From the NCBI GenBank assembly GCA_017381015.1, contig JAFOCV010000033.1, positions 1 to 44,912 of the forward strand: a stretch of DNA of 44,912 bases. Direction: 5' to 3'. Position numbers and translations under genes: made by a program. This DNA comes from Bacteroidaceae bacterium. GTDB lineage: Bacteria; Bacteroidota; Bacteroidia; Bacteroidales; Bacteroidaceae. Below the pieces are notes generated by a model. The model did no database searches and was not told the origin of the DNA. It worked only from the letters and a program-made list of their open reading frames with translations. Below are positions 1-44,912 of the stretch, piece by piece; within the stretch, counting starts at the first letter, position 1, and every line of letters starts with the position of its first letter.

Positions 1-378
1 CCAATTAACGTTAGGAATAACAAATAGCAGAAGAACAATCATTAATGGTATAAAAATAAGCGTCATCAAAGCATACGTTGTACTCACATATTTTTTACCT
101 AATTCTGTATCCTTCTGAGCTAAAGCTTCTGCCAATTTATTTTTAAGGCCGTTTCCTAGTCCTACATCAAAGAAACTTATCCACGCAACCATTGAACTAA
201 TAGTAAGCCATACTCCATATGTCTCACTATCAACATAGTCTAATGTCAATGGCAACAATAATAAACCAATAAGGATACTACCTCCCTTTATAAAAAGCAT
301 TGAAATTATATTCAATTTGCTTTTTACAGAGCGTTCACTACCCTTAGTAAAAAAATTAATAATAGTTGCAAAAGCCAT
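1..378 (-). CDS. Wzx-type polysaccharide flippase, N-terminal part (partial)
   Basis: Reading the minus strand from the ATG at 378 gives 126 codons without a stop, running off the window edge, so only the N-terminus is present. It begins MAFATIINFFTKGSERSVK and continues with hydrophobic stretches near residues 25-45 and 100-122. The phrase GVWLTISSMVAWISFFDVG followed by GLGNGLKNKLAEA resembles the first two helices of polysaccharide biosynthesis (PST/MATE-like) flippases, where a WLT/LGLG signature is common. Such proteins move undecaprenyl-linked repeat units across the inner membrane. It follows the sugar-nucleotide genes with an 18-bp gap and is probably in the same operon. Which glycan it carries cannot be told from this fragment. 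Confidence 0.8.
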   Translation of the reverse strand, partial: MAFATIINFFTKGSERSVKSKLNIISMLFIKGGSILIGLLLLPLTLDYVDSETYGVWLTISSMVAWISFFDVGLGNGLKNKLAEALAQKDTELGKKYVSTTYALMTLIFIPLMIVLLLFVIPNVNW

Positions 379-396
379 TTTAAAGTAGTAACTATA

Positions 397-1236
397 CTAT
401 AAAAATTTTTTCTTCAAAATTTCATTAATCTTCGTTGCATCACCATACTCACAAGGAGAATCATACGGCCTATCAGGGAAAGCACCATACTCCAACTTAA
501 TATCCAAACCATTATCCTTGATAAACTGCTCAACACGCTCTGCCAAAGAGATTGGCTCCCCCTTGCAGACATTGATGATTCCAATTATCTCGTTCTGCAT
601 AACAGCAGCAGAAATCAAATGCGCAAGTTCATCAACAGTAATGAAGTCATACTTATTTTTTCCAGTAGTAAATGGGAACGTTTTCTTACCCTCATCAGCA
701 GCATTGAGCAACTTGCAGAAGATAGAGTTATTCTTTCTGTCATCCCCCAAAATATAGTAAGCACGAAGCCACTGAAGGATGCACCCCTTCTGTGCTGTAT
801 ATTGGATCATAGCTCTACGAAGAGCATCCTTTGCAATACCATACATAGAGATAGGGTTACAAGGTGTATTCTCATCAATTGCACCTTCCCAATAGCCAAC
901 TTCATGCATAGTACCCATAACAGCCAACTGCTTCAAGCCTCCATCAATCATAGCAGTCATGAAGTTATAATGAGCAGACATATCTCCCATCTGAGTAGGA
1001 GCATTGTGAACAAAACCATTTCTCCAAGCCATATGGAGACACACATCTGGTGAACCCAACAGTTCCCATACGTTGCCCTCTGGTAATTCAAAAAGATTGA
1101 GCGAGTGGCATTCCGCACGCTCATCCACATCATTACAAACTATATCACAAGCAATAACTTCTGCACCTTTATCAAGAAGCGCCTTAACCACATGACGGCC
1201 GATATAACCATTGGCTCCTGTTACTAATATTTTCAT
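397..1236 (-). CDS. NAD(P)-dependent SDR sugar dehydratase/epimerase/reductase
   Basis: This 279-residue extended short-chain dehydrogenase has the nucleotide motif TGANGYIG at residues 6-13 and a catalytic YGIAK around residue 130. It overlaps the upstream SDR gene by 4 bp (ATGA), which suggests translational coupling. The family makes nucleotide-linked deoxysugars by oxidation, epimerisation or 4-keto reduction. The neighbours make dTDP-4-keto-6-deoxy sugars and no rfbD is present, so a 4-keto reductase (Tll-type 6-deoxy-L-talose or Fcf1-type D-fucose route) is an attractive inference. The sequence alone does not fix the substrate. The C-terminus is complete, ending in EILKKKFL. Confidence 0.8.
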   Translation of the reverse strand: MKILVTGANGYIGRHVVKALLDKGAEVIACDIVCNDVDERAECHSLNLFELPEGNVWELLGSPDVCLHMAWRNGFVHNAPTQMGDMSAHYNFMTAMIDGGLKQLAVMGTMHEVGYWEGAIDENTPCNPISMYGIAKDALRRAMIQYTAQKGCILQWLRAYYILGDDRKNNSIFCKLLNAADEGKKTFPFTTGKNKYDFITVDELAHLISAAVMQNEIIGIINVCKGEPISLAERVEQFIKDNGLDIKLEYGAFPDRPYDSPCEYGDATKINEILKKKFL

Positions 1237-2372
1237 TTATATAGACCTTTTAGTTTCATTTCCTCTATTGAGGCTTCGTATTTATCTTCTTGGATCTCTT
1301 GCTGATTTACCCAATTGGTGAACTGCTCTATACCTTGAGAGAAACTCCACCTGGGTTCGAAGCCTAAGATATTTCGAGCAAGAGTTATATCAGCATAGTT
1401 ATGACGGATGTCGCCTAAGCGATAATTTCCACTTATGGTTATAGGAACTTCTATTCCGTATTTTTCGCATAGTGTATTGGCTACAGTCAACACATCGGTT
1501 GCAACACCAGTACCCACATTGAATACATGACCATTTGCTTCTGGAACTTCTAGACCAAGGATGGTAGCATCTACTACATCGTCAATATAGACAAAGTCAC
1601 GAGTCTCACGTCCGTCTTCAAATATGTTGATCCCATTAAAGTTCTTTATACGGGTAGAGAATATGCTTATAATACCTGTATAGGGATTAGTGAGAGATTG
1701 CCCCGGGCCATACACATTCTGATAACGAAAGGATACAGACTCAACACCCATAGTCTGACATACCAAGTGAACGAGTTGTCCTTGTACCTGTTTGCTGACG
1801 CCATAAACAGACGATGGGTGAATAGCACTATCCTCTGTGGTCGCAACAAGAGTTACCTTTCCGCCACATTTAGGGCAATGGCAATCGAAATCTCCTTTGG
1901 CCATATCTTCATCCTTGCGATCAGTGGGATAGACATCTCCACACTTCTCACAATGATACTTTCCTTCACCATAAATAGCCCGAGATTCGGCTACAAGGAC
2001 TCGTTTTACACTATGCTTTGTATTGGTGAGAATATCCAGCAAAATTGCTGTTCCTCCAATATTTGTATCTACATACTTCTCAATCTCATACATCGACTGA
2101 CCTGTACCAGTCTCTGCAGCCAAGTGAATAACTGCATCTTGCCCTTCAAGAGCTTTTATCCAGTCTTCACGTGAGGTTACTGAACCTTTGATAAAAGTTA
2201 CTTTATCCTTGATTGACTGATACAATGGAGAAGTCTCTTCCGGATTGTCTCCATGTATTTGTTCTGAAAGTGTATCAAGAACTGTAACCTTATAGCCTTT
2301 TGCTGTTAGCTTCAAAGCAAGGTTAGAACCTATAAATCCTGCTCCTCCTGTGATGAGAATATTTGTTAACAT
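1233..2372 (-). CDS. NAD-dependent epimerase/dehydratase with a cysteine-rich insertion
   Basis: This 379-residue SDR starts with TGGAGFIGSN near residues 9-18 and carries SSVYGVSK, with the YxxxK catalytic pair, near residue 190. Between about residues 139 and 172 it has an insertion with C-x2-C, then C-x-C-x2-C, which looks like a small zinc-ribbon-like knuckle. From memory, such an insertion occurs in epimerases related to WbiB (dTDP-L-rhamnose 4-epimerase). That would give dTDP-6-deoxy-L-talose, but the assignment is tentative. It lies 9 bp downstream of rfbC and overlaps the next SDR by 4 bp, so it belongs to the same deoxysugar operon. Confidence 0.82.
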   Translation of the reverse strand: MLTNILITGGAGFIGSNLALKLTAKGYKVTVLDTLSEQIHGDNPEETSPLYQSIKDKVTFIKGSVTSREDWIKALEGQDAVIHLAAETGTGQSMYEIEKYVDTNIGGTAILLDILTNTKHSVKRVLVAESRAIYGEGKYHCEKCGDVYPTDRKDEDMAKGDFDCHCPKCGGKVTLVATTEDSAIHPSSVYGVSKQVQGQLVHLVCQTMGVESVSFRYQNVYGPGQSLTNPYTGIISIFSTRIKNFNGINIFEDGRETRDFVYIDDVVDATILGLEVPEANGHVFNVGTGVATDVLTVANTLCEKYGIEVPITISGNYRLGDIRHNYADITLARNILGFEPRWSFSQGIEQFTNWVNQQEIQEDKYEASIEEMKLKGLYK

Positions 2373-2381
2373 TTACTCGAA

Positions 2382-2972
2382 CTATGGATAAAGGTTCATA
2401 CTATAATCAAATGGAGAATCGAAGTTCCTTAGGCAAAGGTGGTTGATGTCCTTTTCTGAGAGGATGGCGTTCTCTATAGGAATCTGCCAGTCGATAGCAA
2501 GGGTTTCGTCTTTGATGCTGATGCCTCCGTCGGCCTGGGGGGCATAGAAGTTGTCGCACTTGTACTGGAAGATGGCGGTTTCGCTAAGGACGGCAAAGCC
2601 GTGGGCAAAGCCTCTTGGTACGAAGAACTGGAGGTGATTATCCTCTGTCAGTTCTACTGCCACGTATTGACCGTAGGTTGGACTGCCTTTGCGTATGTCC
2701 ACTGCTACATCGAGCACGGCTCCCTTGACACAACGAACGAGCTTGCTCTGGGTGAATGGTGGGGCTTGAAAGTGTAGTCCTCTCATGACACCGTAGCTGC
2801 TCATGGATTCGTTGTCCTGCACGAATAGTATAGTTTTTCCAAAGTTAGGTATCGCAACTTTTTCATCGAATTCTTTTTGTGAGAAAGATTCAAAAAAATA
2901 GCCTCTCGCATCCCCAAAAATCTTCGGTTCCAAAATTACAACTCCTGGTATTTTTGTCTCTATAACTTCCAT
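2382..2972 (-). CDS. rfbC: dTDP-4-dehydrorhamnose 3,5-epimerase
   Basis: This 196-residue cupin-fold enzyme converts dTDP-4-keto-6-deoxy-D-glucose into dTDP-4-keto-L-rhamnose. Visible family features are the N-terminal PGVVILEPKIFGDARGYFFESF segment positions 9-30, the MRGLHFQ motif with its catalytic histidine near residue 64, the KLVRCVKGAVLDVAVDIR strand, and the FVPRGFAHGFAVLS motif. Length is close to the usual 180-190. It sits one base after the GNAT stop and 9 bp before the Cys-insert SDR. With rfbA and rfbB in the same operon the first three steps of the dTDP-L-rhamnose pathway are present; the fourth enzyme, rfbD, is not seen. Confidence 0.95.
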   Translation of the reverse strand: MEVIETKIPGVVILEPKIFGDARGYFFESFSQKEFDEKVAIPNFGKTILFVQDNESMSSYGVMRGLHFQAPPFTQSKLVRCVKGAVLDVAVDIRKGSPTYGQYVAVELTEDNHLQFFVPRGFAHGFAVLSETAIFQYKCDNFYAPQADGGISIKDETLAIDWQIPIENAILSEKDINHLCLRNFDSPFDYSMNLYP

Positions 2973-2973
2973 T

Positions 2974-3495
2974 TTACTTGGTATTAATGATACTTAATCT
3001 AACAATGTCCTCATATTTCCCATCCGCAGCAAGTGCTTCATCCTTCAATATAGCTTCAGCAGAAAAACCTGCATTCTTAAGAAGTTCGACTTCCTCGGGG
3101 AACTTATAGAACACATACGAATAAACCTTATGCATTCCATATTCATTGAATGCTTTTTCCACAAGTAAGTGAATGGCCTCACTTTGATTTTCAAGCTTCC
3201 ATTCCGTATCAGTACTAGTAAACACGCAAAGTTCGCATCGTTTATTAGTATAATCTATATCTTTAAGATAGACTGTTGCGATTGGATAAGATACTACTGA
3301 AAAGTCTGTATCAATACAATCTACTATAAACTGCTTATATTTACCTGTCTCAATAAAATTTTTATAGAACTCGCGATTACTCTCCTCTGTTATAGTTGCT
3401 CTACTCAAACAATGATTAATCACATTATCATCATTTCGCCACCTTATTAACATTCGAGCGTCATCTAATGTTACTGATCTTAATACTATATTCAT
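2974..3495 (-). CDS. GNAT family N-acetyltransferase
   Basis: The 173-residue product begins MNIVLRSVTLDDARMLIRWRND, the typical start of RimJ/RimL-like and PseH-like GNAT enzymes, and continues with a beta strand/helix pattern and an AEAILKDEALAADGKYEDIVRLS ending at residues 147-169 that fits the C-terminal GNAT strands. It would transfer an acetyl group from acetyl-CoA, most plausibly to an amino sugar given its place between UDP-glucuronate epimerase and rfbC. No aminotransferase gene is visible in the window, so the acceptor sugar is unknown. It is one base upstream of rfbC and more AT-rich than its neighbours. Confidence 0.8.
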   Translation of the reverse strand: MNIVLRSVTLDDARMLIRWRNDDNVINHCLSRATITEESNREFYKNFIETGKYKQFIVDCIDTDFSVVSYPIATVYLKDIDYTNKRCELCVFTSTDTEWKLENQSEAIHLLVEKAFNEYGMHKVYSYVFYKFPEEVELLKNAGFSAEAILKDEALAADGKYEDIVRLSIINTK

Positions 3496-3516
3496 ATTAA
3501 CTCAATATAATTTTAA

Positions 3517-3740
3517 ATAGAAGCCTCTGCCGCTTCAGCTACTGGGGCGTTTCTTATCTTACGAAGGCTCTTTGGTGCTTTGCCGACAATGTGCGCTAAG
3601 GGCGTAAACTCGGTAATCACGGTAAACTCGAAGCGTAACCGAGAACCGACGACAAACCGAGCGCAATCAAGCTTGCTTGGATTGTCGAGGTGCGAAGGAG
3701 GAAAAGCCTACGAAGTAGGATTAACCCGTAACCGCACAAA
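3517..3740 (-). repeat. Coding-like remnant or dispersed palindromic element between GNAT and epimerase genes
   Basis: This spacer is more GC-rich than the genes beside it. On the minus strand one frame stays open for about 60 codons, including EFTPLAHIVGKAPKSLRKI, and stops at a TAA near 3517, but has no start codon. Its centre holds an imperfect hairpin on the plus strand, CAATCAAGC-TT-GCTTGGATTG at 3664-3684. It may be a dispersed intergenic element or a truncated gene tail. I cannot assign a family from sequence alone. Confidence 0.4.
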
Positions 3741-4772
3741 TTATCTGTAAAACTCCTTATACCACTCAGCAAACTTGCGCAAGCCGTCTCTGAGGCTGGT
3801 GCTTGGTTTGAATCCAAAGTCACGCTCAAGGGCAGTGGTATCTGCATAAGTGATAGGCACATCACCTGCCTGCATAGGAACAAGTTCCTTGTGAGCTTCA
3901 AAATCGTAGTCCTGCGGAAGGACACCTGCACGGATAAGTTCTTCCTGAAGGATGATAACGAAGTCCAAGAGGTTCTCGGGTTGGTTATTACCTATATTAT
4001 ATACGGCATAAGGGGGGATGGGCAGTCCGTCTTCTCCTACCTGCTTCTCTGGTGCCTTCATCATCACACGATATACTCCCTCAACAATGTCATCTACATA
4101 AGTGAAATCGCGTTTGCAGTTGCCGTAGTTGAAAATCTGGATCTTTTCGCCCTTTACCAGTTTGTTGGTGAAACCAAAGTAGGCCATGTCGGGACGACCG
4201 GCTGGGCCGTAAACGGTAAAGAAACGGAGACCGGTACTAGGAATGTTGTAGAGCTTGCTATAAGCATGGGCCATGAGTTCGTTACTCTTCTTGGTGGCCG
4301 CATAGAGCGAAACCGGATTGTCAACCTTATCATCGGTGCTGTATGGTATCTTCTTGTTGCTGCCATAGACGCTAGATGAAGAGGCATAGACAAGGTGCTC
4401 TACTTCGTGGTGACGGCAAGCTTCAAGGATGTTATAGAAACCAATTAGGTTAGCTTCTATATAAGCATCGGGGTTAGTGATGCTATAGCGTACACCTGCC
4501 TGTGCTGCAAGGTTCACGACAATCTGTGGCTGATATTTGGTGAAGAGGTCTTCGATGAGCTGTTTATCTGCAATATTTCCCTTTACAAAGATAAAGTGAG
4601 GAAATTGCTTCAACTCTTCCAAGCGGTTTTCCTTGAGACGTACATCGTAGTAGTCGTTCATGTTGTCTATTCCGATGACAGTGTGATCTGGATGGGCTTG
4701 GCAGTATTTCTTCACAAGGTTGGATCCTATAAATCCAGCTGCTCCAGTAATTAATATTGTTTTCATGTTCAT
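3741..4772 (-). CDS. UDP-glucuronate 4-epimerase-like NAD-dependent epimerase
   Basis: This 343-residue SDR has ITGAAGFIGSNL at residues 7-18, the family phrase IDNMNDYYDVRLKENRL near residue 36, the active-site strand YASSSSVYG and the SLYAATKKSNE segment with the YxxxK pair. These fit the CapI/LpsL group that interconverts UDP-glucuronate and UDP-galacturonate. Ugd, encoded at 8838-10262, would supply the substrate. The first ATG at 4772 overlaps the rfbB stop by one base and is preceded by AGGA five bases upstream, which favours it over the ATG six bases further in. Confidence 0.88.
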   Translation of the reverse strand: MNMKTILITGAAGFIGSNLVKKYCQAHPDHTVIGIDNMNDYYDVRLKENRLEELKQFPHFIFVKGNIADKQLIEDLFTKYQPQIVVNLAAQAGVRYSITNPDAYIEANLIGFYNILEACRHHEVEHLVYASSSSVYGSNKKIPYSTDDKVDNPVSLYAATKKSNELMAHAYSKLYNIPSTGLRFFTVYGPAGRPDMAYFGFTNKLVKGEKIQIFNYGNCKRDFTYVDDIVEGVYRVMMKAPEKQVGEDGLPIPPYAVYNIGNNQPENLLDFVIILQEELIRAGVLPQDYDFEAHKELVPMQAGDVPITYADTTALERDFGFKPSTSLRDGLRKFAEWYKEFYR

Positions 4773-5905
4773 TATCGTCCTTTATACATGTCCTGGTAAT
4801 ATTTCTCATACTCACCACTAGTGATGTTATCCATCCATTCTTGGTTATCAAGATACCATCTCACTGTCTTCTCGATACCTTCTTCAAACTGTAATGAGGG
4901 ATTCCAACCAAGCTCACGTTGTAATTTAGATGAATCGATGGCATAACGAGCGTCATGACCTAATCTATCTGTTACATAGGTAATGAGGTCGAGGCTGTAT
5001 CCTTCAGGATTTCCAAGTATCTTATCAACTGTCTTAATCATCACTTTGATAAGATCAATATTTTTCCACTCATTAAATCCACCGATGTTGTAGGTCTCAT
5101 TGATCTTGCCTTTGTGGAAGATGACGTCAATAGCACGTGCATGGTCTTCAACAAAGAGCCAATCACGTACATTTTCACCCTTACCATAGACTGGAAGTGG
5201 CTTGCCGTTGCGGATGTTGTTGATAAACAAAGGAATGAGCTTCTCGGGGAACTGATACGGACCGTAGTTGTTCGAGCAGTTGGTCACGATAGTGGGCATG
5301 CCGTAGGTATCGTGATATGCGCGAACGAAGTGGTCTGAGCTTGCCTTTGATGCACTATATGGTGAGTGAGGATTGTACTTAGTTGTCTCATAGAAGAAAT
5401 CGTCACCGTAAGCCTTGTGACCTTCAGATGAAGCTACAGTCTTGAAAGGAGGCTCAATGCCTTCTGGATGGTTCATTGAAAGAGCACCATATACCTCGTC
5501 TGTCGAGATATGATAGAATCTCTTACCTTCGTACTTCTCAGGAAGCGACTCCCAGTACAACTTAGCAGCCTGCAGAAGAGAAAGAGTACCCATTACATTT
5601 GTCTTAGCGAATGTAAAAGGATCCTTGATTGAGCGGTCTACGTGTGACTCAGCAGCAAGATGGATAATTCCATCAATCTTCTCGTCCTGCATCAACTGAT
5701 AAAAGGCGTCAAAATCACAGATGTCCATCTTGACAAACCTATAGTTTGGTTTGTCTTCAATGTCCTTCAAGTTGACCAAGTTACCAGCATAAGTCAACTT
5801 ATCCAAATTAATGATATTATATTCTGGGTATTTATTGACAAAGAGGCGTACTACATGGCTACCAATGAAACCTGCTCCTCCGGTGATTACTATATTGCGT
5901 TTCAT
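4772..5905 (-). CDS. rfbB: dTDP-glucose 4,6-dehydratase
   Basis: This 377-residue extended SDR dehydrates dTDP-glucose to dTDP-4-keto-6-deoxy-glucose. It has ITGGAGFIGSHVV near residues 6-18, LAAESHVDRSI near residue 83, the dehydratase signature STDEVYG near residue 134 (with the catalytic Asp-Glu pair), and SPYSASKASSDH with YxxxK near residue 181. NCSNNYGPYQFPEKLIPL is also diagnostic. It lies 48 bp downstream of rfbA and shares one base with the following epimerase gene. Confidence 0.96.
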   Translation of the reverse strand: MKRNIVITGGAGFIGSHVVRLFVNKYPEYNIINLDKLTYAGNLVNLKDIEDKPNYRFVKMDICDFDAFYQLMQDEKIDGIIHLAAESHVDRSIKDPFTFAKTNVMGTLSLLQAAKLYWESLPEKYEGKRFYHISTDEVYGALSMNHPEGIEPPFKTVASSEGHKAYGDDFFYETTKYNPHSPYSASKASSDHFVRAYHDTYGMPTIVTNCSNNYGPYQFPEKLIPLFINNIRNGKPLPVYGKGENVRDWLFVEDHARAIDVIFHKGKINETYNIGGFNEWKNIDLIKVMIKTVDKILGNPEGYSLDLITYVTDRLGHDARYAIDSSKLQRELGWNPSLQFEEGIEKTVRWYLDNQEWMDNITSGEYEKYYQDMYKGR

Positions 5906-5953
5906 TTATAATGTATGATTATGATGTATGATTATAATGTATGATGTATAATT
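5906..5953. repeat. Short ATG-rich direct repeat between rfbA and rfbB
   Basis: The 48-bp gap between the two rfb genes consists almost wholly of three to four imperfect copies of a 13-17-bp unit built on ATAATGTATGATTATG. It contains several ATG triplets and little resembling a ribosome site. Slippage is the simplest explanation. Confidence 0.6.
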
Positions 5954-6859
5954 TTATTCAAGATTGGGTTTTCCAGTTTCTTTGAGTTCTTCAATTACCT
6001 TGAGAAGATACTGGCCGTATTGGTTCTTAATCATTGGTTGTGCAAGTTCGCGCATACGCTCTTCTGTGATCCAACCCTGACGGTATGCAATGCCCTCAAG
6101 ACAAGCGATCTTAAGACCTTGGCGTTTTTCAAGAACCTCGACGTATGTTGAGGCTTCTGATAGAGAGTCGTGGGTTCCTGTGTCAAGCCATGCAAAGCCA
6201 CGACCGAGGGTCTGGACCTTGAGTTCTCCGTCTTTGAGGAATTCCTGGTTTACTGTGGTTATTTCATATTCGCCACGTGCTGATGGTTTTATGTTAGCAG
6301 CAACATCTACTACTTTGTTGGGATAGAAGTACAAACCTACTACAGCATAGTTAGATTTTGGCTGGGCTGGCTTTTCCTCAATGCTAAGACAGTTACCGTC
6401 TTTATCAAATTCAGCTACACCATATCTTTCTGGGTCGTTTACCCAGTAGCCGAATACGGTTGCCTTCTTTTCTTCGTCTGCAGTACGTACAGCCTCCTTG
6501 AGCATCCTTGTAAAACCAGCACCATGGAAAATGTTGTCACCTAACACAAGGCATGCGCTATCATCACCGATAAAGTCTGCACCAATGGTAAAGGCTTGTG
6601 CCAAGCCATCTGGACTGGGCTGCTCGGCATATTCGAAGTGTACTCCATAATCGGAGCCATCGCCAAGAAGACGCTTAAAGCCTGGAAGGTCATGCGGAGT
6701 GGAGATGATAAGGATATCTCTGATACCCGCCAACATTAACACTGAGATGGGGTAATAAACCATCGGTTTGTCATAGATGGGCATCAACTGCTTACTGATA
6801 CCTTTGGTAATGGGGTACAATCTGGTACCACTGCCACCGGCTAGGACGATTCCTTTCAT
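5954..6859 (-). CDS. rfbA: Glucose-1-phosphate thymidylyltransferase
   Basis: This 301-residue enzyme joins dTTP and glucose-1-phosphate to make dTDP-glucose, the first step of the dTDP-deoxysugar pathway. The N-terminus [18 protein letters not shown] carries the GGxGTRL nucleotidyltransferase motif. [12 protein letters not shown] near residue 107, the EEKP motif near residue 160 and [16 protein letters not shown] near residue 218 are family hallmarks. Length is typical (about 290-300). It is the first gene of an uninterrupted minus-strand run ending in the flippase, and about 1.1 kb of repeat-rich DNA lies upstream. Confidence 0.97.
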
Positions 6860-7152
6860 AAAATATGTGGTTTTATATTGTTTCTGTATAACTTTGTTTT
6901 TAGAGTCGCTAGAGTCTCTAAAGTCGCTTACTATTCGACGAGAGATGAGAGACTAGCGAAACTTTTTATATCACACGCGAAGGCTATATATTCGATGAAA
7001 GACGAGCGTTTAGAGACGAACGAAAATGTTCTTCCCATTAACAACAAGAAGGAAAGCGATAAAATATGATTAAGCAGCCATTCAACTTTAAACGTTCACA
7101 TATTATATTATATAATGTGTCTAATAACCCGCAACCCAAGTATTACGAATGA
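6860..7152. repeat. Repeat-rich spacer upstream of rfbA
   Basis: Positions about 6900-7030 contain the same short words that fill other spacers of this locus: gagtcgctagagtctctaa, gacgagagatgagagac, and gacgagcgtttagagacga. No credible gene or full promoter for rfbA was found. A short open frame at 6878-7069 reads through these repeats and is not credible. Confidence 0.6.
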
Positions 7153-7656
7153 GTTGTCTAATTGTGTTGGAACATTCAAGCTATTTTACATGGGACTTCC
7201 AACAAGTGTGGAAACATTCATGCTATTTTACATGGGACTTCCAACAAGTGTGGGAACCTTCGTGCTATTTTACATGAGACTTCCAACAAGTGTGGAAACG
7301 TTCATGCTATTTTACATAGGACTTCCAACAAGTGTGGGAACGTTCATGCTATTTTACATGGGACTTCCAGCAAGTGTTGGAACATTCATGCCATTTTACA
7401 TGGAACTTCCAGCAAGTGGTGAAACCTTCATATAAAAAAATATAGGACTTTTGTCAACTGACGAAACATTTAAACACTTTTGAGTATGACTTTCGGCAGG
7501 TGACGGAAAGTTTAAACACTTTTGACTAAGACTTTTGACAGATGCCGAAACCTTTAAACACTTTTGAGTGTGGCTTTCGTCAGGTAACGGAAAGCTTAAA
7601 TACTTTTGAGTGAAACTTCTATCAAGTGATGGAATCTTTTATATCTTTTGTGAAAA
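7153..7656. repeat. 42-bp tandem array, twelve units in two subfamilies
   Basis: Twelve units of exactly 42 bp run without indels. The anchor (ACTTCC in the first half, ACTTT in most later units) recurs at 7195, 7237, 7279, 7321, 7363, 7405, 7447, 7489, 7531, 7573 and 7615. Units up to about 7446 carry AACAAGTGTGGGAAC and GCTATTTTACAT. From 7447 the units instead carry ACGGAAAGTTTAAACACTTTTGAG. The two types align at roughly 25 of 42 positions in the same register, so they are diverged copies of one repeat. The array lies between the divergent rfbA and DUF6261 genes and is not CRISPR-like, since there are no unique spacers. Confidence 0.9.
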
Positions 7657-7957
7657 CCTTTCGGTTACTATATTCCATGAAATGTGGAAAATAGTACTCT
7701 ATTTTCGGTTTAATATAGATTCCTGAAAAAATATCTTTGTTTTTAAAAACCTTTGGGGTGGTTGATTGTTATTCTATATTGAGATTATATTATTACTATA
7801 CTTTATCAAAGATTGAGTCATAATGGACAAAAAGTCAAACTGCAGTATATAATTGGATTACCTTTGCCTCGGTTCTCATGAATCATTGACTAGGCTCAAG
7901 AATCCTATGTATGGTCAGAAAGAACCACATTATATATTATCAAAATTTTATTAACTT
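7657..7957 (+). promoter_or_regulatory. AT-rich upstream region of the DUF6261 gene with possible -7 boxes
   Basis: About 300 bp of AT-rich DNA separate the 42-bp array from the DUF6261 start. Two sequences match the Bacteroidetes -7 consensus TAnnTTTG: TATCTTTG at 7732-7739 and TACCTTTG at 7859-7866. Neither has a clear TTTG at the usual 19-21-bp distance upstream, so the promoter assignment is weak. Nothing else was recognised here. Confidence 0.35.
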
Positions 7958-8767
7958 ATGTTCAAATTAAAAAACATTAACACCAATAAGCTACGCAATG
8001 ACGAGCTATTGGGCGTTCTGCAGGAAACGCTGGAATTTAGTGTTGCTCTCCTCAGTAATGAGAGAGATGCGAGTGTATTAACAATGTTTAGAAGTGCTGT
8101 GGAAGAGTACAGGGATGCACTGATGCAAAACTTCTATACAAAAGAGACTAAAGCTAAAGACGAGGCTGATAAGATTGCTTGTGAACAGTATCGAGGTCTA
8201 AAGCATTTAGTAAAGAGTATGTTATTGCATCCTGATAAGTCTGTGAGACTTTTAGCTCAAGATGTAATGCATATAATCTACAAGCATGGTAAGATCATAC
8301 ACTCTTCAATGGCTCATAGGTATGCCAAATTAGATGAGATGATGTGCGAGATTAATGCTTTGGGGAGCGATGTGCATAGTGCACTCGGTATTGAAACTTG
8401 GTTGGAGGAACTAACCCTTGCTATTGCCAAGTATAAGGTAGCGCGTGATGTTCAGAGAAAAGAACGTGTTGAATATCAAAAGGGTTGGGTATCAGAAAGC
8501 CGTGCACGTTCCGAAGTAGCCTTGAGAGAGCTGACTGAGACTGTCAATGCTCACCGAATCTCTTTTGGGGAAGAGGATTATAAGGATTGGGTGAAGAATC
8601 TAAATGCTGTAGCTGAGCTACAGAAATCTATCATCAAGTCGCGCGCCTCTCGTACAGAGGAGGCAGAGGAAGCAGAGAAACCTACTACTGAGGATGAACA
8701 ATCACCTAATGACGAACAGAAAGAGCCTTCGCAAGAGGAGGTAGAGGATTCTGCTACTGCGGAGTAA
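7958..8767 (+). CDS. DUF6261 family protein
   Basis: The 269-residue product looks mostly alpha-helical, with no signal peptide or membrane segment. It resembles the Bacteroidetes family DUF6261 (start MFKLKNINTNKLRNDE, then ALGIETWLEELTLAIAKYK mid-protein). The last 45 residues are very acidic and low-complexity (EEAEEAEKPTTEDEQ and similar). The function of the family is unknown to me. It is the only plus-strand gene inside the polysaccharide locus, has its own strong terminator 6 bp downstream, and faces ugd tail to tail. It may be a later insertion into the locus. Confidence 0.75.
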   Translation: MFKLKNINTNKLRNDELLGVLQETLEFSVALLSNERDASVLTMFRSAVEEYRDALMQNFYTKETKAKDEADKIACEQYRGLKHLVKSMLLHPDKSVRLLAQDVMHIIYKHGKIIHSSMAHRYAKLDEMMCEINALGSDVHSALGIETWLEELTLAIAKYKVARDVQRKERVEYQKGWVSESRARSEVALRELTETVNAHRISFGEEDYKDWVKNLNAVAELQKSIIKSRASRTEEAEEAEKPTTEDEQSPNDEQKEPSQEEVEDSATAE

Positions 8768-8773
8768 AATCGG

Positions 8774-8804
8774 GTCTCTGGCGGTTTCGCCAGAGACTTT
8801 TTTA
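8774..8804 (+). terminator. Intrinsic terminator of the DUF6261 gene
   Basis: A perfect 10-bp stem GTCTCTGGCG / CGCCAGAGAC with a four-base loop (8774-8797) is followed by a run of seven T residues. It lies 6 bp after the stop codon. Confidence 0.93.
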
Positions 8805-8837
8805 TACATGGTTCATCGGTAGTTTTGGGGTGACCTC

Positions 8838-10262
8838 TTAATCTCGGCGGAAAATATCGCGGGTGTATACTTTGTCTTGTACGTCGTCAAGGCATGCATC
8901 GTAACGATTCGCGATGATGGCTTGAGATTTAGCTTTGAATTCTTCCAAATTATTTACGACCTTACTACCAAAGAAGGTGGTGTCATCTTCGAGGGTGGGT
9001 TCGTAGATTATTATCTCTGCGCCCTTGGCCTTGATGCGTTTCATCACACCCTGAATAGACGACTGACGGAAATTATCTGAGTTGCTCTTCATAGTAAGAC
9101 GGAAAACGCCCACTGTAGGTAGGGTGAGAGCATCTTCATACCCCCTCCGCTCTGCTCGTCCCCCTAACTTAGAGGGACAGTTAAATTGATTGTTTTCAGA
9201 ATAGCCGTACCAGCCAGCAAGTTTGAGGACTTGGTCAGCGATGAAATCCTTACGTGTGCGGTTACTTTCTACGATAGCAGACATCATATTCTGAGGTACG
9301 TCCTGATAGTTGGCAAGCAACTGCTTGGTGTCCTTGGGAAGGCAGTAGCCACCATAACCGAAGCTGGGGTTGTTGTAATGTGTGCCGATGCGTGGATCAA
9401 GGCCAATACCTTGGATGATGGCTTGTGGGTCAAGACCTTTGACCTCTGCATAGGTATCCAGCTCGTTGAAGTAGCTGACACGGAGGGCCAAATAGGTGTT
9501 GGCGAAGAGCTTCACAGCTTCTGCTTCCTTCAAACCCATGAAAAGCAAAGGGATACCCTTGTATTCCTGATTAGCGTTTTGCGACGAGCGATTAGCGAAA
9601 AAGTCAAATTCTTCACCATTGCCGATTGCTCCTTGTACTAGTAGGTGAGCGAAAGTATGTGCAGCCTTTTCCAGACGTTCTACATCAGCAATAGCATTAA
9701 TTGCTTCGTTTTCTTCTCCAAATTGTTCAATCATCTTGGGATAGCCCACTATGATACGACTGGGATAGAGATTGTCATATAGGGCTTTGCTCTCGCGCAA
9801 GAATTCTGGTGAGAAAAGGAGGTTGAATTTCTTGCCTTGCAATGCTGGTTCTGTAGCGAAGCGTTGTGCATAGCGAACATAGAGGCTACGAGTATATCCT
9901 ACGGGGATGGTACTCTTGATTACCATCACTGCATCGGGATTATATTGCAAAACAAGGTCGATGACAGCTTCAACGGCAGAGGTGTCGAAGAAGTTCTTCT
10001 GGCTGTCGTAGTTAGTTGGAGCAGCGATGATTACAAACTCTGCATCCTTATATGCTGCTTCAGCATCAAGAGTCGCAGTAAGGTTGAGTTCCTTTTCTGC
10101 GAAGTACTTTTCGATATAGTCGTCCTGGATGGGAGATACACGGCGGTTGATTTTCTCTACCTTTTCAGCCATGATATCCACAGCCATTACTTCATTGTGC
10201 TGGGCAAGAAGGGTTGCCATACTGAGACCGACATAACCGGTACCTGCTACTGCTATTTTCAT
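8838..10262 (-). CDS. ugd: UDP-glucose 6-dehydrogenase with in-frame insertions
   Basis: The enzyme oxidises UDP-glucose to UDP-glucuronate with two NAD+. It shows GTGYVGLS at residues 7-14, APTNYD near residue 81, SPEFLRE near residue 152, and [14 protein letters not shown] with the catalytic cysteine near residue 305. At 474 residues it is about 85 longer than the 388-residue E. coli protein that I recall. The extra sequence lies at about residues 176-200, 213-236 and 345-378. The second and third contain repeat DNA (9567-9598 and 9158-9178). The frame stays open and all catalytic motifs are intact, so the protein is probably functional. A 195-bp repeat-rich gap separates it from the capD-like gene upstream. 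Confidence 0.93.
9158..9178. repeat. Palindromic element inside ugd
   Basis: GTCCCCCTAA-C-TTAGAGGGAC forms a 10-bp stem with one mismatched pair inside the ugd reading frame. On the coding strand it is read as [15 protein letters not shown], a stretch absent from ordinary Ugd proteins as I remember them. It appears to be an in-frame palindromic insertion. Confidence 0.7.
9567..9598. repeat. Intergenic repeat word inside ugd
   Basis: The sequence gattagcgttttgcgacga followed by gcgattagcgaaa matches the gattagcg/gacgagcg words that fill the spacers of this locus. Here it is translated in frame as part of [14 protein letters not shown] at about residues 219-232. Confidence 0.7.
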
Positions 10263-10456
10263 ATAATATGCAATTGTATGTTATTTCTATTGTATTTGAG
10301 TTTTAATGTCTCTAGAGTCATAAAGTCTCTAAGGTCATTTATTTTCAATTAGAGACGAGCGATGAGCGATTAGCGAGAAACTAGGAGGACCTAGGAGAAT
10401 CTAGGAGGCTCTAGGAAAGCGATGAGCGAGAGAGACGAGCGTTAAACGCTAAACGC
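10263..10456. repeat. Repeat-rich spacer between capD-like gene and ugd
   Basis: The 194 bp hold gtctctagagtcataaagtc, gagacgagcgatgagcgatt, and a run of ctaggaggacctaggagaat-type words at 10380-10417, then nested copies of acgctaaacgctcatcgctcgtc. The last copy runs into the capD-like coding region and supplies its stop codon. No promoter was recognised. Confidence 0.75.
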
Positions 10457-12367
10457 TCATCGCTCGTCGAGAATCTCGTACTTGGAGTGTTGGCTCTTGT
10501 ACTCGGGGACTATTTCCTTCATGATGCGGACGATGGACATGTCGTCGAAGGTGTAGGAGGCTTCGCGCAGGCGGTCCTCATTGGCGACAGCGAGGTCATA
10601 ATCGTACTCGCGAACGGAGGCTATCATGATCTTGGGGTGTCTCGTTGGTTTGGTCTGCTCCTTGTCGGAGAGGACTTCCTCGTATAGCTTTTCGCCTTCT
10701 CGGAGGCCTGAGAACTTGATTTCTATGTTCTGTGCTCCTGAGAGTTTTATCATGCGCTTGGCGAGGTCTACTATCTTGACGGGTTGTCCCATATCGAAGA
10801 CGTAGATTTCACCTCCCTTGCCCATGGTGCCTGCTTCGAGTACGAGGCGGCAGGCTTCGGGAATGAGCATGAAGAAGCGAATGATATCGGGATGGGTGAC
10901 GGTGATGGGACCGCCCTTCTTTATCTGTTCCTTGAAGATGGGGATAACACTACCATTGCTACCGAGGACATTGCCAAAGCGGGTGGTGACGAACTGGGTG
11001 ATACCCTTTACCTTGCCTTCTACGATGGCTTTGTTGAGCGACTGGCAGTAGATTTCGCAGATACGCTTGGAGCAACCCATGACGTTGGTGGGGTTGACGG
11101 CCTTGTCAGTAGATATCATCACGAACTTCTTGGTTTCGAACTTTACAGCAAGGTCGGCTATGACGCGTGTACCATATATATTATTCTGTACGGCAATGGC
11201 TGGATTGTCTTCCATCATGGGTACGTGCTTGTAAGCTGCTGCATGGAAGACATAATCGGGACGATGGTGTGAGAAGATTTGCTCCATGTGTTCCTTGTTG
11301 GCAATGCTGCTTACGATGGTTTCGCATTTGATGTCAGGGAACTGGCGTGACATCATGAGACGGATGTCGTGCATGGGAGTCTCTGCCTGGTCGATGAGTA
11401 CCATGAAGGCTGGACGGAAGGTGGCTACCTGGCGTACCATCTCTGAACCGATAGAACCTGCAGCACCAGTGATAAGGATAACCTTGTCACGTAGTTGATT
11501 ACCAATGGCTTGGAGGTCTACTTCGATCTTATCACGGGGAAGGAGGTCTTCAATGTCTACTTCGCGAAGGTTGTGGTGTGTGAGTTCGCTGGTGCCATCC
11601 CATTCCTCAGCTGAGGGCATCATCATGATATGTATGCCGGCTGAGAGGAATTCGTCTACCATCTCTGTATTCTGGCGGAAGAGTTCGCTCTTGAGGGGTG
11701 ATACAAGGAGGGTGGTGACACCCAGGGCTTTCATCTTATCTGCGATACCTTGCTGATTGAGGTATACCTTCTTACCCAGTAGTTTAACATCTGCCATCTC
11801 CTTGCCATCGGTGATGAAGGCTTCGAGACGATACTGTTTAACCTTGAGTGATGTGAGGCTCTTGGCCAGGCTGATACCTCCGGCTTTGGTGCCATAAATG
11901 GCAACTGGGCTTGCACCATCGGTATGAAAGTCGTCAAAGAGGCGCTTTACCATTATACGTTCTATCCACATAAACATGGTAGCAACGAAGAACAGTATTA
12001 CACTGCCCATAGGGCCTGGGAGTGATATGCAGGCGATAGTAGAGGTCAGGAACCATGCTACTACGCAGAGTACTGTGCCTGCCAGTGATGCCAGAACGAT
12101 ACGCTGAAGGTCAACGAAGGATGAATAACGTATGATGCCGCGATAGGTCTTGAAGGCATAGAAGGGAATGATATAAAGTACTACGCAGAGGAGTGAGCCT
12201 AGTAGCATGGGGAGGAATGATTCTACCTGATGCACCAGGTTTATCTCAAAGTACTTGGCTACTATGCTTGCAAAGAAGACGATGAGACTATCCAGGACGA
12301 GGACGCCCCAGTAGGGCAAGGTCTTTTGGTTAAAGTACCAATCACTTATGTAGGTTATGGATTTCAT
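10457..12367 (-). CDS. Membrane-anchored nucleoside-diphosphate sugar 4,6-dehydratase (CapD/WbpM/FlaA1 family)
   Basis: This 636-residue protein has four hydrophobic segments in its first 135 residues, a Rossmann-like CoA-binding region around residues 150-250, and a catalytic SDR domain beginning at ITGAAGSIGSEMVR near residue 299. HAAAYKHVPMMEDNP and ISTDKAVNPTNVMGCSKR near residue 417 are hallmarks of UDP-HexNAc 4,6-dehydratases, which usually make a UDP-4-keto-6-deoxy-HexNAc. Length is normal for the membrane-bound subgroup. The final codons (LDER, stop) are read from repeat DNA shared with the downstream spacer. It is the first enzyme gene after the regulators. Confidence 0.93.
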   Translation of the reverse strand: MKSITYISDWYFNQKTLPYWGVLVLDSLIVFFASIVAKYFEINLVHQVESFLPMLLGSLLCVVLYIIPFYAFKTYRGIIRYSSFVDLQRIVLASLAGTVLCVVAWFLTSTIACISLPGPMGSVILFFVATMFMWIERIMVKRLFDDFHTDGASPVAIYGTKAGGISLAKSLTSLKVKQYRLEAFITDGKEMADVKLLGKKVYLNQQGIADKMKALGVTTLLVSPLKSELFRQNTEMVDEFLSAGIHIMMMPSAEEWDGTSELTHHNLREVDIEDLLPRDKIEVDLQAIGNQLRDKVILITGAAGSIGSEMVRQVATFRPAFMVLIDQAETPMHDIRLMMSRQFPDIKCETIVSSIANKEHMEQIFSHHRPDYVFHAAAYKHVPMMEDNPAIAVQNNIYGTRVIADLAVKFETKKFVMISTDKAVNPTNVMGCSKRICEIYCQSLNKAIVEGKVKGITQFVTTRFGNVLGSNGSVIPIFKEQIKKGGPITVTHPDIIRFFMLIPEACRLVLEAGTMGKGGEIYVFDMGQPVKIVDLAKRMIKLSGAQNIEIKFSGLREGEKLYEEVLSDKEQTKPTRHPKIMIASVREYDYDLAVANEDRLREASYTFDDMSIVRIMKEIVPEYKSQHSKYEILDER

Positions 12368-12600
12368 ATGACTTTTTAATCGATTAACGACGAGAGATTA
12401 GCGATTAACGAGGAGCTAGGAGGAGCTAGGAGGAGCTAGGAAGCTCTAGGAAATTCTAGGAGGCTCTAGGATATAGAGGATAGAGATGAGCGATGAGTGA
12501 CGAGCGTTTAGCGACTAGTGACAGTGTTTATATTAACAACAGATGACACGGATGAAACTGTTTCTTTTCTCACGCTAAGGCGCAAAGAGGCGCAAAGGAG

Positions 12601-12711
12601 ATTTGATAACTCATTGCTCTTAATACCTGAAATCACCCAAACAAGCTTGGTGATATTCATCTATTAATACCAATTGACTACGTCTTAGCTTCTTTTGAAG
12701 CGTTATCAAAT
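12601..12711. repeat. 111-bp inverted-repeat element, copy 1
   Basis: The element is bounded by perfect 10-bp inverted repeats ATTTGATAAC / GTTATCAAAT. Inside are ATCAC...GGTGAT around a CAAGCTTG palindrome and a GCTTC-TTTT-GAAGC hairpin. Copies 2 and 3 lie at 14113-14223 and 15985-16094. About 8 differences separate copies 1 and 3. It could be a small non-autonomous mobile element or a structured RNA. Confidence 0.85.
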
Positions 12712-12974
12712 TAGGGTAAAGGCAAACGTGTCTAAATTCGTGTCCATATGTTGTGCGTAGCTGCGACACACATCCCAAACAGAGGATAGGAAATAATATC
12801 GTGTTACATCGGGTATAAGTTCGGTTGATAAAATTAAGACCTTGTATTCAAGAGAATTATGTTAACAACGCGACTATACTCGATTAACGACTAACGATTA
12901 GAGATGAGCGACATTGTTATTCTTATTCTTTGTTTCACGCAAAGGCGCAAAGAAGCGCGAAGAAAGATTGGTGT

Positions 12975-13091
12975 CAAGCGGATGGATTATGTTATTTCAT
13001 AACGTATGACGGTGTCATTGCCGCGATTGTGATAGCCTAATTCAAATTCATTTGATTATGCTTTCTCAAAAGCTTTACATCTATCCGCTTG
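12975..13091. repeat. 117-bp element bounded by CAAGCGGAT / ATCCGCTTG
   Basis: Perfect 9-bp inverted repeats bound a 117-bp stretch. Like the 111-bp element, it follows directly after a cacgcaaaggcgcaaagaag word, so it occupies the same slot in the mosaic. Only one copy is visible here. Confidence 0.55.
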
Positions 13092-13239
13092 GATGTTGAA
13101 TTATATTTGCTCTTAAACCTCACGTAAAGTGTCGTTTTCGACGAGCGACTAGCGATTAGAGATTAGAGATTAGCGAGGTTTTAGGAAATCCTAGGGAGAT
13201 TTCTGAGAAATCTGAGGGGCGTATAGGCGCTTTGGGGCG

Positions 13240-13770
13240 CTATTCCACTGGGGTGAGTTGATGCTTGGGGACGTAGGTAGTGGCATACGAGATGATGCCG
13301 GGGATGCTGACTACTACGCGGGTTTGGGTGTGGATGCGTGCCACACGGCCTATGATGCCCTTGAAGGGGCCGTCGGTGACCTGTACCATGCCGCCGGGGC
13401 GGTAGTGTATCTCGTCGTCGGTGACGGAATATGATTGTGGTATGCTACATTCTACTACACGAATGAGGTTGTTCATTGCTTCCTGGGGAATAGTGAGTGG
13501 AGTAGATGTATTGGGGGCGGTGTTGTCGTAAACGAACTGAAGCCTGCCAGACTTTTGGGCTGCGATAGAGTCGTGTATCTCATCATAGGTGGCATGCAGA
13601 AAGAGCAGGTCGGGACGAGAGGGGACTTGCTGCCATAGCTTCTCCTCGCCAAGGGTGGTGGCGCGGTATTCCAAGGGGGTAAAGGCTTGTATACCTTTAT
13701 CCGAGAATGCTTGTGCCTGGGATAATGCGTTGTTATCGGGGCAGCGGAGGACGTACCAGCGGGGGAGCAT
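13240..13770 (-). CDS. UpxY-type transcription antiterminator (NusG-like), second copy
   Basis: The 176-residue product has a NusG N-terminal-like domain (PRWYVLRCPDN at the start, PDLLFLHATYDE near residue 53) and a C-terminal KOW motif (PGGMVQVTDGPFKGIIGRVARI, residues 126-147). In B. fragilis each capsule locus starts with such an UpxY, which is recruited in the 5' leader and lets polymerase read the long operon. Here it is the second upxY-like gene of the locus and has no upxZ directly after it. Its start codon abuts gattagagatgagcg repeats, and no Shine-Dalgarno site is evident. It may act on the downstream sugar genes or be a relic of an earlier locus. Confidence 0.88.
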   Translation of the reverse strand: MLPRWYVLRCPDNNALSQAQAFSDKGIQAFTPLEYRATTLGEEKLWQQVPSRPDLLFLHATYDEIHDSIAAQKSGRLQFVYDNTAPNTSTPLTIPQEAMNNLIRVVECSIPQSYSVTDDEIHYRPGGMVQVTDGPFKGIIGRVARIHTQTRVVVSIPGIISYATTYVPKHQLTPVE

Positions 13771-14580
13771 GATTATTCGATTAGAGATGAGCGATTAGAG
13801 ATGAGCGACTAGCTACTGTGTTTTTATTATTAACAACAGATGACACTGATTACACTGTTTTTTTCAAAGCTATTGCACATTCTTTCACTCGATGTCCACT
13901 CGCAGCTTCGCACGATGGACGACGGATGAACACGGTTTTTAGCTCACGCTATGTATTCGATTAGAGATGAGCGATTAGAGATGAGCGAATGGGTATTCTT
14001 ATTATCAACGAGATTGTACGAGATGTCACTGTTATTATTCTTATTTCACACGGAATGCACAGAACATCACAGAAATATCATCTCACGCAAAGGCGCAAAG
14101 GGCGCGAAGGAGATTTGATAATCCATTGCTCTTAATATCTGAAATCACTCAATCAAGCTTGGTAATGTTCATCTATCAATAACAATAGACTACGTCTTAG
14201 TTTCTTTTGAAACGTTATCAAATCTTGTAAATCGTGTTCAATCCTGTTTTATTCTGTTGATTACTATAAGTCTAACAACGGATTGTTTGAGATTTAACGT
14301 GATTATTTCCTTGTGGATATGAGTTCTTTGTTAGATGTTAATCAAATCTTCGCTTGATTAACGACTGATGGACACTGATGTCGGGAGCCGCTCCTCTCAT
14401 CTTGTTTTAATCTGTTTTTGTGTCGTCGGCACATGCGACACAAATCTGTCTGCCAAAGGCTTTCACTTTACAAAGAACAGTGATATCTAGTTTTATCTGT
14501 TGATTTTATAAAGATTTAGTGTTCAAGAGAATTATGTTAACATCAAGATGGCACGGATGGTACGGTTGTTAGTGAGGCTG
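13771..14580. repeat. Mosaic of dispersed repeats between upxZ and second upxY
   Basis: The 810 bp contain: gattagagatgagcg words at 13775-13812 and 13958-13990; a ttcaaagctattgcacattc block at 13862-13930 that recurs at 16271-16338; a cacgcaaaggcgcaaagggc word at 14093-14110; the 111-bp element copy 2; a GTTAATCAA...TTGATTAAC dyad at about 14337-14365; a TGTGTCG...CGACACA dyad near 14420; and a closing tcaagagaattatgttaac tail. No gene was recognised. Confidence 0.75.
14113..14223. repeat. 111-bp inverted-repeat element, copy 2
   Basis: The same length as copy 1. The left terminal repeat is slightly decayed (ATTTGATAAT) and the right one is intact (GTTATCAAAT). It is the most diverged of the three copies but keeps the caagcttggtaatgttcatc core. 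Confidence 0.8.
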
Positions 14581-14961
14581 TTATATCTCGCCGTTGATGA
14601 TGAGGGAGTACCAGGTGTTGAAGAGGGGGTGGCTTAGGGGCTCGGTGAGGAGCTTAAGGTATTTGGCGGAGGAGTCTTGTGAGGGAGCGGTACTCTTGAT
14701 ACTTTTGAGGTGCGAGGCGGAGATGCTATTGAAAATGATAGGATATGGACGGCCACTGATTTCTATACAAATGGGGGCGTCTACTTGATCTGAGAGTAGT
14801 TGGAGAAGATATGCCGATTTCTCGAAGGCGAACCAGGAGTTGCCAACATGGTAGAGATGAATATTGCATTCATTACAGGCCTCCCTCTGCAGGATGTCGT
14901 TAATATCAGTGAGGATGAGGTGGTCCAACTGCTTCAGTGTTTCAAAAGCGTGACTTTGCAT
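14581..14961 (-). CDS. UpxZ-type antitermination inhibitor
   Basis: The 126-residue product starts MQSHAFETLKQLDHLILTDI and ends NTWYSLIINGEI, which fits the short UpxZ proteins encoded just after upxY in Bacteroides polysaccharide loci. From B. fragilis work, UpxZ proteins block the UpxY of other loci, so that one surface polysaccharide dominates at a time. The gene begins 6 bp after the stop of the upstream upxY and is probably co-translated with it. There are no membrane segments or enzyme motifs. The assignment rests mainly on position, length and general resemblance. Confidence 0.8.
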   Translation of the reverse strand: MQSHAFETLKQLDHLILTDINDILQREACNECNIHLYHVGNSWFAFEKSAYLLQLLSDQVDAPICIEISGRPYPIIFNSISASHLKSIKSTAPSQDSSAKYLKLLTEPLSHPLFNTWYSLIINGEI

Positions 14962-14967
14962 GGCGAC

Positions 14968-15510
14968 TTATGTTTCCACTACCTGAATGAAGCCATCGGT
15001 GATTTCGGTCATTGCTACTCCGATGATGCCTTCTACCATCACAACAATCTTCTTTTTTCTACCTCGTGCCACCTTGACGAAGGTGCCTTCAATGCCGTCA
15101 AGTGCACCACCAACGATTCTGATGCGTGTACCCTTGTCCAGGTTGACTTCATCGGGAGAAAGGAAGGCAAGCTTTTCATTATACGTATTGCAAACGGTAA
15201 TGAACTGCGTCATTTGGTGTTCTGGTACCACAATGGGGATGTTTCTGCCTTCGATGGTGTGGACCAGATAATGAAGGTATTGCACTTGGGACTTCAGATC
15301 TTGTATCCGATTGCGGGTAGTGTGAACGAAAATAAGGTTGTTGATGGCAGAAACCAGTTGGCGTTTCTGTTCGTCTTTCTTGTTCTTCTGTATCTCATAC
15401 CTCATGGGTACGAAACACTCGACATCGTTTTTCTCCAGAAAATCCTTTGCCTTGAGCTCTCTACCAAATGTAGCACTCATTGCAAACCAAAGTATATCTT
15501 CTTCTGACAT
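14968..15510 (-). CDS. UpxY-type transcription antiterminator (NusG-like), promoter-proximal copy
   Basis: The 180-residue product has a NusG-N-like start (WFAMSATFGRELKAKDFLEK, residues 8-27, then CFVPMRYE) and a KOW region (GTRIRIVGGALDGIEGTFVKVA) at about residues 129-150. It is the first gene of the locus. A consensus promoter lies at 15696-15727 with a leader of roughly 175 nt, the place where UpxY acts in B. fragilis. That promoter sits inside a probable invertible segment, so expression of this gene and the operon should be on/off switched. Confidence 0.9.
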   Translation of the reverse strand: MSEEDILWFAMSATFGRELKAKDFLEKNDVECFVPMRYEIQKNKKDEQKRQLVSAINNLIFVHTTRNRIQDLKSQVQYLHYLVHTIEGRNIPIVVPEHQMTQFITVCNTYNEKLAFLSPDEVNLDKGTRIRIVGGALDGIEGTFVKVARGRKKKIVVMVEGIIGVAMTEITDGFIQVVET

Positions 15511-15665
15511 TTAAGGAAAGGATGTTGAGGATAGTATATTCTCTTGGCTCCCCGAAGCAGCAGTTTTTAAGCTCTGTTTCAGGCTGTTACGATGCCGTTT
15601 TGTTTTACATGTGTCAAAACATGCTTGTTGAAAATCTCTTGTAATCATCATGGATGAAAATATAG

Positions 15666-15682
15666 ATCTTCTATGAGAAGAT
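15666..15682 (+). repeat. Left inverted repeat of invertible promoter
   Basis: ATCTTCTATGAGAAGAT is itself a dyad (ATCTTCT-ATG-AGAAGAT). Its reverse complement matches the right repeat at 16 of 17 positions. An internal dyad around an asymmetric spacer is expected for a tyrosine recombinase crossover site. Confidence 0.82.
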
Positions 15683-15695
15683 TGATTTTCTGTTG

Positions 15696-15727
15696 CAAAT
15701 TTAACAATATTCCCTGAAATTCACAAA
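15696..15727 (-). promoter_or_regulatory. Promoter of the polysaccharide operon
   Basis: On the minus strand, TTTG (15727-15724) is followed by exactly 20 bases and TAAATTTG (15703-15696), a full match to the Bacteroidetes -33/-7 consensus. Transcription would start near 15688. Confidence 0.8.
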
Positions 15728-15852
15728 TTTAGCTACATCTAATTTCTCTTATCTTTTTAGATTGACTAAAACAAATTGCAAAATGTTTAGCAAATTCATT
15801 ATTAGATGCGGTGATAATTAACTTTAAATCAATCACAAATTTATTTGTGTGT

Positions 15853-15869
15853 ATCTTCTCATAGGAGAT
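15853..15869 (-). repeat. Right inverted repeat of invertible promoter
   Basis: ATCTTCTCATAGGAGAT, inverted relative to the left repeat, with one mismatch (G for A) that also breaks its internal dyad. Beyond the core three of the next five bases also match. Confidence 0.82.
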
Positions 15870-16589
15870 GGATATTTTTTCGATTAACGACGAGGGATTA
15901 GGAATTAACGATTAACGACGAGCGAGGAGTGATTAGCGAAACTGTTTTATATCTCACGCAAAGGCGCAGAGAAGCGCGAAGGAAATTTGATAACTCATTG
16001 CTCTTAATACCTAAAATCACTCAAACAAGCTAGGTGATGTTCATCTATTAATACCAATTGACTGCGTCTTGCTTCTAATGAAGCGTTATCAAATCAGGGG
16101 TAAAGGCAAACGTGTCTAGGTTCCGTTCTGTGTTGTGTGAAACTACGACACAGTCCCAAATAGAGGATGGGAAAACGAGTATATATTCGGGTATAATTTC
16201 GTGTTGATGGAACTAAGACTTAGTATTCAAGAGAATTATATTAACAACACGATGGCACGGATAACACTGTTTTCAAAGCTATTGCACAATTTTTCACTCG
16301 ATGGCCAATCGCAGCTGCGCACGATGGACGACGGATGGCACGGTTATTAGCTTACGCTATATATTTGATTAGCGAGGAACGATTAGAGATTAGCGAAGAG
16401 GAAACTCTAGGAAGCTCTAGGAGGTTCTATGAAATCCTAGGGAGATTTCGGAGGATGAGAGAGGATAATCAAAGGATGAAAGAGGATGAGAGATTAGCGA
16501 GGAACGATTAGAGATTAGAGATTGGCGAAATTCTAGGAGGAGCTAGGAAGGGCTTGGAGATTATGGGGATTATGGGGGATTATATGAGG
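15870..16589. repeat. Mosaic of dispersed repeats between invertible promoter and recombinase gene
   Basis: In order the stretch holds: gattaacgacgagg words (15880-15940); a cacgcaaaggcgcagagaag word (15956-15975); the 111-bp element copy 3 (15985-16094); a tail with gtaaaggcaaacgtgtctag and tcaagagaattatattaac (16099-16250) that matches 12714-12866; a ttcaaagctattgcacaatt block (16271-16338); and gattagcgaggaac, ctaggaagctctagg and gattagagattagag words up to 16560. No gene was recognised. Confidence 0.75.
15985..16094. repeat. 111-bp inverted-repeat element, copy 3 (110 bp)
   Basis: Both 10-bp terminal inverted repeats are perfect (ATTTGATAAC / GTTATCAAAT). It differs from copy 1 by about 7 substitutions and one deleted base. 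Confidence 0.85.
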
Positions 16590-16629
16590 CTGTTGGCGGA
16601 ATTCTGCCTTAAATTAATTCCGCCAACAG
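16590..16629 (-). terminator. Stem-loop after the recombinase gene
   Basis: A perfect 14-bp inverted repeat CTGTTGGCGGAATT / AATTCCGCCAACAG (16590-16603 and 16616-16629) lies 11 bp past the recombinase stop. No T run follows, so it may be a processing or mRNA-stability hairpin rather than a classical terminator. Confidence 0.6.
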
Positions 16630-16640
16630 GTGGGGGTGGG

Positions 16641-17849
16641 TTACTGATTTAGAATTTTGAGAATCTTACGGTTAGCTTTGTCAATAATATCAGATTTTAT
16701 TGAGGAAAGGTAGATTTGGGTGGTCTTCTCGGAGTCGTGGCCCATACCCTTGCTGATGACACTGATAGGGATACCTTCGTCACGGGCAATGCTGGCCCAT
16801 GAGTGCCGTGCGCAGTACATGGTCAGAGGTTGGGGTAGATGCAATATTTCGCCTATCTTCTTTAGTTGTCGATTGATTAATGTACTGGCATTGAGGTATT
16901 GCCTGCGATAGTTTTCTTCCTGATGGTTAATGATTGAAAACAGGAAGGGAGAGGAATTGTCAGACTTGTACTTTTGAAGTATGTGTTGCATGCATTGCTC
17001 CCAGTGTATTTCCAGTTGTTGGTTGGTCTTTTGACGTCGGTAAGTGAGGATACCATATCGGAGGTCTTTCTTTTCGAGGTATGCTATATCAATAAAGGGC
17101 ATTCCACGAGTGTACAAGCTAAACAGGAACAGGTCGCGAGCAAAACTTTTTGACGGAGAATGCGAGAGGTCCATGTCCATGAGGCGGTGTATCGTTTCGA
17201 GAGACAAAGCTCTTTTGCTGGTGGGAGCAATGGAAGTATTGACACGGCGAAATGGGCGGCTATCCTCAATCAATCCATCTTCCAGTGCCCGTCTGTACAC
17301 GGCCTTGAGGTGCTTCATATAAAAGGAAATAGAATTGTGAGACAAATAATTGTGCTTCAGAAAGCGCTCATAGTCAAGCATCAGTTCGGAGTCTATGTGG
17401 CAAAGGGCGATATCTATGTCGTGACGGAAACGCCGGAAGCTATTGTACGTAGCGGAATAAGTCTCGGCAGTACGTGCCTTCATATGTTTATGGTAGAGAC
17501 AGATAGTGTGCTCCATATAATTGAAGAAGGAGAGCGAAGCCTTGAGCCGGTGAAACTCGGTTATAATGGAATCCACACTGACAATACATTCGGATGCAAG
17601 CAAATTATCGTATGCTTGCGCAAATAGTTGTTTGTCGTGGGATAATTCCTTGCTAATGATTTCAAGGTATTCTGAACGGACAGAGGAAGGAGAGATGATG
17701 ATGCACCCCTTCCCTTCGTCCCATTCTTCGGATGCAATCCTGAACGAGGTGGTTACCTGCCTGACTACTCTTTTGTAAATCACCTGATAAAAAATACTAC
17801 CCACACTGGTTGCTTTGGGGCTTCTGAACTTGAGTTTTACCGTAACCAT
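16641..17849 (-). CDS. Tyrosine recombinase (site-specific integrase/invertase, SAM5-like family)
   Basis: The 402-residue product has a DNA-binding N-terminal half (residues 1-200, with a core-binding SAM-like helical region) and a C-terminal catalytic domain. The visible catalytic set is Arg in YTRGMPFIDIAYL near residue 246, the ARHSWASIA box near residue 346, GMGHDSEKTTQIYL and the nucleophilic Tyr near residue 379. The first position of the HxxR box reads Tyr (MYCARHS), which I recall as common in Bacteroidetes members. Tyrosine recombinase genes are known at the head of Bacteroides capsule loci. The inverted repeats 770 bp away are its likely substrate. It has its own promoter at 17914-17946. 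Confidence 0.92.
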   Translation of the reverse strand: MVTVKLKFRSPKATSVGSIFYQVIYKRVVRQVTTSFRIASEEWDEGKGCIIISPSSVRSEYLEIISKELSHDKQLFAQAYDNLLASECIVSVDSIITEFHRLKASLSFFNYMEHTICLYHKHMKARTAETYSATYNSFRRFRHDIDIALCHIDSELMLDYERFLKHNYLSHNSISFYMKHLKAVYRRALEDGLIEDSRPFRRVNTSIAPTSKRALSLETIHRLMDMDLSHSPSKSFARDLFLFSLYTRGMPFIDIAYLEKKDLRYGILTYRRQKTNQQLEIHWEQCMQHILQKYKSDNSSPFLFSIINHQEENYRRQYLNASTLINRQLKKIGEILHLPQPLTMYCARHSWASIARDEGIPISVISKGMGHDSEKTTQIYLSSIKSDIIDKANRKILKILNQ

Positions 17850-17913
17850 AATCTATACATTATATAACGTGTTGTTATTGTACGGTAAAAGTAGGAAAAG
17901 AACCGATTAGAGA

Positions 17914-17946
17914 CAAATATAATGATAAAAGGCCGATTCCAACAAA
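17914..17946 (-). promoter_or_regulatory. Promoter of the recombinase gene
   Basis: On the minus strand TTTG (17946-17943), 21 bases, then TATATTTG (17921-17914) fits the Bacteroidetes consensus and would start transcription about 58 bp before the gene. The -33 element lies in the loop of the dnaG terminator. Confidence 0.6.
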
Positions 17947-17962
17947 TGGAACCAGCCTTTAT
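17928..17962 (-). terminator. Stem-loop terminator of dnaG
   Basis: On the minus strand AAAGGC-tgg-TTCC-atttgtt-GGAA-tcg-GCCTTT forms a stem with a symmetric internal loop, followed by a short TTTTAT. It lies about 40 bp past the dnaG stop. Confidence 0.65.
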
Positions 17963-18001
17963 TTCTCAAAAATCAATTATCAGGAAGTCGAGGGGGGATT
18001 G

Positions 18002-20047
18002 TCACTTTAGCACTCTGTCGCCACATTCCTTGGCCAGACGGCTTTCGGCATCCTTGAGTTCCTTGAATCGCACAAGGAGTTCGCGCTGCTGGGACTTCAT
18101 GGCAGGGTTTTTCATATCAGCCATGACATTGTTAATCTTTTGGCGAACGATGGACAGTTTCATGTCGGCCAGGACGTGAGTGGTAAGTTCCAGGAGTCGG
18201 CTACTATCAGGAACCAGTTGCTGGTCACGACTATGATATTTGCTCAGCTCCTCCTTGTCCATACACAATTGGAAGGCAGCCTGTGACAATTGCTGGTTGC
18301 GATGACTGAGAAAATATTTCTCTGCCACAAAGCCCTCGTCGTGCACATGCTTCATGGCCTTGTCTAGCACCACCTGTGCCAATGGTTGGGCAAAAGCCAA
18401 GCCATCCTGAGTGAGCGAATAGAAGATAAACTCGGTAACGGAAAGAGGAACAGCATTGCCCTCACCATCCTCGGCCTCGCAAATAATCTTCTCGCCATAG
18501 CGTACTATTAACTGTGCCAGGAGAAGTTCCGTGGCAGGAGCTGCCTGCTCCCTGGCAGATGATGCAGGCGGAACTGATGCCGTTGACAGGGCAGAAGAAG
18601 CTGCATCAATATCAGAAAGTCCCTGAGCGGAAGGTTCCACAACGGGAGATGTGTCAGCAGCAAGAGACGGGTCAGCCTCGGGTTGCTGGTCACCAACAGT
18701 GACTGGAGTATTTCTGCGCTTATATTCCTCTTCCCTGTTCTTTGACATCTGATTTTGCACGGCACGATATATCATCTGCTCCTGCATCTGCATCATTTGT
18801 GCCGTTTCGCGGATATAGAGAGTGCGTGTGATTTCGTCAGGGATGAAAGAAATGCTGGTAACGATATCCGCCACCAGTTGACTGAGTTTGCGAGGGTCGT
18901 TTTGAGCCTGATTCATAGCCAGGGTGGTCTTAAACTTGAGAAAGTCCACCTTGTGCTCCTCCACGTATTGACGGAAGTCATTGGCCGTATGTTTGCGAGC
19001 AAAGCTATCGGGGTCGTCGCCATCAGGAAGAAGCAAAATCTGCACATTCATACCAGCCGCCAAGAGCATATCCGTACCACGCTGAGCAGCATGTATACCA
19101 GCCTCGTCACCATCATAGAGAAGAGTGATATTATTGGTAAAGCGATGAAGCAGATGTATCTGTTCCTTGGTGAGAGCTGTGCCCGAATTGGCAACGACAT
19201 TCTCTATACCACATTGATGCATGGAGATAACATCGGTGTATCCCTCCACCATATATACCTGGTCGGCCTTGACGATAGCCTGCTTGGCCTGGAAGAGTCC
19301 GTACAGTTCGCGGCGCTTGCTATAGATGGCAGATTCTGGCGAGTTCTGATACTTTACCGCCACGCCCTTGGTGGCAGCATCCAATACGCGGCCACCAAAA
19401 CCAGCCACCTTGCCACCGACGGTGTGCCAAGGAAACATCACGCGCCCCCAGAAGCGGTCGACCACGCTACCGTCTTCACGCTTGATGGAAAGACCTGTGC
19501 CCACGAGGTATTGCTCCTTGTATCCCTCCTTCATAGCACTTTGGCTCATGACATCCCTACCCTTGGGACAGAAACCGAGTTGGAACTTCTGGATGATGTC
19601 ATCACGGAATCCACGTTCGCGAAAATATGAAAGACCTATGGCACGACCATCAGGCGTTTCGTGCATCTGACGCTGAAACCATCTGAGTGCCCACTCGTTG
19701 AGAATGAACATACTCTCGCGTTCGCTCTGAGCAGCACGCTCCTCGGCGGTGAGTTCGCGCTCCTCTATCTGAATGCCATATTTCTTGGCCAGATAACGAA
19801 GAGCATCAGGATAAGAAAGTTGCTCATGCTCCATGATAAAGCCCACGGGACTACCACCCTTGCCACAAGCGAAACACTTGCAATAATTCTTGGCCGGGGA
19901 GACCATGAAGGAAGGAGTACGGTCGTCATGAAAGGGGCACAAACCTTTATAGTTGGCGCCCGACTTTTTCAGCGTAACGAAATCCGACACTACGTCAACG
20001 ATTTGCGCTGCCTCTTGTATCTTGATTGTGGTTGATCTGTCTATCAT
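18002..20047 (-). CDS. dnaG: DNA primase
   Basis: DnaG makes the RNA primers for chromosome replication. From the ATG at 20047 ([20 protein letters not shown], the usual family start) the protein is 681 residues. The CHC2 zinc finger is C37, H40, C58 and C61. The catalytic core and TOPRIM domain follow, with [13 protein letters not shown] near residue 260 and [16 protein letters not shown] near residue 306. The C-terminal helicase-binding region is preceded by a low-complexity Ala/Ser/Pro-rich linker at about residues 440-505. An in-frame ATG at 20065 would add six residues but lacks family support. It marks the conserved chromosomal edge of the polysaccharide locus. Confidence 0.96.
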
Positions 20048-20113
20048 CGGTGCAAATTTATACAAAAAATCTATTTCTTTTGGTCAGTAGAGATGAAAAA
20101 GCGTTTTTTTGTC

Positions 20114-20121
20114 TAAATTTG
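20114..20121 (+). promoter_or_regulatory. Possible -7 element of pepT
   Basis: TAAATTTG, then C, matches the -7 consensus about 30 bp before the pepT ATG. No TTTG is found at the expected distance upstream. A mirror-image TAAATTTG for dnaG lies at 20060-20053 on the minus strand. Confidence 0.4.
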
Positions 20122-20151
20122 CACAAGAAAAAACTAAAAATACCAAGCTTT

Positions 20152-21387
20152 ATGAAGGACATCGTACAACGTTTTTTGAAATACGTGAGTTTTGATACCC
20201 AATCCAGTGAAAACAACCCCGGTCAGTGCCCCAGCACCGAAAAGCAATTCCGTCTGGCAGAATACCTTTTGGAGGAATTGAAGGCCATAGGCATGCAAGA
20301 CGTAGAGATGGACAGCCACGGATATGTCTTTGCCACGCTGCCCGCGAGCAAAGGTATGGAGCAGGTGCCAGTGGTGGGATTCATTGCCCATATGGACACA
20401 AGCCCCGACTGTTCGGGCACAGATGTAAAGCCACGCATCATAGAGAATTACGATGGCACAGACATTGTGCTTGATTCCACGGAAGGCATCGTAACCAAAG
20501 TGAGCCAATTCCCAGAACTACTGCACCACAAGGGAGAGGACATCATAGTCACCGATGGCCACACTCTGCTTGGTGCTGATGACAAGGCCGGCATAGCAGA
20601 AATCACATCCGCCATGGCGTACCTGATAGAGCACCCCAAGGTGAAGCACGGCAAGGTGCGCGTATGTTTCAACCCCGATGAAGAAATCGGTTGCGGTGCA
20701 CATTTGTTTGACGTGGAGAAGTTTGGATGCGAATGGGCATACACCATGGACGGAAGCGAAGTGGGCGAACTGGAGTATGAAAACTTCAATGCAGCCAGCG
20801 CCAAGATTACCATCAACGGTATCAGTGTTCACCCCGGCTATGCCAAGGACAAGATGGTAAATGCAGCCCTTTTGGCTACAGAGTTTGCTCAGCAGATGCC
20901 TGAAAACGAAGTGCCCGAGCGTACCACTGGTTATGAAGGTTTCTTCCACCTGTATCAGATGCAGGGAGGTGTGGAGCAAGCCACACTGACATACATCATT
21001 CGCGACCACAACACACAGATGTTCCAGATGCGCAAGCGCCTCATCCTGGACATGTGCGAGAGAATGAACGAGAAGTATGGTGCAGGCACCTTCTTGCCCG
21101 AAGTGAAAGACACCTATTACAACATGCACACCCAGTTGGTGGACAAGCCACACATCACAGACATAGCCAAGAGTGCCATCGAAGAGGCATGCGGCTTTGC
21201 CAAGGTGGTACCCATCCGTGGTGGTACTGACGGAGCACAACTATCGTTCAAGGGTCTCCCCTGCCCCAACATCTTTGCTGGCGGATTGAATTTCCACGGT
21301 CGCCACGAATTCCTTCCCATCCAAAGCATGGAGAAGGCCATGATGACGGTGGTGAATATCTGCAAATTAGTAGCAGAGGCAAATTAA
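20152..21387 (+). CDS. pepT: Peptidase T (tripeptide aminopeptidase)
   Basis: This 411-residue M20-family zinc peptidase removes the N-terminal residue of tripeptides in the cytoplasm. Metal ligands are visible in [11 protein letters not shown] (His80, Asp82), LLGADDKAG near residue 146, [11 protein letters not shown] near residue 176 with the general-base Glu, and a C-terminal [11 protein letters not shown] histidine. The start at 20152 ([20 protein letters not shown]) matches the family; the open frame extends upstream without support. The M28 peptidase gene follows after 37 bp, so the three plus-strand genes may form an operon. Confidence 0.96.
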
Positions 21388-21424
21388 TAGTATGCTCAGC
21401 ACTGACCTAACAACAAGTACAGCT

Positions 21425-22444
21425 ATGAAGAAGATATTTTGGGTTTTAACAATGGCCCTTGCCCTTGTCAGCGCACCTGCGGAGGCCAAGAAGAAGGATA
21501 AGACGACTCCCGAAGAAAAGGGATTGCAAACCATCAACATCAATACGGCCAAGACTCATGTAGAGTTTCTGGCATCAGACCTATTGAAAGGTCGTGCTGC
21601 CGGTACCGAGTGGGGGCATATCGCTGGCGAATACCTCATCAGCATTCTCCGACTGATGGGAGCTACTCCATTGATGGAAGATGGTTATGTACAGCATTTT
21701 GATGCTTATTCTCCATACAACAACAGGACTATGACTTATTACGTGGACACTACCACTGTGGAGTGCATCAAGCTTGCGCCTCATCGCAAGGCCCACATGC
21801 GCAACATACTGGCCAAGATAGAGGGCAAGAATCCGGAAGAGATAATTGTGGTGGGCGCACATTACGACCATCTGGGTTATGACCCCATGCTCTCTGGCGA
21901 CAAGATATACAATGGTGCCGATGACAATGCTTCCGGTGTGCAGGCCGTGCTCCAACTCCTGCAAGCCTTCATGGCCACTGGTCAGCAACCCGAAAGAACC
22001 GTTATCTTTGCCCTTTGGGATGGCGAAGAGGTGGGACTTTGCGGTTCAAAGTATTTCGTCAACAATTTTCCTGACATCAATAAGGTCAAGGCCTACATGA
22101 ACTATGACATGATTGGGCGCAACAATATGGAGCACCGCCCCCAGCAACTCAAGTATCTGTACTCGGCCAAGGACTCGGTTTATGCCACATGGTTGAAGAG
22201 CGACATAGAAAAGTACTCTCTTGCTCTGGACCCAGACTTCCTTCCTTCAGAGGACCTCAGTGGCGGTAGCGACCAGGTGCCTTTCTTCAAAGCAGGAGCT
22301 TCCATAGTGTGGTATCACACAGACGGACACCCCGACTATCACAGACCCAGCGATGAGCCCGAGCGTATCAATTGGAGCAAGATGGTGGATATCACCAAGG
22401 CTTCCTTCCTCTGTCTGTGGAAGATGGCCAACAATGCCTTCTAG
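21425..22444 (+). CDS. Secreted M28-family metallopeptidase
   Basis: The product from ATG 21425 is 339 residues with a Sec-type signal peptide (MKKIFWVLTMALALVSAPAEA) that directs export. Aminopeptidase zinc motifs follow: VVGAHYDHLGYD near residue 143 (His, Asp), GADDNASGVQ near 165 (bridging Asp), WDGEEVGLCGS near 198 (Glu pair), MNYDMIGR near 225, and a late HTDGHPDYHRPSD with His ligands near 300. It probably cleaves peptides in the periplasm or outside the cell. An alternative ATG at 21392 would bury the signal peptide and is less likely. It lies between pepT and a radical SAM gene, all co-directional. Confidence 0.9.
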   Translation: MKKIFWVLTMALALVSAPAEAKKKDKTTPEEKGLQTININTAKTHVEFLASDLLKGRAAGTEWGHIAGEYLISILRLMGATPLMEDGYVQHFDAYSPYNNRTMTYYVDTTTVECIKLAPHRKAHMRNILAKIEGKNPEEIIVVGAHYDHLGYDPMLSGDKIYNGADDNASGVQAVLQLLQAFMATGQQPERTVIFALWDGEEVGLCGSKYFVNNFPDINKVKAYMNYDMIGRNNMEHRPQQLKYLYSAKDSVYATWLKSDIEKYSLALDPDFLPSEDLSGGSDQVPFFKAGASIVWYHTDGHPDYHRPSDEPERINWSKMVDITKASFLCLWKMANNAF

Positions 22445-22465
22445 GTGGATTCTATCGGAGCAAGA

Positions 22466-23311
22466 ATGATATCACGTTGCTATCTGGAGATAACGAATAT
22501 TTGTAATTTGGATTGTGTATTCTGTCCAAAGACAAAGCGCGCAGGTCGAAGCCTCAGCATAGAGGACTTTGACCTGCTCACTGATAGATTGCGCAACGAG
22601 ATAAAATTTCTATACTTTCATCTGATGGGCGAACCTCTGATGCACAAGCATCTGAAGGACTTCATCCTGATGGCAAAGGACAAGGGGTTCATCCCCGTTC
22701 TTACCACCAATGGCACTCTCATTCGTCAGCGTGCGGAGGCTCTGCTTGAGGCTCATCCCCACAAGATACAAATCTCTCTGCACTCTCATGAGGGCAATGG
22801 CAAGGAGCACCCCGAGGAATATATCCAGCACATCATGCAATATGCCACGAGGGCTGCCGCAGATGGTACCATTGTGGTGCTCAGATTATGGAATCAGGGA
22901 GGACTGGATGCTGCCAACGAGCATCTGCTGCAACTGATGGAGGCCTACATACCAAGACCATGGACAGAGCGCTATGATGGGTATAAATTGCTGGATAACA
23001 TCTATCTGGAATATGACGGCGTCTTTGAATGGCCTGATGCCGAGAGTGAAGAATACGAGAGCGAGGAGGTCTTCTGCTATGCCCTGCGCAATCAGATAGG
23101 AGTGCTGGTGGATGGCACCGTAGTGCCCTGTTGTCTGGACCACGATGGCGATATACCTTTGGGCAATCTCTTTCAGCAATCGCTATCCGAGATACTGGCA
23201 TCACCTCGTGCACGTGCCCTCTACGATGGTTTCTCTCATCACATGGCCAGCGAGCCACTATGCCGCCGATGCGGATATGCCGCCGTGGCAAAGAGGTTCA
23301 GAAAAAAATGA
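22466..23311 (+). CDS. Radical SAM protein with SPASM-like C-terminus
   Basis: From ATG 22466 (preceded by GGAGC at good spacing) the protein has 281 residues. The C-x3-C-x2-C cluster motif is at residues 13-20 (CNLDCVFC), and HLMGEPLMHKHL near residue 55 and VLTTNGTL near 80 are typical radical SAM strands. At the C-terminus, VPCCLDHDGDIPLGNLF and CRRCGYAAVAKRF give an abbreviated SPASM-type cysteine set for an auxiliary Fe-S cluster. It probably modifies a peptide or small molecule, but no precursor peptide is evident nearby. A GTG at 22445, directly after the peptidase stop, is a possible alternative start. Confidence 0.88.
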   Translation: MISRCYLEITNICNLDCVFCPKTKRAGRSLSIEDFDLLTDRLRNEIKFLYFHLMGEPLMHKHLKDFILMAKDKGFIPVLTTNGTLIRQRAEALLEAHPHKIQISLHSHEGNGKEHPEEYIQHIMQYATRAAADGTIVVLRLWNQGGLDAANEHLLQLMEAYIPRPWTERYDGYKLLDNIYLEYDGVFEWPDAESEEYESEEVFCYALRNQIGVLVDGTVVPCCLDHDGDIPLGNLFQQSLSEILASPRARALYDGFSHHMASEPLCRRCGYAAVAKRFRKK

Positions 23312-23456
23312 TGGTTCCTCCCCTATGTGGCACACAAAAATATTCAATCAAAACATTTTAATCACTCCCATATATTATGGCAAAAAAGGAAAACACCCAA
23401 GCAAGTGATGACAAAAAGCGTTTCCAGGAATATAATGCCGAGGGGGCGGAATTTTC
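23312..23456. other. Spacer before 42-bp array
   Basis: About 145 bp after the radical SAM stop hold no clear terminator. A short frame begins at 23377 (MAKKENTQASDDKKRF), but it reads straight into the tandem array and ends there at codon 65, so I do not call it a gene with confidence. Confidence 0.3.
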
Positions 23457-23715
23457 TGAAATTTATAAAATCATAGACGTGCGTATAAAAATTGGAGCCA
23501 GTTTTTATACGCACGTTGTCAATTCTATAAAAATAAATCTGAAATTTCAAGAATCAATGACATACCTATAAAAAACATAGTCATTTTTTATAGGAATGAT
23601 GATGAATATATAAAAATTGTGGTCGTTTTTTATAGATACGTAGTCAGTTCTTTAAATTTTATAGCCATTTTTTATAGGCACGTATTCAATTCTTTAAATT
23701 TAGGCCATAGTTTGA
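23457..23715. repeat. 42-bp tandem array with dyad-bearing units
   Basis: Six units repeat every 42 bp (one step is 41): TATAAAA-type cores start at 23484, 23526, 23567, 23609, then TTTAAATTT at 23651 and 23693. TTTTTATA cores recur at about 23499, 23582, 23624 and 23666. Most units carry TTTTTATA and TATAAAAA in inverted orientation. Two neighbouring arms form a perfect 14-bp inverted repeat, CGTGCGTATAAAAA (23478-23491) with TTTTTATACGCACG (23502-23515). Confidence 0.85.
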
Positions 23716-23844
23716 TAGTAATTAGATGTTTATCCTGTTATTATCATCAAAGATGCGCGTACACTGGCGCTCTGCTCCTCCCAACTAAAAAAGGCATCAT
23801 CTGCCACCCCCAAAATACCACATTTTGGGTAGGTTGTTTAGTGA
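23716..23844. other. Spacer upstream of TonB receptor promoter
   Basis: About 130 bp lie between the array and the promoter. I see no gene, hairpin or repeat of note, apart from a short palindromic ccaaaataccacattttgg near 23811-23829. Confidence 0.35.
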
Positions 23845-23873
23845 TTTGGTTCAATTTTTATTACGTAACTTTG
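23845..23873 (+). promoter_or_regulatory. Promoter of the TonB-dependent receptor gene
   Basis: TTTG at 23845-23848, 17 bases, then TAACTTTG at 23866-23873 approximates the consensus, with spacing two to three bases short. The start site would be near 23880. Confidence 0.55.
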
Positions 23874-23879
23874 CAAAAG

Positions 23880-24073
23880 AAAGCAAAGCCTCTCTGAAAG
23901 CATTCGTTGGCGGTATACACGAGCAGGGAAATACCCTGTAAAGTGTAAAAGCGACTGATTTGCCCCGGAAAAAGGAGAAAATGCCTGTTGGTATTCTGGC
24001 ATGAAATTCGTAGTAACGAAACAGGAAACGAAATAAAGATTAAAAACATATATCACTAAAATTGATTAGAAGA
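23880..24073 (+). promoter_or_regulatory. Long structured leader, possible cobalamin-type riboswitch
   Basis: The 190-nt leader contains CAGGG-aaata-CCCTG, ATGCC...GGCAT and TTCGT-agta-ACGAA hairpins. In order it also has AGGGAA, CCCTGTAAA, GCGACTG, GGAAAAAGG and CAGGAAAC, which resemble pieces of the cobalamin riboswitch core. The CCCGCAACUGUA block is not recognisable, so the class is uncertain. Confidence 0.35.
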
Positions 24074-26416
24074 ATGATGAAAAAATTACTACTCCCCCTA
24101 TTCGTTTTAGCCCTTACTCTGTCTGCATGGGCTTCAAATCCCATGGAGAGCAATCGCCCAAAGACCTACAACATACTGGGTAGAGTGATAGACGACAATA
24201 CTCACGAGGCACTGATGGGCGCATGGGTACAACTGGTGGAAAAGAACATGCGTATCTCCACCAACACTGATGGTGCATACGTGATAGGAGGTCTGGAGTC
24301 GGGCAAGTACACCCTGCGAGTAACAATGATGGGCTATGAGACGAAGGAGCGACAACTGATTCTGGAGGATGAAGCCATCGTGATGGCCGACTTTTCATTG
24401 AAACTGACCGACAGAAGCATAGAGGAGGTGGTGGTATCTGCTAATCGCAACGAGGTGAAGCGATGCATGGCACCGGTGGTGGTGAGCGTTCTGAACAATA
24501 AGACGTTTGAGAATGTCAATGCCCCCGACCTGGCCAAATCGCTGAGCTACCAAACTGGTCTTCGCGTGGAAAACAATTGTCAGAACTGTGCCTTCCCTCA
24601 GGTAAGAATCAATGGCTTGGAAGGCCCATATTCTCAAATCCTCATCAACAGTCGCCCCGTGGTGAGTGCCTTGTCTGGAGTATATGGCCTGGAACAAATA
24701 CCGGTGAATATGATTGAACGTGTGGAGGTGGTTAGAGGTGGTGGCTCTGCCTTGTTTGGAGCCAACGCCGTTGGTGGCACTATTAACATCATCACCAAAG
24801 AGCCTACTCGCAATTCATTCTCCGTGAACACTCAGGTTTCAAACATGAACGGACAATCATGGGAGGAAACCATGGGAGCCAACGTATCCTACGTGTCCAA
24901 GAATCATAACTATGGAATAGCTCTATACGAGGCTTATCGTAACAGAAGTCCCTATGATGCTGATGGAGACGGATACTCAGAGGTGGGCAAGCTGGACATG
25001 AATACCTTTGGCCTTCGCACCTTCTATCGCCCCTCCAAGCGTAATGTCTTCAACCTGGAATATCATACCACCAACGAGTTTAGACGTGGTGGCAACAAGT
25101 TTGACATGGAGCCATTCAATACTGACATTACCGAACAGACAAAGCATGTGATCAATAGCGGTGGAGTTTCGTATGACCACTTCCTGCCCGGAGACCGCCA
25201 CAAACTGTCTGCCTATGTCTCTCTTCAACACATCCTGCGCAACAGTTACTACGGAGCACAACAAGACCCTGATGCCTATGGTAAGACAACGGACCTCACC
25301 TATGTATTGGGAACTACCTATAGCGGACGCTTCAACAAGGTACTCTTCTCTCCTGCCACACTGACGGCCGGCTTGGAATATCAGGCCAACTCCATGCACG
25401 ATGTAATGCAGGGCTACGGACGCGATATGCAACAGGACGTAAAAATTGGTGGTGCCTTCGTGCAAAACGAATGGGAGATGCGATACTTCACCCTCTTGGC
25501 TGGTTTTCGCCTGGACAAGCACAACCTCATAAAGAACGTAATCTTCAGCCCTCGCATAAATCTATTGTATCGTCCCAGCGAATCACTACAGACACGTCTG
25601 ACATGGTCCACTGGATTCAGAGCGCCACAAGCCTATGACGAAGACCTACATATTACTGCCGTGGGTGGCGAAGGAGTACTGATACAATTGGCCGAAGGAC
25701 TAAAGCCCGAACGCTCCAACAGCTTTAGCGGTTCTGTGGATTGGGCAACAAACATTGGGCACTGGAGTGCCAACTTTCTGGTGGAGGCATTCTACACCGA
25801 CCTGCGCAATGTGTTCGTACTGGAGAATATCGGAGTAGACGCTACGGGCAACACCCTGCAAGAGCGCCGCAACGGTAGCGGTGCGCGCGTATATGGTGTG
25901 AATCTTGATGCTAAAGTAGCCCATGGAAAGGACGTTTCACTACAAGCAGGTTTCACCTACCAGCGTAGCCGATATAAAGCCTATGAGGCGTGGAGCGAAA
26001 ACCCCAACGTAGCACCCACACGCAATATGCCCCGAACTCCTGATTGCTATGGTTACTTTACACTCACCACGGCTCCCTTCCGTCGCTTCGAGGCCTCTCT
26101 CTCTGGCGTTTACACCGGCAGAATGTACGTTCCGCACTTTGCTCCTGCCGCTGGCGATGTTCCTGCGGATTATCCCTATTCCTACATCAGCGAAGACGAA
26201 ATGGTGCATACGCCCGACTTCTTTGATTTCAACATCAAACTCAATTACACATTCGATATTGACGATGATATCAAACTGCAATTGAATGCTGGTGTGCAAA
26301 ACATCTTCAATGCCTTTCAGAAAGACATAGACCAGGGTGGCTATCGTGACTCGGGTTACTTTTACGGCCCCACATCGCCACGCACCTATTTCATTGGTCT
26401 CAAGATTTCGCACTAA
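24074..26416 (+). CDS. TonB-dependent outer-membrane receptor
   Basis: The 780-residue product has a signal peptide (MMKKLLLPLFVLALTLSAWA), a carboxypeptidase-regulatory-like domain at about residues 32-108 (NILGRVIDDNTHEALMGA), a plug domain at about 120-230 (IEEVVVSANRNEV, then EQIPVNMIERVEVVRGGG and NAVGGTINIITKEP), and a 22-strand-type barrel ending at TYFIGLKISH. NNCQNCAFPQVRINGLEGP with two cysteines is characteristic of a Bacteroidetes receptor group. The likely cargo is a metal complex or cofactor such as cobalamin; no SusD partner is present. A TTG at 24062 is a weaker alternative start. A terminator follows. Confidence 0.93.
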   Translation: MMKKLLLPLFVLALTLSAWASNPMESNRPKTYNILGRVIDDNTHEALMGAWVQLVEKNMRISTNTDGAYVIGGLESGKYTLRVTMMGYETKERQLILEDEAIVMADFSLKLTDRSIEEVVVSANRNEVKRCMAPVVVSVLNNKTFENVNAPDLAKSLSYQTGLRVENNCQNCAFPQVRINGLEGPYSQILINSRPVVSALSGVYGLEQIPVNMIERVEVVRGGGSALFGANAVGGTINIITKEPTRNSFSVNTQVSNMNGQSWEETMGANVSYVSKNHNYGIALYEAYRNRSPYDADGDGYSEVGKLDMNTFGLRTFYRPSKRNVFNLEYHTTNEFRRGGNKFDMEPFNTDITEQTKHVINSGGVSYDHFLPGDRHKLSAYVSLQHILRNSYYGAQQDPDAYGKTTDLTYVLGTTYSGRFNKVLFSPATLTAGLEYQANSMHDVMQGYGRDMQQDVKIGGAFVQNEWEMRYFTLLAGFRLDKHNLIKNVIFSPRINLLYRPSESLQTRLTWSTGFRAPQAYDEDLHITAVGGEGVLIQLAEGLKPERSNSFSGSVDWATNIGHWSANFLVEAFYTDLRNVFVLENIGVDATGNTLQERRNGSGARVYGVNLDAKVAHGKDVSLQAGFTYQRSRYKAYEAWSENPNVAPTRNMPRTPDCYGYFTLTTAPFRRFEASLSGVYTGRMYVPHFAPAAGDVPADYPYSYISEDEMVHTPDFFDFNIKLNYTFDIDDDIKLQLNAGVQNIFNAFQKDIDQGGYRDSGYFYGPTSPRTYFIGLKISH

Positions 26417-26445
26417 TTCTATCTGAATCCTGTCTACACATAGTA

Positions 26446-26498
26446 CTGCCATAGATAGACGCCTTTCTCCTGATTTCGGGATGGTCTATCTATGGCAG
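26446..26498. terminator. Bidirectional stem-loop between convergent genes
   Basis: A perfect 14-bp inverted repeat CTGCCATAGATAGA / TCTATCTATGGCAG separates the TonB receptor gene from the convergent OMP gene. A short TTTCCTTT follows on the plus strand. Confidence 0.75.
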
Positions 26499-26527
26499 TT
26501 TCCTTTGGACTAAGGATAAAGAGATGG

Positions 26528-29500
26528 CTAGCGCTTCTGGGGTTCCTTGTTGAAACGATACACTACATGCAAGAGAGCATAGCGTGGCATCACGGAGGTG
26601 AAAGTCTCGGTACGTCCCTGTGCATTGATGGTGCGTGTCACATTGGAAAGTTGGCCTAGGATGTCAAAGCCATCAAACATTACCAACAGGCTACCCTTGA
26701 AGAAGGGACGCGAGAGGCGAGCATTCCATACCCAATCCGTGGTATTTAGGCGCACATCGGCATATCCGCTACGAGTATATAGACTAAAGTCCGTATTGAG
26801 GTCTATCTGCCATGGTAGTTTCAGTGTTGCAGAGAGTGTGGTGCGCGAGGTCAGTGCACTGAAGTCTGTAAAATCTGTGCGCTCGCTAGTAAGACGCTCC
26901 CATGTGGGTTGGCACGTGATTTCGAAATGTTGTTTTCCAAAATCGGCTTTAAAACTGGGAGCTACAGATATAGCCAAGCGATGCACTCGTGAGAGGCTAG
27001 GACTTATGGCACCATCCACTCCCACGAGGTCTACATTCTGGCTGTATGTAGCAGAGAGAGGGATGTCGAGATTTTGTTTCTTAGCCACGCCAAAGTCTTT
27101 ATGGAAGGTATACTCACCCGTAGTATTCCAATTACCATTAACATTCTCTGGTCGGTAGGTGCGCACACCAGTATGGGTGTCATACACATATCCCATTGCT
27201 ATGGCATTGTATATGGTTCTGTATTCCCAACTGAAACGATGAAGAGTCTGTTTACTTCTGTACGTAGCATTTAGTTTAATGGAGGGGGTCAGAGTTGCAC
27301 GCAGTTGTGGATTGCCTAGACGAATATTCATAGGGTCGGAATCGTCACGCATGTCTATACGTTGCTCTAGTGAGGGCAAGGTTCTGTCTAAGCCGAGATT
27401 CAAACTAACTTGATGCCCTCCATTTAAGTTGAGAGCTGTCATACTACCCATATACATGGACAAGCCAGTACGATTGAGCGTAGTGTCTATTCTGCCTCGC
27501 AGATAGTCCATATGCTCTTGGTTAAGGGTAATATGGCCATCAAATAGTGTCCATACATACCCATAGGAGCCTTTATTGAACTGATAACCTAGATTGAGAA
27601 ATAGCTTGTGACTATTGTTGGTGTGTCTGCTAGTATAACTATTGTCTTTATCGAATACCTGCTGATACTCGCTGACTGAGGGCAACTGATTGATATCCGT
27701 AAGCACACTATCCAACTGATGCAAGAGAAATAGTGAAGAATTGCTATGCTGGTGCTGATGCTTGAATGTATAGGTGGTCATCAGCTGACGCCAACCTTCT
27801 CCCAAAGGTATTGTGTAACTGGCTCTGACGTTGAAGCCACCATCACGCATGGGATGATTGTTGCGATACTGATGATGATATAGAGCAGGTTGCTGTTGAT
27901 AACCGTAGTTAACGCTCTGGTAGTCGAACGAGTGCTCATTGCGGTCGGCATAATCTATTGTGGCTCCCAGACGGATGCTTTCGTTGCTATTAGGTATTTT
28001 GATTACAGCACTGGTATTGAACGAGCCATTCACGGCATATCCATCGCCCATGCCTTTCTGCAAGACTCTATTGATTAGCGTGTCGCGCAGATTTACTCGC
28101 AAAGAGGCTGGTGAATAGATATCGTCCAACAACTGACGGCTGACTCCAGCTATTGGAGCGCTGAATGTGGCAGAAGCCATGCTACTAGCATGATTGAACA
28201 GATGATAATTGAGGTTGTAACTAAAGCTCCAACTAACCGACTTTGTAGAGAAGGAAAAACTCTGATTGGCAGAGACACGCAGGTCCTCATTCTTATTCTC
28301 ATCAAAGCGATAATCGTAGGTATCACCTGTGGGAAGATAATTTTGCTGTACCGTGTGAATATCCCCCTTGGTGGTTTGATAATTGATGGAAGCGTTACCT
28401 CTGGTATTCCAACGCTTATTGCGGTCGCTCACATAGAAGTCTATATCGGCACGCTCTGTTCTGCGCAAGTCGGTGGTAGTGCCACGTTGCCAATTATCGT
28501 TGCTACCAGGACGTGAAGAATCGTCCAGATTGTTGGCATTGGCAATGATGGCAATGTGTGAAAAATCAGTATGGCGCATAGCAAACAGTCGTGCCAGGTA
28601 TCTCTCTGAGGTACCACCACCTGCTTCTAAATTAGCTATCCATCCTATCATGTATTCTTTCTTCAGACGCACATCAATGACATAGCGTTGCGAGGCTCTG
28701 TCCTTAATGCCGAGCCACTCATTTTCTTCAGTTTGCTTGTCATACACTGCAATGTCCTTCACTGTATATGCTGGTAGATTTTCCAGCATTAGACGTCGGT
28801 CCTTACTGAAAAACTCCTTACCATTGAGCAGAAGGTCATTGACAAACTTGCCATTATGATAGATACGTCCGTCCGACTTCATCTCTATACCTGGCAGTTG
28901 TTGCAATAGAGCATCTAGCATTGACCCTTCAGCCAGGACAAAGGCATCTGCGTTATATATAATAGTATCACCCTTGTAGTAGAATTTGACTCTAGATGCT
29001 GTAACGGTCAGTTCTTGCATCATCTTGGAGGGAATTTCTGGTACTAGATAAAATGGCGGCAATGCCTTTGAGTATTCACGCTTGCCCACATGCTCTATGG
29101 TATAGTCAACGTAGGCTGTTTTGAAGCCCTCTTGCGTAATGCGAAATATGTATTTGGCTGGCTCAGAGGGAACGGAGAAGGAAAACTCGCTCGTTTCCCA
29201 CATAAACTTATCGTCTGCCGCACCATAAAACTTGCGATGCGCTTCCGTCTGCTCAATCACACTACTGTCTGTTGCCAGCAACTGCACCGTGGCACCTATG
29301 ATATCATGATGGCCACGAATATCCTGTACCAAGCCCTCGAGCACCAACATACGCTGGGAAGCATTCTTGGCCTGCACATAAATATCCTTGTCCTGCACCT
29401 TGACCTTGGCATCAAGGTTCTTACAAATCTTTCTGACGGCAGCGAGTGCATCTTTCTCATCAACATTGGCCGTTACGGCAATATTCTCCAAGCCATCGGA

Positions 29501-29644
29501 CAGGATGGAGATGGTATACTCCGTTTGGCTCTGTTCAATAGTGCGCAGAGCTTCGGTGAGCGGAGTGTTGCTGAACTCATGCAGTATCTGGGCGTGAAGG
29601 AATGTGGCGGTAAGGGCAAAGAGGAATAGGAATAATCGTTTCAT
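26528..29644 (-). CDS. Outer-membrane beta-barrel protein with N-terminal STN domain
   Basis: This 1038-residue protein has a signal peptide (MKRLFLFLFALTATFLHA), an STN/secretin-TonB short N-terminal domain at about residues 20-92 (HEFSNTPLTEALRTIEQ, then VDEKDALAAVRKICKNL), a beta-sandwich carboxypeptidase-like domain at about 105-215, and a plug-like region (LLQQLPGIEMKSDGRIYHNG near residue 246). A long barrel follows. STN domains of FecA-type transducers contact the anti-sigma factor in the periplasm. It overlaps the anti-sigma gene by 4 bp and is the last gene of the sigma operon, so a signal-transducing role is likely. The ligand is unknown. Confidence 0.88.
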   Translation of the reverse strand: MKRLFLFLFALTATFLHAQILHEFSNTPLTEALRTIEQSQTEYTISILSDGLENIAVTANVDEKDALAAVRKICKNLDAKVKVQDKDIYVQAKNASQRMLVLEGLVQDIRGHHDIIGATVQLLATDSSVIEQTEAHRKFYGAADDKFMWETSEFSFSVPSEPAKYIFRITQEGFKTAYVDYTIEHVGKREYSKALPPFYLVPEIPSKMMQELTVTASRVKFYYKGDTIIYNADAFVLAEGSMLDALLQQLPGIEMKSDGRIYHNGKFVNDLLLNGKEFFSKDRRLMLENLPAYTVKDIAVYDKQTEENEWLGIKDRASQRYVIDVRLKKEYMIGWIANLEAGGGTSERYLARLFAMRHTDFSHIAIIANANNLDDSSRPGSNDNWQRGTTTDLRRTERADIDFYVSDRNKRWNTRGNASINYQTTKGDIHTVQQNYLPTGDTYDYRFDENKNEDLRVSANQSFSFSTKSVSWSFSYNLNYHLFNHASSMASATFSAPIAGVSRQLLDDIYSPASLRVNLRDTLINRVLQKGMGDGYAVNGSFNTSAVIKIPNSNESIRLGATIDYADRNEHSFDYQSVNYGYQQQPALYHHQYRNNHPMRDGGFNVRASYTIPLGEGWRQLMTTYTFKHQHQHSNSSLFLLHQLDSVLTDINQLPSVSEYQQVFDKDNSYTSRHTNNSHKLFLNLGYQFNKGSYGYVWTLFDGHITLNQEHMDYLRGRIDTTLNRTGLSMYMGSMTALNLNGGHQVSLNLGLDRTLPSLEQRIDMRDDSDPMNIRLGNPQLRATLTPSIKLNATYRSKQTLHRFSWEYRTIYNAIAMGYVYDTHTGVRTYRPENVNGNWNTTGEYTFHKDFGVAKKQNLDIPLSATYSQNVDLVGVDGAISPSLSRVHRLAISVAPSFKADFGKQHFEITCQPTWERLTSERTDFTDFSALTSRTTLSATLKLPWQIDLNTDFSLYTRSGYADVRLNTTDWVWNARLSRPFFKGSLLVMFDGFDILGQLSNVTRTINAQGRTETFTSVMPRYALLHVVYRFNKEPQKR

Positions 29645-30228
29645 GGCTTATCCTCCTCTACTTCTACGACCTCAATATGAATTGTATCCTGGTTGACAGA
29701 CAGGAGCAAGCCATCAAACATATTCATCTTCTGGATGAAGTGGGAGATACCCTTGCTGGGGTGCCAGGTGATGTAGAACTTCATACTCTTGGCAGCCTTG
29801 TCGTTATAGTTCACGGACAAATGGTAATGTGATGCAACCTTGGCAAGAATGCTGTCGAGTGTGGTGTTTTCGAAGTGAACTGGTGAAATAACCTTTGTGG
29901 TTGACTTTGGTTCCGACACAACCGCATTCTCCACCGTTTCTGCCTTCTTGGCAGCTCGTCTCTGCACTATATTTACCGTGGCAAAGGCAGTAACCGACAC
30001 CAGGAGAATGCCCACGAATACCGCTGCAATCTTGCGCATAGAGGAGTACCAGCGAGTGGGCTTTCCAGCATGGGTGCGCTGTGATAGTTTTGCTTCAAAT
30101 TCCTGCCATGCAGCATCTACATCGGGCTCTTTGTCCAATTGAGTCATCACGCTCTCCAATTGAGACTCGGTATATTGCTCCGGGTGCTCTTGCATGTCGC
30201 GAAAGAGTTTCTTGTTGGGAGTAGACAT
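29641..30228 (-). CDS. Short FecR-like anti-sigma factor (DUF4974-type C-terminus)
   Basis: The 195-residue product has a cytoplasmic N-terminal part (1-64), one membrane helix at about 66-88 (KIAAVFVGILLVSVTAFAT), and a periplasmic C-terminus at about 112-190 (PVHFENTTLDSILAKVASHYHLSV and onward) resembling DUF4974, the domain found after FecR in Bacteroidetes anti-sigma factors. The central FecR domain seen in the usual 300-plus-residue proteins is missing. It follows the sigma gene by 4 bp and overlaps the OMP gene by 4 bp, so the three are surely one operon. It should hold the sigma factor inactive until the OMP signals. Confidence 0.85.
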   Translation of the reverse strand: MSTPNKKLFRDMQEHPEQYTESQLESVMTQLDKEPDVDAAWQEFEAKLSQRTHAGKPTRWYSSMRKIAAVFVGILLVSVTAFATVNIVQRRAAKKAETVENAVVSEPKSTTKVISPVHFENTTLDSILAKVASHYHLSVNYNDKAAKSMKFYITWHPSKGISHFIQKMNMFDGLLLSVNQDTIHIEVVEVEEDKP

Positions 30229-30232
30229 AAAC

Positions 30233-30709
30233 TTAACTTTTAAGATGTTTCTTAATTGAATTTAGGACGCGAGAAAGATGTTTCCAAACAGCCACACGAC
30301 TGATACCTTCTACTGCAGCAATCTCTTCATAACTGCAACCGTAAGAATATCGCATACGAAAGATACGCTGGTCCTGCTCCGTAAAGCACGAAGCCACATA
30401 TTCTTCAATGTCAGCGAGGCGTTCGTCCTCGGCAGAGGTTGCTACCTGGTGCTCACTGCTGATGAATTGCTCTGCCTGATGCTTTATCTCCTCATGCCTG
30501 ATGCGCTTGAAACACTGATTGCGAACACTCGTCAGCAAATAATGTTCGGTCGTGTCGGGCAGAAGCATAGCATCCCCCTGAAGCAAGTTGGCAAAGACAT
30601 CGCTGACCACATCCTTGCTCTCCTGCTCATCAAGAAGAATACTATATGCCACCCTGTACATCTTGGCATAGTGTTGCTTGAATAGCTGTTGTATATAAAC
30701 TCTTTTCAT
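30233..30709 (-). CDS. ECF-type RNA polymerase sigma factor
   Basis: The 158-residue product has a sigma-70 region 2 at about residues 8-75 (FKQHYAKMYRVAYSILLDEQESKDVVSDVFANLL) and a region 4 helix-turn-helix at about 105-155 (QRIFRMRYSYGCSYEEIAAVEGISRVAVWKHLSRVL). It lacks region 3, as ECF factors do. It heads an operon with an anti-sigma factor and an STN-domain OMP, the layout of FecI/FecR/FecA-type cell-surface signalling. A TAATTTTG at 30789-30782 may be its -7 element, but no -33 was found. Confidence 0.94.
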   Translation of the reverse strand: MKRVYIQQLFKQHYAKMYRVAYSILLDEQESKDVVSDVFANLLQGDAMLLPDTTEHYLLTSVRNQCFKRIRHEEIKHQAEQFISSEHQVATSAEDERLADIEEYVASCFTEQDQRIFRMRYSYGCSYEEIAAVEGISRVAVWKHLSRVLNSIKKHLKS

Positions 30710-30876
30710 ACGTCTCTATATCATATACCATTCAGAAGGATTAAATGTTAACCCCAACAAGCATATTTCTATTTTTCGGCACAAAATTAAGAAAAAAATC
30801 AAGAAGGAATCTGTTCCTACGTTCACAAAGCATTGTTTCTGCTTTGCTATCAGCATATATGAAAAATACCAATCAT
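30710..30876 (-). promoter_or_regulatory. Upstream region of the sigma operon
   Basis: About 165 bp of AT-rich DNA. On the minus strand TAATTTTG at 30789-30782 matches the -7 consensus, giving a leader of about 65 nt. No TTTG lies at the right distance. No other feature was seen. Confidence 0.35.
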
Positions 30877-31256
30877 CCCTTCCCACCCCCTTAGATTACA
30901 CTAAAACCTAGATTTTGGCACTTCCCAACCCCTTGGATTCTACTAAAACCTAGATTTTGACTCTTACCAACCCCTCGGATTACACTAAAACCTAGATTTT
31001 GGCACTTCCCAACCCCTTGGATTACACTAAAACCTAGATTTTGACTCTTACCAACCCCTTGAATTACACTAAAACCTAGATTTTGACACTTCCCAACCCC
31101 TTGGATTACACTAAAACCTAGATTTTAACACTTCCCAACCCCTTGGATTTCACTAAAACCTAGATTTTGGCACTTCCCAACCCCTTGGATTACACTAAAA
31201 CCTAGATTTTGGCACTTCCCAACCCCTCGGATTACGCTAAAACCTAGATTTTAATA
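30877..31256. repeat. 42-bp tandem array, nine highly similar units
   Basis: CCTAGATTTT recurs at 30907, 30949, 30991, 31033, 31075, 31117, 31159, 31201 and 31243, always 42 bp apart. The unit is roughly TTGGATTACACTAAAA, then CCTAGATTTTGGCACTTCCC, then AACCCC. Units differ at a few positions only (for example ggcacttcc or gactcttac), so this array is younger or better homogenised than the others. Stop codons interrupt every long frame. Confidence 0.95.
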
Positions 31257-31510
31257 GTCCTTCATGATAAAGGTGTCTTGACTAAAGCCAAAGTGAATAT
31301 ATTCCCATGCCTCCTGTCTTCGACCGGAAAAACGAGAAAAAGAAAAGGAGAGCCGCAATGGTTCTCCTTCCAATATTATAGTAGTGGAATCATATTTCAT
31401 AAGTAATTCGCACCTCAGTTCCCCCTACTCTTTTTACCTTTTAGAGAGGAGACAAATCCTTAAAGTATTTCCTCCAAGGGGAATAAAGTAAATAGAGGCG
31501 CCTAGAAGAA
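31257..31510. other. Spacer between 42-bp array and folE
   Basis: About 250 bp without a gene. A hairpin GGAGAGCC-gcaat-GGTTCTCC lies at about 31348-31368, followed by AT-rich sequence, and may act as a terminator or processing site downstream of folE. Nothing else was recognised. Confidence 0.4.
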
Positions 31511-32101
31511 TCAATTGCGCATTCTGATTAAGGAGAGAAATTCTTCGCGAGTTTTAGCTTGATTGAATGCTCCGCAGAAGTCGCTGGTAGTTGTGATACT
31601 ACCTTGTTTCTCCACACCACGCATCTGCATGCACATATGCTGAGCTTCTATAACCACCATCACGCCTTGTGGATGCAAAGCCTCGTGAATGGCTTCTCTG
31701 ATTTGCTTGGTGAGTCTCTCCTGAAGCTGCAATCTATGGCTGAAGACATCCACTACGCGTGGAATCTTGCTCAGGCCCGTTACCTCGCCATTGGGAATGT
31801 ATGCCACATGCACACGACCGTAGAATGGCAACATGTGATGTTCACACAAGGAATAGAAATTAATATCCTTGACGATGACCATCTGATTACATCCCTCCTC
31901 ATGAAAGATGGCTCCTCGGAGTATGGCCACAGGGTCTTGATTGTAGCCACGCGTTAAGTCTGTCATGGCGCGTGCCACTCTGAGAGGTGTTCGTTGCAAT
32001 CCCTCTCTATTGGGGTCCTCGCCCAAGAGTTCCAAAATACGAGTTATGTGCTGCTGAATCTCCTGCTGTGCTGGTGTTAGGCTCTTCTCTTCTGAGTTCA
32101 T
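31511..32101 (-). CDS. folE: GTP cyclohydrolase I
   Basis: This 196-residue enzyme converts GTP to 7,8-dihydroneopterin triphosphate at the start of folate synthesis. Visible family features are [19 protein letters not shown] near residue 23, the zinc-binding [20 protein letters not shown] near residue 85, [23 protein letters not shown] near 113, and [17 protein letters not shown] near 153. Length is typical. The start at 32101 gives the normal N-terminus, so the first 32 codons lie inside the 3' end of the SPOR gene in another frame (95-bp overlap). Translational coupling to the SPOR gene is likely. Confidence 0.96.
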
Positions 32102-32510
32102 CTTCTCTAATATTAATCTTGCTCTTCACAATGATGGCCTTGGGGAAACGACCAGTTTCGCGCATAGTGGTCAAGAGTTCCATAGCTTCTTCGCGTGTCT
32201 GGAAATCACCCACTCGGCAGGTCCATCGTGGTGAAGAAAAGGTGGTATAAACGGGGAGGTCTTCAAACCATATCTTTACCTTTTCTGCCATCTTGATAGC
32301 ATCTTGTTTGGATTTCTGATTGTTACCTCCGTAGTATACCTGTACACGAAATCCATTTACTCGAATACGCTTGACAGGCACACTGTCCTGCTTAGCTTTG
32401 AGCATGGAGCTATCGCTCTGTGCACCGAAAGAGATGCTGTCCTGCTGTGCCATAGCATATGTTACGGACAATACAGCAATGAGCACTGATAGAAAAAAGC
32501 GTTTCTTCAT
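32007..32510 (-). CDS. Exported SPOR-domain protein
   Basis: The 167-residue product has a signal peptide ([21 protein letters not shown]), a short low-complexity linker, and a SPOR domain at about residues 50-125 ([35 protein letters not shown] and [12 protein letters not shown]). SPOR domains bind denuded peptidoglycan, often at division sites. The last 35 residues are polar and unstructured and overlap folE by 95 bp in a different frame. The frame may have been extended by loss of an earlier stop codon. It lies 121 bp downstream of tpiA, with hairpins in between. Confidence 0.85.
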
Positions 32511-32544
32511 AAATGGATCTTAAAGGTTTGTTATTTGATATTTT

Positions 32545-32595
32545 GTTTCCGCAGGAAACTCCCCCTCTATGTTATATAAGAGGAGAATGTTTCCT
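32545..32595 (-). promoter_or_regulatory. Mutually exclusive stem-loops between tpiA and the SPOR gene
   Basis: GTTTCC (32545-32550), GGAAAC (32554-32559) and GTTTCC (32589-32594) can pair in two exclusive ways. The larger hairpin also pairs CCTCT (32564-32568) with AGAGG (32579-32583). This may be an attenuator or a stability hairpin. Confidence 0.45.
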
Positions 32596-32631
32596 ACGGT
32601 TATAGAGTGTTTGATATAGTGTTTCTATATC

Positions 32632-33390
32632 TTAGTTCCAAGCGTCGATAATGCCCTTGAAGTCGTCAGCCTTCAATGAAGCGCCACCAATCAAGCCACC
32701 ATCGATGTTGGGCTTGCCAAATAGCTCGGGAGCGTTGCTAGCCTTGCAAGAACCACCATAAAGGATGCTTGTCTCGTCAGCTACCTCAGCACCATAAACC
32801 TCAGCTACGCAAGAACGGATGTAAGCGTGAATCTCTTCTGCCTGCTCAGCGGTAGCAGTCTTACCAGTACCGATAGCCCAGATGGGTTCGTATGCGATAA
32901 CTACGTTCTTCCACTGCTCAGCAGTTAGGTGGAATACGCTACCAGCCAACTCTGCCTTACATACAGCCTCCTGCTTGTTAGCTTCGCGCTCTTCCAAGCT
33001 CTCACCGATGCAGAAGATAACCTTCAAACCGTTAGCCAAAGCCAAGTCAACCTTCTCCTTCAAAATCTCGGGAGTCTCGTGATAGTATTCACGACGCTCT
33101 GAGTGACCCAAAATAACGTACTCAGCGCCAGTGCTCTTTACCATAGAAGCGCTAACCTCGCCAGTGTAAGCACCGCTCTCCTTGTCGGCACAGTTCTCTG
33201 CACTAACAGCAATAACGCTATCCTTTAGCAACTCGCTAACGGTTGCCAAGTGAATGAAAGGAGTACCGATGATAACATCACAATTGGGCTTCTGGGCAGC
33301 CAACATCTCCTTCAATTCTGTAGCCAAAGCTACACCTTCCTGCAGGCTCTTGTTCATCTTCCAGTTACCTGCTACAATGTGCTTTCTCAT
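32632..33390 (-). CDS. tpiA: Triosephosphate isomerase
   Basis: This 252-residue TIM-barrel enzyme interconverts dihydroxyacetone phosphate and glyceraldehyde-3-phosphate in glycolysis. It shows GNWKMNK with the catalytic Lys11, [15 protein letters not shown] near residue 90 with the catalytic His, [17 protein letters not shown] near residue 162 with the catalytic Glu, and the phosphate-binding [11 protein letters not shown] and GLIGGASLK near the C-terminus. Length is standard. It follows the DoxX-like gene after 23 bp and belongs to a five-gene minus-strand run. Confidence 0.97.
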
Positions 33391-33413
33391 TTGTTGAAAA
33401 CTTTTTAATTGGT

Positions 33414-34583
33414 TTATATTCTATTTCTTTTTTCTCTATACATCTTTATTCCCATCCATGCTCTGTCTATGATTGTACATAGCAACAGAGGTATCAAGTA
33501 CCAAGATAGGAGTATACCGGCACGCTCGGCAAGAGTGGAATCAGTATTGCTTGTCCAAGATATTTCTTCCAATGGTTTGTCCAGTTCTGATGCATTGGGG
33601 ATTTGCGACGATGCCCACTTATTGACCACTCTACTTCCGCTGAGTAGTATAAGACCTGGATTGCTTCTCACCATCGTCTTTAGCGGAATCTCGTCAACAA
33701 CATTGAAATCATACTCGGCACCCGTAAAGTCTCGCCAATTGTTGATCATCTCGTCGTTGCTAGCCGTAAGTGCCAGAATCTGATAACCATTATTGTTGCA
33801 ATAGTCAGTCAACTCTGTGAGTTTATCCATAACGCCATCATCAGCATTCTCTATCCTTGGAATAATCACCCAAAACTTCCAGCCTGGGAGATTGATCAAG
33901 CTATCTGTCAAGTCGTTTCCCGTAACGGGATCTGTTATGATTAAGTCCGATATTGGAGGTACATTGCCAGAATCATCCCATTGCATCTGCTTGTTTAAAT
34001 CCGCACCGATATAATAAGGACGGAAATCAATGGGAGGCAAGGTATAAATGCTATACGATACCAAGACGAAGCCAAAGACCCATGTATAAGTAGAAACCAA
34101 CCATTGAGAATGTATGCTTATGAGTCGCGATTGAAGCTTATGATACATGGTCATTATGATGGCGAAAGTGAGCAAGATAACGTTCTTGATAAACGTCTGC
34201 CAATTGGTTAATTTCCACGCATCGCCAAAGCATCCGCAATCATGCACTGGGTTCTCTATGGCCAGATAAAGGGTAAAGGGTGTAAATATTGTCAAGAATA
34301 TCAGCACCAACGTAGACGTGAGGCGACGATTAATGACAAACAACAGGTTTACACCCATACAGAATTCAAACATTGCCAAAGCTATTGCCAATACCAAGGG
34401 AGCATACATGGGTAAGAACTCACTAACTCCAAAGGATAGGGCATAATCCTCTATCTTGTACTCTGTACCGTGTGGGTCAATTAATTTTACTATGCCAGAG
34501 AATATCAAGACCAATGCTAATATCAATCGCGATGAATTAGCAATTAGCCACTTGACCACTGAGCATAATTTATTACTCTTCAC
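33414..34583 (-). CDS. DoxX/MauE-like membrane protein with periplasmic thioredoxin-like domain
   Basis: The 389-residue product has an N-terminal membrane domain of four main helices (residues 13-170) of the DoxX/MauE type, with [18 protein letters not shown] at the start and the paired-cysteine signature [16 protein letters not shown] near residue 113. A C-terminal extramembrane domain (about residues 190-360) looks thioredoxin-like in strand pattern but lacks a CxxC. A final hydrophobic helix follows. The BT_3980-type family is conserved beside tpiA and DUF1599 in Bacteroidetes. Its role is not established and may be disulfide redox transport. The start is GTG, overlapping the upstream gene by 11 bp. 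Confidence 0.82.
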
Positions 34584-35118
34584 CGAATGTCAATTTTATC
34601 AAACCGAACACTGCGTAATTGAGCATATCCATATAGTTGGCATCTATGCCCTCAGACACCAATGTCTCTCCGCTGAGAGATTCGATTTGTTTCGTTCTGA
34701 AAATTTTCATCAGAATGAGGTCGGTATAACTGCTTATGCGCATGCCTCGCCAAGCCTCATCATAATCATGATTCTTACGCAACATCAATTCCAAGCATTC
34801 CTGAGCATAACGATCGTATTCGGCCATTGCCTGCTCGGCGGTCATGCCATCACTTATATCTGCCGCGCCTAGTCTTAATTGTATTAACCCTATCAAGGCA
34901 TAGTTGACAATACCTATGAATTCTGGGCGAATACCCTCTCCCACCATCGACACGCCCTTAGTTTCGATGCTACGTATGCGATTGGCCTTGATATAAATCT
35001 GGTCAGTCACCGATTCGGGGCGCATTATACGCCAAGCAGCTCCGTAATCGTGTAGTTTCTTGGAGAATAATGTGCGGCACTCTTGCATCACGGCCTCAAA
35101 TTGTTCGCGAGTCTTCAT
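34573..35118 (-). CDS. DUF1599 protein with internal duplication
   Basis: This 181-residue soluble protein consists of two similar halves. Residues 13-80 carry ECRTLFSKKLHDYGAAWRIM and GIRPEFIGIVNYALIGLIQL. Residues 100-178 carry ECLELMLRKNHDYDEAWRGM and GIDANYMDMLNYAVFGLIKL. This fits DUF1599, also named a nucleotide-modification-associated domain. Paired HDY-x3-AW motifs suggest two nucleotide or metal sites. The function is unproven. It heads the DoxX-tpiA-SPOR-folE run, downstream of a terminator. Confidence 0.85.
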   Translation of the reverse strand: MKTREQFEAVMQECRTLFSKKLHDYGAAWRIMRPESVTDQIYIKANRIRSIETKGVSMVGEGIRPEFIGIVNYALIGLIQLRLGAADISDGMTAEQAMAEYDRYAQECLELMLRKNHDYDEAWRGMRISSYTDLILMKIFRTKQIESLSGETLVSEGIDANYMDMLNYAVFGLIKLTFGEE

Positions 35119-35158
35119 TCTATTATATATATAAGGAGGGAGTTGTCTCTTGTTGTTT

Positions 35159-35192
35159 CAAAAAAACCGACCCCCGGCCGGGGACCGGTTCT
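35159..35192 (-). terminator. Intrinsic terminator of the M23 peptidase gene
   Basis: On the minus strand AACCGG-TCCCCGGCCGGGGGT-CGGTT followed by a T run forms a strong GC-rich stem. It lies about 85 bp after the peptidase stop and isolates the DUF1599 run. Confidence 0.85.
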
Positions 35193-35273
35193 CTCCTATT
35201 TTACTTTCAATTGTATTCCTTACGTTTCGTTCCCTAGCACTATTACAAGGGGTAGTACGATGTGAGTCTTAAC

Positions 35274-36254
35274 TTATGAGTACTTCAGAATCTGTCCCAC
35301 GCGAAGGATAGTCTTAGTACTGATATTGTTCAATTTACAGAGCTTAGCAACGGTTGTGCCACGCTTAACGGCGATAGAAGAAAGTGTTTCACCTGACTTA
35401 ACCTTGTGCACGTTGGTACGGATAGCATCGCGACGCTCCTCCTGGAACTTCTTGCTCTGAGCCTCTTTGTCTGCGGCATAGGTAGGACCACCCATGCTTG
35501 CCAAGATATCATTGCTGGGCAATGCATTGGCCTCTTCGGAAGTAATCAAGCGACTACGACCAGCTGATGAGAACAGGTAATAATCAGCCAAAATATCTTG
35601 AGCCTTGAAGTCGAACATCTTCTCAGGATCAATGAACTTGCCTAGGAAACGAGTTTCGAAATGCAAGTGGCTACCAGTAGATTTACCAGTATTGCCACCC
35701 AAACCGATTGGTTCGCCAGCCTTTACATCCTGATCTTCCTTAACCAATTGCTTGCTCAAATGGCCATATACTGTCTCCAAACCATTATGATGACGGATAA
35801 CGATATACTTGCCATAACCTTTTTTGCCTTGGTTAGCCACGATACGAATCTTACCGGAGAAGGCTGAGCGAATGGTATCACCTACATAAACCTTGATATC
35901 AGTTCCATAGTGATTCTTACGGAAAGAACGACGATAACCATAGCTGCTGGTCACACGATTATTCTCGCAAGGATTATGAAAACCGCGCAAGTCAATCTTA
36001 TACTCCTTAGGCATCTCTACGCCATAATTGGTAGTATACTTATTGTCCCAGGTGGGATACAAGGCAACAGCAGGCTCTCCCATAGTCTCGATAGCAACCA
36101 ACTTGATGATGCTCACTGAGTCAATGGAGCGCATACGCTTGTCGATAGGGGGAACACTAGCTAACTGATCCTGAGCAAAACTTGACAAAGCAAGTGCGCC
36201 CAATATTGGTAACATTAGGATTCTCTTCTTCGCTATATTCTTTAAGAAGTGCAT
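35274..36254 (-). CDS. M23 endopeptidase with C-terminal LysM domain
   Basis: The 326-residue exported protein has a signal peptide (ILMLPILGALALSSFA near residues 12-27), an M23 lysostaphin-type domain at about residues 100-215 with the zinc ligands in RKNHYGTDIKV and TGSHLHFETRFLG, and a LysM peptidoglycan-binding domain at the C-terminus (HKVKSGETLSSIAVKRGTTV, then LCKLNNISTKTILRVGQIL). It should cut or remodel peptidoglycan cross-links in the periplasm. It is transcribed alone, with a terminator downstream and ndk 96 bp upstream. Confidence 0.92.
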   Translation of the reverse strand: MHFLKNIAKKRILMLPILGALALSSFAQDQLASVPPIDKRMRSIDSVSIIKLVAIETMGEPAVALYPTWDNKYTTNYGVEMPKEYKIDLRGFHNPCENNRVTSSYGYRRSFRKNHYGTDIKVYVGDTIRSAFSGKIRIVANQGKKGYGKYIVIRHHNGLETVYGHLSKQLVKEDQDVKAGEPIGLGGNTGKSTGSHLHFETRFLGKFIDPEKMFDFKAQDILADYYLFSSAGRSRLITSEEANALPSNDILASMGGPTYAADKEAQSKKFQEERRDAIRTNVHKVKSGETLSSIAVKRGTTVAKLCKLNNISTKTILRVGQILKYS

Positions 36255-36350
36255 TGGTGTGTCTGTTTTATGTGGTTGGAAATTGTGTTTCTTAATATTA
36301 AATCTCTAATTGTGTTTGTTTAGAATCAACTTAAGCCTCAATAACGTTGT

Positions 36351-36818
36351 TTACAATTCATCGAGAGCATAAAGACGGGGCAAGTTCAAATCACCCAAAT
36401 CAAATATCTCCTCTGGACGGAAGAATCTCTTCAACTCTATCTCGGCCGACTCGGGAGAATCCGAAGCATGCACGATGTTTTGCTGATTGCTCATACAATA
36501 ATCACCGCGAATGGTACCTACATCTGCCAGGCGACCATTGGTGCTACCGGTAATGTTGCGCACTACAGTAATTGCATCTATACCCTCCAGGCACATTGCT
36601 ATCACGGGAGTTCTCATCATAGATTCCTTCAGAATGCCAAAAAATGATTTGCCTACCAAGTGTGAATAATGATCTGCCAAAATCTCATCATCCAGCTGCA
36701 TCATCTTCATACCTGCGATACGCAATCCTTTCTTCTCAAAACGGCTTACAATTTCGCCAACAAGAACTCTTTCGATGGTGCAGGGTTTTAGCAATACCAA
36801 GGTTCTTTCCAACATCAT
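36351..36818 (-). CDS. ndk: Nucleoside diphosphate kinase
   Basis: This 155-residue enzyme transfers the gamma phosphate between nucleoside triphosphates and diphosphates through a phosphohistidine. The catalytic His is in NIVHASDSPESAEIE near residue 117. LERTLVLLKP at the N-terminus, GKSFFGIL and GSTNGRLADVGTIRGDY are family motifs. Two adjacent ATGs at 36818 and 36815 are the likely starts; an in-frame ATG at 36839 lies upstream without homology support. A consensus-like promoter lies 53 bp upstream of the ATG. Confidence 0.95.
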   Translation of the reverse strand: MMLERTLVLLKPCTIERVLVGEIVSRFEKKGLRIAGMKMMQLDDEILADHYSHLVGKSFFGILKESMMRTPVIAMCLEGIDAITVVRNITGSTNGRLADVGTIRGDYCMSNQQNIVHASDSPESAEIELKRFFRPEEIFDLGDLNLPRLYALDEL

Positions 36819-36870
36819 GTTCGATTTAATTGTTAACAAGTATTAAGGCACAATAATGCCATAAGCGCTA

Positions 36871-36899
36871 CAAAGATATAACTTTTATTTCAATTTCAA
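36871..36899 (-). promoter_or_regulatory. Promoter of ndk
   Basis: On the minus strand TTG (36899-36897), 18 bases, then TATCTTTG (36878-36871) fits the -33/-7 consensus with slightly short spacing. Confidence 0.5.
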
Positions 36900-37013
36900 G
36901 CAATTATATCATGTTCAATTTCATTAAAAAATGCATTTTTAAGTTTAAAAGCGTCAAAAACACACTTAAAATGCATCTGAAAGTGTTAAGTTCTGCAAAA
37001 TAGAGTTAAAACA

Positions 37014-39116
37014 TTAGCTGATGTTGCTCCAATCCATTTCGTCTCGTTTGAGGTACTTAAGACGCTCCACAAGAATGTGGTTTTGCGGTTGGACAAGCAT
37101 TGGGTCTTCATCCAACACGCGAGTAGCGGTATCTCTAGCCAATTGTACAATCTGACCATCTCTAGCAAGGTTGGCCAACTTCAAATCGAAAGCCACTCCA
37201 CTCTGTTGAGTACCTTCCAAGTCGCCAGGACCTCTGAATTTAAGGTCGGCTTCCGCTATCTCAAAACCATCATTGGTTTCCGTCATTATATCTATTCGCC
37301 TACGTGTATCGCGCGACAAATCATATTTTGTCACCAAGATGCAATAACTCTGACTTGCTCCGCGCCCTACTCTACCCCTCAACTGATGCAACTGAGAAAG
37401 TCCAAAGCGCTCGGCATTTTGTATCACCATCACCGAAGCGTTTGGCACATTCACGCCCACTTCTATCACCGTAGTTGCTACTAAGATGTGCGTCTCGCCA
37501 GATGCAAAGCGTTGCATCTCGGCATCTTTGTCGGCGGGTTTCATCTGACCATGCACCATGCTGATTTTATACTCAGGAAATACTTTTTGCAAGTGCACGT
37601 ATGCTGCCTCAACATTCTTCAAATCAAGCTTTTCACTCTCTTTGACCAAGGGGTAAACCATATACACTTGTCTGCCCTCTTGTATCTGCTGATTGATGCC
37701 AGAATATAGTTTTTCCGGGTTATTATCATACATGTGCATCGTCTGAATGGGCTTTCTCCCAGGGGGGAGTTCATCAATCACCGAGACATCCAAATCGCCA
37801 TACAGAGTCATTGCCAAGGTGCGAGGAATTGGAGTTGCAGTCATCACCATAACGTGAGGCGGAGTAATATTCTTTTCCCACAATTTTGCTCGCTGAGCCA
37901 CGCCAAAGCGATGCTGCTCATCTATCACGACCAAACCTAGATTTCTGAAACAAACATTATCTTCTATCACGGCATGGGTGCCTACCAGTATCTGCACCTC
38001 ACCGCTTTGTAAACCTTCCAGCACCGACTTTCTGCGCTTGCCTTTCACTATACCAGTGAGCAATTCCACTCTCACGGGCATATCGCCTAACATCTTTCTG
38101 AAAGTGGCTAAATGTTGCTCGGCCAGTATCTCTGTTGGTGCCATGATACATGCCTGATAACCATTATCTAAGGCTATGAGCATGGTCATCAGCGCCACCA
38201 TCGTCTTTCCAGAACCTACATCGCCTTGTACCAAGCGATTCATCTGCTTGCCCGACTTCATATCGGCATGCATTTCGCGTATCACTCGCTTCTGTGCCTC
38301 TGTCAATTGAAAAGGCAGATTATTCGAGTAGAAGTAATTGAAGTTCTCTCCCACCCTCGAAAAGACATGACCACGTATGGTGCCTTGGCGAAAGCGTGCA
38401 TAGCGAAGAACGGACAATTGGACATAGAAGAGTTCTTCAAACTTCAGACGATAATTGGCTTGCGTCAATTCGTTAGAAGTAGAAGGATAATGCGCCGCTC
38501 TCAAAGCCTCGTCAAGCGAAACCATACAGAGGCGATCAAGTATGTTCCTTGGCAAGGTTTCTGCTATAGCGCCAGTGGGTATCTGACGCAAGAGAGTGCT
38601 GGTAAATTTCTCCAACGTACGGGAGTTAAGCCCAGCCTTCTTCATGCGCTCCGTCGTCTGATAATAGGGCTGCATGCTCATCTTGCTTAGCATCAGAGTA
38701 TCTGCGGCATCTACATCGGGATGATTGAGATTAATCCTCTCATTGAAGAGCGATGGGCGCCCAAAAAGGATATAATCCGTGTGCAACTTGATGGTTTTCA
38801 GTATATATTGTTGCGAATTGAACCACACGCAATCCACCCATCCGTAGCCGTCGGTAAAGTGACCAATGAGACGTTGCTTACGCCCTTCACCCATTTGTTC
38901 AAAACTGATAAAGCGCCCCTTCAATTGCACGAAAGGCATATCGGATGTCAGTTCTGAAGTCCTGTACAAACGGCTACGATCAATGTGCTTGTAAGGGAAA
39001 TAGTACAACAAATCCTCCCAGGTCTTCAGACCTAGTTCCTTCTGCAATAGCTCGGCCCTCTTAGGACCAATACCAGGCAGATAAGTCAGTTCTTTGTCAA
39101 GAAATGTTGTACTCAA
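37014..39116 (-). CDS. recG: ATP-dependent DNA helicase RecG
   Basis: RecG is a superfamily 2 helicase that remodels stalled forks and branched recombination intermediates. The 700-residue product has a helix-hairpin-helix-like start (LPGIGPKRAELLQKELG), an OB-fold wedge domain (about residues 45-160), and helicase motifs: QGDVGSGKTMVAL near residue 306, VVIDEQHRFGVAQR near 405, MTATPIPRTLAM near 434, and TTVIEVGVNVPNAS and LHQLRGRVGRG near 550-590. No ATG opens the frame. TTG at 39116 is used here, but homology (DILS before STTF) hints at a start slightly upstream. Confidence 0.95.
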   Translation of the reverse strand: MSTTFLDKELTYLPGIGPKRAELLQKELGLKTWEDLLYYFPYKHIDRSRLYRTSELTSDMPFVQLKGRFISFEQMGEGRKQRLIGHFTDGYGWVDCVWFNSQQYILKTIKLHTDYILFGRPSLFNERINLNHPDVDAADTLMLSKMSMQPYYQTTERMKKAGLNSRTLEKFTSTLLRQIPTGAIAETLPRNILDRLCMVSLDEALRAAHYPSTSNELTQANYRLKFEELFYVQLSVLRYARFRQGTIRGHVFSRVGENFNYFYSNNLPFQLTEAQKRVIREMHADMKSGKQMNRLVQGDVGSGKTMVALMTMLIALDNGYQACIMAPTEILAEQHLATFRKMLGDMPVRVELLTGIVKGKRRKSVLEGLQSGEVQILVGTHAVIEDNVCFRNLGLVVIDEQHRFGVAQRAKLWEKNITPPHVMVMTATPIPRTLAMTLYGDLDVSVIDELPPGRKPIQTMHMYDNNPEKLYSGINQQIQEGRQVYMVYPLVKESEKLDLKNVEAAYVHLQKVFPEYKISMVHGQMKPADKDAEMQRFASGETHILVATTVIEVGVNVPNASVMVIQNAERFGLSQLHQLRGRVGRGASQSYCILVTKYDLSRDTRRRIDIMTETNDGFEIAEADLKFRGPGDLEGTQQSGVAFDLKLANLARDGQIVQLARDTATRVLDEDPMLVQPQNHILVERLKYLKRDEMDWSNIS

Positions 39117-39144
39117 GATATCTAATTCAACAGATGTAATTTTT

Positions 39145-39310
39145 CCTGCTACCTAAGCCCAAAAATCCAAAAGCCAGGTTCCGAACTTGGATTTCGTGAC
39201 TCTAAAACCCAAGAAACAAACTCATAATTCCTGTTTCTAAACCCTAAAACTTAAAAATCAAACTTCGAAGTTAGGATTCTTAGCCCTAAAAACTAGATTC
39301 CTGATTCCGA
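39145..39310. repeat. Degenerate 42-bp array between recG and the DJ-1 gene
   Basis: CTAAAA recurs at 39202, 39244 and 39286 (42-bp steps), with a weaker CAAAAA at 39160. TTGGATTTCG at 39187 and TTAGGATTCT at 39271 are 84 bp apart. About four units are visible. The words CTAAAAC and TTGGATT are shared with the array at 30877-31256. It lies between the recG and DJ-1-like genes, both minus strand. Confidence 0.7.
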
Positions 39311-39328
39311 GCTCTGTTTTTATACCTA

Positions 39329-39886
39329 TTATTTGTTCAACATCTGATTGTAAATCATACCCTCGCGCAAGGGAGCCACGGCTTCTTCGCCCAGGAAGTG
39401 TTCAGCTATAACATAACCAAACTCCATGGCAGCAGCAGGACCACGACCAGTGATGAAAGAGCCATCCTTAGTTACCAACTCGCCGGTGTATATGGCACCT
39501 TGCAAATGACTCTCCACGCCTGGATAGCATGTAGCCTTCACGCCTTGCAAAATACCCAAATGTCCATACACCATTGGTGCAGCACAGATGGCTGCTAATG
39601 GTTTGCCCTGCACATGATGAGCCAAAATAGCTTGACGCAAGGGTGCGCATGCGTCCAAATTTGTACTACCTGGCAAACCGCCTGGCAAAAGCAGCATATC
39701 TGCCGCATCCAAGTCTACTTCCTCCATCAAAGCATCTGCCTCAATGCCCACGCCATGAGCACTATATACGATTTTCTCACCAGTGATGCTCACCGTCTTT
39801 ATCTCAAGACCTGCACGACGAATGATATCTAGAGGAGCCAATGCCTCAATGTCTTCAAAACCTGTTGCTAAAAATTCGTAAATCAT
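39329..39886 (-). CDS. DJ-1/PfpI family protein (YajL-like)
   Basis: This 185-residue flavodoxin-like protein has the acidic-residue motif FLATGFEDIEALAPLDIIRRAG at residues 5-26 and the reactive cysteine in LAAICAAPMVYG near residue 104 (nucleophile elbow), with LLLPGGLPGSTNL near residue 72. Members are linked to oxidative stress defence, chaperone or deglycase-type activities; the exact reaction is disputed. Length is typical of the YajL/DJ-1 subgroup. A good promoter lies just upstream, and recG is downstream. Confidence 0.9.
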   Translation of the reverse strand: MIYEFLATGFEDIEALAPLDIIRRAGLEIKTVSITGEKIVYSAHGVGIEADALMEEVDLDAADMLLLPGGLPGSTNLDACAPLRQAILAHHVQGKPLAAICAAPMVYGHLGILQGVKATCYPGVESHLQGAIYTGELVTKDGSFITGRGPAAAMEFGYVIAEHFLGEEAVAPLREGMIYNQMLNK

Positions 39887-40056
39887 AGTATTATATTTTT
39901 GAGTTATTTTCCATGCGCAAAGTTAATTAATTTCAAGCATTTTTCCAAGCATTCTTTTGCTATTTCACATACTTTAGAGAAAAAAGACGGAGAAGGCTAC
40001 TTGTCTCCACATCATAATTTGTACTCTCAGAAAAAGTCTATTTCCTCTGCTTTTTT
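39887..40056. other. Intergenic region between divergent DJ-1-like and nadK genes, DJ-1 side
   Basis: This AT-rich stretch holds the DJ-1-like promoter (39918-39948) and leads into the 77-bp repeats. Nothing else was recognised. Confidence 0.4.
39918..39948 (-). promoter_or_regulatory. Promoter of the DJ-1-like gene
   Basis: On the minus strand TTG (39948-39946), 20 bases, then TAACTTTG (39925-39918). This gives a leader of about 25 nt. Confidence 0.65.
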
Positions 40057-40299
40057 GCTCGCTTATTCGAAACGTTGAGAATACTTCTCCAAATTACTCT
40101 CGCTCGGAAAAATCAAAAATCTTTTGCTTTTTCGCTCGCTTATTCGAAACTTTGAGAATACTTCTCTAAATTACTCACGCTCGGAAAAATCAAAATTCTT
40201 TTGCTTTTTCGCTCGCTTATTCGAACTTTGAGAATACTTCTCTAAATTACTCACGCTCGGAAAAATCAAAATTCTTTTGCTTTTTCGCTCGCTTATTCG
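40040..40299. repeat. 77-bp tandem repeat upstream of nadK, promoter-like units
   Basis: GCTCGCTTATTCG recurs at 40057, 40134, 40211 and 40287, with steps of 77, 77 and 76 bp. Each unit carries TTTTG followed about 20 bases later by a decayed -7 box (AAACGTTG, AAACTTTG or GAACTTTG). In the last unit this becomes the true TAATTTTG of the nadK promoter. Units two to four are nearly identical. Confidence 0.9.
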
Positions 40300-40307
40300 T
40301 AATTTTG
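40276..40307 (+). promoter_or_regulatory. Promoter of nadK
   Basis: TTTG at 40276-40279, exactly 20 bases, then TAATTTTG at 40300-40307: a perfect Bacteroidetes promoter. A start site near 40314 makes the ATG at 40331 more likely than the one at 40316. Confidence 0.85.
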
Positions 40308-40330
40308 CACTCCAAATGAATAATAATAGT

Positions 40331-41212
40331 ATGAAGCAACTATGTTTTGCCATTTTTGGCAACTCGTACCAAGCCAACAAGTCATCGTGCATCCATGAGC
40401 TAATAGCTCTACTGGAGGAGCGCAATGCTCGCCTCTTTATAGATAGCACCTTCTATCAGTATCTTACCAGCGAGCTAAGCATACACTTCTCGCCAGAAGG
40501 GCTCATAGAGGGTAGCGATTTCTGTGCCGACTTTGTCATCTCTATGGGTGGCGATGGCACCTTCCTTGAAGCGGCTCGCCGTGTGGGCAACAAGGGTATC
40601 CCTGTTCTTGGTATCAACATGGGTAGACTTGGATTCCTCTCCGACTATCAATCAGAGGACATTGCTTCTGCTATTGAACATATATATAATGGTACATATC
40701 GTATCGAAGAGCGCTCTCTCCTGATGGTAGAAGACCACTCTGGCAATATACAGGGCTACCCCTATGCTCTCAACGAAGTTGCGGTGCTTAAGCACGACAA
40801 TTCGTCTATGATAAGCATCGATGTGGAGATAAATGGAGAATTTCTTACCACCTACCAAGCCGACGGCCTCATCGTCAACACAGCTACTGGTAGCACTGGT
40901 TATGCGCTCTCCGTTGGTGGTCCTATCATAGCTCCCGGTAGCGATATCATAGGTCTGGTACCCATCGCACCACACTCGCTCACCGTACGTCCTCTCACAC
41001 TCTCTGCCGATGCAGAAGTAAGCATGGAAGTAAAGAGTCGCTCTGACAATTTCATGCTCTCCATCGACGGACGAAGCGAATCAGCCCTTGTTGGCACTAA
41101 AATACTCATTAAAAAAGCTCCACACACCATCAAGGTACTCAAGCGTAGCGAGGGTAGTTTCTTCCGCACCCTCCGCAACAAACTAATGTGGGGAGCGGAC
41201 ACAAGAGAATAG
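40331..41212 (+). CDS. nadK: NAD kinase
   Basis: NadK phosphorylates NAD to NADP. The 293-residue product from ATG 40331 (MKQLCFAIFGNSYQ) has the GGDGT motif (SMGGDGTFLEAAR) near residue 73, LGINMGRLGFLSD near 97, the conserved NEVAVLKHD near 147, and TATGSTGYALSVGGPI near 184. Length is usual. The open frame continues upstream through repeat DNA and the promoter, so the upstream extension cannot be coding. It faces the YigZ gene tail to tail. Confidence 0.96.
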   Translation: MKQLCFAIFGNSYQANKSSCIHELIALLEERNARLFIDSTFYQYLTSELSIHFSPEGLIEGSDFCADFVISMGGDGTFLEAARRVGNKGIPVLGINMGRLGFLSDYQSEDIASAIEHIYNGTYRIEERSLLMVEDHSGNIQGYPYALNEVAVLKHDNSSMISIDVEINGEFLTTYQADGLIVNTATGSTGYALSVGGPIIAPGSDIIGLVPIAPHSLTVRPLTLSADAEVSMEVKSRSDNFMLSIDGRSESALVGTKILIKKAPHTIKVLKRSEGSFFRTLRNKLMWGADTRE

Positions 41213-41441
41213 ACACTAGCATCCCGCTTTAGGAAAAGATATCAGAAGTGCAAGAATTCCTTTCCTTCTCCAAAAATGCACTCCTAAAGTACAAGAAAAC
41301 TACTCCTATACACAAAATGTGAGCAGAAAACCCCAGAAGTATCCTTCGATATTGTTTTCTGCCTCTCACTAATACAAAATAAGTCATCTGTAACACCACA
41401 ACATCTAATTGGGATGACAGATGACAGATGACAATTATTAT
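41213..41441. other. Convergent spacer between nadK and yigZ with short repeat and dyad
   Basis: AAGTGCAAGAA (41246) and AAGTACAAGAA (41287), and AAAATG at 41273 and 41314, repeat with a 41-bp step over about two units. GTCATCTGT (41383-41391) pairs with ACAGATGAC (41417-41425) and may act as a terminator, although no T run follows on either strand. Confidence 0.5.
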
Positions 41442-42053
41442 TTACGCCTCTTCCACCTTTACTAGGCTTTGACCATTGACGACGAAGGAGGTTTTAACTC
41501 GATTAACAAGGGATAGTCGTATTGCTATAGTCATGACGATATCACCATTATCCTTATAGTCTTGTGAGATAATGCGTGATTGCAAGTCCTTGACCATGCG
41601 CATAACCATATTCATATGTTCATAGCCGAAGGTGAGTTTCATTTCCTTTTCAACGAGACGTTCTGCAAATTCTCCGGCTTCTATAGCCAGCGATGCTGCC
41701 GTTTTATAAGCCACAATCAATCCGCTAGTACCCAACTTGACTCCACCAAAGTAGCGAATAACCAGAATGATGAGGTCTGAAACATCAGCACTGACCATCT
41801 GTCCAAGAATAGGTTTGCCTGCCGTACCAGATGGCTCGCCATTATCATTGGAGCGATACTCCTCGCCTTCAGGACCTAAACGATAAGCCCAACAAACGTG
41901 ACGCGCATCAAAATACTCTTTCTGATACTTCGCCACCTGTTCAAGAGCCTCCTCTGCCGTGCGCACAGGTATAGCGAAAGCAAGGAACTTGCTCCTTAAT
42001 TCGGAGTAAGTTCCTTCGCTTGGCTTTATCAATACTTTGTATGAATCTCTCAT
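41442..42053 (-). CDS. YigZ/IMPACT family protein
   Basis: The 203-residue product has the UPF0029 N-terminal domain: SKFLAFAIPVRTAEEALEQV near residue 23, ARHVCWAYRLG, SNDNGEPSGTAGKPIL near 68, and VIRYFGGVKLGTSGLIVAY near 97. A C-terminal DUF1949-like domain follows. YigZ proteins are conserved single-copy proteins linked loosely to translation or ribosome function; the exact role is unknown. It overlaps the DUF1015 gene by 4 bp and closes the serC-serA run. Confidence 0.92.
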   Translation of the reverse strand: MRDSYKVLIKPSEGTYSELRSKFLAFAIPVRTAEEALEQVAKYQKEYFDARHVCWAYRLGPEGEEYRSNDNGEPSGTAGKPILGQMVSADVSDLIILVIRYFGGVKLGTSGLIVAYKTAASLAIEAGEFAERLVEKEMKLTFGYEHMNMVMRMVKDLQSRIISQDYKDNGDIVMTIAIRLSLVNRVKTSFVVNGQSLVKVEEA

Positions 42054-43297
42054 GACAATTTATGTACCACCAATCCAGAGCGTAGTTTGGGCTCAAACCA
42101 TGTAGCCTTAGGAGGCATAATATTGCCACTATCTGCTATGTTGATTATCTGTTGCATGCTAACGGGATGTAGAGCCAATGCCATACGCATCTCACCATTA
42201 TCCACACGACGCTTCAACTCTTCCAAACCACGCAAACCGCCAACGAAGTCTATACGCTTATCACTACGCAAATCCTTGATACCCAGGATTTGGTCAAGAA
42301 TAAGGTCACTACTGATGCTTACATCAAGCGATTTGATGGGATCACTATCATCTGCCTTTCCTGGAAGCAATTCCAACTTGTACCACTCGCCATCAAGATA
42401 GAGACTAAACTCGTGCAACTTGGCTGGACGATAGCACTCTGCTCCCATGGGAGTAACAACAAAGTTTTCTCCAAGAAGAGACAAGAACTTCAAACTGCTA
42501 AGACCATTCAAATCCTTTACCACTCGATTGTAATCAAGGATGGTCAATTGGCTAGCAGGGAAACATACTGCCATAAAGAAGTTGTACTCCTCGTCGCCCT
42601 TATGAGCGGGATTTTGCTTAGCCTTTTCTGCTCCCACCAATGCAGCAGCTGCGCTACGATGATGACCATCAGCAATGTATAGGTATGGAATGTCAGCAAA
42701 GGCTGATGTGATAGCATCCAAATCATTTTGGCCTTGAATCAACCACAACTGATGACGGAAGCCATCACCCTGTGCAACGAAATCATACTCAGGCTCTGCT
42801 ACAACGTATTTAGAGATTATAGCAGAAAGTTGTTCGTTGTCTGGGTATGCAAAGAAGACAGGTTCCATGTTAGCATCATTGACACGCACATGCTTCATGC
42901 GGTCTTCTTCCTTGTCGCGACGAGTAAGCTCGTGCTTCTTGATAACACCATTGAGATAGTCATCAACATAAGCACACACCACCAGGCCATACTGTGTCTT
43001 ACCATTCATTGTCTGGGCATAGATATAATATCCTGCCTGTTGGTCTTGTACCAGCCATCCCTTGTCCTGGAACATTTGGAAATTCTCGGCTGCCTTGGCG
43101 TACACTTCGGGAGCATACTCGCTAGTGCCTACGGGGAAGTCTATTTCTGGCTTGATTATATGATAAAGACTCTTTTCATTGCCTGCGGCTTCTGCACGAG
43201 CTTCCTCAGAGTCGAGTACGTCGTATGGACGAGATTGAACCTGTTCAACGAGGTCTTTGGGAGGGCGGAGGCCCTTGAAAGGACGAATTATTGCCAT
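42050..43297 (-). CDS. DUF1015 family protein
   Basis: The 415-residue soluble protein starts MAIIRPFKGLRPPKDLVEQV, continues SRPYDVLDSEEARAEA, and has IADGHHRSAAAALV near residue 212, all hallmarks of DUF1015 (COG4198). Some annotations call it Spo0J/ParB-like because of a ParB/sulfiredoxin-type fold around that GHHR motif. It lies downstream of serC and serA with only a small gene between, which suggests a link to serine metabolism. That link is an inference. It is translationally coupled to the YigZ gene. Confidence 0.88.
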   Translation of the reverse strand: MAIIRPFKGLRPPKDLVEQVQSRPYDVLDSEEARAEAAGNEKSLYHIIKPEIDFPVGTSEYAPEVYAKAAENFQMFQDKGWLVQDQQAGYYIYAQTMNGKTQYGLVVCAYVDDYLNGVIKKHELTRRDKEEDRMKHVRVNDANMEPVFFAYPDNEQLSAIISKYVVAEPEYDFVAQGDGFRHQLWLIQGQNDLDAITSAFADIPYLYIADGHHRSAAAALVGAEKAKQNPAHKGDEEYNFFMAVCFPASQLTILDYNRVVKDLNGLSSLKFLSLLGENFVVTPMGAECYRPAKLHEFSLYLDGEWYKLELLPGKADDSDPIKSLDVSISSDLILDQILGIKDLRSDKRIDFVGGLRGLEELKRRVDNGEMRMALALHPVSMQQIINIADSGNIMPPKATWFEPKLRSGLVVHKLS

Positions 43298-43321
43298 AAT
43301 ATTAGATTTTTCTTAGGTTTC

Positions 43322-43501
43322 TTATTTCTTTTTGCCGAAAAACTTGTCGTACAAATACATTGCCATGGCAAACACTAAAGCGTAAACTAAATACACATAG
43401 AAAGGATTCTTGTCATCAAGGATAAATTCATCGCCAATCCACATGAAAATGGCGAATAGTATCCCTGTTATCAAAGCTCCAAACATTTTCGCGTATGCCA
43501 T
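43322..43501 (-). CDS. Small membrane protein between serA and DUF1015
   Basis: A 59-codon frame from ATG 43501 reads MAYAKMFGALITGILFAIF, then a short loop WIGDEFILDDKNPF, then a second helix VYLVYALVFAMAMYLYDKFF and a basic end GKKK. The two predicted membrane helices, the 12-bp spacing to serA and the 24-bp spacing to DUF1015 support a real gene. I do not recognise the family. It may interact with a neighbouring enzyme at the membrane. Confidence 0.75.
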   Translation of the reverse strand: MAYAKMFGALITGILFAIFMWIGDEFILDDKNPFYVYLVYALVFAMAMYLYDKFFGKKK

Positions 43502-43513
43502 ATAGTTTTCCGT

Positions 43514-44437
43514 TTACTTGTTCAATTGGAACTTGGTAATACCTTCCTTAATATATCCGACAATTTGCTTTGCTGCTGCTATACCAGCATTAACGTTGGC
43601 CTCTGCTGTTTGAGCACCCATCTTTTTAGGAGTTGCGAAGTAACGACCAGCCAATGCCTCTGTGTATTCGGCGTGCATATCGGGCTTGATATCTGCAACG
43701 TACTTAATATCCGTACGTTCCTTCATCAATTCCAACAAAGAAGCCTCATCGATAACCTCCTTGCGAGCGGTATTTACTACGATGCCACCCTTCTTCATCT
43801 TGCCCACCAATTCAGCGTTGATGCTCTGACGTGTTTCGGGAGTAGCTGGAATATGAAGTGACACTACATCACATTGCTCAAAGAGTTCTGTTTGACTGCT
43901 AGCAGCCACAACACCAGCACTTTCAATAACCTCTGCAGGACAGAAAGCATCATACGCCATTACCTCCATGCCAAAGCCCTTTGCTATGCGAGCTACATTG
44001 CGACCGACATTACCGAAAGCGAGGATACCCAACTTCTTACCCATAAGTTCGGTACCACTTGTACCATCATAGAAATTACGAACAGCCATAACGAGCATGC
44101 CAAACACCAATTCTGCAACACTATTAGCATTCTGTCCAGGGGTGTTCATTGCCACCACATTAGCCTTGGTACATGCTTCCAAATCAAGATTATCAAAACC
44201 TGCACCTGCACGAACAACAATCTTCAAATTCTTAGCTGCCTCTACAACTTCTGCATCTACCTTATCAGAACGAACAATCAATGCATCTGCATCAGCTACA
44301 GCCTCTAGCAGTTGAGATTTCTCTGTATATTTCTCCAACAAAGCAAGCTCCATGCCAGCCTCGTCGATTACCTTTTTGATTCCATCAACAGCAACCTTGC
44401 TGAAAGGTTTCTCTGTTGCAATAAGTATCTTTGCCAT
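43514..44437 (-). CDS. serA: D-3-phosphoglycerate dehydrogenase (short type, no ACT domain)
   Basis: SerA oxidises 3-phosphoglycerate in the first step of serine synthesis. The 307-residue product has substrate-side IVRSDKVDAEVVEAA and VRAGAGFDNLDL near residues 55-82, the Rossmann motif AFGNVGRNVARIA near 139, and IVVNTARKEVIDEA near 231. The position of the usual catalytic His (TPHxGAxT) reads TPKKMGAQT, with Lys. I recall this from other Bacteroidetes short-type enzymes, so it is probably a family trait. Regulatory ACT/ASB domains are absent. It follows serC by 80 bp. Confidence 0.93.
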   Translation of the reverse strand: MAKILIATEKPFSKVAVDGIKKVIDEAGMELALLEKYTEKSQLLEAVADADALIVRSDKVDAEVVEAAKNLKIVVRAGAGFDNLDLEACTKANVVAMNTPGQNANSVAELVFGMLVMAVRNFYDGTSGTELMGKKLGILAFGNVGRNVARIAKGFGMEVMAYDAFCPAEVIESAGVVAASSQTELFEQCDVVSLHIPATPETRQSINAELVGKMKKGGIVVNTARKEVIDEASLLELMKERTDIKYVADIKPDMHAEYTEALAGRYFATPKKMGAQTAEANVNAGIAAAKQIVGYIKEGITKFQLNK

Positions 44438-44517
44438 AAAAACTTATTTTAAATAGTTAGGGCCCCACGAAACTATTAAATATTAAAGTTTCGAAGAGCC
44501 CATCTGATTATTTTCTA
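44438..44517 (-). other. serC-serA spacer with a hairpin
   Basis: CGAAACT-attaaatattaa-AGTTTCG, nested within GGGCCCC and GAGCCC, makes a stem-loop at about 44467-44492 between the two serine genes. It may tune the serC/serA ratio. Confidence 0.4.
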
Positions 44518-44912
44518 TTAATATTTCGCTTCAAACTCCTGCATGCAAGCAACTAGAGCCCGAACGTCTTCCATATCTACCGCATTGTAAAGGCTAGCGC
44601 GGAAACCACCTACACTGCGATGACCCTTCAAACCAACCATGCCACGCTCTGTAGCAAATGCCATGAATTCAGCCTCCAACTCCTTGTACTCGTCGTTCAT
44701 CACGAAGCATACATTCATGCGACTTCTATCCTCTTGGTCCTTAACGGTAGCGCGGAACATCTTGTTGCGGTCAATCTCCGCATAAAGAGCATTTGCTTTC
44801 TCAATAGCGCGACGCTCCATCTCTGCTACACCACCATTTGCTTTAATCCATCTGAGGGTTTGCAATGCGCAATAGATGGGTACCGTGGGAGGAGTATTGA
44901 ACATTGAACCAC
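44518..44912 (-). CDS. serC: Phosphoserine aminotransferase, C-terminal part (partial)
   Basis: The frame runs off the right edge; on the minus strand the window opens with [19 protein letters not shown], a signature of SerC near the PLP-dependent fold's large-to-small domain transition. The C-terminal domain carries [40 protein letters not shown] and [19 protein letters not shown], then ends EFEAKY. SerC makes phosphoserine from 3-phosphohydroxypyruvate and glutamate, the step after SerA. The PLP lysine lies outside the window. Confidence 0.95.

Follow-up and report, generated by a model that had tools for sequence, protein, structure and literature searches.

In the gut Bacteroidales, capsule switching bears on phage sensitivity (PMC8375218), and promoter switches of the kind described here have already been published (PMC8748976, PMC11892184, PMC4747536). 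Invertible promoters that precede upxY genes and are associated with tyrosine recombinases are likewise in print (PMC8748976, PMC11892184), in agreement with the preliminary description of the present locus, which had pointed to such enzymes at some Bacteroides capsule loci; one of these invertases, that of the pMMCAT plasmids, has its place in a published tree (PMC8748976). At the capsule loci of B. intestinalis transcription starts within the proximal repeat (PMC8375218), and for the tyrosine recombinase Tsr19 an increasing number of repeats between promoter and gene is reported to weaken transcription (as cited in PMC4747536). These statements and the comparisons made below refer to the available portions of seven reports (PMC12632263, PMC4747536, PMC8375218, PMC11892184, PMC8042965, PMC12056005, PMC8748976).

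Here we describe a locus in a window of 44,912 nucleotides, which is the whole stretch of DNA, from a gut bacterium, that was analysed. Along its minus strand lie a dnaG-like primase gene, a tyrosine recombinase gene, 762 bp of non-coding DNA, a repeat, 170 bp, the same repeat in inverted orientation, 146 bp and an upxY gene (Table 1). We consider it very probable that the locus is a cis-acting phase-variation switch, worked by the adjacent tyrosine recombinase.

Table 1. Features of the locus, in window coordinates
Feature	Position	Strand	Remarks
Left inverted repeat (predicted crossover site)	15657..15682		outer to inner AAAATATAG-ATCTTCT-ATG-AGAAGAT, a perfect 7+3+7 dyad
Putative invertible segment	15683..15852		170 bp, 25% G+C, bounded by the arms
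Right inverted repeat	15853..15878		23 of 26 matches with the left arm; all 3 differences in the outer half
Promoter	15696..15727	-	-33 box TTTG at 15727-15724, 20-nt spacer, -7 box TAAATTTG at 15703-15696
Repeat-rich non-coding stretch	15879..16640		762 bp from the recombinase stop codon to the inverton; dispersed genomic repeats
Tyrosine recombinase, 402 aa	16641..17849	-	PF13102 and PF00589 above cut-offs
Recombinase promoter	17914..17946	-	consensus TTTG-N21-TATATTTG, outside the invertible segment
upxY, 180 aa	14968..15510	-	NusG-like UpxY-family antiterminator; NF033644, 157 bits (cut-off 100)
126-aa ORF directly after upxY	14581..14961	-	upxZ-like by position only
Second UpxY-family gene, 176 aa	13240..13770	-	114 bits
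Presumed target, 636-aa nucleotide-sugar dehydratase-like	10457..12367	-	Polysacc_synt_2 (PF02719)
Presumed target, nucleotide-sugar dehydrogenase family	8838..10262	-	family match
DUF6261 gene	7958..8767	+	breaks the series of polysaccharide genes, which lie on the other strand
Further nucleotide-sugar genes	397..6859	-	nucleotidyl transferase, GDP-mannose dehydratase-like, epimerases, dTDP-sugar isomerase

The core arms, ATCTTCTATGAGAAGAT at 15666-15682 and ATCTTCTCATAGGAGAT at 15853-15869, match as inverted repeats at 16 of 17 positions and lie 170 bp apart, just as had first been noticed. The length of 17 bp then given holds for the core only, since outward the arms can be extended to 26 bp, of which 23 match (15657-15682 and 15853-15878). 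Their inner halves and centres are identical, and each arm is in turn a dyad around an asymmetric centre, ATG in one and CAT in the other, the two centres being mutually inverted; the left dyad is free of mismatches and the right one carries a single mismatch, in its outer half. When repeat pairs with 90-350 bp between the arms were ranked by ungapped score, the window pair scored 17, a strength reached neither in 500 shuffles of the surrounding 2-kb region nor in 30 of the whole window (best score 15; all dinucleotide counts preserved in both cases). One pair elsewhere in the window scores higher (19; 10354-10375 and 10447-10468, 71 bp apart), and it was rejected as a site of the same type, being a dispersed repeat, GACGAGCGATGAGCGATTAGCG. 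Three further copies of the 12-mer ATCTTCTCATAG occur in the genome, whose assembly is 84.6% complete; each of them is single and, judging its flanks by eye, apparently in coding sequence, and they were discarded as additional arm sites.

Dispersed repeats are common in the non-coding DNA around the locus (window 12373-13240, 13771-14580 and 15879-16640) and on contig C67 (19000-22500), where they also flank a second tandem upxY pair. The pattern GATTAGAGATTAGCGA, with at most one mismatch, is weakly specific, with 62 genomic occurrences and 43 for the reversed control pattern, while CTCACGCAAAGGCGC occurs 25 times and its control not at all.

The promoter within the segment is an exact TTTG-N20-TAAATTTG, 13 nt inside the left arm and aimed at upxY, so a consensus scan bears out both the perfect promoter originally described and, judging by its direction, the assignment of the sequenced orientation as ON. 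The consensus TTTG-N19-21-TAnnTTTG matches three times in the window, 0.5 matches being expected, and only one of 100 shuffles gave three or more. Another consensus match stands 64 nt ahead of the recombinase start codon, and the recombinase therefore appears to have a promoter of its own outside the segment.

The recombinase belongs to the tyrosine type, as the preliminary description had stated, given its score with PF00589 (Phage_integrase; 39.4 bits, cut-off 27.1) and its conserved catalytic residues. Its reading frame is intact, and in an alignment of 13 homologues R248, K274, Y345/R348, H371 and Y380 are invariant, the HxxR motif reading YxxR through a tyrosine, Y345, that replaces histidine in all 13. 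The catalytic roles of R248, K274, R348, H371 and Y380 are presumed from general knowledge of the family. Among the NCBIfam models none for an invertase matched, with only Xer-like and integron-integrase matches below their cut-offs, and a profile search of solved structures returned no PDB chain at E 1e-10.

In the mechanism that we propose, the 402-aa recombinase, made from its own promoter, would bind the two inverted sites of about 26 bp, and recombination within the asymmetric centre would invert the 170 bp between them. As assembled, the inner promoter faces upxY (ON); the transcript would start just before the left arm, so that the upxY mRNA would begin with the arm hairpin, and UpxY would let the polymerase continue into the polysaccharide genes. 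The published data on B. intestinalis and Tsr19 (PMC8375218, PMC4747536), as far as available, fit a window transcript that would start just before or in the arm. In the inverted orientation the promoter would face the 3′ end of the recombinase gene (OFF), and a search of this orientation found no consensus promoter facing upxY.

Since Mpi and Tsr19 act on distant sites in Bacteroides fragilis (PMC4747536), the segment might instead be inverted in trans, by an Mpi-like enzyme or by another tyrosine recombinase. However, no protein of the serine recombinase family PF00239 was found in the 84.6%-complete genome, a family that matches in 10 of 14 control genomes, and an Mpi-type serine switch was rejected on these grounds. 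The sole other homologue of the recombinase found in this genome is a distant protein, 23% identical, encoded on contig C112, and the recombinases of the window's own clade have TCTTCT-type sites next to them, all of which makes the action of a second enzyme hardly credible. Seven UpxY genes of the genome score above the cut-off, and the stretches analysed around those of contigs C67, C93 and C39 contained no inverton scoring above 12. Given the lack of PF00239 matches, the single distant homologue and the lack of another inverton in those stretches, the switch looks local and single in the genome as assembled.

A wider view is provided by the relatives of the recombinase, which has matches in 107 of 139 genomes of the same genus. 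The best 40 same-genus places outside the window and the best 80 of 578 relatives from a genome scan gave, once a duplicate had been removed, 120 different loci, the window among them, and repeat pairs (score of at least 13, 90-350 bp between the arms) were sought in those with at least 600 nt available. In the 1.1 kb that follow the recombinase, such a pair was present in 79 of 106 loci among the 120 listed, whereas controls gave 7 of 109 upstream, 2 of 89 at 1.5-2.6 kb downstream and 4 of 318 in block-shuffled downstream stretches; these shuffles permute blocks of dinucleotides without preserving every dinucleotide count, and the loci are mutually related, which makes the counts non-independent. 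Among the 79 pairs a few are not site-like (L080, L088 and L135). Of the 27 loci with no detectable pair, 7 have a recombinase less than 40% identical to that of the window and 5 have one at least 50% identical (L054, L064, L065, L082 and L093). The window's clade has the site dyad TCTTCT-N3-AGAAGA; elsewhere the dyad is mostly TCTCTT-N3-AAGAGA, or close to it.

For the analysis of promoters 77 segments were kept, with scores below 14 left unused and L084, L135 and L137 removed by hand because of arms unlike sites (L088, also listed for removal, fell below the threshold anyway). A TAnnTTTG -7 box lies within 45 nt of an arm in 73 of them, usually 6-15 nt inside, compared with 104 of 1540 shuffled interiors, and the accompanying -33 box is often weaker in the relatives than in the window. 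The box faces the recombinase in 57 segments, faces away from it in 14, is present in both directions in 2 and is missing in 4.

Some cassettes show features of their own. The arm sequence TCTCTATGTAAGAGATACT recurs unchanged and at an equal distance in L102, L106, L114, L123, L134 and L160, which are differently titled records, and this identity suggests horizontal spread of the cassette. Arrays of several sites or two successive repeat pairs are found in L050 (6874-7127, nested arms), L067 (6119-6363, a doubled arm), L171 (5357-5942) and L172 (5236-5772), the successive pairs being those of pMMCAT and of a Phocaeicola massiliensis plasmid. Such arrays and double pairs between recombinase and target could possibly exert a graded, rather than on/off, control.

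The survey also raises two points against a functional switch in the window, namely its imperfect arms (23 of 26), perfect arms of 17-27 bp being found in many relatives, and the 762 bp that separate them from the recombinase, the longest such gap among the loci listed, in which stop codon and first arm are mostly 20-90 bp apart. Both would be expected of a formerly invertible promoter now locked ON because its arm mismatches and the repeat-rich intervening DNA had halted or slowed recombination. But the three mismatches all fall in the outer half, where a central crossover would leave them in place, an arm mismatch is likewise present in L115 of the same upxY clade, good arms persist across gaps of 346 bp (L050) and 380 bp (L128), and the recombinase keeps its frame and catalytic residues. 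Such decay is thus improbable, and a working switch remains our preferred reading.

The orientation of the segments is also informative about inversion. When the 77 interiors were compared all against all, 89 pairs were similar: all 69 pairs of like promoter state align directly and all 15 of opposite state align in reverse, the remaining 5 being pairs of unlike states that involve a segment with both directions or none. Nine of the reverse alignments extend over 88-141 bp, with L057 and L125 as the two inverted lineages; between L055 and L057, which share the same downstream gene, the inversion is visible by eye. The other six (L140 with five relatives, and L092 with L130) span just 30-38 bp and add little, because they may hardly reach beyond the promoter by which the state is defined.

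At strain level there are the pMMCAT plasmids, in which a recombinase 44% identical to that of the window stands ahead of two repeat pairs, and these ahead of upxY and the exopolysaccharide genes. Searching with a 381-bp query that spans the second pair gave 19 matching records, 17 of them at full length and 100% identity and one at 88.7%; in the nineteenth, NZ_CP072238.1, the segment bounded by the arms lies on the opposite strand, that is, it is inverted in one of 18 near-identical copies. Compared directly, NZ_CP072238.1 and NZ_CP072253.1 differ at 139 of 535 positions, and at only one once the segment is turned computationally. From NZ_CP072253.1 to NZ_CP072238.1 the inversion turns the -7 box from facing the recombinase to facing upxY.

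In the light of these inversions, a fixed promoter whose repeats served as a binding site or a 5′-leader hairpin, and not for recombination, seems most unlikely. It would account for the dyad nature of both arms and for the left arm folding as a 7-bp hairpin near the predicted 5′ end of the upxY mRNA, in a 180-nt predicted leader (z -1.84; 6 of 200 shuffles equally or more stable), but it fails to explain the inverted pairs that follow the recombinase in 79 of 106 loci, the promoters facing both ways and the exact pMMCAT inversion.

The window segment itself is known from one assembled copy; a 701-bp query against the 139 same-genus genomes, its own included, found no other full copy, inverted or otherwise. 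Six genomes match this query and, beyond the window, only with pieces of the flanking repeats or with short stretches, two of which span 42-46 bp over the promoter end. The invertible upxY promoter beside its recombinase that had been announced is upheld by the comparative evidence of its family, with its own segment seen in a single orientation. Contig ends lie within 300 nt of the recombinase in 11 of 119 cases downstream and 5 of 119 upstream, a hint of assembly breaks at invertons that was not taken as proof, owing to the small numbers and to some ends without an arm.

The predominance of recombinase-facing promoters admits a more speculative idea: the switch might set its own rate, antisense or colliding transcription from the OFF promoter lowering the recombinase and so prolonging OFF relative to ON. 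Suggested by the geometry and by the 57:14 bias, this feedback would explain why 57 of the 77 assembled cassettes are OFF, and the window, with its 762-bp separation, would then represent a naturally occurring form in which the brake is weaker. We deem it unlikely, and our already low estimate was slightly reduced by the mixed states in the window's clade (5 ON, 4 OFF and 1 both) and by four ON members with gaps of only 28-53 bp. Culture, sampling or kinship may account for the OFF bias instead. In the titles and opening abstract lines of the literature searched, nothing was evidently devoted to an antisense brake on Bacteroides invertases.

Regarding the genes under control, an ORF of at least 100 aa lies within 900 nt downstream in 73 of the 77 segments. 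A tree of 75 of the 77 recombinases (after a length and stop-codon filter) places that of the window in a clade of ten with support 100/94, every member having a UpxY-family ORF as target, and linkage to upxY needs 4 changes on the tree compared with 12.2 in shuffles. The upxY cluster comprises 13 of the 73 targets, 12 of them matched by the window's own UpxY proteins. A further 30 fall in six clusters that match PADLOC models of restriction-modification or defence, one representative having been tested per cluster, and two further representatives gave no PADLOC match.

These defence-like targets include an HKD and SNF2 helicase protein, Type II, IIG and III methyltransferases and BrxC, and their cassettes are L055, L057, L098, L099, L102, L103, L107, L131, L140, L168 and relatives; the papers found that link BREX to invertible promoters each contain few such mentions. 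The target of L051 (2286-5354, minus strand) is a near-full-length SrfB-family protein (PF07520), and that of L159 belongs to the same cluster. Comparison alone shows that the promoter switch of this recombinase family is portable: it mostly measures 140-190 bp, and it precedes upxY in one clade and, in other clades, restriction-modification, BREX-like and helicase genes.

In the window, the first gene past the putative invertible promoter is the UpxY-family antiterminator (NF033644). The ORF that follows in the upxZ position has no Pfam or NCBIfam match; beyond it come the second upxY and a row, reaching to position 397, of mostly nucleotide-sugar genes, with a GNAT acetyltransferase gene (minus strand) among those of 397-6859. 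No glycosyltransferases with Wzx/Wzy were found among the scanned genes left of upxY, in a contig that begins inside the locus. The ‘polysaccharide operon’ of the preliminary description is a presumed one: the minus-strand genes downstream are mostly of nucleotide-sugar type, but the idea of a single operon is weakened by the long non-coding gaps that part them from upxY and by the plus-strand DUF6261 gene within the row.

Among described systems, the closest are the pMMCAT plasmids of gut Bacteroidales (e.g. NZ_CP072253.1), which share with the window the gene order and direction, a recombinase homologous over its full length, short dyad arms and a -7 box near one arm; they differ in having two successive repeat pairs instead of one, in the sequences of the arms and in being plasmid-borne. 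Tsr19 (BF2766) of B. fragilis, with its promoter IVp-I, is also a tyrosine recombinase with an invertible promoter immediately downstream of its own gene, which carries the Bacteroides -7 box TAnnTTTG and precedes exopolysaccharide genes (PMC4747536); it acts in addition on a distant promoter (PMC4747536), whereas the site pair of the window is single in its genome, and the two are likened here without implying sequence kinship. Mpi and the PS loci of B. fragilis offer a parallel in that an invertible promoter heads a capsule locus whose first genes include upxY, although Mpi is a global serine enzyme (PMC12632263, PMC4747536) and no serine recombinase was found in the genome of the window. 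The arms of the window are also unlike the ARACGTTCGTN type given in PMC8375218. The published groups of tyrosine invertases, as far as their descriptions were available, resemble the locus in having the invertase near a Bacteroides-type invertible promoter and oriented beyond its drive, and UpxY genes oriented so that the promoter can drive them, even though the window recombinase matched no NCBIfam invertase model. All in all, the window is an ordinary but well-supported addition to the tyrosine-recombinase capsule switches of the Bacteroidales, extending them to a genome (84.6% complete) in which no serine recombinase was found.
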